45,556 nt of DNA, from contig JARNMJ010000033.1 in the NCBI GenBank assembly GCA_029432795.1, forward strand, positions 1 to 45,556, given 5' to 3'. Below are positions 1 to 45,556 of this stretch, one piece after another. Position 1 is the first letter of the stretch, and each line of letters opens with the position of its first letter. The DNA is from Pontiellaceae bacterium B12219 (lineage in GTDB: Bacteria > Verrucomicrobiota > Kiritimatiellia > Kiritimatiellales > Pontiellaceae). The notes below the pieces were generated by a model. The model saw only the letters and a program-made list of their open reading frames with translations. It ran no database searches and was not told where the DNA came from. The position numbers and the translations under genes are program-made.

Positions 1-172
1 AAGTCGAGTCGCCATAAGTCCAATCCGTTAAGACTGATCCAGTCTATCACAGATATCTTAAATCTGAAATGGATAAGTCCGACAGACTGCTAGCAAATTC
101 ATGCATTGGCTGCATCCCTCAGCTTCAATAGAAAACGCACATCCGAGAAGGGCCAAATAAAGGAAAAAAAAA

Positions 173-694
173 ATGAAACAGATCATATGTATGTTATCGG
201 CTTTTGTTATAGCTGGAGTTGCACTGGCCAGGATCCGGAGCAGCAACGCTATTTGGTGATACAGAGATTAGGATTGATCATACGGGATATACTGGAGACG
301 GATTCACCGCCCTCAACAACCGGGCAGATTCAGGCTTCACCCTCGCCGCTGACACCGCGTTCACCAACATTGTCCTGCGCTATTCAGCGGCCAGCACTAA
401 CCCCGGCGAATTTCATATCTCCATCGAAAAGTCGGGTACTCCGCTGAGTACCGCAGGCGATACGGTCTTCTTTGCAAAACAGCATCATATGACGACTGAA
501 CTACCATTAGCATCAACCTGTCCGGAGAAAGCGGAGACTTCCTTCATTTCGCCTGGGCTGAAGATCCCACTAACAATGGCGGCGTGAATGTGGATACTGT
601 TGAATTTCAGGCCATTCCTGAACCCGCCTCTCTTGGACTGATTGCCCTGTTCGGCGGAAGTATCCTCTTCATCCGCCGCAGACTGATGATGTAA
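173..694 (+). pseudogene. Frameshifted PEP-CTERM-anchored secreted protein
   Basis: The start at 173 follows an AAAGGA ribosome binding site and opens with a typical signal peptide (MKQIICMLSAFVIAGVALA), but that frame stops about 30 codons in. The body continues one frame over from about 222 to 475 with secreted beta-rich composition (GDTEIRIDHTGYTGDGF and onward). After about 482 the original frame resumes and ends in a PEP-CTERM tail (AIPEPASLGLIALFGGSILF then RRR) at the TAA at 692-694. A TGA at 497 also interrupts the tail frame. Joined, the product would be about 170 residues: signal peptide, small domain, PEP-CTERM sorting helix. PEP-CTERM tails direct exosortase-dependent surface sorting. 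Two compensating shifts plus a stop suggest decay; clustered assembly errors are the alternative. Domain function is not recognised. Confidence 0.6.
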
Positions 695-721
695 TCAAGC
701 GCAGCACCGAGAGTTACTTGC

Positions 722-753
722 AAAAAGCCTCCCTCATCTCCTGGAAGGCTTTT
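722..753 (+). terminator. Terminator downstream of the PEP-CTERM relic
   Basis: AAAAGCCT pairs with AGGCTTTT across a roughly 15-base loop. It sits about 30 bases after the PEP-CTERM stop. The T run is short, so strength is uncertain. Confidence 0.5.
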
Positions 754-870
754 ACTTCACCGAAGCACGAGAGAGCTGTCTGAGTATCACAACTTAACCC
801 CTTCCGCAGACCGCCCTATTCCCTCGCGCCACCGACACAATGAAAATTCAAAAAAAAAATCATATTCAGG

Positions 871-1004
871 ATAACGTTTCGCAGCGAGCCCTCGTATTAA
901 TGAATGAACCCAACAATTTAATCTCGGCGGAACCCAGGTGAACCCAATCATTCCCGCCTTACTCCGAAAGACCCTCGCCTTAACCCAGCGGGGTTTCTTT
1001 TTAT
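871..1004 (+). ncRNA. Candidate small RNA unit, copy 1 of a tandem pair
   Basis: This is the first of two near-identical units about 211 bases apart in the 607-base gap before the secretion operon. It runs from an ATAACGTTT block, through a diverged stretch, TATTAAT at 895-901, to a hairpin AACCC/GGGTT (982-994) followed by a T-rich tail. A second possible stem pairs GGCGGAA (926-932) with TTCCCGCC (951-958). AACCCA occurs repeatedly in the body. There is no convincing open reading frame. A promoter, body and terminator layout, giving a transcript of about 95 bases, is inferred; a non-transcribed repeat is the alternative. Confidence 0.35.
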
Positions 1005-1081
1005 CTACACACCAAAACGACCCTTGCTTCCAACCCCAGGAAACGGCTCATAAAATAAATCCAAAAAAATACCCTTTCGGA

Positions 1082-1216
1082 ATAACGTTTTGAATCCGGC
1101 CCTCGTATTAATGAATGAACCCAACAATTTAATCTCGGCGGAACCCAAGTGAACCCAAATCATTCCCGCCTTACTCCGAAAGACCCTCGCCTTAACCCAG
1201 CGGGGTTTCTTTTTGC
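1082..1216 (+). ncRNA. Candidate small RNA unit, copy 2 of a tandem pair
   Basis: This is the second copy. From 1098 to 1214 it matches copy 1 with one substitution (G/A in the GGTG/AGTG stretch) and one inserted A near 1158. The ATAACGTTT block is conserved, but the 9 bases between it and the core differ at about 5 positions, which is what a promoter spacer would show. It ends in the same AACCC/GGGTT hairpin and T tail. It lies about 90 bases upstream of the first GspE-type gene and may alternatively be part of that operon's leader. Confidence 0.35.
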
Positions 1217-1301
1217 CCTCGCGGCATCACTGCTGCGCTGAGCTGATTGACAATCCTCTATTCCCTGTGAGAATCTTTTTCCAATCTATGGAAACCTAAA
1301 C

Positions 1302-2963
1302 GTGGCTGGAAACAACGCATATATCGCCGAAATCATTCGGGATGAAATCAGTTCAATGGAACTGGAAGCCGCCGTTGCGGAAGCCAATCGTTCCGGAACC
1401 GATCTGTTGGATGTGCTCGCCGGCCAGGGCCACGACAAAAGACAGCTGTTTTCCCGTATTGCCGCACATTGCGGAATCGAAAGCGTCAGCCTGAATACCA
1501 CAGTCCCCCCTTCCTCGGCCGCACAGCTGCTCGATCCGGAAACCGCCCGACGTTATCAGATTGTCCCGCTGAAAACCGGCCAGTTTGCTTTCGGCACGCC
1601 AACCGATATTGAAATGCTCGACACCCTCCGCTATCTCCTGCCCGAGCCGGTTGAGTTTTTTGCCGCCTTGCCGGAAGAGATTTCCGCCGCGCTGAGCCGC
1701 CTTTACCCGGCAGTGGATCCCGATGCAGAATCCGTAATCGAGCGGATGAACACAGAAGAACAGCAGCATCCCGGAACGGATGCTCCAATCCTTGAAACAG
1801 ATCAGGACGGAGACGAACCCATCATCAAACTCGTCAATGTGCTGATTCTCGAAGGATTCAAACAACGCGCATCTGACATCCATCTGGAACCGCTCTCAAC
1901 CCGCTTCCGCGTACGCTACCGGATCGACGGAACGCTGCGCGAAATCGAAGGTCCGCCGCGCCGCTTACACCCGTCGGTCATCAGCCGCCTTAAAATTATG
2001 GCCGGCATGAAAATTTCCGAAAAACGCCTCCCGCAGGACGGACGTATTGAAATCCGCGTCACCGGCCGGCCGCTCGATCTGCGCGTCTCCTCCATCCCGA
2101 CCAATCACGGCGAGAGCATCGTCATGCGAATTCTGGACAAACAAAACCTGACGCTCGGACTTCCAAACCTTGGATTCAATGAAGACGACCGGAAAACCTT
2201 TGAGCGTTTAATCCAATATCCCGACGGCATCATCCTGATCACCGGTCCGACCGGTTCCGGAAAAACCACCTCACTCTATGCCTGCCTGAACCACCTGAAT
2301 AAACCGGATCGTAAAATCATCACCGTGGAAGATCCCGTTGAATATCAGCTCAGCGGCATCAATCAGGTGCACGTACGCGCCGATATCGGACTCTCCTTCA
2401 GCGCCGCCCTGCGCTCAATGCTCCGCCAGGCACCGAACATCATTATGATCGGCGAAATCCGCGATAAGGAAACCGCGGAAATTGCCGTGAACGCCGCCCT
2501 CACCGGCCACCTTGTGCTCAGCACGCTGCATACCAATGACGCCCCCAGTGCCGTGACACGACTGGTCGATATCGGTGTTAAGCCCTTTCTGGTTTCCTCC
2601 TCTGTACGCGGCATCATTGCGCAACGACTCGTCCGCACAATCTGCGAACAGTGCAAAACAACGTGTGTCCCCACCGAATCCGAGCGACAGCTGGTCGGCC
2701 CGGTTTCCAACCTCTGGAAAGGGGGCGGCTGCTCCGTTTGCGGACATACCGGTTATCTTGGGCGCAAGGGTATTTTCGAACTCATGAACATTAACGACCC
2801 GCTGCGCCATATGATTTACAGCGGAGCCACATCAACGGAATTGCGAGCCGAAGCCCGGGCGCAAGGCATGCGTACCCTGCGGGAAGACGGCATGCAGAAA
2901 GTCGCACAGGGCATCAGCACGGTGAACGAAATACTCCGGGTTACCATGAGGGATGAAAACTGA
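1302..2963 (+). CDS. gspE: Type II secretion / type IV pilus assembly ATPase (GspE/PilB family), first paralogue
   Basis: Cytoplasmic hexameric ATPase that powers assembly of a (pseudo)pilus. The 553 residues match the family length: an N-terminal GspE domain (about 1-150), then the ATPase core with Walker A GPTGSGKTT near 315, Asp box VEDPVEYQ near 342, Walker B IIMIGEIRD near 379, and His box TGHLVLSTLHTND near 398. The zinc tetracysteine pair CEQC/CSVC lies near 447-480, as in GspE/PilB and not in retraction ATPases. The GTG start at 1302 is the only reasonable start; an in-frame stop lies just upstream and the Shine-Dalgarno is weak. A TTCCA-N5-TGGAA palindrome (1279-1293) sits directly before the start. 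First gene of an operon with overlapping junctions. Whether it serves a T2SS or a T4 pilus cannot be decided here. Confidence 0.93.
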   Translation: MAGNNAYIAEIIRDEISSMELEAAVAEANRSGTDLLDVLAGQGHDKRQLFSRIAAHCGIESVSLNTTVPPSSAAQLLDPETARRYQIVPLKTGQFAFGTPTDIEMLDTLRYLLPEPVEFFAALPEEISAALSRLYPAVDPDAESVIERMNTEEQQHPGTDAPILETDQDGDEPIIKLVNVLILEGFKQRASDIHLEPLSTRFRVRYRIDGTLREIEGPPRRLHPSVISRLKIMAGMKISEKRLPQDGRIEIRVTGRPLDLRVSSIPTNHGESIVMRILDKQNLTLGLPNLGFNEDDRKTFERLIQYPDGIILITGPTGSGKTTSLYACLNHLNKPDRKIITVEDPVEYQLSGINQVHVRADIGLSFSAALRSMLRQAPNIIMIGEIRDKETAEIAVNAALTGHLVLSTLHTNDAPSAVTRLVDIGVKPFLVSSSVRGIIAQRLVRTICEQCKTTCVPTESERQLVGPVSNLWKGGGCSVCGHTGYLGRKGIFELMNINDPLRHMIYSGATSTELRAEARAQGMRTLREDGMQKVAQGISTVNEILRVTMRDEN

Positions 2964-4663
2964 TGACAGCCTTTCATCCAGTTCTGAACGAATTAATGAA
3001 GGCCGGAAGCCTTCATGTCAGCCAGGTCGATGCCATTCAGGAAGAACATCTGGCTCAGGGAAAATCGGTGCGCACGATTGCACTTGAGCAGGAATATATC
3101 TCCGAAACCGACTATCTGGAAGCATTGGCAACGGTGCTCGACACCGAGGTGGTCGATCTTGCCGCAACCCTGCATCTTCCAGACCTTGGGCAACTGGTTC
3201 CGGCCAGCATGGCCCGCATGCACGAAATCGCTCCCGTTCGTTCGAAAGACGATATCCTGGTCTTTGCCGTTGCGGACTGGCCCTCCCCGGCGGCCACCGA
3301 CGACATCGCCTTCGTCCTTTCCCGCCGCGTTGAATATGTGGTTGCGCCCCGGAAGCAGATAACCGATCGAATTTTAAAGCTGTATGGCGAAGAAAGTGAG
3401 TCCATCAGGGAACTGCTATCCGTACTGGATACCGACCTTCAGCATGCCGGCGACCTGATTCACCTTAAAGATACGCCGGCACTTGAAGATATCGAACACG
3501 CCGCCAACGCCACACCGGTGATCCGGTTTGTGAACCTCGTACTCTATCAGGCCGTGAAAGACCGCGCATCCGACATTCATTTTGAGCCCTTTGAACACGA
3601 ATTCAAGATTCGCTACCGCGTGGATGGCGTGCTCTATGAAATGGCTCCGCCTCCGAAAAACCTGGCCTTGCCGATTATCTCCCGCGTGAAAGTCATCTCC
3701 GGGCTGGATATTGCCGAATCACGCCTGCCGCAGGATGGCCGGATTCAGTTGAACATTGCCGGCCGGTCGATCGATTTCCGCGTTTCCACCCTCCCGACGC
3801 AGTTCGGCGAAAGCGTGGTTTTGCGGGTACTGGACCGCACGAATGTCCAGCTGGACATTCATCGAATCGGGTTTCCGGAAGATATCCAGACCTCCTTCCT
3901 TGAGGACATTCACAAACCGAACGGGATTGTTATTGTTACCGGACCGACAGGCTCGGGAAAAACCACCACCCTTTATGCCGCGCTCCAGCAGATCAACCGG
4001 GTGGAAAATAAAATCCTGACCGCCGAAGATCCGGTCGAATACGATGTGGAAGGAATTATTCAGCTGCCGATCCGGGAAAATATCGGCCTGACCTTCGCCT
4101 CCGCCCTGCGCTCTTTTCTCCGACAGGATCCGGACATTATTATGGTCGGAGAAATCCGGGATCGGGACACCGCACAGATTTCGGTTCAGGCCTCGCTCAC
4201 CGGGCATCTGGTCTTCAGCACCCTGCACACGAACGATGCCGCCGGGGCCATTACCCGCCTGATCGATATGAATGTCGAACCCTACCTGATTGCCTCCACC
4301 CTGGAAGCAGTTATGGCACAGCGACTCATCCGAACCATTTGCCCCGCCTGCAAAACGGCTTATCAGCCCGACGACGAAACCCTCCAGCTACTGGAACTCA
4401 GCCGAGAGCAGGTCGGAACCCAACCCTTCTATCGCGGTGCAGGTTGCGAAGCGTGCAGCCATAGCGGATACAGCGGGCGCAGAGCACTGTTTGAATATCT
4501 GCGCATCAATGACGCACTGCGTCAGGCCATTATTGAAAAACAGCCAACCCTGACGATCAGGAACAAAGCAATTGAATTAGGGATGCGCACCTTGCGCGAA
4601 GATGGGATACGCTGTATCCTGGACGGTCTAACTACAGTTGAAGAAGTGGTACAGTACACATGA
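2963..4663 (+). CDS. gspE: Type II secretion / type IV pilus assembly ATPase (GspE/PilB family), second paralogue
   Basis: Second GspE/PilB-type ATPase, 566 residues. Its ATG overlaps the stop of the preceding gene (TGATG), so the two are probably translationally coupled. It has the same domain order: N-terminal GspE domain, Walker A GPTGSGKTT near 327, Walker B IIMVGEIRD near 391, His box TGHLVFSTLHTND, and zinc cysteines CPAC near 459 and CEAC near 494. Both catalytic sets look intact, so neither copy is an evident dead paralogue. The pair may form mixed hexamers or serve separate machines; the sequence does not decide. A perfect 20-base palindrome (GAATGTCCAG/CTGGACATTC) lies in the coding sequence at 3841-3860. 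Confidence 0.93.
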   Translation: MTAFHPVLNELMKAGSLHVSQVDAIQEEHLAQGKSVRTIALEQEYISETDYLEALATVLDTEVVDLAATLHLPDLGQLVPASMARMHEIAPVRSKDDILVFAVADWPSPAATDDIAFVLSRRVEYVVAPRKQITDRILKLYGEESESIRELLSVLDTDLQHAGDLIHLKDTPALEDIEHAANATPVIRFVNLVLYQAVKDRASDIHFEPFEHEFKIRYRVDGVLYEMAPPPKNLALPIISRVKVISGLDIAESRLPQDGRIQLNIAGRSIDFRVSTLPTQFGESVVLRVLDRTNVQLDIHRIGFPEDIQTSFLEDIHKPNGIVIVTGPTGSGKTTTLYAALQQINRVENKILTAEDPVEYDVEGIIQLPIRENIGLTFASALRSFLRQDPDIIMVGEIRDRDTAQISVQASLTGHLVFSTLHTNDAAGAITRLIDMNVEPYLIASTLEAVMAQRLIRTICPACKTAYQPDDETLQLLELSREQVGTQPFYRGAGCEACSHSGYSGRRALFEYLRINDALRQAIIEKQPTLTIRNKAIELGMRTLREDGIRCILDGLTTVEEVVQYT

Positions 4664-5298
4664 CAAAATGGATAGTTACTTTTATTTTGATGGTTATCTT
4701 TGTGATAATCATGTCCAACAAGAAAATGGAGATGAAAGCCATTTTCAACGATTATCAATACGCCAAGAGTCATGTTGCCAAACGGGTTCACGTGCAGCGG
4801 GGACGGGAAATTATGCGGCCATCACTCATTCCTTTTGCGCTCGAGATTTACGCAACCGGCAATGATATCGAATTTGCCGAAGCCATGATTGCCTCCTGCG
4901 ACAGCGATAAAGCAACAGCAATGCTCTGGGACATTGCGCAGGCCGAAGACACCGACCCGCTGATTCGGACCATCTGCATGGCACATCTTCTTAATCGGGA
5001 CCAGCTCTGGGTCTGGGGTCAGATTACCGATGAGGATATCGAAACCATTTGCGGGGCAATGCCGGCTCACGTAGTTCACTGGAAACATATCCTCATCAAA
5101 TACTCAGGCAAAACCCATCGGTATTTCAAAAACGACACCTACCCCGAACGCCATAAATTCCGGGCCCTCTTCCGGGAATGCATCGAAACCTATGAGCAGA
5201 AAGAGGAATATCGCGAACTCCTCAACATTCAGCACTCTTCCAGAACCACTCCCGCAGAAACAATAAATCCGATCCCGTTACGGCCCGCGTATGCCTAA
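4660..5298 (+). CDS. Membrane-anchored protein of unknown function in the pilus/secretion operon
   Basis: 212 residues, not recognised as a known family. The N-terminus (residues 4-18, WIVTFILMVIFVIIM) is one hydrophobic helix followed by basic residues, consistent with a signal anchor. The rest is soluble, largely helical, with no repeats or obvious catalytic motif, and a Pro-rich tail. The start overlaps the upstream stop by four bases (ATGA) and its own end overlaps the start of the GspF gene, so it is co-translated with the ATPases and the platform protein. Position suggests an accessory assembly component linking ATPase and inner-membrane platform; this is inference from context only. 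Confidence 0.75.
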   Translation: MTKWIVTFILMVIFVIIMSNKKMEMKAIFNDYQYAKSHVAKRVHVQRGREIMRPSLIPFALEIYATGNDIEFAEAMIASCDSDKATAMLWDIAQAEDTDPLIRTICMAHLLNRDQLWVWGQITDEDIETICGAMPAHVVHWKHILIKYSGKTHRYFKNDTYPERHKFRALFRECIETYEQKEEYRELLNIQHSSRTTPAETINPIPLRPAYA

Positions 5299-6550
5299 GT
5301 TCAGATACAGCGCGCACGACATCAACGGTGCGGAAAAAAAGGGAACGATCAACGCAGCCGATCAGGCCGCCGCCATCGCTTTGCTCAAAGGGAAAGGCCT
5401 TTTTCCCTCCGAGGTAACCGGTTCTGACCTGAAGATTCCGCCCGCAGGAAAAACTGCTCCTCGCGGCGCAGGACTGAATATGGAAATCCGGCTGCCATCG
5501 GCACTCAGTGTGGTTCGCCCGAAACAACTGATGGTACTCACCCGCCAGCTGGCCACCCTGATTCATGCCGGCCTCCCCCTGCTCCGCGGCCTCATGGTAC
5601 TGGAACGACAGGAAAGTAATCCCGCACTGAAAAAAGCAATCGGAGAAATCACAGCAAGTATTGAAGGCGGCAGCACCTTTGCCGATGCTTTATCCGCACA
5701 TCCCCGGATTTTCAACAAGCTCTACATCAACATGGTTAAAGCCGGGGAAGCGGGCGGTGTGCTCGACGTGGTGCTGGAACGCCTGGCCACCTACATGGAA
5801 AAAGCGCAGAAGGTGAAAAATCGCGTCAAAAGCGCCATGACCTATCCCATCGTCGTTTTACTGGCCTCCTCCGGCATCATGATTTTTCTGATGGTGGCGA
5901 TTATTCCGAAATTTGAATCGATCTTTTCCGATATGCTCGATGGCCGAGCATTGCCTCCGCTTACGCTCTTCGTGATGGGATTCAGCGAATACGTCAAAAC
6001 GCAATGGCCGATCGGGCTCGGTATTCTTGGCGGCCTGTTCCTGCTGACTGCCCTGCTGAAACGCTTTCATATCGGACGGGTCATTCTCGACCATCTCAAA
6101 CTGAGTGTTCCGCTGTTTGGCAACCTGACGCGTATGTCCGCCCTGGCCCGTTTTGCCCGCACACTCGGAACCCTGATGGAATCGGGCGTTCCGATCCTGC
6201 AGGCCCTGACGATTGTGAAAGATACCTTGAATAATGAAATCGTTGCCAAAGCGGTTCAGGAGATTCACAACAATATAAAAGAAGGCGAAACCATGGCGGC
6301 GCCTGTTGAGGTAAACCGTATTTTTCCCCCGATTTTCGGAGGCATGGTGGAAGTGGGCGAAGAAACCGGAGAACTGCCGGCTATGCTGTTGAAAACAGCG
6401 GATATGTATGAAGATGAAGTCGATAATATCGTTGCCGGCCTCAGCTCCATCATTGAACCGTTATTAATCGTCGTTCTCGCTTTGGTCGTCGGCACAATTG
6501 TCATTGCCATGTTCCTCCCCATGGTGTCTATTATTGGGAACATGAGCTAG
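5291..6550 (+). CDS. gspF: Type II secretion / type IV pilus inner-membrane platform protein (GspF/PilC family)
   Basis: Polytopic inner-membrane protein that couples the assembly ATPase to pilin polymerisation. 419 residues match the GspF/PilC length. There are two T2SSF repeats (about 80-205 and 280-405). Membrane helices are visible near 190-210 (VVLLASSGIMIFLMVAIIP), 238-258 (LGILGGLFLLTALL) and at the C-terminus (LLIVVLALVVGTIVIAMFLP). The family signature GGxLxxxLxRLA-like segment is seen as AGGVLDVVLERLATY. The N-terminal PKFRYSAHDINGAEKKGTI segment is the usual start. It overlaps the upstream gene by 8 bases. Together with the prepilin peptidase at 7.4-8.2 kb it gives part of a type IV filament system; pilins, secretin and GspG are not in the window. 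Confidence 0.92.
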   Translation: MPKFRYSAHDINGAEKKGTINAADQAAAIALLKGKGLFPSEVTGSDLKIPPAGKTAPRGAGLNMEIRLPSALSVVRPKQLMVLTRQLATLIHAGLPLLRGLMVLERQESNPALKKAIGEITASIEGGSTFADALSAHPRIFNKLYINMVKAGEAGGVLDVVLERLATYMEKAQKVKNRVKSAMTYPIVVLLASSGIMIFLMVAIIPKFESIFSDMLDGRALPPLTLFVMGFSEYVKTQWPIGLGILGGLFLLTALLKRFHIGRVILDHLKLSVPLFGNLTRMSALARFARTLGTLMESGVPILQALTIVKDTLNNEIVAKAVQEIHNNIKEGETMAAPVEVNRIFPPIFGGMVEVGEETGELPAMLLKTADMYEDEVDNIVAGLSSIIEPLLIVVLALVVGTIVIAMFLPMVSIIGNMS

Positions 6551-6588
6551 CGGAGCAGCCGCCGGCCATTCGTTTAGGAGATATAAAA

Positions 6589-6993
6589 ATGAGAGCACTT
6601 CTGGTTGTTGCACACGGCAGCAGACGCAAAGAGTCGAATGATGAAGTTCGCCGACTGACCATCCGTATTGAAGAAAATTCCGGCCCCGCCTTTGACCTGG
6701 TCAGTTGTGCATTCCTCGAAATCTCCAGCCCGCAGATTGATTCTGCCATCGCCGATCTGGTCGATGCCGGCGCAACCACCATCAAAGTTTTCCCCTACTT
6801 TCTGGCCGCAGGCACACACGTGGTACAGGACATTCCCCGCCTGATTGAAGAAGCGGAAGCAAACTACCCGTCAGTGCACCTCGAAATACTGCCGCATCTC
6901 GGAGCACTGCAGGGCATCAGCACACTGATCCTGAATCAGATCTATAAGGGAGCCCCTCGCAATCCCGGCCTCGCATCCCTGGTAACAGATTGA
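6589..6993 (+). CDS. CbiX/SirB-like sirohydrochlorin (cobalto/ferro)chelatase family protein
   Basis: 134 residues, the size of a small CbiX-type chelatase that inserts Co2+ or Fe2+ into sirohydrochlorin for cobalamin or siroheme. Conserved features are the N-terminal LLVVAHGSRRKESN with the metal-binding His near residue 9, and FPYFLAAGTHVVQDIPRL with the second conserved His. An AGGAG site lies about 11 bases before the ATG. It is the last gene before the rpsU promoter and has no cobalamin or siroheme neighbour, so the metal and pathway are undecided. A gap of 38 bases after gspF makes co-transcription possible. Confidence 0.8.
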   Translation: MRALLVVAHGSRRKESNDEVRRLTIRIEENSGPAFDLVSCAFLEISSPQIDSAIADLVDAGATTIKVFPYFLAAGTHVVQDIPRLIEEAEANYPSVHLEILPHLGALQGISTLILNQIYKGAPRNPGLASLVTD

Positions 6994-7030
6994 TTCAGTA
7001 CGCTCTCGTAATCAAACCGCATAAATCCAT

Positions 7031-7059
7031 TTGACATCACCATCCTATTCTCATAGGTT
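7031..7059 (+). promoter_or_regulatory. Sigma-70-like promoter of rpsU
   Basis: TTGACA at 7031-7036, a 17-base spacer, and TAGGTT at 7054-7059. The consensus -35 and ideal spacing lie about 45 bases before the rpsU start, which has a strong GGGGGAGG site at 7086-7093. Confidence 0.65.
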
Positions 7060-7102
7060 CTCCGCTCTTTTGACCCCAAAAATTCGGGGGAGGTGAAATA
7101 AA

Positions 7103-7285
7103 ATGGCCCAAGAAACATGTGAAGTGAAAGTACGTCGCGGTGAAAGCGTTGACCGCGCACTCCGTCGTCTGAAGAAAGCGCTCGATAAAGAAGGCGTTCT
7201 GAAAACGATGCGTTCCAAGCGTACCTACGAAAAGCCCAGCGAAAAGAAAAAGCGTCTGGCAAACAGTCGTCGTGGACGTAAATAA
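7103..7285 (+). CDS. rpsU: 30S ribosomal protein S21
   Basis: 60-residue, strongly basic small-subunit protein that sits near the 3' end of 16S rRNA and assists initiation. Typical S21 features: the opening segment with [16 protein letters not shown], the middle [15 protein letters not shown], and a basic C-terminal tail ending SRRGRK. The ATG at 7103 follows a strong GGGGGAGG site. It is a single-gene unit with its own promoter (7031-7059) and a terminator (7308-7338). No dnaG/rpoD neighbours as in enterobacteria. Confidence 0.96.
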
Positions 7286-7307
7286 TTTTCCAAACCTTGG
7301 AAAATGC

Positions 7308-7338
7308 AAAAGCTCCCTCTATCGGGGAGCTTTTTTTT
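7308..7338 (+). terminator. Rho-independent terminator of rpsU
   Basis: AAAGCTCCC and GGGGAGCTTT form a strong stem with a short loop, followed by a run of T to 7338. A TTCCA-N5-TGGAA palindrome (7288-7302) lies directly before it. The convergent prepilin peptidase gene ends 36 bases further on. Confidence 0.9.
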
Positions 7339-7373
7339 ATTCCTTCCACCCTTGCCGGCCGAACAGATTGAAT

Positions 7374-8189
7374 CTAATAACCTGCACCCTGCACCCATGC
7401 CACATAGAGCTTCCAAAGCTCGGAACCGCCCAGCATCCACAGAATAGCTGCCAAGGCAATATAAGGTCCAAACGGAATCTTACTCTGCCATTCCTTATTT
7501 CCGGCCGCAATGAAAGCCACGCCGACAATCGTGCCGAGCAAAGAAGAAACAAAAACAATAAAGATGACGGACTCCCATCCGAGGAAAGCACCGAGACAGC
7601 CCATCAGCTTCACATCGCCAAAGCCCATGGCATCTTTTTTGAGGATCAGCTTTCCCAGAACCGAAACCAGATAGAGCGATCCGAAACCAACCGCCAACCC
7701 GATAAGGGACTGTACCAAACCTCCGACATGCGAATCGGCTCCATGCATCGCCGGGATCAGAAAACTGAAAATCGGGCCGAGAATTTCGCCGCCGATGGTT
7801 ACGCGATCCGGAATCCACATTTCATCAAAATCGACCATGCTCCCGAAAATCAGGCCGAAAACCAGCAGGCAATACGGGACCGCAACGAGCTGATAAGGAT
7901 AGACCAGCCAGACCGCGGTAAAAAGAATCGCAGTCAGCAATTCAATAGAAGGATAACGCGGCGAGATCGGGACACTGCAATAGCGGCACTTACCCCGAAG
8001 CGCCAGCCATCCGAAGATTGGAATATTATCTTTCCAGGCCAGATCGGTCATGCACTTCGGACAGCGCGACCCCGGTTTCACCACCGAAAGCTCGGCCGGA
8101 ATGCGGTAAATGCACACATTCAGAAAGCTGCCCCAGCAGGCGCCGAATGCAAAGACCACCAGAACCCAGTACCAATCAAAAAAGTCCAT
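7374..8189 (-). CDS. pilD: Prepilin peptidase / leader peptidase-methyltransferase (PilD/GspO, A24)
   Basis: 271-residue inner-membrane aspartic protease that cleaves and N-methylates type IV prepilins. The N-terminus has GSFLNVCIYRIP followed by the zinc-binding CPKC and CRYC pairs (near residues 43 and 71) of the methyltransferase domain. The catalytic aspartates lie in SMVDFDEMWIPD and in GFGDVKLMG, the family signature. Several hydrophobic segments follow. It supplies the processing enzyme for the GspE/GspF-type system at 1.3-6.5 kb, although it is transcribed separately downstream of aroE. An inverted pair of CGTAATN heptamers separates it from aroE. Confidence 0.94.
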   Translation of the reverse strand: MDFFDWYWVLVVFAFGACWGSFLNVCIYRIPAELSVVKPGSRCPKCMTDLAWKDNIPIFGWLALRGKCRYCSVPISPRYPSIELLTAILFTAVWLVYPYQLVAVPYCLLVFGLIFGSMVDFDEMWIPDRVTIGGEILGPIFSFLIPAMHGADSHVGGLVQSLIGLAVGFGSLYLVSVLGKLILKKDAMGFGDVKLMGCLGAFLGWESVIFIVFVSSLLGTIVGVAFIAAGNKEWQSKIPFGPYIALAAILWMLGGSELWKLYVAWVQGAGY

Positions 8190-8199
8190 CTGAATAACC

Positions 8200-8255
8200 C
8201 GTAATACGTAATGCGTAATTACTGATCAACCCCAAGAAGGTATTACGGATTACGC
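8200..8255. repeat. Inverted pair of CGTAATN heptamer repeats
   Basis: The left arm (8200-8222) has three consecutive CGTAATN heptamers; the right arm (8240-8255) carries two in inverted orientation, so the arms can form a hairpin. It fills the gap between aroE and pilD. Three other gaps of this gene block hold analogous inverted repeats of different unit sequence. Confidence 0.7.
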
Positions 8256-8263
8256 ACCACTCG

Positions 8264-9124
8264 TTATTTTCCGTAAACTGCATCTTCCAAGGCGTTCCGC
8301 ATGGCTGAAACATCCGGCTCCGTGCCGGTCCAGATTTCGAATGCGCGTGCGCCCTGATGCAGCAGCATGCCCAGTCCATTTGCAATTTCCGCGCCAGCTT
8401 CACGCGCCGTCGTCAGGAAGGCGGTTTCGGGATACATATAAATCAGGTCAAAAGCACGCTGGCCTTCACGAAAAGCTTCCGGCGGCAGCAACGAGGGATC
8501 GTCCTTTTTCATACCGACCGGCGAGGCCTGCACCACCAGATCACACGTTTGGCAGAGCTCGACCTGTTTCTCTTTTTCCAAGGCCTGGAAAATTTCCACA
8601 TCAGGTGTCAGTCCTATTATTTCGTCATGTAGCTTCTGCACACGTTCGGCATCGATATCCGCCAGCACCAGCGATTTTGCCCCTTCCGTCGCCGCCTGCA
8701 GCGCGGTCGCCCGCCCCGCTCCGCCGCAACCCAGCACAAAAACCGATGCACCTTTCACCGTTTCACCGAAGGCTTCTTCGAGCGCTTTCAAAAAACCGTA
8801 GCCATCGGTATTGTGGCCCACCATGCCGTCTTCGGTAAATTCAACGGTATTCGCAGCACCAAACAGTCTGGCACTGGCATCCAGCTTTTCCAATCCCCGG
8901 AAAGCGACTTCCTTGTGCGGCACCGTCAGGTTAACGCCGGCAAAGCCCATCAGCGCCATCGACGGCAGCACTTCCATCAGGCGATCCGGATGCACATCCA
9001 GCGCCAGGTAAATTCCATCAAAGCCCAGCGCCTCCATGGAAGCGTTGTGCATGACCGGCGAAAGGGTGTGCCCGATCGGATGCCCCAGCACCGCAAACGG
9101 TTTCGTATGTCCACTTAAATTCAT
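8264..9124 (-). CDS. aroE: Shikimate dehydrogenase
   Basis: Reduces 3-dehydroshikimate to shikimate with NADPH in the aromatic amino acid pathway. 286 residues, normal length. The substrate domain carries GHPIGHTLSPVMHN (about 15-28) and NLTVPHKE with the catalytic Lys near 70. The NADP-binding domain carries GCGGAGRATALQ near 130, and the C-terminal NGLGMLLHQGARAFEIWTG is typical. The start overlaps the leuA stop by four bases (ATGA), so aroE is co-translated with leuA and likely falls under the same leucine attenuation, an unusual coupling. A TTCCA-N5-TGGAA palindrome lies in the coding region at 8576-8590. Confidence 0.95.
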   Translation of the reverse strand: MNLSGHTKPFAVLGHPIGHTLSPVMHNASMEALGFDGIYLALDVHPDRLMEVLPSMALMGFAGVNLTVPHKEVAFRGLEKLDASARLFGAANTVEFTEDGMVGHNTDGYGFLKALEEAFGETVKGASVFVLGCGGAGRATALQAATEGAKSLVLADIDAERVQKLHDEIIGLTPDVEIFQALEKEKQVELCQTCDLVVQASPVGMKKDDPSLLPPEAFREGQRAFDLIYMYPETAFLTTAREAGAEIANGLGMLLHQGARAFEIWTGTEPDVSAMRNALEDAVYGK

Positions 9125-10809
9125 TTAACAGCTTCCTTTTTTGCGATTCGGTTCAGGCCGGCAATGATCGCCTTAACAGCAGCCTGGTTAATGTTGGAAT
9201 CGGAGCCGACACCATAAATCCTGCCGGCCCCCTTAACTTCCAACGGTACATAGGCCATGGCCTTGGCATCGGCACCTTCGCCGATGGCCTCTTCATCGTA
9301 GTCATGGATTTTGAAATCAAAATCAACCACACTTCGCATGGCATTCATAAAGGCGGAGATCGGACCATTTCCATCAGCAGAAACAGTCTTCACCTCACCG
9401 TTCACCTTCACTTTCACTTCGCCGTGAATAAAGGTCGGGTCATTATCGTCCGGGCGCGGCCAGTAGCCCATCAGCTCGTACGGTCCGTTCGGAGCAACGA
9501 ATTCATTCTGAAAAACCGAATACACCTCATCCGCACTGATTTCTCGACCGACCTTTTCGCTATAGCCCTGAACATACCTGCTAAGCTCCGGCTGCATGGC
9601 TTTCGGAATTTCGATACCGAAGTCCTGCTCCAGCACCCAGGCAATTCCGCCCTTACCGGACTGCGAATTGATCCGAATGAGCCGCTCAAACTTGCGTCCG
9701 ACATCGGCGGGATCGATATGCAAATACGGCACCTTCCATCCCATACCGAAACGGTCGGGCGCTTCAGAGAGCTTATGCACACCTTTATTGATCGCATCCT
9801 GATGCGAACCGGAGAAAGCCGTGAAGGCATAACTTCCGGCATAGGGTTGGCGATAGTAAATCGGCATACCGGTCAAACGCTCAACCGTCTCTGCCACCTG
9901 GCCGAGATCCGAAAAATCAATGCCCGTATCAATACCGCGGGAGTACAGATTGCTGATGACCGTAACGAGGTCGACATTACCGGTTCGTTCGCCGTGCCCG
10001 AAAAGCGTGCCTTCCACCCGGTCGGCACCTGCCATGAGCGCCAACTCGGTGGCGGCAACCGCCATGCCCTGGTCGTTATGCGAATGCAATGAAACTGTAA
10101 TGCAATCGCGCTTCGAAAAGTTCCGGCAGAAGTATTCAATCATATCCGCATAATGATTCGGCGGCCGGCGCTCAACCGTGGCCGGCAAATTCATGATCAA
10201 CGGCTTTTCAGGAGTCGCCTTGCCCCAGGTTTCGAAAACGGCCTCGCAGAGCTCCACCGAAAAATCCACATCCGTATCCGTGAACTCTTCCGGCGAAAAC
10301 TCAAACCGGATGTCCGATTCGGGCATCTGGTCTGCCAAGTCACGAATTTGTTTAGTGGCCGCCACTGCCGTTTCAATCAACTGCGGGCGTTCCATGCCGA
10401 AGACCTGCCGCATGTGCAGATCCGACGGAGCAATATAGGCATGCACAATGCCGCGCTTGCAGCCCTTGAAGGCCTCGAGTGTACGCTCAATCAAATGCGG
10501 GCGCGACTGCGTGAGCCCCATAATGAATACATCATCGGGAATCAGATCTTCTTCGATGAGTTTCCGGAAAAAATTAAACTCATCGGCACTGGCAGACGGG
10601 AAGCCGATTTCAATGTGCTTGAATCCGATATCGCAGAGCATTTTAAAATATTCAAGTTTCTGCTCCGGATCCATCGGATCAGGCAGTGCCTGATTACCAT
10701 CACGCAGATCCACCGAACACCATTGCGGCGATCGGGTGATGCTTTTAGACGGCCATTGACGGTCGGGAAGATCAATCATCTTCGGAATCACATATTTCGG
10801 TACACTCAT
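9121..10809 (-). CDS. leuA: 2-isopropylmalate synthase
   Basis: Condenses 2-ketoisovalerate with acetyl-CoA, the first committed step of leucine synthesis. 562 residues, resembling the longer alpha-isopropylmalate synthase type: the catalytic barrel opens with DLRDGNQALPDPM and contains the metal-binding HSHNDQGMA; the C-terminal part (about 440-560) resembles the LeuA allosteric dimer domain that senses leucine. The ATG at 10809 has an AGGAG site (TAGGAGAGTAAA). It is preceded by a promoter, leucine-rich leader peptide and terminator (10962-11136), so it is probably controlled by transcription attenuation as well as feedback inhibition. The other leu genes are not in the window. Confidence 0.95.
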   Translation of the reverse strand: MSVPKYVIPKMIDLPDRQWPSKSITRSPQWCSVDLRDGNQALPDPMDPEQKLEYFKMLCDIGFKHIEIGFPSASADEFNFFRKLIEEDLIPDDVFIMGLTQSRPHLIERTLEAFKGCKRGIVHAYIAPSDLHMRQVFGMERPQLIETAVAATKQIRDLADQMPESDIRFEFSPEEFTDTDVDFSVELCEAVFETWGKATPEKPLIMNLPATVERRPPNHYADMIEYFCRNFSKRDCITVSLHSHNDQGMAVAATELALMAGADRVEGTLFGHGERTGNVDLVTVISNLYSRGIDTGIDFSDLGQVAETVERLTGMPIYYRQPYAGSYAFTAFSGSHQDAINKGVHKLSEAPDRFGMGWKVPYLHIDPADVGRKFERLIRINSQSGKGGIAWVLEQDFGIEIPKAMQPELSRYVQGYSEKVGREISADEVYSVFQNEFVAPNGPYELMGYWPRPDDNDPTFIHGEVKVKVNGEVKTVSADGNGPISAFMNAMRSVVDFDFKIHDYDEEAIGEGADAKAMAYVPLEVKGAGRIYGVGSDSNINQAAVKAIIAGLNRIAKKEAVK

Positions 10810-10961
10810 TTTACTCTCCTAAAAAGGGGCTTAACTTAAACAACCCCGCACTTCTATTCCATTTCATTCACACATTTTTCCAACCACTGCATACACAGAA
10901 AATATGGAAACGAATCATTCTCCTGCCTGCTCGGCTTCCTGTACTCCGTGGCTTAAAACAA

Positions 10962-10998
10962 AAAAACCTCCGCAGGCTGCCCGGCGGAGGTTTTAAAA
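10962..10998 (-). terminator. Leucine attenuator terminator upstream of leuA
   Basis: Read on the minus strand, AAAACCTCCGC pairs with GCGGAGGTTTT across a 10-base loop and is followed by seven T residues. It lies between the leader peptide and leuA. A GGAGG plus TTTT segment inside the leader ORF (plus-strand 11028-11039) is complementary to the 5' arm and could act as antiterminator. Confidence 0.85.
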
Positions 10999-11019
10999 TC
11001 GGTCGAATTTACGAACAAC

Positions 11020-11097
11020 TTATAGGCAAAACGCCTCCACAGGATCATTCCCATTGAGCAGCAGGCCTAGTAGCAGGTTGTTGAATTCGTTTCTCAT
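11020..11097 (-). CDS. leuL: Leucine-rich leader peptide of the leuA attenuator
   Basis: A 25-codon open reading frame whose centre reads LLLGLLL: six leucine codons in seven positions. It sits just downstream of a good promoter and about 22 bases before the terminator at 10962-10998. Such placement is the hallmark of attenuation by ribosome stalling: scarce charged leucyl-tRNA stalls the ribosome on the Leu run, allowing the antiterminator (GGAGG...TTTT against AAAACCTCC) to form so that leuA is transcribed. The ATG at 11097 lies about 11 bases after the -10 hexamer with no Shine-Dalgarno, so it may be translated leaderless. An in-frame ATG at 11112 overlaps the -10 and would require another promoter. 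Confidence 0.8.
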   Translation of the reverse strand: MRNEFNNLLLGLLLNGNDPVEAFCL

Positions 11098-11107
11098 AAC
11101 GTCGCGC

Positions 11108-11136
11108 AACATAATTCCAATCGCTGGACGGGTCAA
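11108..11136 (-). promoter_or_regulatory. Promoter of the leuL-leuA-aroE unit
   Basis: On the minus strand TTGACC (11136-11131), a 17-base spacer, and TATGTT (11113-11108). The predicted transcription start falls within a few bases of the leader ATG. Confidence 0.7.
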
Positions 11137-11192
11137 CCCTTAATAAGTTTCGTTTTAAAATGCGGTTTAACCATTCGATAAAACAGGCCACC

Positions 11193-13862
11193 TCAAATAT
11201 CGACCGACGCTTTCATGCCTTCCTGCAACAGCCGGGCAGCATCCACGGCAGACTGCGACACCAGAATCGTTGCAACCAGCCCGGTCCAGCCTGTCTGATG
11301 ACTGGCACCGACGCCGGCGCCATCATCGCCGTTAAAATATTCATAGAACAGAATATGATCCCGCCAATGCGGATTTTTCTGAAAAGCCTCGGCCCCGCCG
11401 TAAACCGGCCGGGAGCCTTCCCCGTTTTTCAGGAAAAGAGAAGAGAGCCGCCGCCCGATTTCCAATTCAATCTCAAGCAATGTTTTCTGATTCCCCGATC
11501 CGGTGGGATATTCAACCGTGAAGGCATCACCATAATACGTATACAGATTGCGCAGTGCCCGCAGGATCAGAAAATTGACCGGCATCCATACCGGACCGCG
11601 CCAATTTGAATTTCCGCCAAACAGTCCCGAATCGGATTCCCCGGGCAGATACCCAACCGTATGTTCTTCCCCGTTCCAATGGAAGATATAGGGATTGTCC
11701 TTATGAAAACGCGACAGAGACCGGATACCATGCAGTCCCAGAAATTCATTTTCATCCAGCATGCGCGACAGGATTTTGCGGAGTTTTTCATCGTCCAACA
11801 CAGCCAGCAGACGCCGCCCTTCCACCCCCAGACAATCCGGACAGGCGATGCTTTGAACCTGGTCGGGTTTCTGATCAATCAACGATTCGTAGCGCTCCTT
11901 GAAATGCGGCAGCGTATCGAGCAGATCGGCATCAATCACCGTTGAGGCGCACAAAGGCAGCAAGCCCACCATTGAGCGGACTTTGAGGCGCGTTCCGCTG
12001 CCATCCGGGAAGCGCAGCACATCGTAAAAGAAGGCATCATCTTCATCCCACATTTCATCATCATTAACGCCAATCCGATCCATCATCCCGGCGATACTGA
12101 TGAAATGATCGAGATACTTCAGTGCCTCGTCGTCATACCGCCCGGCATCATCGCGTGCGAGCTCCAAAGCAATCTGCACCATAAACTGGGCAAACAAAAC
12201 CATCCATGCGGTTCCATCCGACTGCTCCAACGCCCCGCCGGTCGGCAGCGGCTTACTCCGGTCGAACACCCCGATATTATCCAACCCCAGGAACCCGCCT
12301 TCAAAAACATTTTTGCCGGTTGGATCCTTCTTGGTGAGCCACCAATTGAAATTAAGCGCCAGTTTCTCGAACGACTCCTTCAGAAAAGCCGTATCGCCGC
12401 CATCGCCCCGACGCATCTTATCGATCGAGTACACCGCAAAAACCGCAAAGGGATGAACAGGCGGATTAACATCGCTGAAATTCCATTCGTAAGCCGGAAG
12501 CTGTCCATCGGGATGCTGATACCGCTCGCTCAGAAACAGGAGCAGCTGCTGCTTGGCAAAATGCGCATCCACCAGGACGAGTGCAATCGTGTGAAAAGCC
12601 AGATCCCACGTGGCATACCAGGGATATTCCCACTTATCCGGCATGGAAATCACATCATGATTCTCCATATGGGCCCACTCGTTATTCCGGATGGTGAGCC
12701 CCTGCTGCGCATGCTCCTGCAACCAGGTTTTTACATCATATTCATAATACTGCTTTGACCACAGCATCCCCGCCATGGCCTGCCGCGCCACATTCCGTTC
12801 ATCGTCAGAAAGCGCTTCAGCCGGAAACAGCTCATCGTAAAAAGCATTGCATTCGGCCTGGCGGGCGCCGAACGTTTCGTCGAACTCAGAACCAAACGCA
12901 TCACCATCCGGCCCGAACTCATTTTGTGTGAGGCGCATACGCAGAGTACGCGTTTCCCCCGGCCGAACATCCAAAGCATAATGCGCCGCCATTTTAGTCC
13001 CGACCATATCGGCATTCACGGCATCCGTTTTCCCGGCTACGATATAATCATTAATCCCGTCTTTAACAAAAGAGTGCGCATTGTCGGAATTAAACAACAG
13101 CCGATGGTTTGTTTCGTTTTCGGTATAAAGCAGCGGAGGCGAGCCTTCGAAGTAGAGACGATATTCCCCGAGTTCTCCATGAACCGCCCGAACGTGATCA
13201 GTGCCGGCAAGCATCGGCCGGGCAGCCGCCTCGCGGCCCCAGGTATTACGAAACCAAAGCGTTGGCAAAACCCGAAGCGGAGCCGCTTCGGGGCCGCGAT
13301 TGCAAACATGAATCTTAATCAGAACATCTTCCGGTCCTGCTTTTGCATATTCCACAAAAACATCGAAATAGCGGTCTTCATTAAAAATGCCGGTATCGAG
13401 CAGTTCATATTCGGGCTCGCTCATTGACCGGCTCTGATTCGTCGCCACCAGATCTGCATACGGAAATTCACCGTGCGGATATTTATACAGATATTTCATG
13501 TAGGAATGCGTCGGCGTGCTGTCGAGGTAGAAGTAGTATTCCTTCACATCCTCACCATGGTTGCCCTGACTGTTTGTCAGGCCGAACGCCCGCTCCTTCA
13601 GGCAGGGATCCTTTTCATTCCAGAGTGCGACAGCAAAACAGAGGTGCTGCCGATCGTCCGAGAATCCCGCCAGACCGTCTTCACCCCGGCAATAAGCTCG
13701 CGACCGCGACTGCTCAAAGGGAAAATACTCCCAGGCGCTTCCGTCCTGACTGTAATCCTCCCGAACCGTCCCCCACTGACGCTCGCTCAGATACGGCCCC
13801 CACTTTTTCCAGGGAACCTCCTGCGCCTCGTCCAATCGTTTATTTTCGGCCCGATCCTTCAT
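11193..13862 (-). CDS. GH63-like glycoside hydrolase (glucosidase/mannosylglycerate hydrolase-type alpha/alpha barrel)
   Basis: About 889 residues. No signal peptide is visible, so it is probably cytoplasmic. The start chosen at 13862 (MKDRAENKRLDEAQ) has GGGAGG seven bases upstream; a GTG at 13892 is the longest alternative. The N-terminal half resembles a beta-rich domain (KWGPYLSERQWGTVREDYS); the C-terminal (alpha/alpha)6 region has WYATWDLAFHTIALV, with the Asp in the position of the GH63/MGH1 general acid, and NSNWRGPVWMPVNFL, the conserved second motif. GH63 enzymes remove alpha-glucosyl residues from oligosaccharides or glucosyl/mannosylglycerate. The substrate is unknown; a role in compatible-solute or glycogen turnover is possible. 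Its amino-acid biosynthesis neighbours give no help. Confidence 0.8.
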   Translation of the reverse strand: MKDRAENKRLDEAQEVPWKKWGPYLSERQWGTVREDYSQDGSAWEYFPFEQSRSRAYCRGEDGLAGFSDDRQHLCFAVALWNEKDPCLKERAFGLTNSQGNHGEDVKEYYFYLDSTPTHSYMKYLYKYPHGEFPYADLVATNQSRSMSEPEYELLDTGIFNEDRYFDVFVEYAKAGPEDVLIKIHVCNRGPEAAPLRVLPTLWFRNTWGREAAARPMLAGTDHVRAVHGELGEYRLYFEGSPPLLYTENETNHRLLFNSDNAHSFVKDGINDYIVAGKTDAVNADMVGTKMAAHYALDVRPGETRTLRMRLTQNEFGPDGDAFGSEFDETFGARQAECNAFYDELFPAEALSDDERNVARQAMAGMLWSKQYYEYDVKTWLQEHAQQGLTIRNNEWAHMENHDVISMPDKWEYPWYATWDLAFHTIALVLVDAHFAKQQLLLFLSERYQHPDGQLPAYEWNFSDVNPPVHPFAVFAVYSIDKMRRGDGGDTAFLKESFEKLALNFNWWLTKKDPTGKNVFEGGFLGLDNIGVFDRSKPLPTGGALEQSDGTAWMVLFAQFMVQIALELARDDAGRYDDEALKYLDHFISIAGMMDRIGVNDDEMWDEDDAFFYDVLRFPDGSGTRLKVRSMVGLLPLCASTVIDADLLDTLPHFKERYESLIDQKPDQVQSIACPDCLGVEGRRLLAVLDDEKLRKILSRMLDENEFLGLHGIRSLSRFHKDNPYIFHWNGEEHTVGYLPGESDSGLFGGNSNWRGPVWMPVNFLILRALRNLYTYYGDAFTVEYPTGSGNQKTLLEIELEIGRRLSSLFLKNGEGSRPVYGGAEAFQKNPHWRDHILFYEYFNGDDGAGVGASHQTGWTGLVATILVSQSAVDAARLLQEGMKASVDI

Positions 13863-14023
13863 GCGTTGCCTCCCTTTTCCCCGGAGTATCACTCAATGTG
13901 CAATACACATCAATCTGAAGATCCTCCTGTTTATTTACTGCAGAGGAAGGGAAGTTCAGACCTTGCACATCACATGCCTGTGATAGCAGTGATGGCGGTT
14001 GGCAGCAGCAAAATAGGCACGTT

Positions 14024-15088
14024 CTAAATTTCTGCTTTAGGATAGGAACCGAGCACCGTCATGAGGGTACAGTGTTCCTGCAGTTCCTCCAGTGCACGCT
14101 TCACTTCGGGATCTTCTGAATGCCCGTCAATATCGACGAAGAAGTAGTATTCCCAGTTTTTGTTTTTACTCGGCCGCGACTCAATCTTGGTCATGTTGAT
14201 GTTGTCCGCTTTGAAGACCGACAAGGCATCATAAAGCGCTCCGACTTTATGCTTCACACCGAACATTACGGAGGTCTTATCATTCCCCGTGGCCGCACTG
14301 AACGCCTGGCCGATGACCAGAAAGCGGGTCGTATTCCCCTGCATGTCCTGAATATTTTCAGCCAGCACATCAACATTATACATATCTGAAGCCATCACAC
14401 TGGCCACCGCCGCAGCACCCGGTGTTTCAAGCGCAAGCTGCACCGCCTTCGTTGTGCTGTCCACCGGCGAAAGCCGGGCATTGGGCATATTGCCTGCCAA
14501 CCAGCCGCGACACTGCCCGAAGGCCTCCTGCTTACTGTAAATCAAGTTGATCTCTTCCCGCGGCTCATTTGAAAGCAGCGTAAGCGAAATGGGCAGATAA
14601 ATTTCCGCACAGATTTTAAGTGGCGTTGCGGCAAACTGATCGAAGGTATGCGTGACGGCACCCTCCGTGGAATTTTCCACCGGAACCACCCCGTAATCAG
14701 CGGTACGGTTGACCACCCGGTCAAACACTTCTGCAATTGTGCTGGTCGGAATATAATCAACACTCACCCCGAATTTATTGCGGGCCGCCTGATGGGTGAA
14801 CGTCGCCTCCGGGCCGAGGTAAGCAATTTTCATATCGGTTTCAAGGGCCAACGCCGCTGACATAATTTCGCGATAAATCGCATGCGCGGATTCCTCAGGA
14901 AGCGGTCCCTTGTTGAGCGATTTAATCTTTTCAAAAACGGCTCGCTCGCGGGAAGGCACATAAATTTCCGCCCCGGCTTCTTTTTTGGCTTCACCGATTT
15001 TAAGCACCACATTAATGCGCTCATTTAAAAGTCGGACGATTTCGCTATCCAGCGAATCGATTGATTTTCTGTACTCATCAAGATTCAT
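14024..15088 (-). CDS. pheA: Bifunctional chorismate mutase / prephenate dehydratase (P-protein)
   Basis: Makes phenylpyruvate from chorismate via prephenate. 354 residues in the usual three-part layout: chorismate mutase (about 1-85, starting MNLDEYRKSIDSLDSEIVRLL), prephenate dehydratase (about 87-265, starting KIAYLGPEATFTHQAA, with VPVENSTEGAVTHTFD), and a regulatory ACT domain (about 275-350, ending in the ESRPSKNKNWEYYFFVDIDGH segment that binds phenylalanine). The start at 15088 follows AAGGAGAACT; the longer frame reading into the upstream repeat is rejected because repeats and not protein-like residues fill it. Feedback inhibition by Phe is expected from the ACT domain. It lies downstream of scpB, separated by an inverted heptamer repeat. 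Confidence 0.95.
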   Translation of the reverse strand: MNLDEYRKSIDSLDSEIVRLLNERINVVLKIGEAKKEAGAEIYVPSRERAVFEKIKSLNKGPLPEESAHAIYREIMSAALALETDMKIAYLGPEATFTHQAARNKFGVSVDYIPTSTIAEVFDRVVNRTADYGVVPVENSTEGAVTHTFDQFAATPLKICAEIYLPISLTLLSNEPREEINLIYSKQEAFGQCRGWLAGNMPNARLSPVDSTTKAVQLALETPGAAAVASVMASDMYNVDVLAENIQDMQGNTTRFLVIGQAFSAATGNDKTSVMFGVKHKVGALYDALSVFKADNINMTKIESRPSKNKNWEYYFFVDIDGHSEDPEVKRALEELQEHCTLMTVLGSYPKAEI

Positions 15089-15098
15089 AGTTCTCCTT

Positions 15099-15181
15099 GA
15101 AATGTGAAACCTGAAACTTGAAACCTGAAATACTTCGCCGCTTCGTCCCGGCGCTCTTTCAAGTTTCACATTTCAGGTTTC
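15099..15181. repeat. Inverted pair of TGAAAYN heptamer repeats
   Basis: Five TGAAAYN heptamers in the left arm (15099-15132) and about four inverted ones in the right arm (15157-15181), separated by a GC-rich 25-base loop. The scpB stop codon (15173-15175) is itself part of the right arm. It lies between scpB and pheA. Confidence 0.75.
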
Positions 15182-15907
15182 TTCCCTTTCGATTTCCTCA
15201 TCCAGTGCGGCCATGGATTCGTCGGCAATATCCTCTTCAACATCCGCGGTTGTTTTTTTCAGCTGTTTTCCCAATTCCGGAAACTCGCCGGTCGTTTCCT
15301 TCTTTTTTTTCTCTTCAACCGGCTCGGCCCGCTTCAACTCCTGGCTGCCGGGCAGATCATTAATATCGTTGATACCGAAATGCTCGAGAAACTTTTGCGT
15401 GGTTCCGAACAACCAGGGCCGTCCCGGAAGTTCAGAGCGTTTCACCACCCGCACCAGCTGCATATCGATCAGTTTGCGCAATACCGCATCCACCGAGACC
15501 CCGCGAACTTCCTCAATTTCAGACCGCAGACACGGCTGGCGATAGGCCACAATCGCCAGCGTTTCGAGAGCCGGTTTGGATAACCGCATGGCCTGATTTT
15601 TTTCAAGAAGCGCACGCACAAACGGCCCGCACGTTGCATCGTTCTGCAACCGATAGGCCCCCGCCACCAAGGCCACATTCAGCCCGACCTTGGCTTTATC
15701 CAAATCTTCCTGAAGCTGTTCCAGTGCCCCCTCAATCTGCTGATCCGTTGCCTTCGCATATTGCTCATACGGCCCGCCGAACCCGTTTCCGGTTTCGATC
15801 ATAGCCTTACGCATACGTTTAATGGTCAACGGTTCCTTGGCCGCAAATAACAGCGCGCCCACAATCTGCTTTAACTCTGGAAGTATCTCTAGCGTGCTTT
15901 CGCTCAT
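15173..15907 (-). CDS. scpB: Segregation and condensation protein B
   Basis: Kleisin-associated winged-helix subunit of the Smc-ScpAB condensin. 244 residues: two winged-helix domains from about 10 to 190 (KQIVGALLFAAKEPLT at the start; RPWLFGTTQKFLEHFGINDINDLP at the end, the family signature), then an acidic and lysine-rich C-terminal tail (about 195-244) that looks disordered. It follows scpA by 17 bases in the usual scpAB order, so the two are co-transcribed. The stop codon lies within an inverted heptamer repeat arm. smc is not in the window. Confidence 0.94.
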   Translation of the reverse strand: MSESTLEILPELKQIVGALLFAAKEPLTIKRMRKAMIETGNGFGGPYEQYAKATDQQIEGALEQLQEDLDKAKVGLNVALVAGAYRLQNDATCGPFVRALLEKNQAMRLSKPALETLAIVAYRQPCLRSEIEEVRGVSVDAVLRKLIDMQLVRVVKRSELPGRPWLFGTTQKFLEHFGINDINDLPGSQELKRAEPVEEKKKKETTGEFPELGKQLKKTTADVEEDIADESMAALDEEIEREET

Positions 15908-15924
15908 GCTCGTCTCCGTGCGAT

Positions 15925-16782
15925 CTACCGCTCGTCCTCGTCTTCAAAATCGTCCTCTTCTTCGGGCTCGTCGCTATCGGCTTCAACCCCCAGCTCAAAC
16001 TCCGGATGCGGTTCCTCCTCTTCTTCCGGCGGCAGGATCGGCTCCGGATCGGGCTCGCGCGGCTCCACCATGATCGGGCGGAACGGATCATCCTGTACAC
16101 AGGCAATTTTATTCAGCTTGATCAATTCCAGTACAGCCAGAAACGTGCAGACAATTTCCTGCCGCGACGTCATTCCCCCGAAAAGATCGGACACACACAT
16201 CCGATTCACCACCTTCAGGTTTTCAACAATAAAGGTCACTTTCTGGCCGACGGTATATTCTTCGGCAAAAATCTCCTGCAGGTCTTCTTCCTTCACGCGG
16301 CCCAGCGCTTCGTTCAGCGCGGAAATCAGATCAAAAATACTCGCGTCTTTCAAATCCACATCCGGCGGAGCGCCCAGCTCCACATGCTCGCTTTCCCGGG
16401 CAAACACATTTTCCATGTGCAGTTCAAGATCTTCCAGATGATCCGCCGCATCCTTGAACTTTTTGTATTCCACCAACTGACGCACCAGATCCCAGCGCGG
16501 ATCCTCCTCGTCCTCATCCTGATCGGCCTTCTGCTCCTCCACCGGCAGCAGCATGCGGCTTTTAATCAGCATCAGCGTTGCCGACATCACAATAAAGTCG
16601 CCGGCAATATTCAGGTCCAGCACCTTCATCAGACGCAGGTATTCCATATACTGGTCCGTAATGCGTCCGATCGGAATATCATAGATATCCACTTCATCTT
16701 TTTTGATCAGATACAAGAGCAGATCAAGCGGCCCCTCGAATACCTCAAGCGAAACCTTGTAGTCGTCTTTAATTAATTCCAT
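15925..16782 (-). CDS. scpA: Segregation and condensation protein A (kleisin)
   Basis: Kleisin that bridges the Smc heads and binds ScpB during chromosome segregation. 285 residues. The N-terminus carries the family signature VFEGPLDLLLYLIKKDEVDIYDIPI, followed by ITDQYMEYLRLMKVLDLNIAGDFIVMSATLMLIKSRMLLP. The C-terminal winged-helix segment is near 180-225 (SRQEIVCTFLAVLELIKLNKIAC). The tail (about 240-285) is unusually acidic, almost all Glu/Asp/Pro. First gene of the scpA-scpB pair, downstream of trpS across an inverted AGAATNN-type heptamer repeat. Confidence 0.95.
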   Translation of the reverse strand: MELIKDDYKVSLEVFEGPLDLLLYLIKKDEVDIYDIPIGRITDQYMEYLRLMKVLDLNIAGDFIVMSATLMLIKSRMLLPVEEQKADQDEDEEDPRWDLVRQLVEYKKFKDAADHLEDLELHMENVFARESEHVELGAPPDVDLKDASIFDLISALNEALGRVKEEDLQEIFAEEYTVGQKVTFIVENLKVVNRMCVSDLFGGMTSRQEIVCTFLAVLELIKLNKIACVQDDPFRPIMVEPREPDPEPILPPEEEEEPHPEFELGVEADSDEPEEEDDFEDEDER

Positions 16783-16808
16783 CGGCTAGCCACTGTTCCT
16801 TTAAATTG

Positions 16809-16916
16809 AGAATGCAGATTTCAGAATGAAGAATTGTGGAACCTGCGGTTCGCCTTTCAGTTAAAAACTGTCGCAGACCGACCATTCTTAATTTTGAATT
16901 CTTAAATCTTCATTTG
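16809..16916. repeat. Inverted pair of AGAATNN heptamer repeats
   Basis: Left arm 16809-16836 reads AGAATGC, AGATTTC, AGAATGA, AGAATTG; the right arm 16883-16916 contains the same kind of heptamers in inverted orientation (AGATTTA, AGAATTC, AAAATTA, AGAATGG on the minus strand). A GC-richer spacer of about 45 bases lies between. It occupies the gap between trpS and scpA. Confidence 0.7.
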
Positions 16917-16918
16917 TT

Positions 16919-17881
16919 CTATTCAAGCCCGACGGCCTGGCGGGCTTTAACCAGCGTTTCGCGGGCGAGGGCAGAAGCGCGCTCGGCACCTTTTTTCAGC
17001 ACGTCTTCCACATAGTCCATATTTTCCACCAGCTCGCGGCGTTTTTCGCGAATTGGACCAAAGTGCTCATTCATCTTATCGAGCAACTCTGTTTTCGCGT
17101 GCCCATAGCCCATTCCGCCGGCGCGATAGCGCTCCGCCAAGGCCGCCTGTTCTTCCTCACTGGAAAACAGCTTGTAAAGCGCGAACACATTGCAGGATTC
17201 CGGATCTTTCGGCTCATCCATCTCTTTGCTGTCCGTCAGAATTTTCATCACACGCTTTTTAAGCGGCTTGCCTTCCATGAAAATCTCGATCGTATTGTCG
17301 TACGACTTCGACATCTTCTGGCCGTCAACGCCCGGCACCACCGCCACGTTTTCACGAATGGACGGTTCCGGAAGCGTGAACACTTCGCCATAGGTGTTAT
17401 TAAATTTGATCGCCAGATCGCGCGTCACTTCCAAATGCTGTTTCTGGTCTTTTCCAACCGGAACCACATTCGACTGCACCGCCAGAATATCGGCAGCCAT
17501 CAGCACCGGATAGGCAAACAAACCGTGCATCGGCAAAAACCCCTTCGCAATTTTGTCTTTATAGGAATGGCAGCGTTCCAGCAGACCCATCGGGCAGACA
17601 TTCGAAAGCAACCAGGCCAGCTCGTGCACTTCCGGCACATCGCTCTGGCGATACAGCGCCGTGCGTTCCGGATCAATTCCGGCCGCCAGAAAATCAAGCG
17701 CCACATCGCGGGTCATTTCACGCAGGGCATTCCCGTCCTGCACGGTGGTCATTGCGTGATAGTTCGCAATAAAAATATACGCATCGCCCTGCTCCTGCAG
17801 CTCAACGGCAGGTTTCATGGCACCGAAATAGTTGCCGATATGCAATTTGCCCGAAGGTTGAATGCCCGTCAAAATTCTCAT
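16919..17881 (-). CDS. trpS: Tryptophanyl-tRNA synthetase
   Basis: Class I aminoacyl-tRNA synthetase charging tRNA-Trp. 320 residues, the normal bacterial size. The HIGH-type signature is SGKLHIGNYFGAMKP near residue 11 and the KMSKS loop is KMSKSYDNTIE near 190. Also visible are YIFIANYHAMTT and QKQHLEVTRDLA, conserved in the family. The ATG at 17881 has a GGAG site 8 bases upstream. It heads the minus-strand housekeeping block. No Trp-codon leader or T-box was seen upstream. Confidence 0.96.
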   Translation of the reverse strand: MRILTGIQPSGKLHIGNYFGAMKPAVELQEQGDAYIFIANYHAMTTVQDGNALREMTRDVALDFLAAGIDPERTALYRQSDVPEVHELAWLLSNVCPMGLLERCHSYKDKIAKGFLPMHGLFAYPVLMAADILAVQSNVVPVGKDQKQHLEVTRDLAIKFNNTYGEVFTLPEPSIRENVAVVPGVDGQKMSKSYDNTIEIFMEGKPLKKRVMKILTDSKEMDEPKDPESCNVFALYKLFSSEEEQAALAERYRAGGMGYGHAKTELLDKMNEHFGPIREKRRELVENMDYVEDVLKKGAERASALARETLVKARQAVGLE

Positions 17882-18020
17882 GAAAAATACTCCAAGTCGT
17901 TCGTTGTAAAACAGAATGGGCCTTTTTACCCGTTCTCCTCCCGTCTTACAAATCCATTAACCCCGCAAATCCCGCTCTTCCAGCCCCTGGAAAATATAGG
18001 CTAAATGATTTTCAGGGGTT

Positions 18021-18093
18021 AGCCTCTAAGAGGCACAAGAAGCACAAAGACCAGAATAGGAAGTTTTCGTGCCTTTTGTGCCTCTTTGTGGCC
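18021..18093. repeat. Inverted repeat of GAGGCACAA-type short units
   Basis: The left arm has AAGAGGCAC and AAGAAGCAC units (about 9-base period); the right arm carries CGTGCC, TTTTGTGCC and TCTTTGTGGCC as their inverse. It lies in the 418-base gap between the divergent trpS and metal-permease genes, which otherwise holds two TTCCA-N5-TGGAA-like palindromes (17978-17992 perfect, 18163-18177 with one mismatch) and the CsoR-type operator. Weaker related stretches flank the leuA leader (10895-10955) and lie before cusA (21826-21915). Confidence 0.6.
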
Positions 18094-18236
18094 ATTCTTT
18101 CGGAGAATCATGATCCTCAATATTTAAGTGCCGAACAAACCGTTTATCAACAGCCTGAAACCTCCAACCTCTGGAAACCCAATATTATTTAATTACGGAA
18201 ATCATTACAGATATTATCATATTTTGATTGAACAAA

Positions 18237-18253
18237 ATACCCTATGGGGGTAT
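18237..18253. promoter_or_regulatory. CsoR-type copper operator
   Basis: ATACCCTATGGGGGTAT is a pseudopalindrome with an A/T-flanked CCC...GGGGG core, very like the CsoR operators before copZA genes in Bacillus. It lies 46 bases upstream of the permease-csoR pair, which suggests copper-responsive autoregulation. Confidence 0.8.
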
Positions 18254-18299
18254 CCAAAGAAGCGTTCCGACCTTTGGAAATACAACATAGGAAATCAGC

Positions 18300-19337
18300 A
18301 TGAATTATTTACAGACTCTGCTAACCGAGATTTGGGAAATCACCCTTTCCATGGCGCCCTATCTGCTCTTCGGCTTTTTGATTGCCGGCATTCTCTCCGA
18401 ACTGATTTCAAAGAAATTCGTCCGAAACCACCTCGGCGGTCGAAGCTGGCTGCAATCGCTGAAAGCGGCGCTCGTCGGCGTTCCGATGCCGGTCTGCTCC
18501 TGCGGCGTCATTCCGCTGGCCGCCTCGTTGCGGGATCACGGAGCCAGCCGCGGAGCCACCGCTTCGTTCCTCGCTTCCACTCCCCAAACCGGCGTGGACA
18601 GCCTGATGGTCACCTACGCCCTGCTCGGCTTACCCTTCGCCATTTTCCGTGCGCTCGCCGCCTTCGTTTCCGGTATTTTCTGCGGCGTCGCCGTCGAAGC
18701 GGTCACCACCGACAAAGAAGCGGCCGACGCTTCCCCCGACCAGGGCGATGAAGTCAGCGAGCGAAAGACCTTCCTTCAAAAAATCGGCCAAATGCTGAAA
18801 TACGGCTTCATCTCCCTGCCCGCCAAAATTTCCACCGCCATGATTTTCGGCATCATTGTTTCCGGCATCATCAGTAGTGTTATTCCCGAAAACTATTTTG
18901 CCGACCGCATGGGCGGTTTCGCCGTATCAATGCTGCTCATGCTGCTGATCGGCACTCCGCTCTACGTCTGCTCCTCGGCCTCTGTTCCGATTGCGCTCGC
19001 CTTCATTAAAGCCGGTATTGAACCCGGCGCCGCGCTCGTTTTCCTGATTATGGGCCCGGCCACCAACGCAGCCACGATTTCCACCCTTTGGAAAATTATC
19101 GGCAAAAAACAGCTCATCGTTTTTCTGGCGGCCCTCACGCTCACCGCGCTCGGATCGGGCATCCTGATGAATCAGCTTCCGATCCACATCGGCGACAGCC
19201 CCCTCGCCTGCACGTCCTGCGAATATACCGGCCCGCTGCAATTGCTCTTTGCAATACTGCTCATTCTCATCCTGCTGGTCGGTTCGCTCCGCCCCTACTT
19301 TTCCCGATTCAAAAAACAAACAAAGGATTGCTCATGA
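18300..19337 (+). CDS. SO_0444/UPF0718-like heavy-metal efflux permease
   Basis: 345-residue polytopic inner-membrane permease. Around eight to ten hydrophobic helices are visible, with the characteristic VPMPVCSCGVIPLAASLRDHGAS segment near residues 61-85 whose CxC pair is a likely metal ligand; a related half begins near 200 (TPLYVCSSASVPIALAFIKAG), showing internal duplication. The family is annotated as Cu/Zn efflux in Shewanella-type members. The ATG follows AGGAAATCAGC. A CsoR-type operator precedes it and the csoR gene overlaps its stop by four bases (ATGA), so copper or a related soft metal is the probable substrate. A TTCCA-N5-TGGAA palindrome lies in the coding region at 19079-19093. 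Confidence 0.82.
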   Translation: MNYLQTLLTEIWEITLSMAPYLLFGFLIAGILSELISKKFVRNHLGGRSWLQSLKAALVGVPMPVCSCGVIPLAASLRDHGASRGATASFLASTPQTGVDSLMVTYALLGLPFAIFRALAAFVSGIFCGVAVEAVTTDKEAADASPDQGDEVSERKTFLQKIGQMLKYGFISLPAKISTAMIFGIIVSGIISSVIPENYFADRMGGFAVSMLLMLLIGTPLYVCSSASVPIALAFIKAGIEPGAALVFLIMGPATNAATISTLWKIIGKKQLIVFLAALTLTALGSGILMNQLPIHIGDSPLACTSCEYTGPLQLLFAILLILILLVGSLRPYFSRFKKQTKDCS

Positions 19338-19615
19338 ACAATTCCACCCCCATGCATACCGAAAACAAAACCCGGCTCGCGCGCATCGAAGGACAGGTCC
19401 GCGCCGTCAGCCGGATGATCGACAACGGCGAATACTGCATCGATATCATCACCCAGATTCAGGCCGCCCGCTCCGCCCTCCAGTCCGTCAGTAAAATCAT
19501 TCTCGAAAAACACCTCAAACACTGCGTCGCCGACGCCCTGATTTCGAATAACGAGCAAGCCGTGAACGAAAAGCTCGAAGAAATCATGACCATCATCAAA
19601 CGTATGGAAAAATAG
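19334..19615 (+). CDS. csoR: CsoR/FrmR-family metal-sensing repressor
   Basis: 93-residue all-helical DUF156 repressor that leaves DNA on binding Cu(I). The Cu(I) ligand set is intact at C35, H60 and C64 (EYC..., KHLKHC), matching the Cys-His-Cys triad of CsoR and not the pattern of FrmR or RcnR. The N-terminal RLARIEGQVRAVSRMI is the family signature. The ATG at 19334 overlaps the permease stop (ATGA); longer upstream frames read through the permease gene and are rejected. The palindrome at 18237-18253 is its likely operator, giving autoregulation of permease-csoR and perhaps the cus genes 12 bases downstream. Confidence 0.92.
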   Translation: MNNSTPMHTENKTRLARIEGQVRAVSRMIDNGEYCIDIITQIQAARSALQSVSKIILEKHLKHCVADALISNNEQAVNEKLEEIMTIIKRMEK

Positions 19616-19627
19616 GAAAGAAGAACC

Positions 19628-21736
19628 ATGAAAAGAATCAAGGCCATTGTCATCGTACTGGTTGCTCTCCTGACCGGATTCTTTATCCGGGGACTGATGG
19701 CCCCGAACATTCAACCTCAACCGGAAAACGCAGAACCGAAAACAGAAGTTTGGACCTGCTCAATGCATCCGCAAATCCAGCTTCCAAAGGCTGGAAAATG
19801 CCCGATCTGTTTTATGGACCTGATTCCACTCGAAACCGGTTCTGACTCCGGTGGTGAACGCGAAATCAGCGTGAGTCCCTATGCCGCCAAACTGATGGAA
19901 ATCGAAACCTCGCCGGTTGAGCGGCGCTTTGTTGCAGCCGAAGTGCGTATGGTCGGGAAAGTCGATTATGATGAAACGCGCCTCGCCACAATTTCCGCAT
20001 GGGTGCCGGGCCGCATTGACCGACTTTTTGTCGATTACACCGGTATGTCCGTCAAAGCGGGTGATCATCTGGCCGAACTCTACAGTCCTGAAATGCTGAA
20101 CGCACAAAAGGAACTGTTCCATGCCATACATCAGAATCCATCCATGCTCGACTCCGTCCGGGAACGATTTCGCCTCTGGGGATTCGATGCCGACCAAATC
20201 CGCGAAATTGAACGCGAAGGAAAACCGCGCGATCACATGACCCTCTACGCCACCGCCAGCGGTATTGTCATTCATCGAAATGCAACCGAAGGCATGTATG
20301 TTGATACCGGAACCAAACTATTCACGATTGCGGATCTTTCCAGCGTCTGGATTCTGCTCGATGCCTACGAAAGCGATATCCAATGGCTGCGCTATGGCAG
20401 TACCGTTGAATTCACCACGGAAGCCTATCCCGGCCAACCCTTCTCCGGCACGGTTTCTTTTATTGACCCCGTCATCAATCCCGCTACCCGCACCGCCAAG
20501 GTGCGCGTCATCGTTGAAAACAAAGACCGAAGGCTGAAACCCGGCATGTTTGTCCGCGCCGTCGCCCGCCCTAACATCGCAGCAGATGGCCGGGTGATGG
20601 ATGCCGGCCTCGCCGGAAAATGGATCAGCCCGATGCATCCTGAAGTGGTGAAGGACGAACCCGGCAGTTGCGATGTCTGCGGCATGCCGCTGGTACCCGC
20701 CGAGTCGCTCGGCTACGTCTCCGGAACCGAAGACAACGCACCGCTGGTCGTCCCGGTTATCGCCGCGCTCAAAACCGGCAAGCGCGCTGTGGTCTATGTC
20801 GAAATTCCCGACCAGAAAAAACCGACCTATGAAGGCCGCGAAGTCGAACTCGGCGTACGCCTCGGCAATTTCTATGTGGTCGAAAGCGGGCTCGATGAAG
20901 GCGAGCGTGTCGTCACCCGCGGCGCGTTCAAACTGGATGCCGAACTCCAGATTCAGGCACGGCCCAGCATGATGAGTGCACCGGACGAAACCACGGAAAT
21001 GGCCGGCATGGATCACAGCTCGATGCAAATGGATCTCCAACCGCTGGACGTTCCGGAAGCCTTCAGCCAACAGCTGGATGCCGTCGTGGATGCCTATTTT
21101 GACGTCCAACTGAGCCTTGCAGAAGACGCACCGGCCAAAACAAGAGCTGCGGCGGCCATCATGAAGGAAAAACTCGGGCAAGTGGATATGGGCCTGCTCG
21201 ACGGCGATGGACATATGATCTGGATGGAGCAGCTTAAAAACCTGAATGGCCCGCTCAGCAAACTGGCCAAGGAAGACTCAATCGAAAAACAACGGGAATT
21301 TTTCTTCCTGTTCTCCCAGCAACTCGGGAAAACGATAAAGATCTTCCCGACCCAACGGACCGTTTACCAAGCCTACTGCCCGATGGCTTTCGACAACAAA
21401 GGTGCAACGTGGCTTCAGGCCGCCGACGAAATCCTCAACCCCTACTTTGGCGACATGATGCTCCACTGCGGCGAAATCCAGGAAACCATCGGAGAAGCGC
21501 CCATGAAAATGGAAACGATCCCGACTCCAACATCTTCCCCAAAGACACAAACACGATGCCCGATTATGGGCAATCCGATCAATAAAGACGTCTACACCGA
21601 CCATGAAGGAAAGCGCATCTATTTCTGCTGCGCGGGATGCGACAGCACCTTTCTTGAAAATCCCGAAATATACCTGAAGCAGATGACGGACGAAGGCATT
21701 GAAATCGAAGCCGTGGAGCAAGTTCATGCGCATTAA
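19628..21736 (+). CDS. cusB: CusB-type RND periplasmic adaptor with extra metal-binding domains
   Basis: 702 residues, far longer than the roughly 400 of CusB. In order: a signal anchor (1-25), heavy-metal-binding domain HMBD 1 (WTCSMHPQI...CPICFMDLIPL, about 42-68), the hairpin/barrel-sandwich adaptor core (about 80-320), HMBD 2 (ISPMHPEVV...CDVCGMPLVP, about 335-360), a further barrel segment, Met/His-rich MDHSSMQMD (about 460), a DUF3347-like region (about 475-620, with YCPMAF and MLHCGE), and a C-terminal YHS domain (about 640-690, RCPIMGNPI and FCCAGC). The adaptor links the CusA pump to an outer-membrane channel and delivers Cu(I)/Ag(I). Four distinct metal modules in one chain is unusual. 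It begins 12 bases after csoR. A TTCCA-N5-TGGAA palindrome lies in HMBD 1 (19782-19796). Confidence 0.9.
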   Translation: MKRIKAIVIVLVALLTGFFIRGLMAPNIQPQPENAEPKTEVWTCSMHPQIQLPKAGKCPICFMDLIPLETGSDSGGEREISVSPYAAKLMEIETSPVERRFVAAEVRMVGKVDYDETRLATISAWVPGRIDRLFVDYTGMSVKAGDHLAELYSPEMLNAQKELFHAIHQNPSMLDSVRERFRLWGFDADQIREIEREGKPRDHMTLYATASGIVIHRNATEGMYVDTGTKLFTIADLSSVWILLDAYESDIQWLRYGSTVEFTTEAYPGQPFSGTVSFIDPVINPATRTAKVRVIVENKDRRLKPGMFVRAVARPNIAADGRVMDAGLAGKWISPMHPEVVKDEPGSCDVCGMPLVPAESLGYVSGTEDNAPLVVPVIAALKTGKRAVVYVEIPDQKKPTYEGREVELGVRLGNFYVVESGLDEGERVVTRGAFKLDAELQIQARPSMMSAPDETTEMAGMDHSSMQMDLQPLDVPEAFSQQLDAVVDAYFDVQLSLAEDAPAKTRAAAAIMKEKLGQVDMGLLDGDGHMIWMEQLKNLNGPLSKLAKEDSIEKQREFFFLFSQQLGKTIKIFPTQRTVYQAYCPMAFDNKGATWLQAADEILNPYFGDMMLHCGEIQETIGEAPMKMETIPTPTSSPKTQTRCPIMGNPINKDVYTDHEGKRIYFCCAGCDSTFLENPEIYLKQMTDEGIEIEAVEQVHAH

Positions 21737-21756
21737 CCACAACAGATCAATCACCA

Positions 21757-21823
21757 TGGAGGGACCGTTTCCACCCGGTCTTCCGCTCGAGCAGATTAAG
21801 TCGGGGTGGAACCCGACCCTCCA
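21757..21823. repeat. Inverted pair of REP-like GGAGGG palindromes
   Basis: TGGAGGGACC...TCCACCCGGTC (21757-21784) and, inverted, a TTGGAGGGTC...TTCCACCCCGAC unit (21799-21823). Each unit is itself a hairpin and together they form an inverted pair between cusB and cusA. Same family as the elements at 23551-23604 and 45213-45428. Confidence 0.65.
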
Positions 21824-21933
21824 ATTATTTGCCACAAGAGAGCACAAAGTAAACAAAGCCGTTCTTTCGCGGCTAATCCCTCATCCGCTCCGCTTCCGTG
21901 TATTCCGTGGTTCCCTCTTCCCAAGGAGCAGTC

Positions 21934-24900
21934 ATGAACTCCCAGCAAACTCCTGAGCAGCGATCGGTGGTCGGGCGGCTGATCCGCTTCTGCCTTGAAA
22001 ACCGGCTCGTTGTGGTGCTCTTCACCATGGCAGTCATTTTTGCCGGCATTCTTGTGGCACCGTTTGACTGGAAGGTCGGAGAGCTGCAGCGCTACCCCGT
22101 CTCCGTCGACGCCATTCCGGACATTGGAGAAAACCAGCAGATTGTTTTCACCGAATGGATGGGCCGTTCGCCGCAGGATGTGGAAGACCAGATCGGCTAT
22201 CCGCTCACCGTGCAGCTGCTCGGCATCCCCGGCGTCAAAACGATCCGCTCCTACTCCATGTTCGGCTTTTCCTCGATCTACATTATTTTCAAGGAGGACG
22301 TGGATTTCTACTGGTCTCGCACCCGCGTGCTCGAAAAGCTCAACAGCCTTTCGGCCGGCACCCTGCCGGAAGGCGTACAGCCTACACTCGGGCCCGACGC
22401 CACTGCGCTAGGCCAGGTCTACTGGTACACGCTCGAAGGCCTTGATCCCGAAGGAAACCCGACCGGTGGGTGGGATCTCGAAGAGCTGCGCACCATTCAG
22501 GACTGGTATGCCCGCTACTGGCTGCTCTCGGCCGACGGCGTGGCCGAAATCGCCTCGATCGGCGGCTATGTCCGCGAATACCAGATTGATGTCGATCCCG
22601 ATGCGATGCGCGCTTATGGCGTGAATATCGACGAGATTTACAGCGCGGTCAAAGGGGCCAACATCGACGTTGGCGCCAAGAGCATTGAAGTCAACCGGGT
22701 TGAATATTTTATCCGCGGCATCGGCTTCATTAAATCCATTGAAGACATCGAGAACAGCGTGATCAAAGTCGGCGCGGATAACGTGCCGGTATTGGTCAAG
22801 CACGTCGCCGGCGTCACCCTCGGCCCGGCCACCCGCCGCGGCGCGCTCGACAAAGGCGGCGCCCCCGCCGTCGGCGGCGTGGTGGTTGCCCGCTATGGCG
22901 ACAATCCGCTCAAGGTGATCTCCAATGTCAAAAACAAGATTGCCGAAACAGCGGATGCACTCCCCAGAAAAACGCTGACCGACGGCACCGTCAGTCAGCT
23001 CACCGTGGTCCCGTTCTATGACCGCACCGGACTGATTTATGAAACCCTCGGCACCCTCAACGAAGCCATCGGTCAGGAAATACTGATCACCATCATCGTC
23101 GTGCTGATTATGGTCATGCATCTGCGCAGCGGGCTGGTTATCAGCTCGATGCTGCCGCTGGCCGTTCTGCTCTGTTTTGTCGGCATGAAGCTCTTCAAGG
23201 TGCAAGCCAATATTGTAGCCCTCTCCGGCATCGTGATCGCCATCGGAACCATTGTCGATATGGGCATCGTCATCTGCGAAAATATTCTCAAGCACCTCGA
23301 TCAGGCCGATCCCGAAGAGCCCCGCCTCGAAGTGGTTCACCGCGCCGCGAGCGAGGTCGGCAGCGCGGTGCTTACCGCCGTACTGACCACCATCGTCAGT
23401 TTCCTGCCGGTCTTCACCATGATCGGTGCAGAAGGCAAGCTCTTCAAACCGCTGGCCTTCACCAAAACCTTTGCGCTGCTCGCCTCCATCATCCTCGCGC
23501 TTACCGTGCTGCCGGTCATGGCGCATGCCTTTTTTGGAAAGGGGCGGAAAGGTAGGGCACTTTCGACGAAAGCACCACGGACGGCTCGGCGAGCCATCCC
23601 TACCCTTCTCACTGCCCTGCTCGTTGGCTATTGGCTGACGGTCGAATGGGAACCGCTCGGACCGGAAAAGGGCGTTATTCAAAACCTGCTCTTTGTGGCC
23701 CTGCTCATCGGCGGCCTACTGGGCTTCTTCAAGGTCTTCCAGCATTTCTATCCACGGATCCTCGGGTGGTGCCTCAAGCACAAAGCAGCGTTTCTATCCA
23801 TCCCGATCGCCCTTCTTATTCTTGGAACAACTGCATGGCTCGGCTTCAATAAAACCTTCGGCTGGTTGCCGGATTCCCTGCAAACGCGCGGTGCTGAAAT
23901 TTTTCCTGGCTTTGGAAAAGAGTTCATGCCCGATCTCGATGAAGGGTCGTTCCTCTTCATGCCGACAACGATGACCCATGCCTCCATCGGCGAATCCATC
24001 GATATTCTTGAAAAACAGGATTTAGCCATCCGCTCCATTCCGGAAGTTGAGTCCGTCGTCGGCAAACTCGGCCGGGCGGAAACGCCCCTCGACCCCGCAC
24101 CGATCTCGATGATCGAAACCGTCATCAACTATATCCCGGAATACAGAACCGATAAGGATGGACGGCGCATCAACTACAAATTCAAGAAAGGTGAGTTTGT
24201 GCGCGATGAACAGGGGGAACTGATCGAAGACCGGCGCGGACGTCCTTTCCGCCAGTGGCGCGAGCATATCCGCACCCCGGACGATATCTGGAAGGAAATC
24301 ACCGAAGCCGCCAAAATCCCCGGCACCACCTCCGCGCCGAAACTCCAGCCTATCGCCGCCCGTATCGTGATGCTGCAGAGCGGTATGCGCGCCCCGATGG
24401 GCGTGAAGGTTCAAGGGCCGGATCTCGACACCATCGAACGCGTTGGACTGCAGATTGAGCACTACCTCAAAGAGGTGCCTTCGATTGAACCGGCCGCTGT
24501 AATTGCCGACCGTATCGTCGGCAAACCCTATCTCGAAATTGTGCCCGATCGCGAAGCACTGGCACGCTACGGCATTCCGATTCGTAAGTTTCAGGACGTC
24601 GTCGAGATCGCCATCGGCGGCCGTCAGGTGACCGGCACCGTCGAAGGCCGCGAACGCTTCCCCGTCCGCGTCCGCTATCAACGGGAGCTGCGCGACAACA
24701 TTGAGGCACTCGATAAAATACTCGTACCCGGCGCCGGCGGCCTGCAGATCCCCATCACCGAACTGGCGGAAATCAAATACGTGCGCGGTCCGCAGAATAT
24801 TAAAAGTGAAGACACCTTTCTGGTGGGCTATGTGGTCTTCGACAAGAAACCGGGTTATGCCGAAGTGGATGTGGTTGAACAGGCGCAGACCTATCTGCAA

Positions 24901-25569
24901 TCTAAAATCGACAGCGGCGAGTTCAGCCTGCCACGCGGCGTCAGCTACCGCTTTGCCGGCAGCTACGAAAATCAGCTGCGCGCCGCCAAGACGCTCGCCA
25001 TGGTGATGCCGATCGCCCTCTTGGCTATCTTTATGCTGATCTACTTCGAGTTCAAATCCACCTCCACCACCCTGCTGATTTTTACCGGCGTCTTTATTGC
25101 GTGGTCGGGCGGCTTTATCCTGATCTGGCTCTACGGTCAGCCGTGGTTTCTCGACTTCAGCCTGTTCGGGGTAGAGATGCGGAACCTGTTTCAGGTTCAC
25201 ACCATCAATATGAGCGTCGCGGTCTGGGTCGGGTTCCTCGCCCTCTTCGGCATTGCCACTGACGACGGCGTTGTGATGGGAACCTATCTGACACAGACGT
25301 TCCGCGACAATACGCCGAAAAGCAAAACCGAAGTTCGGGAATTAGTGATCCAGGCCGGTACGCGGCGTGTCCGCCCCTGCCTGATGACCACCGCCACCAC
25401 CATTCTGGCACTCATTCCCGTGCTCACCTCCACCGGCCGCGGTTCCGACATTATGGTTCCGATGGCCATCCCCGGCTTTGGCGGCATGCTCATTGAAGTC
25501 GTCACTATGCTTGTCGTCCCGGTGCTTTACAGCTGGATCCAGGAATGGAGATTTTTCCGAAAGACCTAA
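21934..25569 (+). CDS. cusA: CusA/CzcA-family RND heavy-metal efflux pump
   Basis: Inner-membrane proton-driven trimeric pump for Cu(I)/Ag(I)-type ions. The start at 21934 (MNSQQTPEQRS) has AAGGAG nine bases upstream and replaces a longer frame from 21898. 1211 residues, about 160 more than CusA. Visible are the first helix (VVVLFTMAVIFAGILV), the VDAIPDIGENQQIVFTEWMGRSPQDVEDQIGYPL segment, helices near 395-540, a second bundle from about 1020, and the GIATDDGVVMG/RRVRPCLMTT motif typical of heavy-metal RND pumps. Extra length comes from a linker after the first helix bundle, which includes an in-frame palindromic repeat (23551-23604, residues about 540-557), and a charged insertion near 735-790. 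No cusC gene is adjacent. Confidence 0.94.
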   Translation: MNSQQTPEQRSVVGRLIRFCLENRLVVVLFTMAVIFAGILVAPFDWKVGELQRYPVSVDAIPDIGENQQIVFTEWMGRSPQDVEDQIGYPLTVQLLGIPGVKTIRSYSMFGFSSIYIIFKEDVDFYWSRTRVLEKLNSLSAGTLPEGVQPTLGPDATALGQVYWYTLEGLDPEGNPTGGWDLEELRTIQDWYARYWLLSADGVAEIASIGGYVREYQIDVDPDAMRAYGVNIDEIYSAVKGANIDVGAKSIEVNRVEYFIRGIGFIKSIEDIENSVIKVGADNVPVLVKHVAGVTLGPATRRGALDKGGAPAVGGVVVARYGDNPLKVISNVKNKIAETADALPRKTLTDGTVSQLTVVPFYDRTGLIYETLGTLNEAIGQEILITIIVVLIMVMHLRSGLVISSMLPLAVLLCFVGMKLFKVQANIVALSGIVIAIGTIVDMGIVICENILKHLDQADPEEPRLEVVHRAASEVGSAVLTAVLTTIVSFLPVFTMIGAEGKLFKPLAFTKTFALLASIILALTVLPVMAHAFFGKGRKGRALSTKAPRTARRAIPTLLTALLVGYWLTVEWEPLGPEKGVIQNLLFVALLIGGLLGFFKVFQHFYPRILGWCLKHKAAFLSIPIALLILGTTAWLGFNKTFGWLPDSLQTRGAEIFPGFGKEFMPDLDEGSFLFMPTTMTHASIGESIDILEKQDLAIRSIPEVESVVGKLGRAETPLDPAPISMIETVINYIPEYRTDKDGRRINYKFKKGEFVRDEQGELIEDRRGRPFRQWREHIRTPDDIWKEITEAAKIPGTTSAPKLQPIAARIVMLQSGMRAPMGVKVQGPDLDTIERVGLQIEHYLKEVPSIEPAAVIADRIVGKPYLEIVPDREALARYGIPIRKFQDVVEIAIGGRQVTGTVEGRERFPVRVRYQRELRDNIEALDKILVPGAGGLQIPITELAEIKYVRGPQNIKSEDTFLVGYVVFDKKPGYAEVDVVEQAQTYLQSKIDSGEFSLPRGVSYRFAGSYENQLRAAKTLAMVMPIALLAIFMLIYFEFKSTSTTLLIFTGVFIAWSGGFILIWLYGQPWFLDFSLFGVEMRNLFQVHTINMSVAVWVGFLALFGIATDDGVVMGTYLTQTFRDNTPKSKTEVRELVIQAGTRRVRPCLMTTATTILALIPVLTSTGRGSDIMVPMAIPGFGGMLIEVVTMLVVPVLYSWIQEWRFFRKT
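23551..23604. repeat. Palindromic repeat pair inserted in frame in cusA
   Basis: 54 bases bounded by GGTAGGG and CCCTACC, made of two hairpins in inverted orientation. The right half, read on the minus strand, is AGGGATGGCT-N5-AGCCGTCC, the same stem as the intergenic unit at 45247-45272 with differences almost only in the loop. It codes for about 18 basic residues (GRALSTKAPRTARRAIP region) in a cytoplasmic loop without breaking the frame. Confidence 0.7.
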
Positions 25570-25745
25570 CCACAGAGGTCGCAAAGATAGCGGACACCAA
25601 AAAATACAAAATTCCGACGGTCAGAGAGTCCATTTTCTTCCGGGACTGCATTATCCAGACAAAATTCAAAAAAGCCTCCTCCGCGGTTTTATGTCGCCAG
25701 TTTTAATATCCGCTGTACCCTAGACAAGGAACAGAGGAGCGCATT

Positions 25746-25973
25746 ATGAACCGTAAACTGAATAACATAATATGGATCAAAGGATTGTTATTGGAATGTC
25801 CTCATGGAAGTTCGGTCCGGAATTGCCCGCTGAGACAGCTCCGCGGCAAATCGAAAATGGAGGCCAACCAAACAATCGATGAGATGGGTGAAGAGGAACT
25901 GAATTCCTATTTGCGTACACATCGAAATTGCTATGCCCGCCGAATGAAAGAATGGGGCGACCCAGTCTGCTGA
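25746..25973 (+). CDS. Small four-cysteine protein of unknown function
   Basis: 75 residues with a good AGAGGAG site 7 bases before the ATG, so probably a real gene. Cysteines at 18, 27, 62 and 75 (ECPHG, NCPLRQLRG, HRNCYARR, PVC) and a helical acidic middle (IDEMGEEELNSYLRTH) suggest a small metal- or redox-responsive protein. The CP...CPL...RxLxxxxC layout reminds me of short hypothetical proteins common in PVC genomes, but I cannot name the family. It lies 176 bases after cusA; that gap holds only ACCACAGAGG-type short-repeat debris and the ribosome binding site. Confidence 0.6.
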   Translation: MNRKLNNIIWIKGLLLECPHGSSVRNCPLRQLRGKSKMEANQTIDEMGEEELNSYLRTHRNCYARRMKEWGDPVC

Positions 25974-26044
25974 GGCCTGAAATGATATAGCCGATATCTG
26001 TCTTGAGGGCCGCATACCGTCCGCGAGCTGTAGCCGGCTGCAGA

Positions 26045-26206
26045 TCCTCTTCGGCACCGCCACCGATGCGGTGTGGTGAGGCATGTATCTCACGAAGCTC
26101 CTCCGCGAAGGGATGCCGAACTCTAAAAAACGTTCGTGCCCTCATAATTGAAGCCGGTACGCGGCGTGTCCGCCCCTGCCTCATGACCACCACCATTCTG
26201 GGGCCC
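26045..26206 (+). pseudogene. Remnant of a CusA-type RND pump C-terminal region
   Basis: This stretch aligns with cusA at about 25245-25413. Peptide traces LFGTATDAV, GMYLTKLLREGMPNSKK and, in another frame, IEAGTRRVRPCLMTT can be read, interrupted by stop codons and frame changes. A run of about 30 bases around GCCGGTACGCGGCGTGTCCG is identical to cusA, whereas the upstream part is much more diverged. It has no start, no pump domains and no complete frame. It is either a decayed second RND gene or a partial duplication; the coordinates are approximate. Confidence 0.75.
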
Positions 26207-26226
26207 AAAGAACCCGATGAATTACC

Positions 26227-27738
26227 TCACAGCCCCGCTTCTTTCACCGGTTTTTCTTCATCCTTTGGCGCATTCATAAATTCACATTTCTGAACATCTT
26301 CCGCTTTAAGCTGCTTGGTTGCCATCGGCAGCCAGAGCGAAGTGGCGGGAACGTAGGTAATCACCATCAGGGCGGCAATCATGGCCCCGAAAAACGGGAG
26401 CATGGTTCCGGTCACTTTCGCAATGGTTGTCTTCCCGACACCGCACCCAATGAACAGGCAGGTTCCGACCGGCGGCGTGCAAAGGCCGATGCAGAGGTTG
26501 GCAATCAGGATGATTCCGAAATGAACCGGGTGCATTCCAAGCTGCGTCACGACGGGCAGAAAAATCGGGGTGAAGATGAGCACCGCCGGTGTCATATCCA
26601 TGAAGGTTCCGACAAACATCAGCAACAGGTTAATGGTCAGCAGAATAATGACGGGATTGTCGGATAGCCCCAGCAAGGCCGCACTGACGGTCTGCGGAAT
26701 GTTGGCCATAGTCATGATCCAGCTCATACCGGAACTTGCGCCGATCAGCAGCATCACCACCGCGGTGGTGATGCCGGTATCGAGTAGAATCTGCGGCAGT
26801 TCTTTCAGGCCGATTTCCCGATAGATCACCACGGAAAGCAGTAATGAATAAACCACTGCAATGGCGGCGGCTTCGGTAGCCGTAAAGATGCCTCCGAGAA
26901 TCCCGCCGATGACAATGATGATGAGCAGCAGGGTAAAGTAAGCACGGCGGAACGTTGTAAAACATGCACAGCACACCGTCGACCAAATGACAAACCAGAC
27001 GATGCCGTTGGGCAGCTTCCAGAATCCGAAATCAATCATTCCTTTCTGCGACAGGATGATCTGAACAATCATCAGCGCAAGAATTGACGTGGCGACGATC
27101 GGCTTCCACATCGGCATTTCCAATGCCTCGCCTTTATAGCCTTTTGAAATCGAGATAATACCGCCGACCAGCATAATAAACAGGCCGGTAATCAGGCCGG
27201 GAATGAAGCCGGCCATAAACATGGCTGCAATGGAAACAGAACCCGCCGCAACCGAGTAGACAATCATGATGTTACTCGGCGGAATCAGCAGCCCGGTGGT
27301 TGCGGCGGTGGTGGTGACCGCCACATTAAATTCGCGGCCGTAGCCTTTGCGATTCATTTCGGGAATCATGAATCCGCCGACGGACGAAACGGCGGCGGCG
27401 GCTGAACCGGAGATGGAACCGAACAGCATACAGGTGAGGGTATTCACATACCCCAATCCGCCCGGAAGACGCCCGACCAGGGTCGCGGCAAAATCGATCA
27501 GGCGGCGGGCCAGTCCGCCTTTGCCCATCAGATGCCCGGAAAGAATAAAGAACGGAATCGCCAGCAGTGCAAAAGCGTTGACCCCATTCACCATATTCGC
27601 AGCAACAACGATGGTCGGATCCGTTCCGATTGCGAGCGTGGCACAGAAGGTGGCCAGTGCAATGGCGACCGCAATGGGCACATTCATGACCAAAAGCAGG
27701 ATGAATACAACAACGAGGATAAGCGCAACTAAACCCAT
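26227..27738 (-). CDS. dctM: TRAP transporter large permease (DctM)
   Basis: Main membrane subunit of a tripartite ATP-independent periplasmic transporter, which imports organic acids with a sodium gradient. 503 residues with about 12-14 hydrophobic helices; longer than the usual 425-440, with the extra length in a loop and added helices around 215-290. Typical segments are IPFFILSGHLMGKGG, SGSAAAAVSSVGGFMIPEMNRKGY and PPSNIMIVYSV. The start at 27738 (MGLVALILVV) overlaps the DctQ stop as TAATG and has GGGGAGG upstream. Last gene of dctP-dctQ-dctM. Context (KduI, KduD, GH105, lyase) suggests an unsaturated uronate or oligo-uronide substrate. Confidence 0.92.
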   Translation of the reverse strand: MGLVALILVVVFILLLVMNVPIAVAIALATFCATLAIGTDPTIVVAANMVNGVNAFALLAIPFFILSGHLMGKGGLARRLIDFAATLVGRLPGGLGYVNTLTCMLFGSISGSAAAAVSSVGGFMIPEMNRKGYGREFNVAVTTTAATTGLLIPPSNIMIVYSVAAGSVSIAAMFMAGFIPGLITGLFIMLVGGIISISKGYKGEALEMPMWKPIVATSILALMIVQIILSQKGMIDFGFWKLPNGIVWFVIWSTVCCACFTTFRRAYFTLLLIIIVIGGILGGIFTATEAAAIAVVYSLLLSVVIYREIGLKELPQILLDTGITTAVVMLLIGASSGMSWIMTMANIPQTVSAALLGLSDNPVIILLTINLLLMFVGTFMDMTPAVLIFTPIFLPVVTQLGMHPVHFGIILIANLCIGLCTPPVGTCLFIGCGVGKTTIAKVTGTMLPFFGAMIAALMVITYVPATSLWLPMATKQLKAEDVQKCEFMNAPKDEEKPVKEAGL

Positions 27739-28238
27739 TATACGTCCTCCCCGCATCCACCAAGCAACGTTTCAATCAGGTTCTCGATGGTGTACATCAC
27801 CATGAAAATTCCGGAGATTGGAAGAGCCAGATAGACATACCCCATTTTCCAGCCGAGGGCCGGGGTCATCTGTTCCATCGTCAATGCGTCGGAAACCACC
27901 CGCGAGCCGCCATACACAAAGATAGAGATGGCAAAAAACAGAACGATGATATGGGTCACCACGGCCATATATTTCTGCGCTTCGGGATGAAACTTACCCA
28001 TGAAATAATCGACCCCCAAATGGGCTTTTGTACCGAAGGCCACGGCCCCGCCCAGCAATGAAATCCAGATGAGCAGAAAACGTGCAAGCTCTTCCGTCCA
28101 CTTCGTCTGCTCCCCGAGTACGTAGCGGGAAAATACGCCCCAAACGACATCAACAACCAACAGAGCAACGGCAATCATTAACATGAGATTAAGAACAGAG
28201 GTCAGTCTGTTTTTCAGGGAATGCAGAACCTTAACCAT
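27738..28238 (-). CDS. dctQ: TRAP transporter small permease (DctQ)
   Basis: 166-residue small membrane subunit with four predicted helices (about 16-36, 50-72, 95-117, 130-153), the normal DctQ architecture. The conserved WTEELARFLLIWISLLGGAVAFGTKAHLGVDYF stretch is characteristic. Its start overlaps the DctP stop and its stop overlaps the DctM start, both as TAATG, so the three subunits are translationally coupled. It stabilises the DctM subunit in the membrane. Confidence 0.92.
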   Translation of the reverse strand: MVKVLHSLKNRLTSVLNLMLMIAVALLVVDVVWGVFSRYVLGEQTKWTEELARFLLIWISLLGGAVAFGTKAHLGVDYFMGKFHPEAQKYMAVVTHIIVLFFAISIFVYGGSRVVSDALTMEQMTPALGWKMGYVYLALPISGIFMVMYTIENLIETLLGGCGEDV

Positions 28239-29254
28239 TATTGGACCTCTGAAATTTGCCGCACGCGTTCCTTCACAGCCGGATTTTCAATTTCAGCCAG
28301 CATGGGAGCCACTTTGGCTGCGAAAGCGGCAGTATCCACTTCGTACACCGTCACCCCTTCTGCCTCGGCTTTTTCCAGTGCGGCCTGCGTTTCCTGCTGC
28401 CAAAGTTCCCGCTGGTATACGGAGGATTCGTCGGCCGCCTGCTGAATCCATTCCTGCACCTGCGGATCGAGTTTATCCCAGACCTTGGAACTGATCAGCA
28501 GCAGGTCCGGAATACGCGTGTGGCCATCCAGCGTAAAATGTTTGCACACTTCGTAGTGCTTGTTGGAAGAGAAACTCGGCGGATTATTTTCCGCGCCATC
28601 CACCGTACCCTGAGCCAATGCGGAATACAATTCCCCCCAGGCAATCGGGGTCGGCGATCCCCCCATGGCCTTGACCATATCAATGGCCGTCTTTGAATTC
28701 ATGACGCGGATCTTCAGCCCTTTCAAATCCTCAGGCGTACGGATCGGTGTATCCTTCGTGTAAAAATTTCGGCTTCCGGCGTCGTAATAACACAGGCCGC
28801 GCAGGAATTTTGAATCGCCTTCCTGCAGCATCTCTTTTCCGACGGGACCATTCAGTACGGCCCAGTAGTGGTCCGAATCGCGAAACACATAGGGCAGCCC
28901 AAGAGCCGCCATGGACGGAATAAAATTTTCCATGGCAGCAGCCGAAGTTTTCGTCATCGCCAGCGATCCGTTCTGCAGCTGCTCAATGCATTGGGTTTCG
29001 GCACCAAGCACCGCACTCGGATAGATATCCACCGTCACGTCCCCGCCGGAGAGTTCTTCAATCCGCTGCTTCATGAACTCCATGGCCTTATGTACCGGAT
29101 GCCCCGTATCAAGCCCGTGACCGAGCTTCAGCACGGTCTTGCGCAGACTGGTCCCCCCGGACTGCTGCCCAGAGAGATACAGCGAAAAACCGCCCGAAGC
29201 AATCAAGGCCCCCACCAGAATCCCCCCCACAAACATTGATGCTGTCTTATTCAT
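28238..29254 (-). CDS. dctP: TRAP transporter solute-binding protein (DctP)
   Basis: Periplasmic binding protein, about 338 residues, first gene of the TRAP unit. The start at 29254 (MNKTASMFVGG) has AAGGGG seven bases upstream; an earlier in-frame start at 29275 lacks a site. It has a signal/anchor helix (about 8-30), then the DctP fold: LKLGHGLDTGHPVHKAMEFM, GAETQCIEQLQNGSLAMTK, and the ligand region GLKIRVMNSKTAIDMVKAMGGSPTPIAWGELYSALAQGTVDGAENN, in which the conserved Arg (IRVMNS) usually binds a carboxylate. A uronate-type acid is therefore a reasonable ligand. It has its own promoter with a palindrome in the spacer. Confidence 0.93.
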   Translation of the reverse strand: MNKTASMFVGGILVGALIASGGFSLYLSGQQSGGTSLRKTVLKLGHGLDTGHPVHKAMEFMKQRIEELSGGDVTVDIYPSAVLGAETQCIEQLQNGSLAMTKTSAAAMENFIPSMAALGLPYVFRDSDHYWAVLNGPVGKEMLQEGDSKFLRGLCYYDAGSRNFYTKDTPIRTPEDLKGLKIRVMNSKTAIDMVKAMGGSPTPIAWGELYSALAQGTVDGAENNPPSFSSNKHYEVCKHFTLDGHTRIPDLLLISSKVWDKLDPQVQEWIQQAADESSVYQRELWQQETQAALEKAEAEGVTVYEVDTAAFAAKVAPMLAEIENPAVKERVRQISEVQ

Positions 29255-29277
29255 AAATCCCCTTAAATAAAACACAT

Positions 29278-29306
29278 TAACTACTTTTTCAAACGTTTGA
29301 GGTCAA
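29278..29306 (-). promoter_or_regulatory. Promoter of the TRAP operon with a palindromic operator
   Basis: On the minus strand TTGACC (29306-29301), a 17-base spacer and TAGTTA (29283-29278). The perfect palindrome TCAAACGTTTGA (29289-29300) fills the -35 side of the spacer, an ideal repressor position. Its CG-centred form resembles LacI-family operators. Confidence 0.6.
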
Positions 29307-29328
29307 GAAAACTTCTCAGTCTTTCATT

Positions 29329-29345
29329 CCGAATATATAATTCGG
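29329..29345. other. Short hairpin after the GH105 gene
   Basis: CCGAAT and ATTCGG pair across TATAT, just after the GH105 stop. There is no T run, so this is more likely an mRNA processing or partial terminator structure separating the GH105 unit from the TRAP unit. Confidence 0.4.
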
Positions 29346-29355
29346 CAAGCCGTTG

Positions 29356-30603
29356 CTATTCGGATACAACGGCCGGAACAGCAGCGCCAACCAGCTTATA
29401 GACTTCGGTTCCGGCAGCCAGAAACGCTCCGATTCCGTAAACTTCGGTTTTATCTGCAAAAGAGTCGCCGGGTGCCGCGCCGACCGGTTGCACAAAACCG
29501 AGCAAACCCTCATCCGTCACACATTCCGTCAGCGCATTCCAGGCCTTGAACACAATCGGCGCATAGGTGGCGTGATCCAGAATTCCTGCGTTAATGCCCC
29601 AGGCCATACCGAAGACAAAAAACGAGGTTCCGCTGGTTTCCTTAATCGGATACCCCTCGGTTCCTCCGAGCAGCCCCATCGACCACGTTCCATCGTCCCG
29701 CTGGCATTCCTTCAGGCTTTGGGCCATTTCCAAAAAGAGCTCCTCATAGAACACACGTCCGGCCCAATCAGCCGGAAGATCAGGAAGCATCAGCGCCAAA
29801 CCGCCGAACACCCAGCCATTGCCACGCGCCCAATAGAGGTTTTTTCCATTTTCCTCATGCCGGACGAAATAGCGGGTATCGCGGAAGAAAAAATGATCCT
29901 CTTCATTCCACAACAGATCATACGTCGCGTGATACTCCTGATCCATGAAATCGAGATAGGCCTGATTGCCCGTAATTTTTGCCAGCCGGACCCAGACCGG
30001 AGGTGCCATAAACAATGCATCGCACCAGCCCCAGCGGTCGTGAGCCGCCGTTGGCCTGGCCTCAAACTCCAACGTTCCGGTTTTTGGGTTTTCTAAAATC
30101 CAGTCAAAACGTTCCTGCGTTGGCTTCAGCATATCCGGATCATTGAAATCTTCATACATCGACAGATAAAACTGCCCCACGGCATGGTCATCGGCATGAT
30201 AAGGACGCTTGTGCAGCTGCCACCCGTTGCGCTCCCCGATCATTTTCAGAAAATCCGTATAGGCAGAAGGATCGTCCGCAATGGTACGCCACTGATCCAT
30301 CCCCACATAAAGAGCGCCATTATGCCAATCGAGATCGTGCCAGGGATACAGGAATCCCTTGTCATAGCTTGAAATTTTAATCTTTGGATTTTTTAAGTAC
30401 CGATCCAGCTTCTCCTTCTTGTCCGACGCAATTGCCCGGAATTTCTCCTGGCGTTCAAAGGTTTCAATCTGCCAATCCGCCACTTTTTTTGTGATCGCCT
30501 TTACCGATTCCGGCGTTGGTGCTTTGGCACTGGCCCTTGCAGTCGTGCCGGCTCCTGCGAGAAGAACTGAAGCCATGAGCACTGAAATTTTCCGCTGTTT
30601 CAT
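29356..30603 (-). CDS. GH105/GH88-type unsaturated glucuronyl/galacturonyl hydrolase
   Basis: Removes the unsaturated uronic acid left at the non-reducing end by polysaccharide lyases, by hydration of the 4,5 double bond. 415 residues with a signal peptide (about 1-25, ISVLMASVLLAGAGTTARAS), so exported, probably to the periplasm. The (alpha/alpha)6 barrel motifs include PYHADDHAVGQ (134-143), DRWGWCDALFMAPPVW with the likely catalytic Asp at 195, and YWARGNGWVFGG. WARGNGW and the spacing favour GH105 (YteR-like) over GH88. The ATG lies one base after the lyase stop and uses GGAAGG in the lyase tail, so it is coupled to it. It supplies 5-keto-4-deoxyuronate for KduI. Confidence 0.88.
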   Translation of the reverse strand: MKQRKISVLMASVLLAGAGTTARASAKAPTPESVKAITKKVADWQIETFERQEKFRAIASDKKEKLDRYLKNPKIKISSYDKGFLYPWHDLDWHNGALYVGMDQWRTIADDPSAYTDFLKMIGERNGWQLHKRPYHADDHAVGQFYLSMYEDFNDPDMLKPTQERFDWILENPKTGTLEFEARPTAAHDRWGWCDALFMAPPVWVRLAKITGNQAYLDFMDQEYHATYDLLWNEEDHFFFRDTRYFVRHEENGKNLYWARGNGWVFGGLALMLPDLPADWAGRVFYEELFLEMAQSLKECQRDDGTWSMGLLGGTEGYPIKETSGTSFFVFGMAWGINAGILDHATYAPIVFKAWNALTECVTDEGLLGFVQPVGAAPGDSFADKTEVYGIGAFLAAGTEVYKLVGAAVPAVVSE

Positions 30604-30604
30604 C

Positions 30605-32476
30605 TTATTTTCCTTCCGTTAATCTAACTTCAAAATCAAGGGCTCCATCCACGGCGGACGAAACCGGAATATTAATTTCAATACGCTTCAACCCGTCGAT
30701 CTGCCGATCCAGCCTCAACGGCGGAGGATCGAGCGAAACCACCGATAGCGTCCATTGCGATTGCGAACGGATTTTCAGATTCAATGTCTGTCCGTCCTGC
30801 CGCAACACCGCTCCGTCTTCGGTCGGTTCAACTTCGGCTGTCGTCATCAACTGCCAAACGATTTTTCGCGTGGTTTCCAATGTCTGGAAACGATCCTGAA
30901 TGATAAGTGATGCCGGGCCGTCTTTGATAAAACGCCGCGTGGCGCTTTTGATATTTTTTCCATAGACCGCACTCAAATCAAATGCCGCTTCCGGCTGCTC
31001 CCCCTCTTTAAAGTCAATGAGTGGAGCAAAACCATCAACCACAAAGGGCTCATCGTTCACCGTTACCGTACTGTGGCCGAAATTGTTTTTGGTCAAAAGC
31101 GTCCAGCGCTCGCTGTTCTGACTCCGGCTCCAAAGATTGAATCCGGTTTTTTCCAACGCATTATAACTCTGGTTTCCCGGGTCAATCACCCAGCGCACTC
31201 CATTCAGCTCAAACACGAACGAGCCCGCATCCATATTACCGTGGCTGGTGGTGGCCTTGCCACCTTTGCCTCCGAAATAATAGCCGTTCGAACTTTCGCC
31301 GGTAAAAATCGCGATGGGATTCTCCCCGTCGCCTTTCCAGGCCGAGGGCAGCCCCGCACCGCCGTTTTCAGTAACCTGCGACACCCACGCCAAACCGACG
31401 CCATCGATTCGATTCAGCTTACCCATTTCACGCGCCGGACGCAGCAAACGATCCCGCTCAAAAAAAACGGAGTTGCCCGTTTTCGCCGCAAACCAGGCCA
31501 GCAGGATGTCACCGTTTTCGCTGCGCCGGTCGCCGCAGTCCGCAAAATTAAAATACATCCCTGAAGGCGCATTGCAGAGTACTCTGAACATTGCGCTCTC
31601 CATGAATCCCGGAACCGCCGCCATTCCGAAATCCGTTCCGAACGCACTTTCGAACATAGCAAGCGTTACCACCGAAAAGCCCGTGCCGTATCCCCAATAG
31701 GTGGAGCCTTCCGGATACACTCCGTCGGGGGCATACTGAACCAGCGCATGGGGCATGCCTTCGAGCGCACGGTGAATGGTTTTCGACGCCAGTTCCGGCT
31801 CTTCCTCGGCCACAGCAATTGCCGCGGCAATCAATCCGCCATTGCAAACCTGATTCCAATTATTCTCACCAAAGGCCCGACTCCACTGCGACCCATCTTC
31901 AGGCCAGCTCGGACGCAACCCTTTTTCAATCAACGCCGTTTTGGCAGACTCGACCGTAGTGTCAGGCAAGTGTCCATCAGTCCAGTCCAGTGCCAACGCC
32001 ACGGCCATCGACATTTCCGCCACATCCAGGAAGTGCGACGGGTTCCAATCCCTGAACGCACATACGGCCAGCACTTCTTCATTGAGGCGTTCCAGCATCA
32101 GCGGATCGCCCTCCACGAGATAAACCACACCGAGCATATTCACCCGATAAAGCATCTCGCGGGAAACGCCCAGCAAACGCCGGTCCACCATTTTCCGTTT
32201 GAGAAGAGGCTCCTCGAGAATCTGATCCCCATTCAAACGAACCGCCGCATACAGGTTTTCAAGAACCGGATCCGTACCAATCCCGGCCTTTAAATCAGCC
32301 AGAATCGCAGGGGTGTAAACCAGTCGGGGATGTTCAGCAGCAAGATGTTCACCCAGATATTCCACCGACATCGGGTTGTCCAGTTCCGGCAACACCACAG
32401 CCGGCGCGGCCGATGCATTAAAAAGCACCATGCAAACGATCGTTAACACAGACAGTCCGATGTCATTTTTTTTCAT
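30605..32476 (-). CDS. Heparinase II/III-like polysaccharide lyase
   Basis: 623 residues with a signal peptide (about 1-24), so secreted or periplasmic. An (alpha/alpha) toroid (about 45-370) precedes a beta-sandwich (about 385-620). Motifs: FGENNWNQVCNGG (conserved Asn), YPEGSTYWGYGTGF (conserved Tyr), and TSHGNMDAGSFVFELNGVRWVIDPG (conserved His), the hallmarks of the heparinase II/III family. Such enzymes cleave uronate-containing chains by beta-elimination. I could not assign it to one PL family (PL12, PL15, PL17, PL21 and PL37 share the fold). With GH105, DUF4861 and a sulfatase nearby, a sulfated algal uronan such as ulvan, or a glycosaminoglycan, is plausible. A TTCCA-N5-TGGAA palindrome lies in the coding region at 30875-30889. 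Confidence 0.85.
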   Translation of the reverse strand: MKKNDIGLSVLTIVCMVLFNASAAPAVVLPELDNPMSVEYLGEHLAAEHPRLVYTPAILADLKAGIGTDPVLENLYAAVRLNGDQILEEPLLKRKMVDRRLLGVSREMLYRVNMLGVVYLVEGDPLMLERLNEEVLAVCAFRDWNPSHFLDVAEMSMAVALALDWTDGHLPDTTVESAKTALIEKGLRPSWPEDGSQWSRAFGENNWNQVCNGGLIAAAIAVAEEEPELASKTIHRALEGMPHALVQYAPDGVYPEGSTYWGYGTGFSVVTLAMFESAFGTDFGMAAVPGFMESAMFRVLCNAPSGMYFNFADCGDRRSENGDILLAWFAAKTGNSVFFERDRLLRPAREMGKLNRIDGVGLAWVSQVTENGGAGLPSAWKGDGENPIAIFTGESSNGYYFGGKGGKATTSHGNMDAGSFVFELNGVRWVIDPGNQSYNALEKTGFNLWSRSQNSERWTLLTKNNFGHSTVTVNDEPFVVDGFAPLIDFKEGEQPEAAFDLSAVYGKNIKSATRRFIKDGPASLIIQDRFQTLETTRKIVWQLMTTAEVEPTEDGAVLRQDGQTLNLKIRSQSQWTLSVVSLDPPPLRLDRQIDGLKRIEINIPVSSAVDGALDFEVRLTEGK

Positions 32477-32491
32477 TACGAACAGCTTTGC

Positions 32492-33259
32492 CTATCGGCC
32501 CATCCATCCGCCATCAACCACCATGGTATGGCCGGACATATAATCTGACGCACTGGAAGCCAGAAAAACAATCGGCCCGGCAAAATCTTCCGGATTCCCC
32601 CAACGGCCTGCCGGAATACGCCCGAGAATGGCTTTGCTGCGTTCCGGATCATCCTGCAGCGCCTGTGTGTTATCCGTGGCAATATAACCCGGAGCAATGG
32701 CATTCACCTGAACGCCTTTGCCCGCCCATTCGTTGGAAAGCGCCATGGTCAACTGGCCGATACCGCCCTTGCTGGCCGCATAGCCGGGAACAGTAATCCC
32801 CCCCTGGAATGTCAGCAGTGAAGCGGTGAAAATAATCTTCCCGGCTCCCCGGGCAATCATCTCTTTTCCGAGTTCCCGGGAAAGCACAAACTGCGCATTG
32901 AGATTAACCTCAATGACGTTATCCCATAATTCATCAGCATGCTCTGCCGCCGGCGCCCGAAGAATTGTTCCGGCATTATTTACAAGAATATCGATCTTCG
33001 GAAAATCGGCCTTAACCTGTTTAATGAAAGCATACAGTGCCGTGCGATCGCTGAAATCACAGGAATAGCCCTTAAACGATCGGCCCCGTGCAATGACCTC
33101 CTTCTCAACCGCACTGCCTTCGGATTCCAACGTGGCACTCACGCCGATAATATCCGCACCGGCTTCCGCCAGCGCAACGGCCATTCCTTTGCCGATTCCC
33201 CGTTTGCATCCCGTGACAAGTGCAGTTTTCCCTGCGAGATTAAACCGATCCAGAATCAT
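32492..33259 (-). CDS. kduD: 2-dehydro-3-deoxy-D-gluconate 5-dehydrogenase (KduD)
   Basis: Cytoplasmic short-chain dehydrogenase that reduces 2,5-diketo-3-deoxygluconate to 2-keto-3-deoxygluconate. 255 residues, typical KduD length. N-terminal FNLAGKTALVTGCKRGIGKGMAVALAEAGADIIGV holds the TGxxxGIG cofactor motif; NNAG near 90, the catalytic Ser in ASLLTFQGG, and YAASK with Tyr/Lys near 160 complete the site. The C-terminal segment SDYMSGHTMVVDGGWMGR is strongly KduD-like. Its ATG overlaps the kduI stop (TAATG), the expected pair for consecutive pathway steps. KDG kinase and aldolase genes are not in the window. Confidence 0.94.
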   Translation of the reverse strand: MILDRFNLAGKTALVTGCKRGIGKGMAVALAEAGADIIGVSATLESEGSAVEKEVIARGRSFKGYSCDFSDRTALYAFIKQVKADFPKIDILVNNAGTILRAPAAEHADELWDNVIEVNLNAQFVLSRELGKEMIARGAGKIIFTASLLTFQGGITVPGYAASKGGIGQLTMALSNEWAGKGVQVNAIAPGYIATDNTQALQDDPERSKAILGRIPAGRWGNPEDFAGPIVFLASSASDYMSGHTMVVDGGWMGR

Positions 33260-34086
33260 TATTTGATATCCTTAATTTGAATGTGATCCATATCATCGAA
33301 ACGCTGATTTTCGCCGCCCATGCCCCAGCAGAAAGTATAGGCCTTTGTTCCGCAACCGGAGTGGATCGACCACATCGGGGAAATCACGGCCTGCTCATTA
33401 CCCACCACAAGATGGCGGGTTTCGTCGCCCGGTCCCATCATGTGGAAAACACGGGAAGCCTCATCGAGCCCGAAATACATATAGACCTCCGTGCGGCGCT
33501 CGTGGGTGTGGCATGGCATGGTGTTCCAGACGCTGCCCGGTTCCAGCGCCGTAAAGCCCATCACCAGCTGGCAGCTCCTGATGCCGTTTTCATGAATGTA
33601 CTGATAGATCGTGCGCTTGTTGGCATCTTCCACCGACCCCAGATTCAGTGCATTGGCATCCGCTTTTTTCGCCTGTGTGGTGGGATATTCCGTGTGCGCC
33701 GGATAGGAGATCAGATAGAATTTTGCCGGTTCTTCGCCGCTCACACTATCGAATGTAACCTCTTTTGATCCGCGGCCGATATACAGCCCGTCCAGATTTT
33801 CCATCGCATACTCGGTGCCGTCGACATTCACGGTTCCCTTGCCGCCGATGTTCAGCACACCGACTTCGCGGCGCTGACAGAAATAGTCCGAAGCCAGCTC
33901 CTTGCCCGCTTCCAGTTTAAGACTTCCAACCGTTGGAACGGCCGCCCCGACGATCGCCCGTTCCACTTCGCAATAGAGCAGGTTAATGCTTCCGACTTCA
34001 AAGAGGTCTACCAGAAAGGCGTCGCGCAGTTCGTCGGTTGTCATTCGCTTATATTCATTTTTACCAATCGTATATCGTACGTTCAT
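33259..34086 (-). CDS. kduI: 5-dehydro-4-deoxy-D-glucuronate isomerase (KduI)
   Basis: Cupin isomerase that converts 5-keto-4-deoxyuronate, the product of unsaturated uronyl hydrolases, to 2,5-diketo-3-deoxygluconate. 275 residues, normal length. The zinc site is visible as MPCHTHERRTE (two His, one Glu) with a further His in the MWSIHSGCGTKAYTFCWGMGGENQ stretch; the N-terminal VGSINLLYCEVERAIVGAAVPT and EVGVLNIGGKGTV are KduI signatures. A GGAG site lies in the tail of the upstream DUF4861 gene. It is placed before kduD in the same unit. A TTCCA-N5-TGGAA palindrome lies at 33924-33938. Confidence 0.95.
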   Translation of the reverse strand: MNVRYTIGKNEYKRMTTDELRDAFLVDLFEVGSINLLYCEVERAIVGAAVPTVGSLKLEAGKELASDYFCQRREVGVLNIGGKGTVNVDGTEYAMENLDGLYIGRGSKEVTFDSVSGEEPAKFYLISYPAHTEYPTTQAKKADANALNLGSVEDANKRTIYQYIHENGIRSCQLVMGFTALEPGSVWNTMPCHTHERRTEVYMYFGLDEASRVFHMMGPGDETRHLVVGNEQAVISPMWSIHSGCGTKAYTFCWGMGGENQRFDDMDHIQIKDIK

Positions 34087-34088
34087 TT

Positions 34089-34958
34089 TTAATTCTCCAG
34101 CTTGTTTAAATAATTGTTCCAGGCTTCGGACGTCGTGATTTCCCCGGCCTTTTCCCAGCCGTATCCGGCCTTATAATCCACCACGCCTTCGGCATTGGTT
34201 TTGGTGATGATGAAGATATGGCTCTGATCTTTTTCCTTCGCCTTCACTTCTTTAATTTCTGTGATCAGCTCCGGTTGCATCATGGCCCCCGTGCCCAGTT
34301 CGCTTCCTTCAATTTCTTCCCAGCAGGCAATCCAGCCCTTTTCCGGATTTGAAGAAGCAACCGCCTTACCATCGTGCGTCGTTATGCCAATACAGACCGG
34401 CAGATCAGCAGCAGTTTTTCCGTCTTTGGTAAAAACCGAATGCACATCAAAAAGGCGCATCCCGGTTTCAATCGTGATGGTCTTCACTTCTCCGTAAACG
34501 GTTCCGTCAATATCGTTTTCATACGTCAGTTTAAAGACCGACTTTTCCGGTGTGCATTCAACAACTTCATAGGCGGTAAAGGCTTCAAGCGGCTGGCGCT
34601 CGCCATTCAACCAGATGCCCGTTCCGCCGCAGCCGGCAGAGGAACCCACATGATACGGATCGTGCCCTTCGCCCCAATCTTTATGGTAGGAATGCTCCTT
34701 CATGCCGCCGTACCATTTGTCGATAATCGGATACTTCACCCGCTTGAGCCAGCAGTCGAATCCGCTGTTCTCGGTTTTATCACGCGCAGCCGGACCATAC
34801 GCCCGGAATGCGATCAGATCGTTCTCCCACGCAAAGTCATCCTGACGCTCCGGCACAAACCGGCAGAAAGTCTCCGGTTCGGATTTTTCAGCACAGGCAA
34901 CAGACGAAAGACCCATCAGAGTCAGGGTCACCAACGGTAGTAGAGTTTGCTTTTTCAT
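34089..34958 (-). CDS. Secreted DUF4861-like protein
   Basis: 289 residues with a signal peptide (about 1-23, TLLPLVTLTLMGLSSVACA), possibly a lipoprotein-type or Sec signal. The remainder looks like a beta-sandwich of the DUF4861 type: FAWENDLIAFRAYGPAARD, WYGGMKEHSYHKDWGEGHDPYHVGSSAGCGGTGIWLNG, and GTVYGEVKTITIETGMRLFDV. DUF4861 proteins occur beside uronan-degrading lyases in many polysaccharide loci; the biochemical role is not settled, and a lyase or sugar-binding function has been considered. First gene of the kduI-kduD-lyase-GH105 unit, behind the operator at 35021-35036. Confidence 0.75.
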   Translation of the reverse strand: MKKQTLLPLVTLTLMGLSSVACAEKSEPETFCRFVPERQDDFAWENDLIAFRAYGPAARDKTENSGFDCWLKRVKYPIIDKWYGGMKEHSYHKDWGEGHDPYHVGSSAGCGGTGIWLNGERQPLEAFTAYEVVECTPEKSVFKLTYENDIDGTVYGEVKTITIETGMRLFDVHSVFTKDGKTAADLPVCIGITTHDGKAVASSNPEKGWIACWEEIEGSELGTGAMMQPELITEIKEVKAKEKDQSHIFIITKTNAEGVVDYKAGYGWEKAGEITTSEAWNNYLNKLEN

Positions 34959-35020
34959 AGTTCTGTAATTTACTCCAGTAATTCATAAGCACAATGGATG
35001 GATTCCGCTTTTCCTCAATG

Positions 35021-35036
35021 TGTTCAAATATGAACA
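35021..35036. promoter_or_regulatory. IclR-type operator, site 1
   Basis: TGTTCA-AATA-TGAACA is a perfect 6+6 inverted repeat. It lies 63 bases before the DUF4861 start and just past the VOC gene end. The same sequence with one mismatch lies between iclR and the sulfatase (37031-37046), so both are probably bound by the IclR protein encoded here. Confidence 0.7.
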
Positions 35037-35040
35037 GACT

Positions 35041-35427
35041 TTATACCATCGATTCCGCACGGTGGCATAATTGAATCGCCAGTCCCCACGGATCGCGCAG
35101 CATGGCGAGTTGATCGCCATCCGGCATTGTTTCGGGACCCGAAACCAATATTGCCCCGGCCGCTTCCAACCGCTGGACCGTTTCCGGAACCGCCGCGCAA
35201 ACAAAAGCCAGATGAAGAATCAGCGGATCCATCGAAGCATAGTCCGGCGTCTGAACATCCGGATTGCTGTAGATCTCAATCATAACCGCACCGGATTCAT
35301 CGGCCAGAAAATAGACCGGAAACGGCGTTTCCTGACCGCGTTTCACCGTGAAACCCAGCTGCTCGCCGTACCATTCGGCCACCGCTGTTGCATCGTTAAC
35401 CTGATAGGCAAAATGTTCAATTTTCAT
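35041..35427 (-). CDS. VOC-family (glyoxalase-like) protein
   Basis: About 128 residues with the start at MKIEHFAYQV (35427), which has AAAGGAATCAG upstream; a GTG at 35451 is less likely. The fold is the paired beta-alpha-beta-beta-beta of the vicinal oxygen chelate superfamily: HFAYQVNDATAVAEWYGEQLGF at the start, VMIEIYSNP in the middle, LILHLAFVC and LRDPWGLAIQLC at the end. The His and Glu residues fit a metal site. It overlaps the sulfatase gene by 11 bases and so is co-translated. The substrate is unknown; VOC proteins in polysaccharide loci may isomerise or epimerise sugar acids. Confidence 0.82.
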   Translation of the reverse strand: MKIEHFAYQVNDATAVAEWYGEQLGFTVKRGQETPFPVYFLADESGAVMIEIYSNPDVQTPDYASMDPLILHLAFVCAAVPETVQRLEAAGAILVSGPETMPDGDQLAMLRDPWGLAIQLCHRAESMV

Positions 35428-36994
35428 GCTCTGATTCCTTTTCTGACGCACTCACTTTGGACCGCCAGTACGCATTTACAGTATAAGTCGAATGAGGCGA
35501 CAACGGAACCTGAACCCCGGGAACGGCCGCTTTAAACTGCTGCTTAATCCCGGAGCATTCAGGATTGTCCGCCAAATTATTCCATTCATTCGGATCTTTA
35601 ATCATATCGTAAAGTTCTTCCGAACCGTCTTCGTAAACAATGTAGCGGTGCGTGCGGCTCCGCATCGACACGTTACCCTGTCCATAGGAGGTTATCGCAA
35701 CATGATCCCATTCCGACTCCGGATTTTTCAATAACGGCACAAGGCTGTTCCCCTCCACACCGGGGTTTTCCGGCATACCGCAAAGTTCGAGCAGGGTTGG
35801 ATACAGATCAAGCAGCTGCACCGGCGCGCCGCAGACTTCCCCGGCTGCCATGCCCGGCACACGGAAGATCAGAACCGTATGTGTGTCGCGCTCCCAAACC
35901 GCCTGCTTGGCAAAGCGGTTCTTTTCGCCGATGTGATACCCGTGGTCGGCCCAAAGCACCACAATGGTGTTATCCGCATAGTCGCTTTCACGCAGCGCAT
36001 CCAACACCTTTCCAACCTGTGCATCGGCGAATGCCATACACGCAAGATAGGCCTGAACAATATGTTTCCATTCCCCCTTTTCAATGGCCCATTCGGTGGT
36101 CGGCATCATCGGCATTTCCGCAATGCGTTTTCCAATCTCCGGAACATCGTCCATATCATCCGGTTTGTAGGGAGGCATTTGAATGGACTCCACCGGAAAC
36201 AGGTCGAACCACTTTTGCGGAACGTGCCACGGCACATGCGGACGGCAGAAGCCCGCCGCCAGAAAAAAAGGTTTATCGTGTTTCTGCTTCAGCTTTTCGA
36301 CCGCAAAAGCCGCCGTGTTGAAATCGGGCATCTGATCATCGCGCTCAGGAAATGCACCCCAATCAGTGAGGGTTCCGAACGGCACCCCCTCAATCGGCCA
36401 CTTCATCCGTTTTTTCGGTTTTGGGCCGAAATTGCTTTTGCCCGAAAACTCGTCAAAAGTTTCAGCCTTGTCGCCCTGGTGATAAATCTTACCGGCTCCC
36501 ATGGTTTTATAACCGTTCTGTTCGAACCAATCCGGCATGAATACCGCTTCCGCCGCAGCCGGACCGGCATTCCTGATATCCGCATCATTAATCTGTAAAT
36601 AGATTCCGGTGGTTGCTGGAGCCAGTCCCGTCATCACCGAAGCACGCGACGGCCCGCAAATCGGAGCCTGACAATGGGCATTGGAAAAAAGCATGCCCTC
36701 TTTTGCCAGCCGATCTATATTCGGGGTAATCGCCTGCGGGTGCCCGCCCATACAGCCGATCCAGTCATTCAGATCGTCCACCGCAATGAAGAGCACATTG
36801 GGTTTTTCCGCGGCCGTATTGAACACAGCAAACCCGAACAAACAGAAAAAAACTATCCATGTCCGTTTTATTTCCGGGAGCCGGAAACGGCGTCTCGGTT
36901 CAAAAGCAGTCCACGCGTCCTTTACGGCATCCGGCAGAGTAAACAGGGTTGAAATTTGCATTCTCATAGTGGAGTACGGTGCCCCTCGTTCCAT
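35417..36994 (-). CDS. Sulfatase (S1 family, iduronate-2-sulfatase-like)
   Basis: Hydrolyses sulfate esters from a polysaccharide or oligosaccharide. Up to 525 residues. The formylglycine site is ICGPSRASVMTG (C113, CxPxR type), so a maturase elsewhere is needed. The metal-site motifs VDDLNDWIGCMGGHPQAITPNIDRL and ADHGYHIGEKN are those of the S1_7-like (iduronate-2-sulfatase-like) group. A hydrophobic signal segment (about 44-60, TWIVFFCLFGFAVFNTAA) follows a long basic leader, so the true start may be later than 36994; none of the ATGs (36994, 36967) has a good ribosome site. It is divergent from iclR across a shared operator. Confidence 0.9.
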   Translation of the reverse strand: MERGAPYSTMRMQISTLFTLPDAVKDAWTAFEPRRRFRLPEIKRTWIVFFCLFGFAVFNTAAEKPNVLFIAVDDLNDWIGCMGGHPQAITPNIDRLAKEGMLFSNAHCQAPICGPSRASVMTGLAPATTGIYLQINDADIRNAGPAAAEAVFMPDWFEQNGYKTMGAGKIYHQGDKAETFDEFSGKSNFGPKPKKRMKWPIEGVPFGTLTDWGAFPERDDQMPDFNTAAFAVEKLKQKHDKPFFLAAGFCRPHVPWHVPQKWFDLFPVESIQMPPYKPDDMDDVPEIGKRIAEMPMMPTTEWAIEKGEWKHIVQAYLACMAFADAQVGKVLDALRESDYADNTIVVLWADHGYHIGEKNRFAKQAVWERDTHTVLIFRVPGMAAGEVCGAPVQLLDLYPTLLELCGMPENPGVEGNSLVPLLKNPESEWDHVAITSYGQGNVSMRSRTHRYIVYEDGSEELYDMIKDPNEWNNLADNPECSGIKQQFKAAVPGVQVPLSPHSTYTVNAYWRSKVSASEKESEHEN

Positions 36995-37030
36995 TTCAGT
37001 TCAACGTTGCGGTTCATATAAATTTACTTT

Positions 37031-37046
37031 TGTCCAAATATGAACA
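37031..37046. promoter_or_regulatory. IclR-type operator, site 2
   Basis: TGTCCA-AATA-TGAACA, differing from site 1 (35021-35036) by one base. It lies 10 bases before the iclR start and 37 bases before the divergent sulfatase start, so it could control both. Confidence 0.7.
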
Positions 37047-37056
37047 AACTGAGGCC

Positions 37057-37821
37057 ATGAATAAATATCATATTCCAAACCTTGGAAAAGCATGTGACGT
37101 CATGGAACTCATCGGCAATTCACCCCGCGGTTTATCGCTGAAGGAAATCTTCCAACCCCTGGAAATCCCGCGCACAACGGCGCTGCGGATTACCCAAACC
37201 CTGCTGAGTGCCGGCTTTCTGGCCGAAAATGCCGAGGGAAAGTTTACACTGGGCACCTCGCTGGTTCAGATCGGGGTGAAGGCGCTGGACAATCTGGATA
37301 TCCGTGGATTTGCCCGGCCCGTGCTTAAAGCGCTTTCACAGGAAATCGGCGAATCCTCCCACCTCGCCATACTCAATGGCGAACGCTCCATGCTGGTGGA
37401 AGTGGCCGACAGTCCGCATCCCGTACGGATTGCATCCCGCCCCGGAACGCTGGTCGAACTTCATTGTTCATCCACCGGAAAAGTCTTTCTGGCCTTCTCC
37501 ATTGCGGAGCCGGGCACGTTTGTCCAGACCCTGGAATTAACCCCCCATACGGCCAACACAGACAACACCGTCGCCAAAGTGCTCGCCAGCATCGAACAGA
37601 CCCGCCAACTCGGCTACGCCATGGACGAAGAGGAATATGTGCCCGGCGTTCGCTGCATTGCCGCTCCCGTTAAAAATGCTTTCGGGAAAACGATCGCCGC
37701 CGCCGGAATTACCGCATCCACCAGCACGTTTACAAAAGCAAAAATACGGATGACGGCTGAAAAAATTCAAAATGCAGCCACTGCCATCTCCGAAAATATG
37801 GGATTCACATCCAGCCACTGA
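37057..37821 (+). CDS. IclR-family transcriptional regulator of the uronate locus
   Basis: 254 residues from the ATG at 37057 (MNKYHIPNLGK); longer frames read through the divergent promoter. An N-terminal winged helix (about 8-75: LSLKEIFQPLEIPRTTALRITQTLLSAGFL) is followed by the IclR effector domain (about 85-250: SHLAILNGERSMLVEVADSPHPVRI, LHCSSTGKVFLAFS, GYAMDEEEYVPGVRCIAAPV). Members such as KdgR sense 2-keto-3-deoxygluconate and repress pectin and uronate genes, which matches this context, though the operator here differs from the enterobacterial KdgR box. Two TTCCA-N5-TGGAA palindromes fall in its first 40 codons (37073-37087, 37150-37164). Confidence 0.88.
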   Translation: MNKYHIPNLGKACDVMELIGNSPRGLSLKEIFQPLEIPRTTALRITQTLLSAGFLAENAEGKFTLGTSLVQIGVKALDNLDIRGFARPVLKALSQEIGESSHLAILNGERSMLVEVADSPHPVRIASRPGTLVELHCSSTGKVFLAFSIAEPGTFVQTLELTPHTANTDNTVAKVLASIEQTRQLGYAMDEEEYVPGVRCIAAPVKNAFGKTIAAAGITASTSTFTKAKIRMTAEKIQNAATAISENMGFTSSH

Positions 37822-37882
37822 GGACGTGATGACATTCAGCAAACTTCTTGCCAGACAGATTTGACCTATCCGGATGCACGGC

Positions 37883-37910
37883 AAAAAAAACGGGCCGAAA
37901 GCCCGTTTTA
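37883..37910 (-). terminator. Bidirectional terminator between iclR and the outer-membrane protein gene
   Basis: ACGGGC and GCCCGT pair across CGAAA. On the minus strand the stem is followed by eight T, a strong terminator for the gene ending at 37934; on the plus strand a TTTTA tail gives weaker termination for iclR. Confidence 0.85.
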
Positions 37911-37933
37911 AAGTTGTATCCTGTTATTCGGTT

Positions 37934-38932
37934 TCAGAAGGACAGCTGCAGCCCGGCAATCACCTTCCAATCGGTTTCCAGCTGCGGGCCGTCGAGCTCC
38001 TGATAAACCGGAAGGCCGGCTTCAATCGCCAGCCGCATAACGTCCCGACGGTAATCAATCCCCGCCAGCAGATCCACCTCGGTGCCGGCGCGCAGGTTCG
38101 GATCGGCCAGCGGCGTCATCATCGGACTGGGCATATCCGGATCGGCCCCGTCAATATTCTCTGTGCGGTTTCCACTGAGACGCAAGGATACCGCCGACGA
38201 TTTGCACAGATCGCGCAAGCCCCACGCCTGAAGAGCATACCGATTGCCCAATGTGTAATCGTTGTAATTTTCATTCAGATAAAAGGTGCCGTTCACCTGC
38301 GCACCCCAGCCCCAGCCGTTGGCAAGGCCGGAATACGTAATGCCCGGAATCAGGCCATACGACCCGGAACCCAGCTGCATCGGATACGGCAGATGCTGCC
38401 CGGCCGCATTTTCTTCATCAATCGATCCGGTCGGAAAGCTTACTGCCAGATTCAGCAGAAGCTGCTGCGCGGAAGAGGACCAAAGGCGGTACGTACTGCT
38501 CACTTTCAAATCGCCGAAACCTTTAGATTCCATCTGCATGGGCGTGCTCATGCCCATCATCACCATATTCATATCCATATCGTTCACCAGATACGGCAGC
38601 ATGATACCAATCGTCAGATTATTGATCGGCGTGTACATGGCACCGAACATATGCATCTGCATATCCATACTTTCCGGTTGCATCATATAGCCCGAAACAT
38701 CGCCGCCCTCAATGCCTTCCATTTTCATGAACATATAGCGATACGAAACCATCCACCCGCCTTTATGGTGCACATGATCGCCCATCACTCCGATCGGCGC
38801 ACGCGGTTCATGGTTACATTCGCACACCTCGGCGCACCCGCAGTCATCCCCGCACGTCGCGCACACCTCGGCCGAGACACCTGTTACTGCAGCAAAAAAT
38901 AAAATAAACAAACCGACAATCCAATAACGCAT
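37934..38932 (-). CDS. Met/His/Cys-rich outer-membrane beta-barrel-like protein, probable metal-related transporter
   Basis: About 332 residues. The start at 38932 (MRYWIVG) has GGAG nine bases upstream; an ATG at 38947 is possible. It has a signal peptide (about 1-20, ending TGVSA), then a Cys/His cluster (CATCGDDCGCAEVCECNHE, about 24-42, and DHVHHK), then repeated amphipathic strands ending in Phe (KVIAGLQLSF), like the transporter/phenol MetA-degradation-type barrels. Many methionines (MYTPINN flanked by MDMQMHMFG, MDMNMVMMGMSTPMQM) point to copper or silver binding. It is therefore possibly linked to the copper island at 18-25 kb, though not adjacent to it. It is separated from the phoU-arsC gene by about 250 bases holding a CTTTTGGTT/AACCAAAAG inverted repeat (39028-39066). 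Confidence 0.7.
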   Translation of the reverse strand: MRYWIVGLFILFFAAVTGVSAEVCATCGDDCGCAEVCECNHEPRAPIGVMGDHVHHKGGWMVSYRYMFMKMEGIEGGDVSGYMMQPESMDMQMHMFGAMYTPINNLTIGIMLPYLVNDMDMNMVMMGMSTPMQMESKGFGDLKVSSTYRLWSSSAQQLLLNLAVSFPTGSIDEENAAGQHLPYPMQLGSGSYGLIPGITYSGLANGWGWGAQVNGTFYLNENYNDYTLGNRYALQAWGLRDLCKSSAVSLRLSGNRTENIDGADPDMPSPMMTPLADPNLRAGTEVDLLAGIDYRRDVMRLAIEAGLPVYQELDGPQLETDWKVIAGLQLSF

Positions 38933-39181
38933 CCTTCTACTCTCCATTACGAGGTTAAAGCCGCTTGATACTTCATTCAGACGGCCCTGTCGAATTTCAA
39001 TAAGTTTTTTTAGCCGGGGTCACACGCCTTTTGGTTCACGGCACTGTCTTTTGAAAAAACCAAAAGTGTACACCGTTATTTCATCGGCAGTATAATCGAG
39101 AATACCGGAAACAAGAATGTGCGAGGGGAGTGCAAAGACAGCTCCTGCGATCAGTTCTTCACCCGATCATATTTTCCGGAT

Positions 39182-40276
39182 TTATAATTTGATGCTTGTG
39201 TTCAAGTGCTCAATTCGCTTCTTCAGCTCATCCCGCACATTACGGAAAGCGGTAAGTTTATCGGCATCAACCGACAGGGATGCCGGATCATTAAAATGCC
39301 ATGCATCGCGTCTCACCTCGCCGGGAAGATTGATGCAGACCTCTTCCCGGCAAAGGGTGATGACCAGGTCGGCTTTTCCGATCGGAATATCGGTCAGCCG
39401 TTTCGTGTACTGACAGGAAAGGTCTATGCCGATTTCCTGCATGACCTGAACGGCAATTGGATTGATCGCATCGGCAGGCGAGGATCCCGCACTGAACACC
39501 TGGATACTTCCGGGAAGTATGCGTTTGGCAAGCGCTTCAGCCATTTGACTGCGAGCCGAGTTTTGGACGCACAGAAATACAATACATGCGGGATGTTCAC
39601 CATCTCGGACTTTCCGGTGCGCGACCGGTTGGCCCGTCGCATAATATACCGCCTTTTCGCAGATGTTTTTGGCATGATCTCCGATGCGCTCCACACAGTT
39701 AACCATGGCCATAAGCCTGGAGATCTGTGCGTAGCTCATTTCTTCGGATCGCAGACGTTCCAGCATGCTTCGGAAAAGGAGCGCCTGATAGGCATCCACT
39801 CCCCGGTCCTCCAGCATCAATGCAGCGGCTCCTTCCGAATCCGCTGCAAGAAACGCTTCGACTGCACGGCCCACCAGAGTCAGAGCCTTGTTGAACATGG
39901 CTTCCATTTCGGGATCAACCGGAGCCTCGTCATCCTGCAGGAGCTCAATGGTTTTCTCTGCAATGGTGACGAGATGGTCCGCAATCCGCTCCAGATCGGA
40001 AACAATTTTCTGGGAAGATACGATGAATCGCAGATCTGTCCCCACCGGTTGGCGAAGCGCAATGGCACTGATGCAGCGTCGGTCCACTTCCATCTCGAGC
40101 CGATCGACCTGATCATCCGCATGAATTACGGCATAGGCCATTCCCAGATCGCTCTCAAACAACCCCTGCATTGCCTGCGCCCCCATGCTGCTGATGGACT
40201 CCGCCATATCACAAACAGACTTCCTGATGGCCTGCAGCTCAGATTCAAATTCCCTATCGGTATGTTGTGATGTCAT
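39182..40276 (-). CDS. PhoU-ArsC fusion: phosphate-signalling protein joined to an arsenate reductase-like domain
   Basis: 364 residues. Residues about 10-215 are a full PhoU with both repeats, each with its metal motif (ERIADH 96-101, ERIGDH 196-201). Residues about 228-364 are a low-molecular-weight-phosphatase-type ArsC: P-loop CVQNSAR (C236-R242), then LCREEVC with C309 and C314 as the likely redox pair, and HFNDPASL. The P-loop has Ala where thioredoxin-coupled ArsC has Cys (NSCRS), a position not needed for catalysis. PhoU restrains Pst uptake and Pho signalling; ArsC reduces arsenate to arsenite. Last gene of the arsR::arsC-pstSCAB operon. Its ATG has GAGAGGG upstream and lies 11 bases after pstB. 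A fusion of these two functions in one chain is unusual. Confidence 0.9.
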   Translation of the reverse strand: MTSQHTDREFESELQAIRKSVCDMAESISSMGAQAMQGLFESDLGMAYAVIHADDQVDRLEMEVDRRCISAIALRQPVGTDLRFIVSSQKIVSDLERIADHLVTIAEKTIELLQDDEAPVDPEMEAMFNKALTLVGRAVEAFLAADSEGAAALMLEDRGVDAYQALLFRSMLERLRSEEMSYAQISRLMAMVNCVERIGDHAKNICEKAVYYATGQPVAHRKVRDGEHPACIVFLCVQNSARSQMAEALAKRILPGSIQVFSAGSSPADAINPIAVQVMQEIGIDLSCQYTKRLTDIPIGKADLVITLCREEVCINLPGEVRRDAWHFNDPASLSVDADKLTAFRNVRDELKKRIEHLNTSIKL

Positions 40277-40287
40277 AAAACCCTCTC

Positions 40288-41079
40288 TTATCCGAATTTC
40301 CCGGTAATATAATCTTCGGTCCGTTGATCTTTTGGCGCTGTGAAAAGCTGTTCAGTTTCACCAAACTCGATCAATTCACCCAGATACATGTAGGCGGTGT
40401 AGTCGGAAACGCGCGTTGCCTGTTGCATGTTGTGCGTAACAATAACTACCGTATAGCGCTCGCGCAGCGTATGAATCAGATCCTCAATTTTGGTGGTGGC
40501 AATCGGATCGAGCGCCGAGCAAGGTTCATCCATAAGCAACACTTCCGGTGCAAGGGCCAGTGCACGGGCAATGCAGAGGCGTTGCTGCTGTCCACCGGAG
40601 AGTGAGAGTGCAGAGCTTTTCAAACGGTCCTTGACCTCGTCCCAAATGCTGGCTTTGCGTAACGACCATTCGACAATTTCATCCACCTCCGCCCGCGAAA
40701 CTTTCATATGCAGGCGAACACCAAATGCCACATTTTCATAAATGCTTTTGGGAAACGGATTCGGCTTCTGAAACACCATGCCCACTCGGCGGCGCAAAGC
40801 AACCGGATCGACGGTGCGATCCAGCACATTCGAATCATTCACCCGAATGGCTCCTTCCGTTCTCGCCGTGGGCACCGTTTCATTAATCCGGTTAATCCAG
40901 CGCAACAACGTACTCTTCCCGCATCCTGACGGCCCGATGAACGAAGTCACCTGCTGTTTTTCCATTCCGATATTGATATTTTTCAGGGCCTGAAAAGATC
41001 CGTACCACGCATTAAAATTTTCAATTTCAATGGCATTGGGCATAGCCCCTTTTTCACTGTTTTTTTTTAAACCGTTCAT
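40288..41079 (-). CDS. pstB: Phosphate ABC transporter ATP-binding protein
   Basis: ATPase of the high-affinity Pst importer. Up to 263 residues. Walker [10 protein letters not shown], signature [15 protein letters not shown], and Walker [13 protein letters not shown] are all intact, with PstB-specific segments ([45 protein letters not shown]-like [12 protein letters not shown]). The ATG at 41079 has TAAGGA five bases upstream; ATG at 41043 ([10 protein letters not shown]) is the alternative. It lies 12 bases after pstA in the operon. Confidence 0.96.
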
Positions 41080-41091
41080 AACGTCCTTATT

Positions 41092-42315
41092 CTAAGATAG
41101 TGCCTTATTGGAGCGATTGCGGATGATGATGGCAATTGCATTAAAACAAAGCAGGATGGTCAGCAGCACAACAATACCGCTGGCCGCCAGATCGTGAAAT
41201 TCCTGTTGCGGGCGCTGCGCCCAATTATAGATCTGCAACGGCATGGCGGTAAAATCATCCATGATATTGCCCGGTGGATTGGTAATGAAAACAATGCCGG
41301 CAATCATCAGCAACGGTGCCGCCTCACCGATGGCACGGCTGATCGCCAAAATGGTTCCGGTCATCACCGTTGGCAATGCAGAAGGAAACACCACCCGCCA
41401 AACCGTTTGCCAACGCGAAAGACCCAATCCCCAGCCAGCTTCGCGCAGGCTATAAGGGACGGCCCGCAATGCCTCCTGGGTGGCAATAATAATGACAGGA
41501 AGAATCACCAACATCAGTGTCAGTGCTCCGGTCAGAATCCCACGACCGAATGGAACCCGAAAATAATACCAACTGCGGTCATGAACTCTTCCCGGGGTGT
41601 CGTAATCCCGCAAAGTTCGTAGCGAAAGCTCTTCATCCTCCGGCCATGGAGCATCCTCTCCAATCACGTGGATACGGACCTTTTCTCCGCTTGTGGTCAG
41701 GGCCTCAAGCCCCTCAGTCAAAACAGCTTCAGGCGCATGAGGCCCATCCACCGGCACCAATAAAACCTGGTCGGTTTCGCTATAAAACTGATCGAAGGAA
41801 CGAATGCCCCATTCCACCATAGATTCTCCCGACTTCCCCGCAAATCCGAACATCGAAACAAAGATCGTTAAACCAATAATTCCATACACCACAGAAGGCA
41901 CGCCGGCGAGGTTTGTAATATTGAGCTGAAGCAATGAGTGAATCCGCTTGAGCACCGGTTTTCGCGGCGTGAATTCCTCCAGCATAATAGCCGTCGCCAC
42001 CCCCGCAGGCAAAGCCAGTAGCGGAACGAGAACCAACAGCCATATACTCCCCATAATCGCGGGGAAAAAACCGGCCTGCGCCGGATCGGGATCGGGTGGA
42101 TTGCTCAAAAATGTTTTGGTCAACTCACCAACGCCCAGTCCGAGCAGTGTCAAGATCAACAAAACCAACATTCCTACACTAGAAAAAGCAGCCCCCACAC
42201 AGAAACCCCGAAAAATGCGGTTGTTTCGATTGCGTTGCTTTTCCGGACGTGTGGCTGCGGCATGCTTTTCAGGGTCAGAGAGAATCTCCGGCATATGTGA
42301 TTTTTTTTTGCTCAT
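41092..42315 (-). CDS. pstA: Phosphate ABC transporter permease PstA
   Basis: Inner-membrane permease, 407 residues, about 110 more than E. coli PstA. Extra length is a cytoplasmic N-terminal segment (about 1-33) and a soluble insertion between membrane helices (about 165-245, PVDGPHAPEAVLTEGLEALTT region), probably periplasmic. The permease core is intact: GVPSVVYGIIGLTIFV, the EAA-loop-like LREAGWGLGLSRWQTVWRVVFPSALPTVMTGTILAISRAIGEAAPLL. The ATGA overlap with pstC shows coupling. The insertion is also seen in some PVC and marine PstA proteins, to my recollection, but was not checked. Confidence 0.94.
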   Translation of the reverse strand: MSKKKSHMPEILSDPEKHAAATRPEKQRNRNNRIFRGFCVGAAFSSVGMLVLLILTLLGLGVGELTKTFLSNPPDPDPAQAGFFPAIMGSIWLLVLVPLLALPAGVATAIMLEEFTPRKPVLKRIHSLLQLNITNLAGVPSVVYGIIGLTIFVSMFGFAGKSGESMVEWGIRSFDQFYSETDQVLLVPVDGPHAPEAVLTEGLEALTTSGEKVRIHVIGEDAPWPEDEELSLRTLRDYDTPGRVHDRSWYYFRVPFGRGILTGALTLMLVILPVIIIATQEALRAVPYSLREAGWGLGLSRWQTVWRVVFPSALPTVMTGTILAISRAIGEAAPLLMIAGIVFITNPPGNIMDDFTAMPLQIYNWAQRPQQEFHDLAASGIVVLLTILLCFNAIAIIIRNRSNKALS

Positions 42316-43268
42316 TGATATTCCTCGCGGAAACGCTTGCGGATAAGAGCACCCATTAGGGTGAAACCGAGGGTGATGATGAACAGCATAAAGGCCACCG
42401 CATACATCGATAAATATTCAACACCATAGTTGGAAACATCCCCGAGGGCCATTTGCACCATGAACCCCGTCATAGTCTGAATTTCTTCTCCAACATTCAG
42501 CGTCAACTTCGGTGTATTTCCGGCCGCCAATGCCACCACCATGGTTTCTCCAATTGCCCGCGCCGCGGCTAACAAAATGGAAGAGATGATGCCCGACAAC
42601 GCTGCCGGAAGAATTACTTTGAACGAAGTTTCTGCGGGTGTGGCCCCCAACCCGAGCGCCCCTTCCCTCAAATTGTTCGGCACCGCTCGTAACGCATCTT
42701 CGGAAAGAGATGTAATGATCGGGAGGATGAGAATACCCACAGCAACCCCGGCCGATAAAGCGTTATATGAACCCACATTCTCGCTGATCATTTTAAACCC
42801 CGGTGTGAAAACCGTCAGCGCCAGAAAACCGTAGACCACGGTCGGAATACCGGCCAGCACCTCCAGTGCCGGTTTAATGATGGCCCGCACCCGCGGGTTG
42901 GCGTATTCGCTTAAAAACACCGCGGTAAGAAGACCGGCCGGCACGGCGATCAGCAGGGCAATGAATGCCACCAGCAACGTACCGCAAACGAGCGGCCAAA
43001 TGCCGAAATGCTTTTCGGAACCCAGCAGCGGATTCCACTCAACGCCGGTCAAAAATTCACGCACGGATACGCCGTCCTGCTGGAAAAACAGGGAAGCTTC
43101 GTATCCGAGCACGATGATGATGATCAGCGTGAGCAGGACCGACAGGATGGTGATCAGCCCCATTCCGGAGAGGATTCCGGCCTCGCTGACCTTCTGGGTC
43201 AGGCGGGACCGCAACCTTACGGAAACGGGAAACCATGTTTTCGATGTAGACGGGATTCCGTTTTTCAT
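42312..43268 (-). CDS. pstC: Phosphate ABC transporter permease PstC
   Basis: Partner permease of PstA, 318 residues with six helices. Characteristic segments: LGYEASLFFQQDGVSVREFLTGVEWNPL, VLAGIPTVVYGFLALTVFTP, and the EAA-type LREGALGLGATPAETSFKVILPAALSGIISSILLAAARAIGETM. It starts 18 bases after the pstS stop and its stop overlaps the pstA start. No PstC oddities were seen. Confidence 0.95.
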   Translation of the reverse strand: MKNGIPSTSKTWFPVSVRLRSRLTQKVSEAGILSGMGLITILSVLLTLIIIIVLGYEASLFFQQDGVSVREFLTGVEWNPLLGSEKHFGIWPLVCGTLLVAFIALLIAVPAGLLTAVFLSEYANPRVRAIIKPALEVLAGIPTVVYGFLALTVFTPGFKMISENVGSYNALSAGVAVGILILPIITSLSEDALRAVPNNLREGALGLGATPAETSFKVILPAALSGIISSILLAAARAIGETMVVALAAGNTPKLTLNVGEEIQTMTGFMVQMALGDVSNYGVEYLSMYAVAFMLFIITLGFTLMGALIRKRFREEYQ

Positions 43269-43286
43269 GCTGATTTACCGGACACC

Positions 43287-44315
43287 CTACTTGGTGTTCA
43301 CCAGGTTTTTGATTTGATACAGCTCGCTCACGGATCCCTCACGCTTTTCCAGTTCCGGGGTCAGATAGACCGTACCCATATACCGGTTTTTCACGAATGT
43401 ATGGGTCCGTTCAATAACATCATCCGGCAGAGAAACATAATCCACCTGTTCGGCAAACTCACCGGACCTGCCCACATAAAATTCCAGGAACTTTCTGACC
43501 GAAGGTTTCCGCAGCGATTTGGAATTCACGTAAATGAAAAGCGGACGGCTGAGGGGGGCATATTCGCCGCTGATCACGTTTTCAGGCTCGGGCAATACCG
43601 CTTTACCCGTTTTCGGATTCACAATCGGCACGGCTTTGAGTTTGTCTCTGTTCTCGAAATAATAGGCGGCACCAAAGTAGCCGATCGAATACTTATCGCC
43701 CGCGACGCCGGTCACCAGCACGTTGTCATCCTCGCTCGTCGACATATCGCTGCGGAAACTCTTCCCCTCGGGAACAACCACTTCCTTGAAATAATCGAAC
43801 GTGCCCGAATCCGTTCCGGGGGAATACACCTTGATCGGTTTGTCCGGCCATGCCGGGTTCAGATCACTCCAGCTGCGCACCGTTCCATCTTCCAGATAAA
43901 TGGCCTGAATATCTTCAACCGTCAACTGGTCGAGCCAATCGTTCTCGGGGTTGACAATGACCGACAGGCCATCCAGACAAATCGGCACCTCAATGAACTC
44001 AATACCGTTCGCCCGGGCTTCTTCGAATTCCTTGGCCTTGATCGGGCGGGACGCATCGGAGACATCCGTTTCGCCTTTCACAAAACGCTTGAAACCGCCC
44101 CCGGTTCCGGAAATGGCAATCGTTACATTCACATTGGGAAAATCTTTGCGGAATGCGGCGGCCGCTGCTTCCGAAACCGGATACACCGTGCTGGAACCGT
44201 CCACCACCACATTGCCCTGCAACGCGCTGGACTGAGCCTGCGACAGGCCTGCGGATGTGCAGAGCGCAAGCGCCGTCAACATCGTTGCTTTAGTCTTAGT
44301 TTTCATTGTTCTCAT
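43287..44315 (-). CDS. pstS: Phosphate-binding periplasmic protein PstS
   Basis: Binds inorganic phosphate with high affinity for the Pst importer. About 342 residues from the ATG at 44315, which has AAAGGA upstream; the longer frame from 44342 is less likely. Signal peptide about 1-25 (ALALCTSAGLSQAQS). Ligand-region motifs: VDGSSTVYPVSEAAAAAFRKDFP, ISGTGGGFKRFVKGETDVSDASRPIK, and SPGTDSGTFDYFKE. This is the PstS group with ISGTGGGF and the GTDSGTFD loop. PstS proteins discriminate phosphate against arsenate, which matters here because arsC fusions flank the operon. It follows arsR::arsC by 29 bases. Confidence 0.95.
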   Translation of the reverse strand: MRTMKTKTKATMLTALALCTSAGLSQAQSSALQGNVVVDGSSTVYPVSEAAAAAFRKDFPNVNVTIAISGTGGGFKRFVKGETDVSDASRPIKAKEFEEARANGIEFIEVPICLDGLSVIVNPENDWLDQLTVEDIQAIYLEDGTVRSWSDLNPAWPDKPIKVYSPGTDSGTFDYFKEVVVPEGKSFRSDMSTSEDDNVLVTGVAGDKYSIGYFGAAYYFENRDKLKAVPIVNPKTGKAVLPEPENVISGEYAPLSRPLFIYVNSKSLRKPSVRKFLEFYVGRSGEFAEQVDYVSLPDDVIERTHTFVKNRYMGTVYLTPELEKREGSVSELYQIKNLVNTK

Positions 44316-44344
44316 GGTTTTATTCCTTTCGTGTTTAATCATGT

Positions 44345-45130
44345 TTAAATGTTCTGAGTGCCTTCATCCGAGAGCCAGCGGGTAATTCTTCGCTGAAGTT
44401 CATCGCGAGTTTGGCGAAAAGCCTGAAGTCGTTCCTCTTTCGTGCCGGTCACCGCCGCCGGATCCGGCAAGGCCCAGTTAAGCCGCTCCGTAATTCCCGG
44501 AAAAATCGGACATCTGTTATCGGCATTCGCACACACCGTAATCAAATAGCCGAAGTGCACCCGTCCCAGATATTCCATGACATCCGTCGGCACCTGCCCC
44601 CGGATATCGATACCGATTTCTGCCATCACTTCATAGGTGAGTTCATGAACCGGATGGGGATCCAGACCGGCGCTGTAAGCTTCGAACCGGCCGCCCGAAC
44701 AGGAGCGCAGCAGGGCCTCGGCCATCTGGCTGCGGCATGAATTCCCGGTACAGAGAAACAGCACGCGGGTTTTCGATGGCACAGGACAGGGAATATCGGA
44801 ATTGAGCATCACCACCGCACGCTTGGCCGCATCGGCCTTAACCTGTGGATCGTCTGCCGCATGGGCACGTATCCAGGCGAGCACTTCCCGCACACAACGG
44901 GAGTCGGAATGCGCTGCCCAGCTGTAATAATGCCAGCGACCTTCTTTACGGCTTTCCATCAGCCCGGCATCCAGCAATACATTCACATGCTGCGAAACCG
45001 TTGACGGTGCGAGCCCGAGAATTTCTGTCAGCTGGCACTGGCACAGCGTTGTCCCTTCCAGGCACATCAGAATGCGCAGACGGCTGGCGTCGCCCAGCGC
45101 TTTTCCAATCGATACAACTTCTGTTTTCAT
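44345..45130 (-). CDS. ArsR-ArsC fusion: arsenite-sensing repressor joined to arsenate reductase
   Basis: 261 residues, first gene of the pst operon. Residues 1-100 are an ArsR winged-helix repressor with the As(III)-binding CxC (LCQC, C30 and C32) at the start of the alpha-3 region, then recognition helix APSTVSQHVNVLLDAGL. Residues about 120-255 are a thioredoxin-coupled ArsC: P-loop CTGNSCRSQMAEAL (C127-R133), resolving pair C200 and C207 in TVCANADNRCPIFPG, and WALPDPAAVTG. All catalytic residues look intact. ArsR senses arsenite made by its own ArsC domain. The ATG at 45130 lies 9 bases after the -10 with no Shine-Dalgarno, so leaderless translation is likely. No arsB or acr3 pump is in the window. 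Confidence 0.92.
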   Translation of the reverse strand: MKTEVVSIGKALGDASRLRILMCLEGTTLCQCQLTEILGLAPSTVSQHVNVLLDAGLMESRKEGRWHYYSWAAHSDSRCVREVLAWIRAHAADDPQVKADAAKRAVVMLNSDIPCPVPSKTRVLFLCTGNSCRSQMAEALLRSCSGGRFEAYSAGLDPHPVHELTYEVMAEIGIDIRGQVPTDVMEYLGRVHFGYLITVCANADNRCPIFPGITERLNWALPDPAAVTGTKEERLQAFRQTRDELQRRITRWLSDEGTQNI

Positions 45131-45138
45131 GCGCCAAT

Positions 45139-45144
45139 TCTATA
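45139..45144 (-). promoter_or_regulatory. -10 element of the arsR::arsC-pst operon promoter
   Basis: TATAGA on the minus strand. The 17 bases upstream of it contain exactly the ArsR-type palindrome, and the -35 position is occupied by the last repeat of the Pho-box-like array instead of a TTGACA. Expected for an activator-dependent promoter. Confidence 0.6.
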
Positions 45145-45145
45145 C

Positions 45146-45161
45146 TTCGGTATATACCGAA
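45146..45161. promoter_or_regulatory. ArsR-type operator
   Basis: TTCGGTATATACCGAA is a perfect 16-base palindrome located between the -10 and the -35 position of the operon promoter, 15 bases before the arsR::arsC start. The TATA-centred form resembles known ArsR operators; binding would block RNA polymerase. Confidence 0.8.
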
Positions 45162-45163
45162 CT

Positions 45164-45191
45164 GATTAGCGTTTTGTTAGCATTCCGTTAG
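45164..45191 (-). promoter_or_regulatory. Pho-box-like triple direct repeat
   Basis: On the minus strand CTAACG-N5-CTAACA-N5-CTAATC, three 6-base repeats in exact 11-base phase. This is the repeat geometry of PhoP and PhoB boxes. The promoter-proximal repeat falls on the -35 position (about 20 bases from the -10), as in Pho-activated promoters. Confidence 0.6.
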
Positions 45192-45212
45192 AGGCAATGG
45201 GGTGCATTCCGG

Positions 45213-45428
45213 TGGCGGACGCCAAGGACGTCGTCCCTCTGAAAACGGCAGGGATGGCTGTCCCAGCCGTCCGTATGCCGAAGCCGCCCCACTGCCAATA
45301 CATCCGCATCGAGGTCACGGACCTCGGCTACACATTTTGGAACACCAATACTGTGTTTGCATGTAGGCCGGGGGCCGCGACCCTGACACCTCGCTAAAAC
45401 TGGAGGGACGATGTCCTCATCGTCCGCC
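45213..45428. repeat. Cluster of REP-like palindromic units
   Basis: Several hairpin units of one family fill the 393-base gap after the pst promoter: 45213-45238 (inverse of AGGGACGACGTCC...GGCGTCC), 45247-45272 (AGGGATGGCT-N5-AGCCGTCC), a diverged unit at about 45364-45391 (AGGGTCGCGGCCCCCGGCCT on the minus strand), and 45399-45424 (TGGAGGGACGATGTCCTCATCGTCC-like). Another hairpin GAGGT/ACCTC is at 45310-45325. Apart from these, no gene is visible until 45524. Confidence 0.6.
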
Positions 45429-45523
45429 CCGTCACCCGTGAACAGCGCGGTGCGACACCACGCCCTAGTGTAGTGCGCCGCAAATCGGTTTACATTACAA
45501 AAAGTTATGGCATGATGGTTTGC

Positions 45524-45556
45524 ATGGGTAGACCAATTCTTCAAATAGAAATCAAT
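45524..45556 (+). CDS. Possible 5' end of a gene cut by the window end
   Basis: An ATG at 45524 opens MGRPILQIEIN and runs off the window. MGRP-type N-termini occur in several transposase families, and REP-like units lie just upstream, but 11 codons are too few to identify a family, and there is no clear Shine-Dalgarno. A TTTACA at 45489-45494 with ATGATG 17 bases later could be a weak promoter. Confidence 0.25.
   Translation, partial: MGRPILQIEIN

Follow-up and report, generated by a model that had tools for sequence, protein, structure and literature searches.

Putative composite promoter with a Pho box and an ArsR operator heading an arsenic-island pst operon in a Pontiellaceae bacterium

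How is a phosphate pump controlled when its genes lie among those for arsenic resistance? The question is raised by a contig of Pontiellaceae bacterium B12219, the whole stretch of which (45,556 nt) was analysed and is called the window here. It carries an operon in the order arsR::arsC - pstS - pstC - pstA - pstB - phoU::arsC, which is a second pst operon located in an arsenic island, the other pst, with a phoU, being on contig C199. We consider it likely that this dedicated Pst operon has a composite promoter, the output of which needs low phosphate AND arsenite. The genes concerned are as follows.

44345..45130, minus strand: arsR::arsC fusion, an HTH_5 repressor with an LCQC motif joined to a thioredoxin-type arsenate reductase
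43287..44342, minus strand: pstS (closest solved relative, 4jwo)
42312..43268, minus strand: pstC
41092..42315, minus strand: pstA
40288..41079, minus strand: pstB
39182..40276, minus strand: phoU::arsC fusion, PhoU joined to an LMW-PTP (thioredoxin-type) arsenate reductase
37934..38947, minus strand: outer-membrane-type protein (Phenol_MetA_deg), possible last gene of the operon

The operon is conserved in relatives. In Pontiellaceae bacterium B1224 (Kiritimatiellota; G001), pst-like genes come after arsR::arsC, together with a phoU-like gene of 366 aa, which is probably a phoU::arsC fusion, as judged by its length alone. In a genome of another family of the same class (G061), arsR::arsC stands at one end and a PhoU-LMW-PTP gene at the other (L030:829-1974), with pst-type genes, read by eye, between them. 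Operon membership of the 37934..38947 gene is uncertain, because no outer-membrane-type gene directly follows phoU::arsC in G001; its product has a Cys-rich start and a Met/His-rich segment and is perhaps metal-related. No description of a PhoU-ArsC fusion was found in the open-access literature, and a plasmid search for PhoU-ArsC gave one weak full-length match, in which PhoU and the phosphatase are separate neighbouring genes.

In G001, acr3, arsA, arsR2, arsJ and then the pst operon lie on one contig (C117). In the B12219 genome, contig C99 carries acr3 and arsJ at its start and the window breaks off a short way upstream of arsR::arsC, which makes it probable that the two contigs adjoin. 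The island has two further arsR genes (arsR2 and arsR3), one before acr3 and the other before gapdh-arsJ, gapdh being inferred from its position. No arsenite oxidase genes (aioBA/aioXSR) were recognised by eye in the island stretches read.

The promoter region of arsR::arsC contains the following elements.

45191-45186, minus strand: first repeat, CTAACG, read from the sequence
45180-45175, minus strand: second repeat, CTAACA, read from the sequence
45169-45164, minus strand: third and last repeat, CTAATC, read from the sequence
45164..45191, minus strand: predicted Pho-box array of three 11-bp-phased repeats, CTAACG-N5-CTAACA-N5-CTAATC, assigned from its placement before Pho genes and its cores kept in G001
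45146..45161, minus strand: predicted ArsR operator, the perfect 16-bp palindrome TTCGGTATATACCGAA (TTCG-N8-CGAA), assigned from the footprint of ArsR-ArsC fusions
45139..45144, minus strand: first -10 candidate, TATAGA, in the same place as TATAAA of arsR2/arsR3 and GATAGA of G061
45149..45154, minus strand: second -10 candidate, TATACC, within the operator, at the +15 offset of canonical Pho -10 elements (26 promoters)

The positions that the initial annotation had given for the repeats, the palindrome, TATAGA and the ATG were all correct, base for base. It had also described the palindrome as fitting a 17-base spacer and the last repeat as lying at a -35 position devoid of TTGACA. The fit is exact: the palindrome and one further G make up the 17-nt spacer (45161-45145). 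At the -35 position stands AATCAG (45167-45162), a hexamer overlapping the last repeat, CTAATC. The palindrome ends 15 nt before the arsR::arsC ATG at 45130. It shares 3 bp with the last 11-bp PhoB unit (45169-45159), and mutual exclusion on this unit is therefore possible. The array and the operator together take up 46 bp of one promoter, at the head of a single operon. An Rfam search of the whole window gave no matches.

The PhoB-type Pho box consists of 11-bp direct repeat units (PMC4415409), and the exact 11-bp spacing of the array units agrees with this. The genome encodes a PhoB/PhoR pair on contig C212, where phoB (best NCBIfam match TIGR02154, at 261 bits under the 296-bit cut-off) is followed by a gene for a PhoR/PnpS-type kinase and then by two Na/Pi cotransporter genes. 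The pattern CTAAN7CTAAN7CTAA has exactly two exact copies in the genome (4.75 Mb, 273 contigs), both before Pho-type genes: one is the arsR::arsC promoter and the other (C212:13188-13213) is flanked by genes for a Na/Pi cotransporter and a Porin_5 protein. Of the two one-mismatch copies, one directly precedes pstC of the C199 pst operon, which ends in an ordinary phoU, and a two-mismatch match of a stricter pattern lies directly before phoB. Within the 45-kb window, CTAAY-N6-CTAAY is present only at the arsR::arsC promoter. A survey of 28 genomes of the genus found 11 exact copies, 10 of which precede pstS, pstC, Na/Pi cotransporter, porin or arsR::arsC genes, the sole exception being G021:C3:246359; when the arsR::arsC copies of B12219 and G001 are left out, the count is 8 of 9. 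Raw motif counts are uninformative, since a reversed control pattern is commoner (18 + 24 vs 2 + 2 at one mismatch), and for this reason the placement of the matches was used as evidence. The rarity of the CTAAC-type pattern relative to the control is probably due to the stop codons in CTAA/TTAG, which are rare in coding DNA.

The cores of the array are conserved in G001, and its spacers have diverged. Between B12219 and G001 there are no differences in its 15 core bases and 7 in its 15 spacer bases (hypergeometric p about 0.003), and the two genomes are identical over the 30 bases from the palindrome through GGCG. The initial annotation had read the CTAAC repeats as Pho-box-like and proposed a motif search before other Pho genes; this search recovered them before pstC, pstS, phoB, Na/Pi cotransporter and porin genes, in the genome and across the genus. 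Judging from this placement, the CTAAC array is a real Pho box, to which PhoB is predicted to bind. This yields a Pho-box consensus for Pontiella-like Kiritimatiellota, CTAA(C/T)-N6 repeated with a -10 at +15; neither such a consensus nor any relevant paper on Kiritimatiellota Pho regulons or Pho boxes was found in the open-access literature. At Na/Pi cotransporter promoters (L025 on C212, L035, L038), inverted GTTAG occurs alongside the direct CTAAC arrays, so that some Pho arrays of the genus face both ways.

The CTAAC repeats might instead belong to an ArsR-type operator of the island and have nothing to do with PhoB. CTAAC and CTAA/TTAG elements do occur in the promoters of arsR2 and arsR3 (L096 and L097; C99 of B12219 and C117 of G001), which read CTAACACAATTyTAATTTGACAATTAGC...CTAACTATAAA, and ArsR2/ArsR3 probably bind TTAG-N8-CTAA. 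This origin is nevertheless very improbable for the array before arsR::arsC, which has no TTAG partner and consists of three direct repeats at 11 bp; moreover, a like array precedes pst, phoB, Na/Pi cotransporter and porin genes, mostly in genomes that lack this ars operon. The CTAAC-N6-(C/T)TAAT beside the -35 of arsR2/arsR3 could itself also be a Pho box. The CTAAC elements of these two promoters overlap or adjoin ArsR-type inverted repeats and are not claimed as Pho boxes here.

The palindrome stands in the arsR::arsC gene's own promoter, and the initial annotation had assigned it to ArsR. Eight ArsR-ArsC fusions, from Kiritimatiellota, Verrucomicrobia and Planctomycetes, were examined; TTCG-N8-CGAA is found shortly before the ATG in all eight, that of the window included, and also just before the gene in one partial Desulfarculaceae relative. 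The recognition helix, (S/A)PST(V/I)S(K/Q)H, is alike in the fusions read, apart from small variants. The assignment thus agrees with a footprint common to ArsR-ArsC fusions of several phyla, by which the palindrome is a predicted ArsR operator. The exact 16-mer TTCGGTATATACCGAA was seen only before arsR::arsC, in both B12219 and G001. One-mismatch copies elsewhere lie inside ORFs and were rejected as operators. The ArsR domain of the fusion has a CxC (C30, C32), the predicted As(III) site. In the five fusions of other lineages, whose -35 is TTGAC-like or TTGCAC, the operator abuts or overlaps the -10; a -35 of either kind is missing from the promoters of the window, G001 and G061, where Pho repeats stand upstream in its place.

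A perfect 16-bp palindrome by itself is not rare, since the window contains three. This would suit the view that both sites are chance resemblances and neither is functional. Such a coincidence is extremely unlikely, however, in the face of the genome- and genus-wide specificity of the array, the conservation in G001 and G061 and the cross-phylum footprint of the operator. A perfect 16-bp palindrome less than 60 bp from an arsR start is expected by chance in roughly 0.1% of cases.

Where transcription starts is less clear. The initial annotation had chosen TATAGA as the -10. When 26 canonical Pho promoters of the genus were aligned on the last repeat, its unit CTAACA proved nearly invariant, and a -10 element nAnnnT was found at +15 to +20 (15 nt after the last repeat in 24 of 26), with A at +16 in 25/26 and T at +20 in 24/26. 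In the arsR::arsC promoter, TATACC is at +15 from the last repeat, inside the palindrome, and TATAGA at +25; the distance from last repeat to -10 is 27 nt in G061. The last unit here, CTAATC, also lacks the A at +5 that 25 of the 26 canonical last repeats have. With both sites taken as real, it is possible, if rather unlikely, that TATACC (45154-45149), in canonical Pho geometry, is the -10. ArsR-ArsC would then mask the -10 itself, and transcription would start at about 45142-45140 with a short leader, giving the same logic with another anatomy. This position of the -10 is consistent with the nAnnnT offset of the 26 promoters and with the -10 overlapping the operator in ArsR-ArsC fusions of other phyla. 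On the other hand, position +20 is C and not T in the arsR::arsC promoter, G061 has CGTTTG at that offset, and TATAGA matches the -10 position of arsR2/arsR3 exactly.

The promoters of arsR2 and arsR3, in the same island, consist of TTGACA, TTAG-N8-CTAA (16 bp) in the spacer, 1 nt, TATAAA, 7 nt and ATG, a leaderless arrangement. The arsR::arsC promoter likewise consists of the last Pho repeat, in the place of TTGACA, TTCG-N8-CGAA, 1 nt, TATAGA, 8 nt and ATG, and that of G061 of CTAGC-N6-CTAAC, TTCG-N8-CGAA, 1 nt, GATAGA, 8 nt and ATG. The array-to-operator distance is 8 and 10 in these two cases, and both -10 elements contain ATAGA. Just two Pho repeats, one of them imperfect (CTAGC), are recognisable in G061. 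This shared plan favours TATAGA with a leaderless or nearly leaderless transcript. The annotated -10 is thus backed by the arsR2/arsR3 match, while the canonical Pho -10 would lie ten bases closer to the last repeat, inside the palindrome; we lean towards TATAGA. With TATAGA as the -10, the array would be shifted upstream by about one helical turn (10 bp) from where it canonically lies, and the operator would take up the position of the promoter-proximal Pho unit. The off-standard distance means either that the activator acts from one turn of the helix further upstream or that TATACC, in the operator, is the real -10.

The anatomy of the promoter supports the predicted AND logic well. In low phosphate, PhoB~P, from the phoB-phoR genes on C212, would bind the three 11-bp repeats standing in for a -35 and recruit RNA polymerase. 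An ArsR-ArsC dimer on TTCG-N8-CGAA, between the Pho array and the -10, would block RNA polymerase until As(III) at the CxC site releases it, whereupon RNA polymerase would start. The second phosphate pump and the arsenic-detoxifying enzymes would probably be made only under phosphate shortage in the presence of arsenic. The cargo would be an extra high-affinity phosphate pump and two arsenate reductases, each joined to one of the regulators; arsenate taken in via Pst would thus be reduced at once, and the reduction would supply arsenite keeping the gate open. The activating (and not repressing) role of PhoB, the repression by ArsR-ArsC, its release with arsenite, the position of the start and the AND logic itself are inferred.

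The off-standard distance between the array and TATAGA also bears on the sign of the control by PhoB. If PhoB~P sat over the -35 without its canonical contact and lowered transcription, the array would repress or merely modulate; arsenite would switch the operon on and low phosphate would switch it off, or ArsR alone would control it. ArsR-based control in A. tumefaciens 5A is described as phosphate-insensitive (PMC7965956), which would fit such a role. We regard a repressing array as improbable, since without a -35 element basal activity should be low in the absence of an activator, the array cores are kept while the spacers diverge, and the pst cargo is most sensible in low phosphate. With PhoB as the presumed activator, the promoter may further be a minimal AND gate in which the ArsR operator replaces the promoter-proximal Pho unit. 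The operon, with its ArsR and PhoU each fused to an arsenate reductase, would then be a self-contained, arsenate-proof Pst module of Kiritimatiellota. This remains on the doubtful side of plausible; if true, both inputs of the switch would be coupled to arsenate reduction through the enzyme that each sensor carries.

Dual arsenic and phosphate logic has already been proposed for Agrobacterium pst1, and the present promoter is a new, compact variant of that logic. According to the sections of the papers devoted to A. tumefaciens pst1, ArsR1 binds the promoter region and represses pstS1/phoB1, As(III) releases it, activation in low phosphate is due to PhoB, and the model reviewed amounts in effect to As(III) AND low Pi (PMC7965956, PMC7533571). 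As in the pst1-phoB1 locus of strains 5A/GW4, a second, arsenic-island pst operon lies beside ars genes and the other pst elsewhere. The Agrobacterium locus differs in that most ArsR1 motifs lie within a divergent region of 363 bp, at 100-150 nt upstream, and that arsenite oxidase genes are part of the island; those sections make no mention of an ArsR-ArsC or PhoU-ArsC fusion (PMC7965956, PMC7533571). In Halomonas sp. HAL1, the aioBA promoter is under a PhoB box, so that there, too, an arsenic gene is under direct Pho-box control when phosphate is low; the target, however, is arsenite oxidase instead of a Pst pump, the box resembles that of E. coli, and the account given of this promoter describes no ArsR operator (PMC4563254). 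ArsR-ArsC fusions, with repressor and arsenate reductase likewise in one polypeptide, are known from L. ferriphilum, Microbacterium and Sinorhizobium (PMC6205960). The other-lineage fusions found here have an ordinary TTGAC-like/TAyACT promoter, several of them near acr3-like genes, whereas that of the window heads a pst operon behind a Pho array. In B. subtilis phoPR, a CcpA cre box adjoins the PHO box (PMC4415409); Pho control is similarly joined to a second signal via adjacent sites, with another second regulator and another signal. The comparison suggests that the arsenic and phosphate cross-control of Agrobacterium has a more compact counterpart in a remote phylum. As a ready-made logic element for phosphate and arsenite, the promoter could find use as a biosensor.

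Two other regions were noticed. The intergenic region at 45200-45450 and the corresponding L029 (about 3950-4600) seemingly contain diverged GC-rich repeats (GGACGGCTGGGACAGCC and similar), and the presence of these upstream of arsR::arsC is possibly why the contig ends here. Elsewhere in the window, an ArsP_1-type permease gene (18300-19337) lies directly before genes at 19628-25569 for an apparent RND metal-efflux pair of the CusB/CusA kind, as read by eye.
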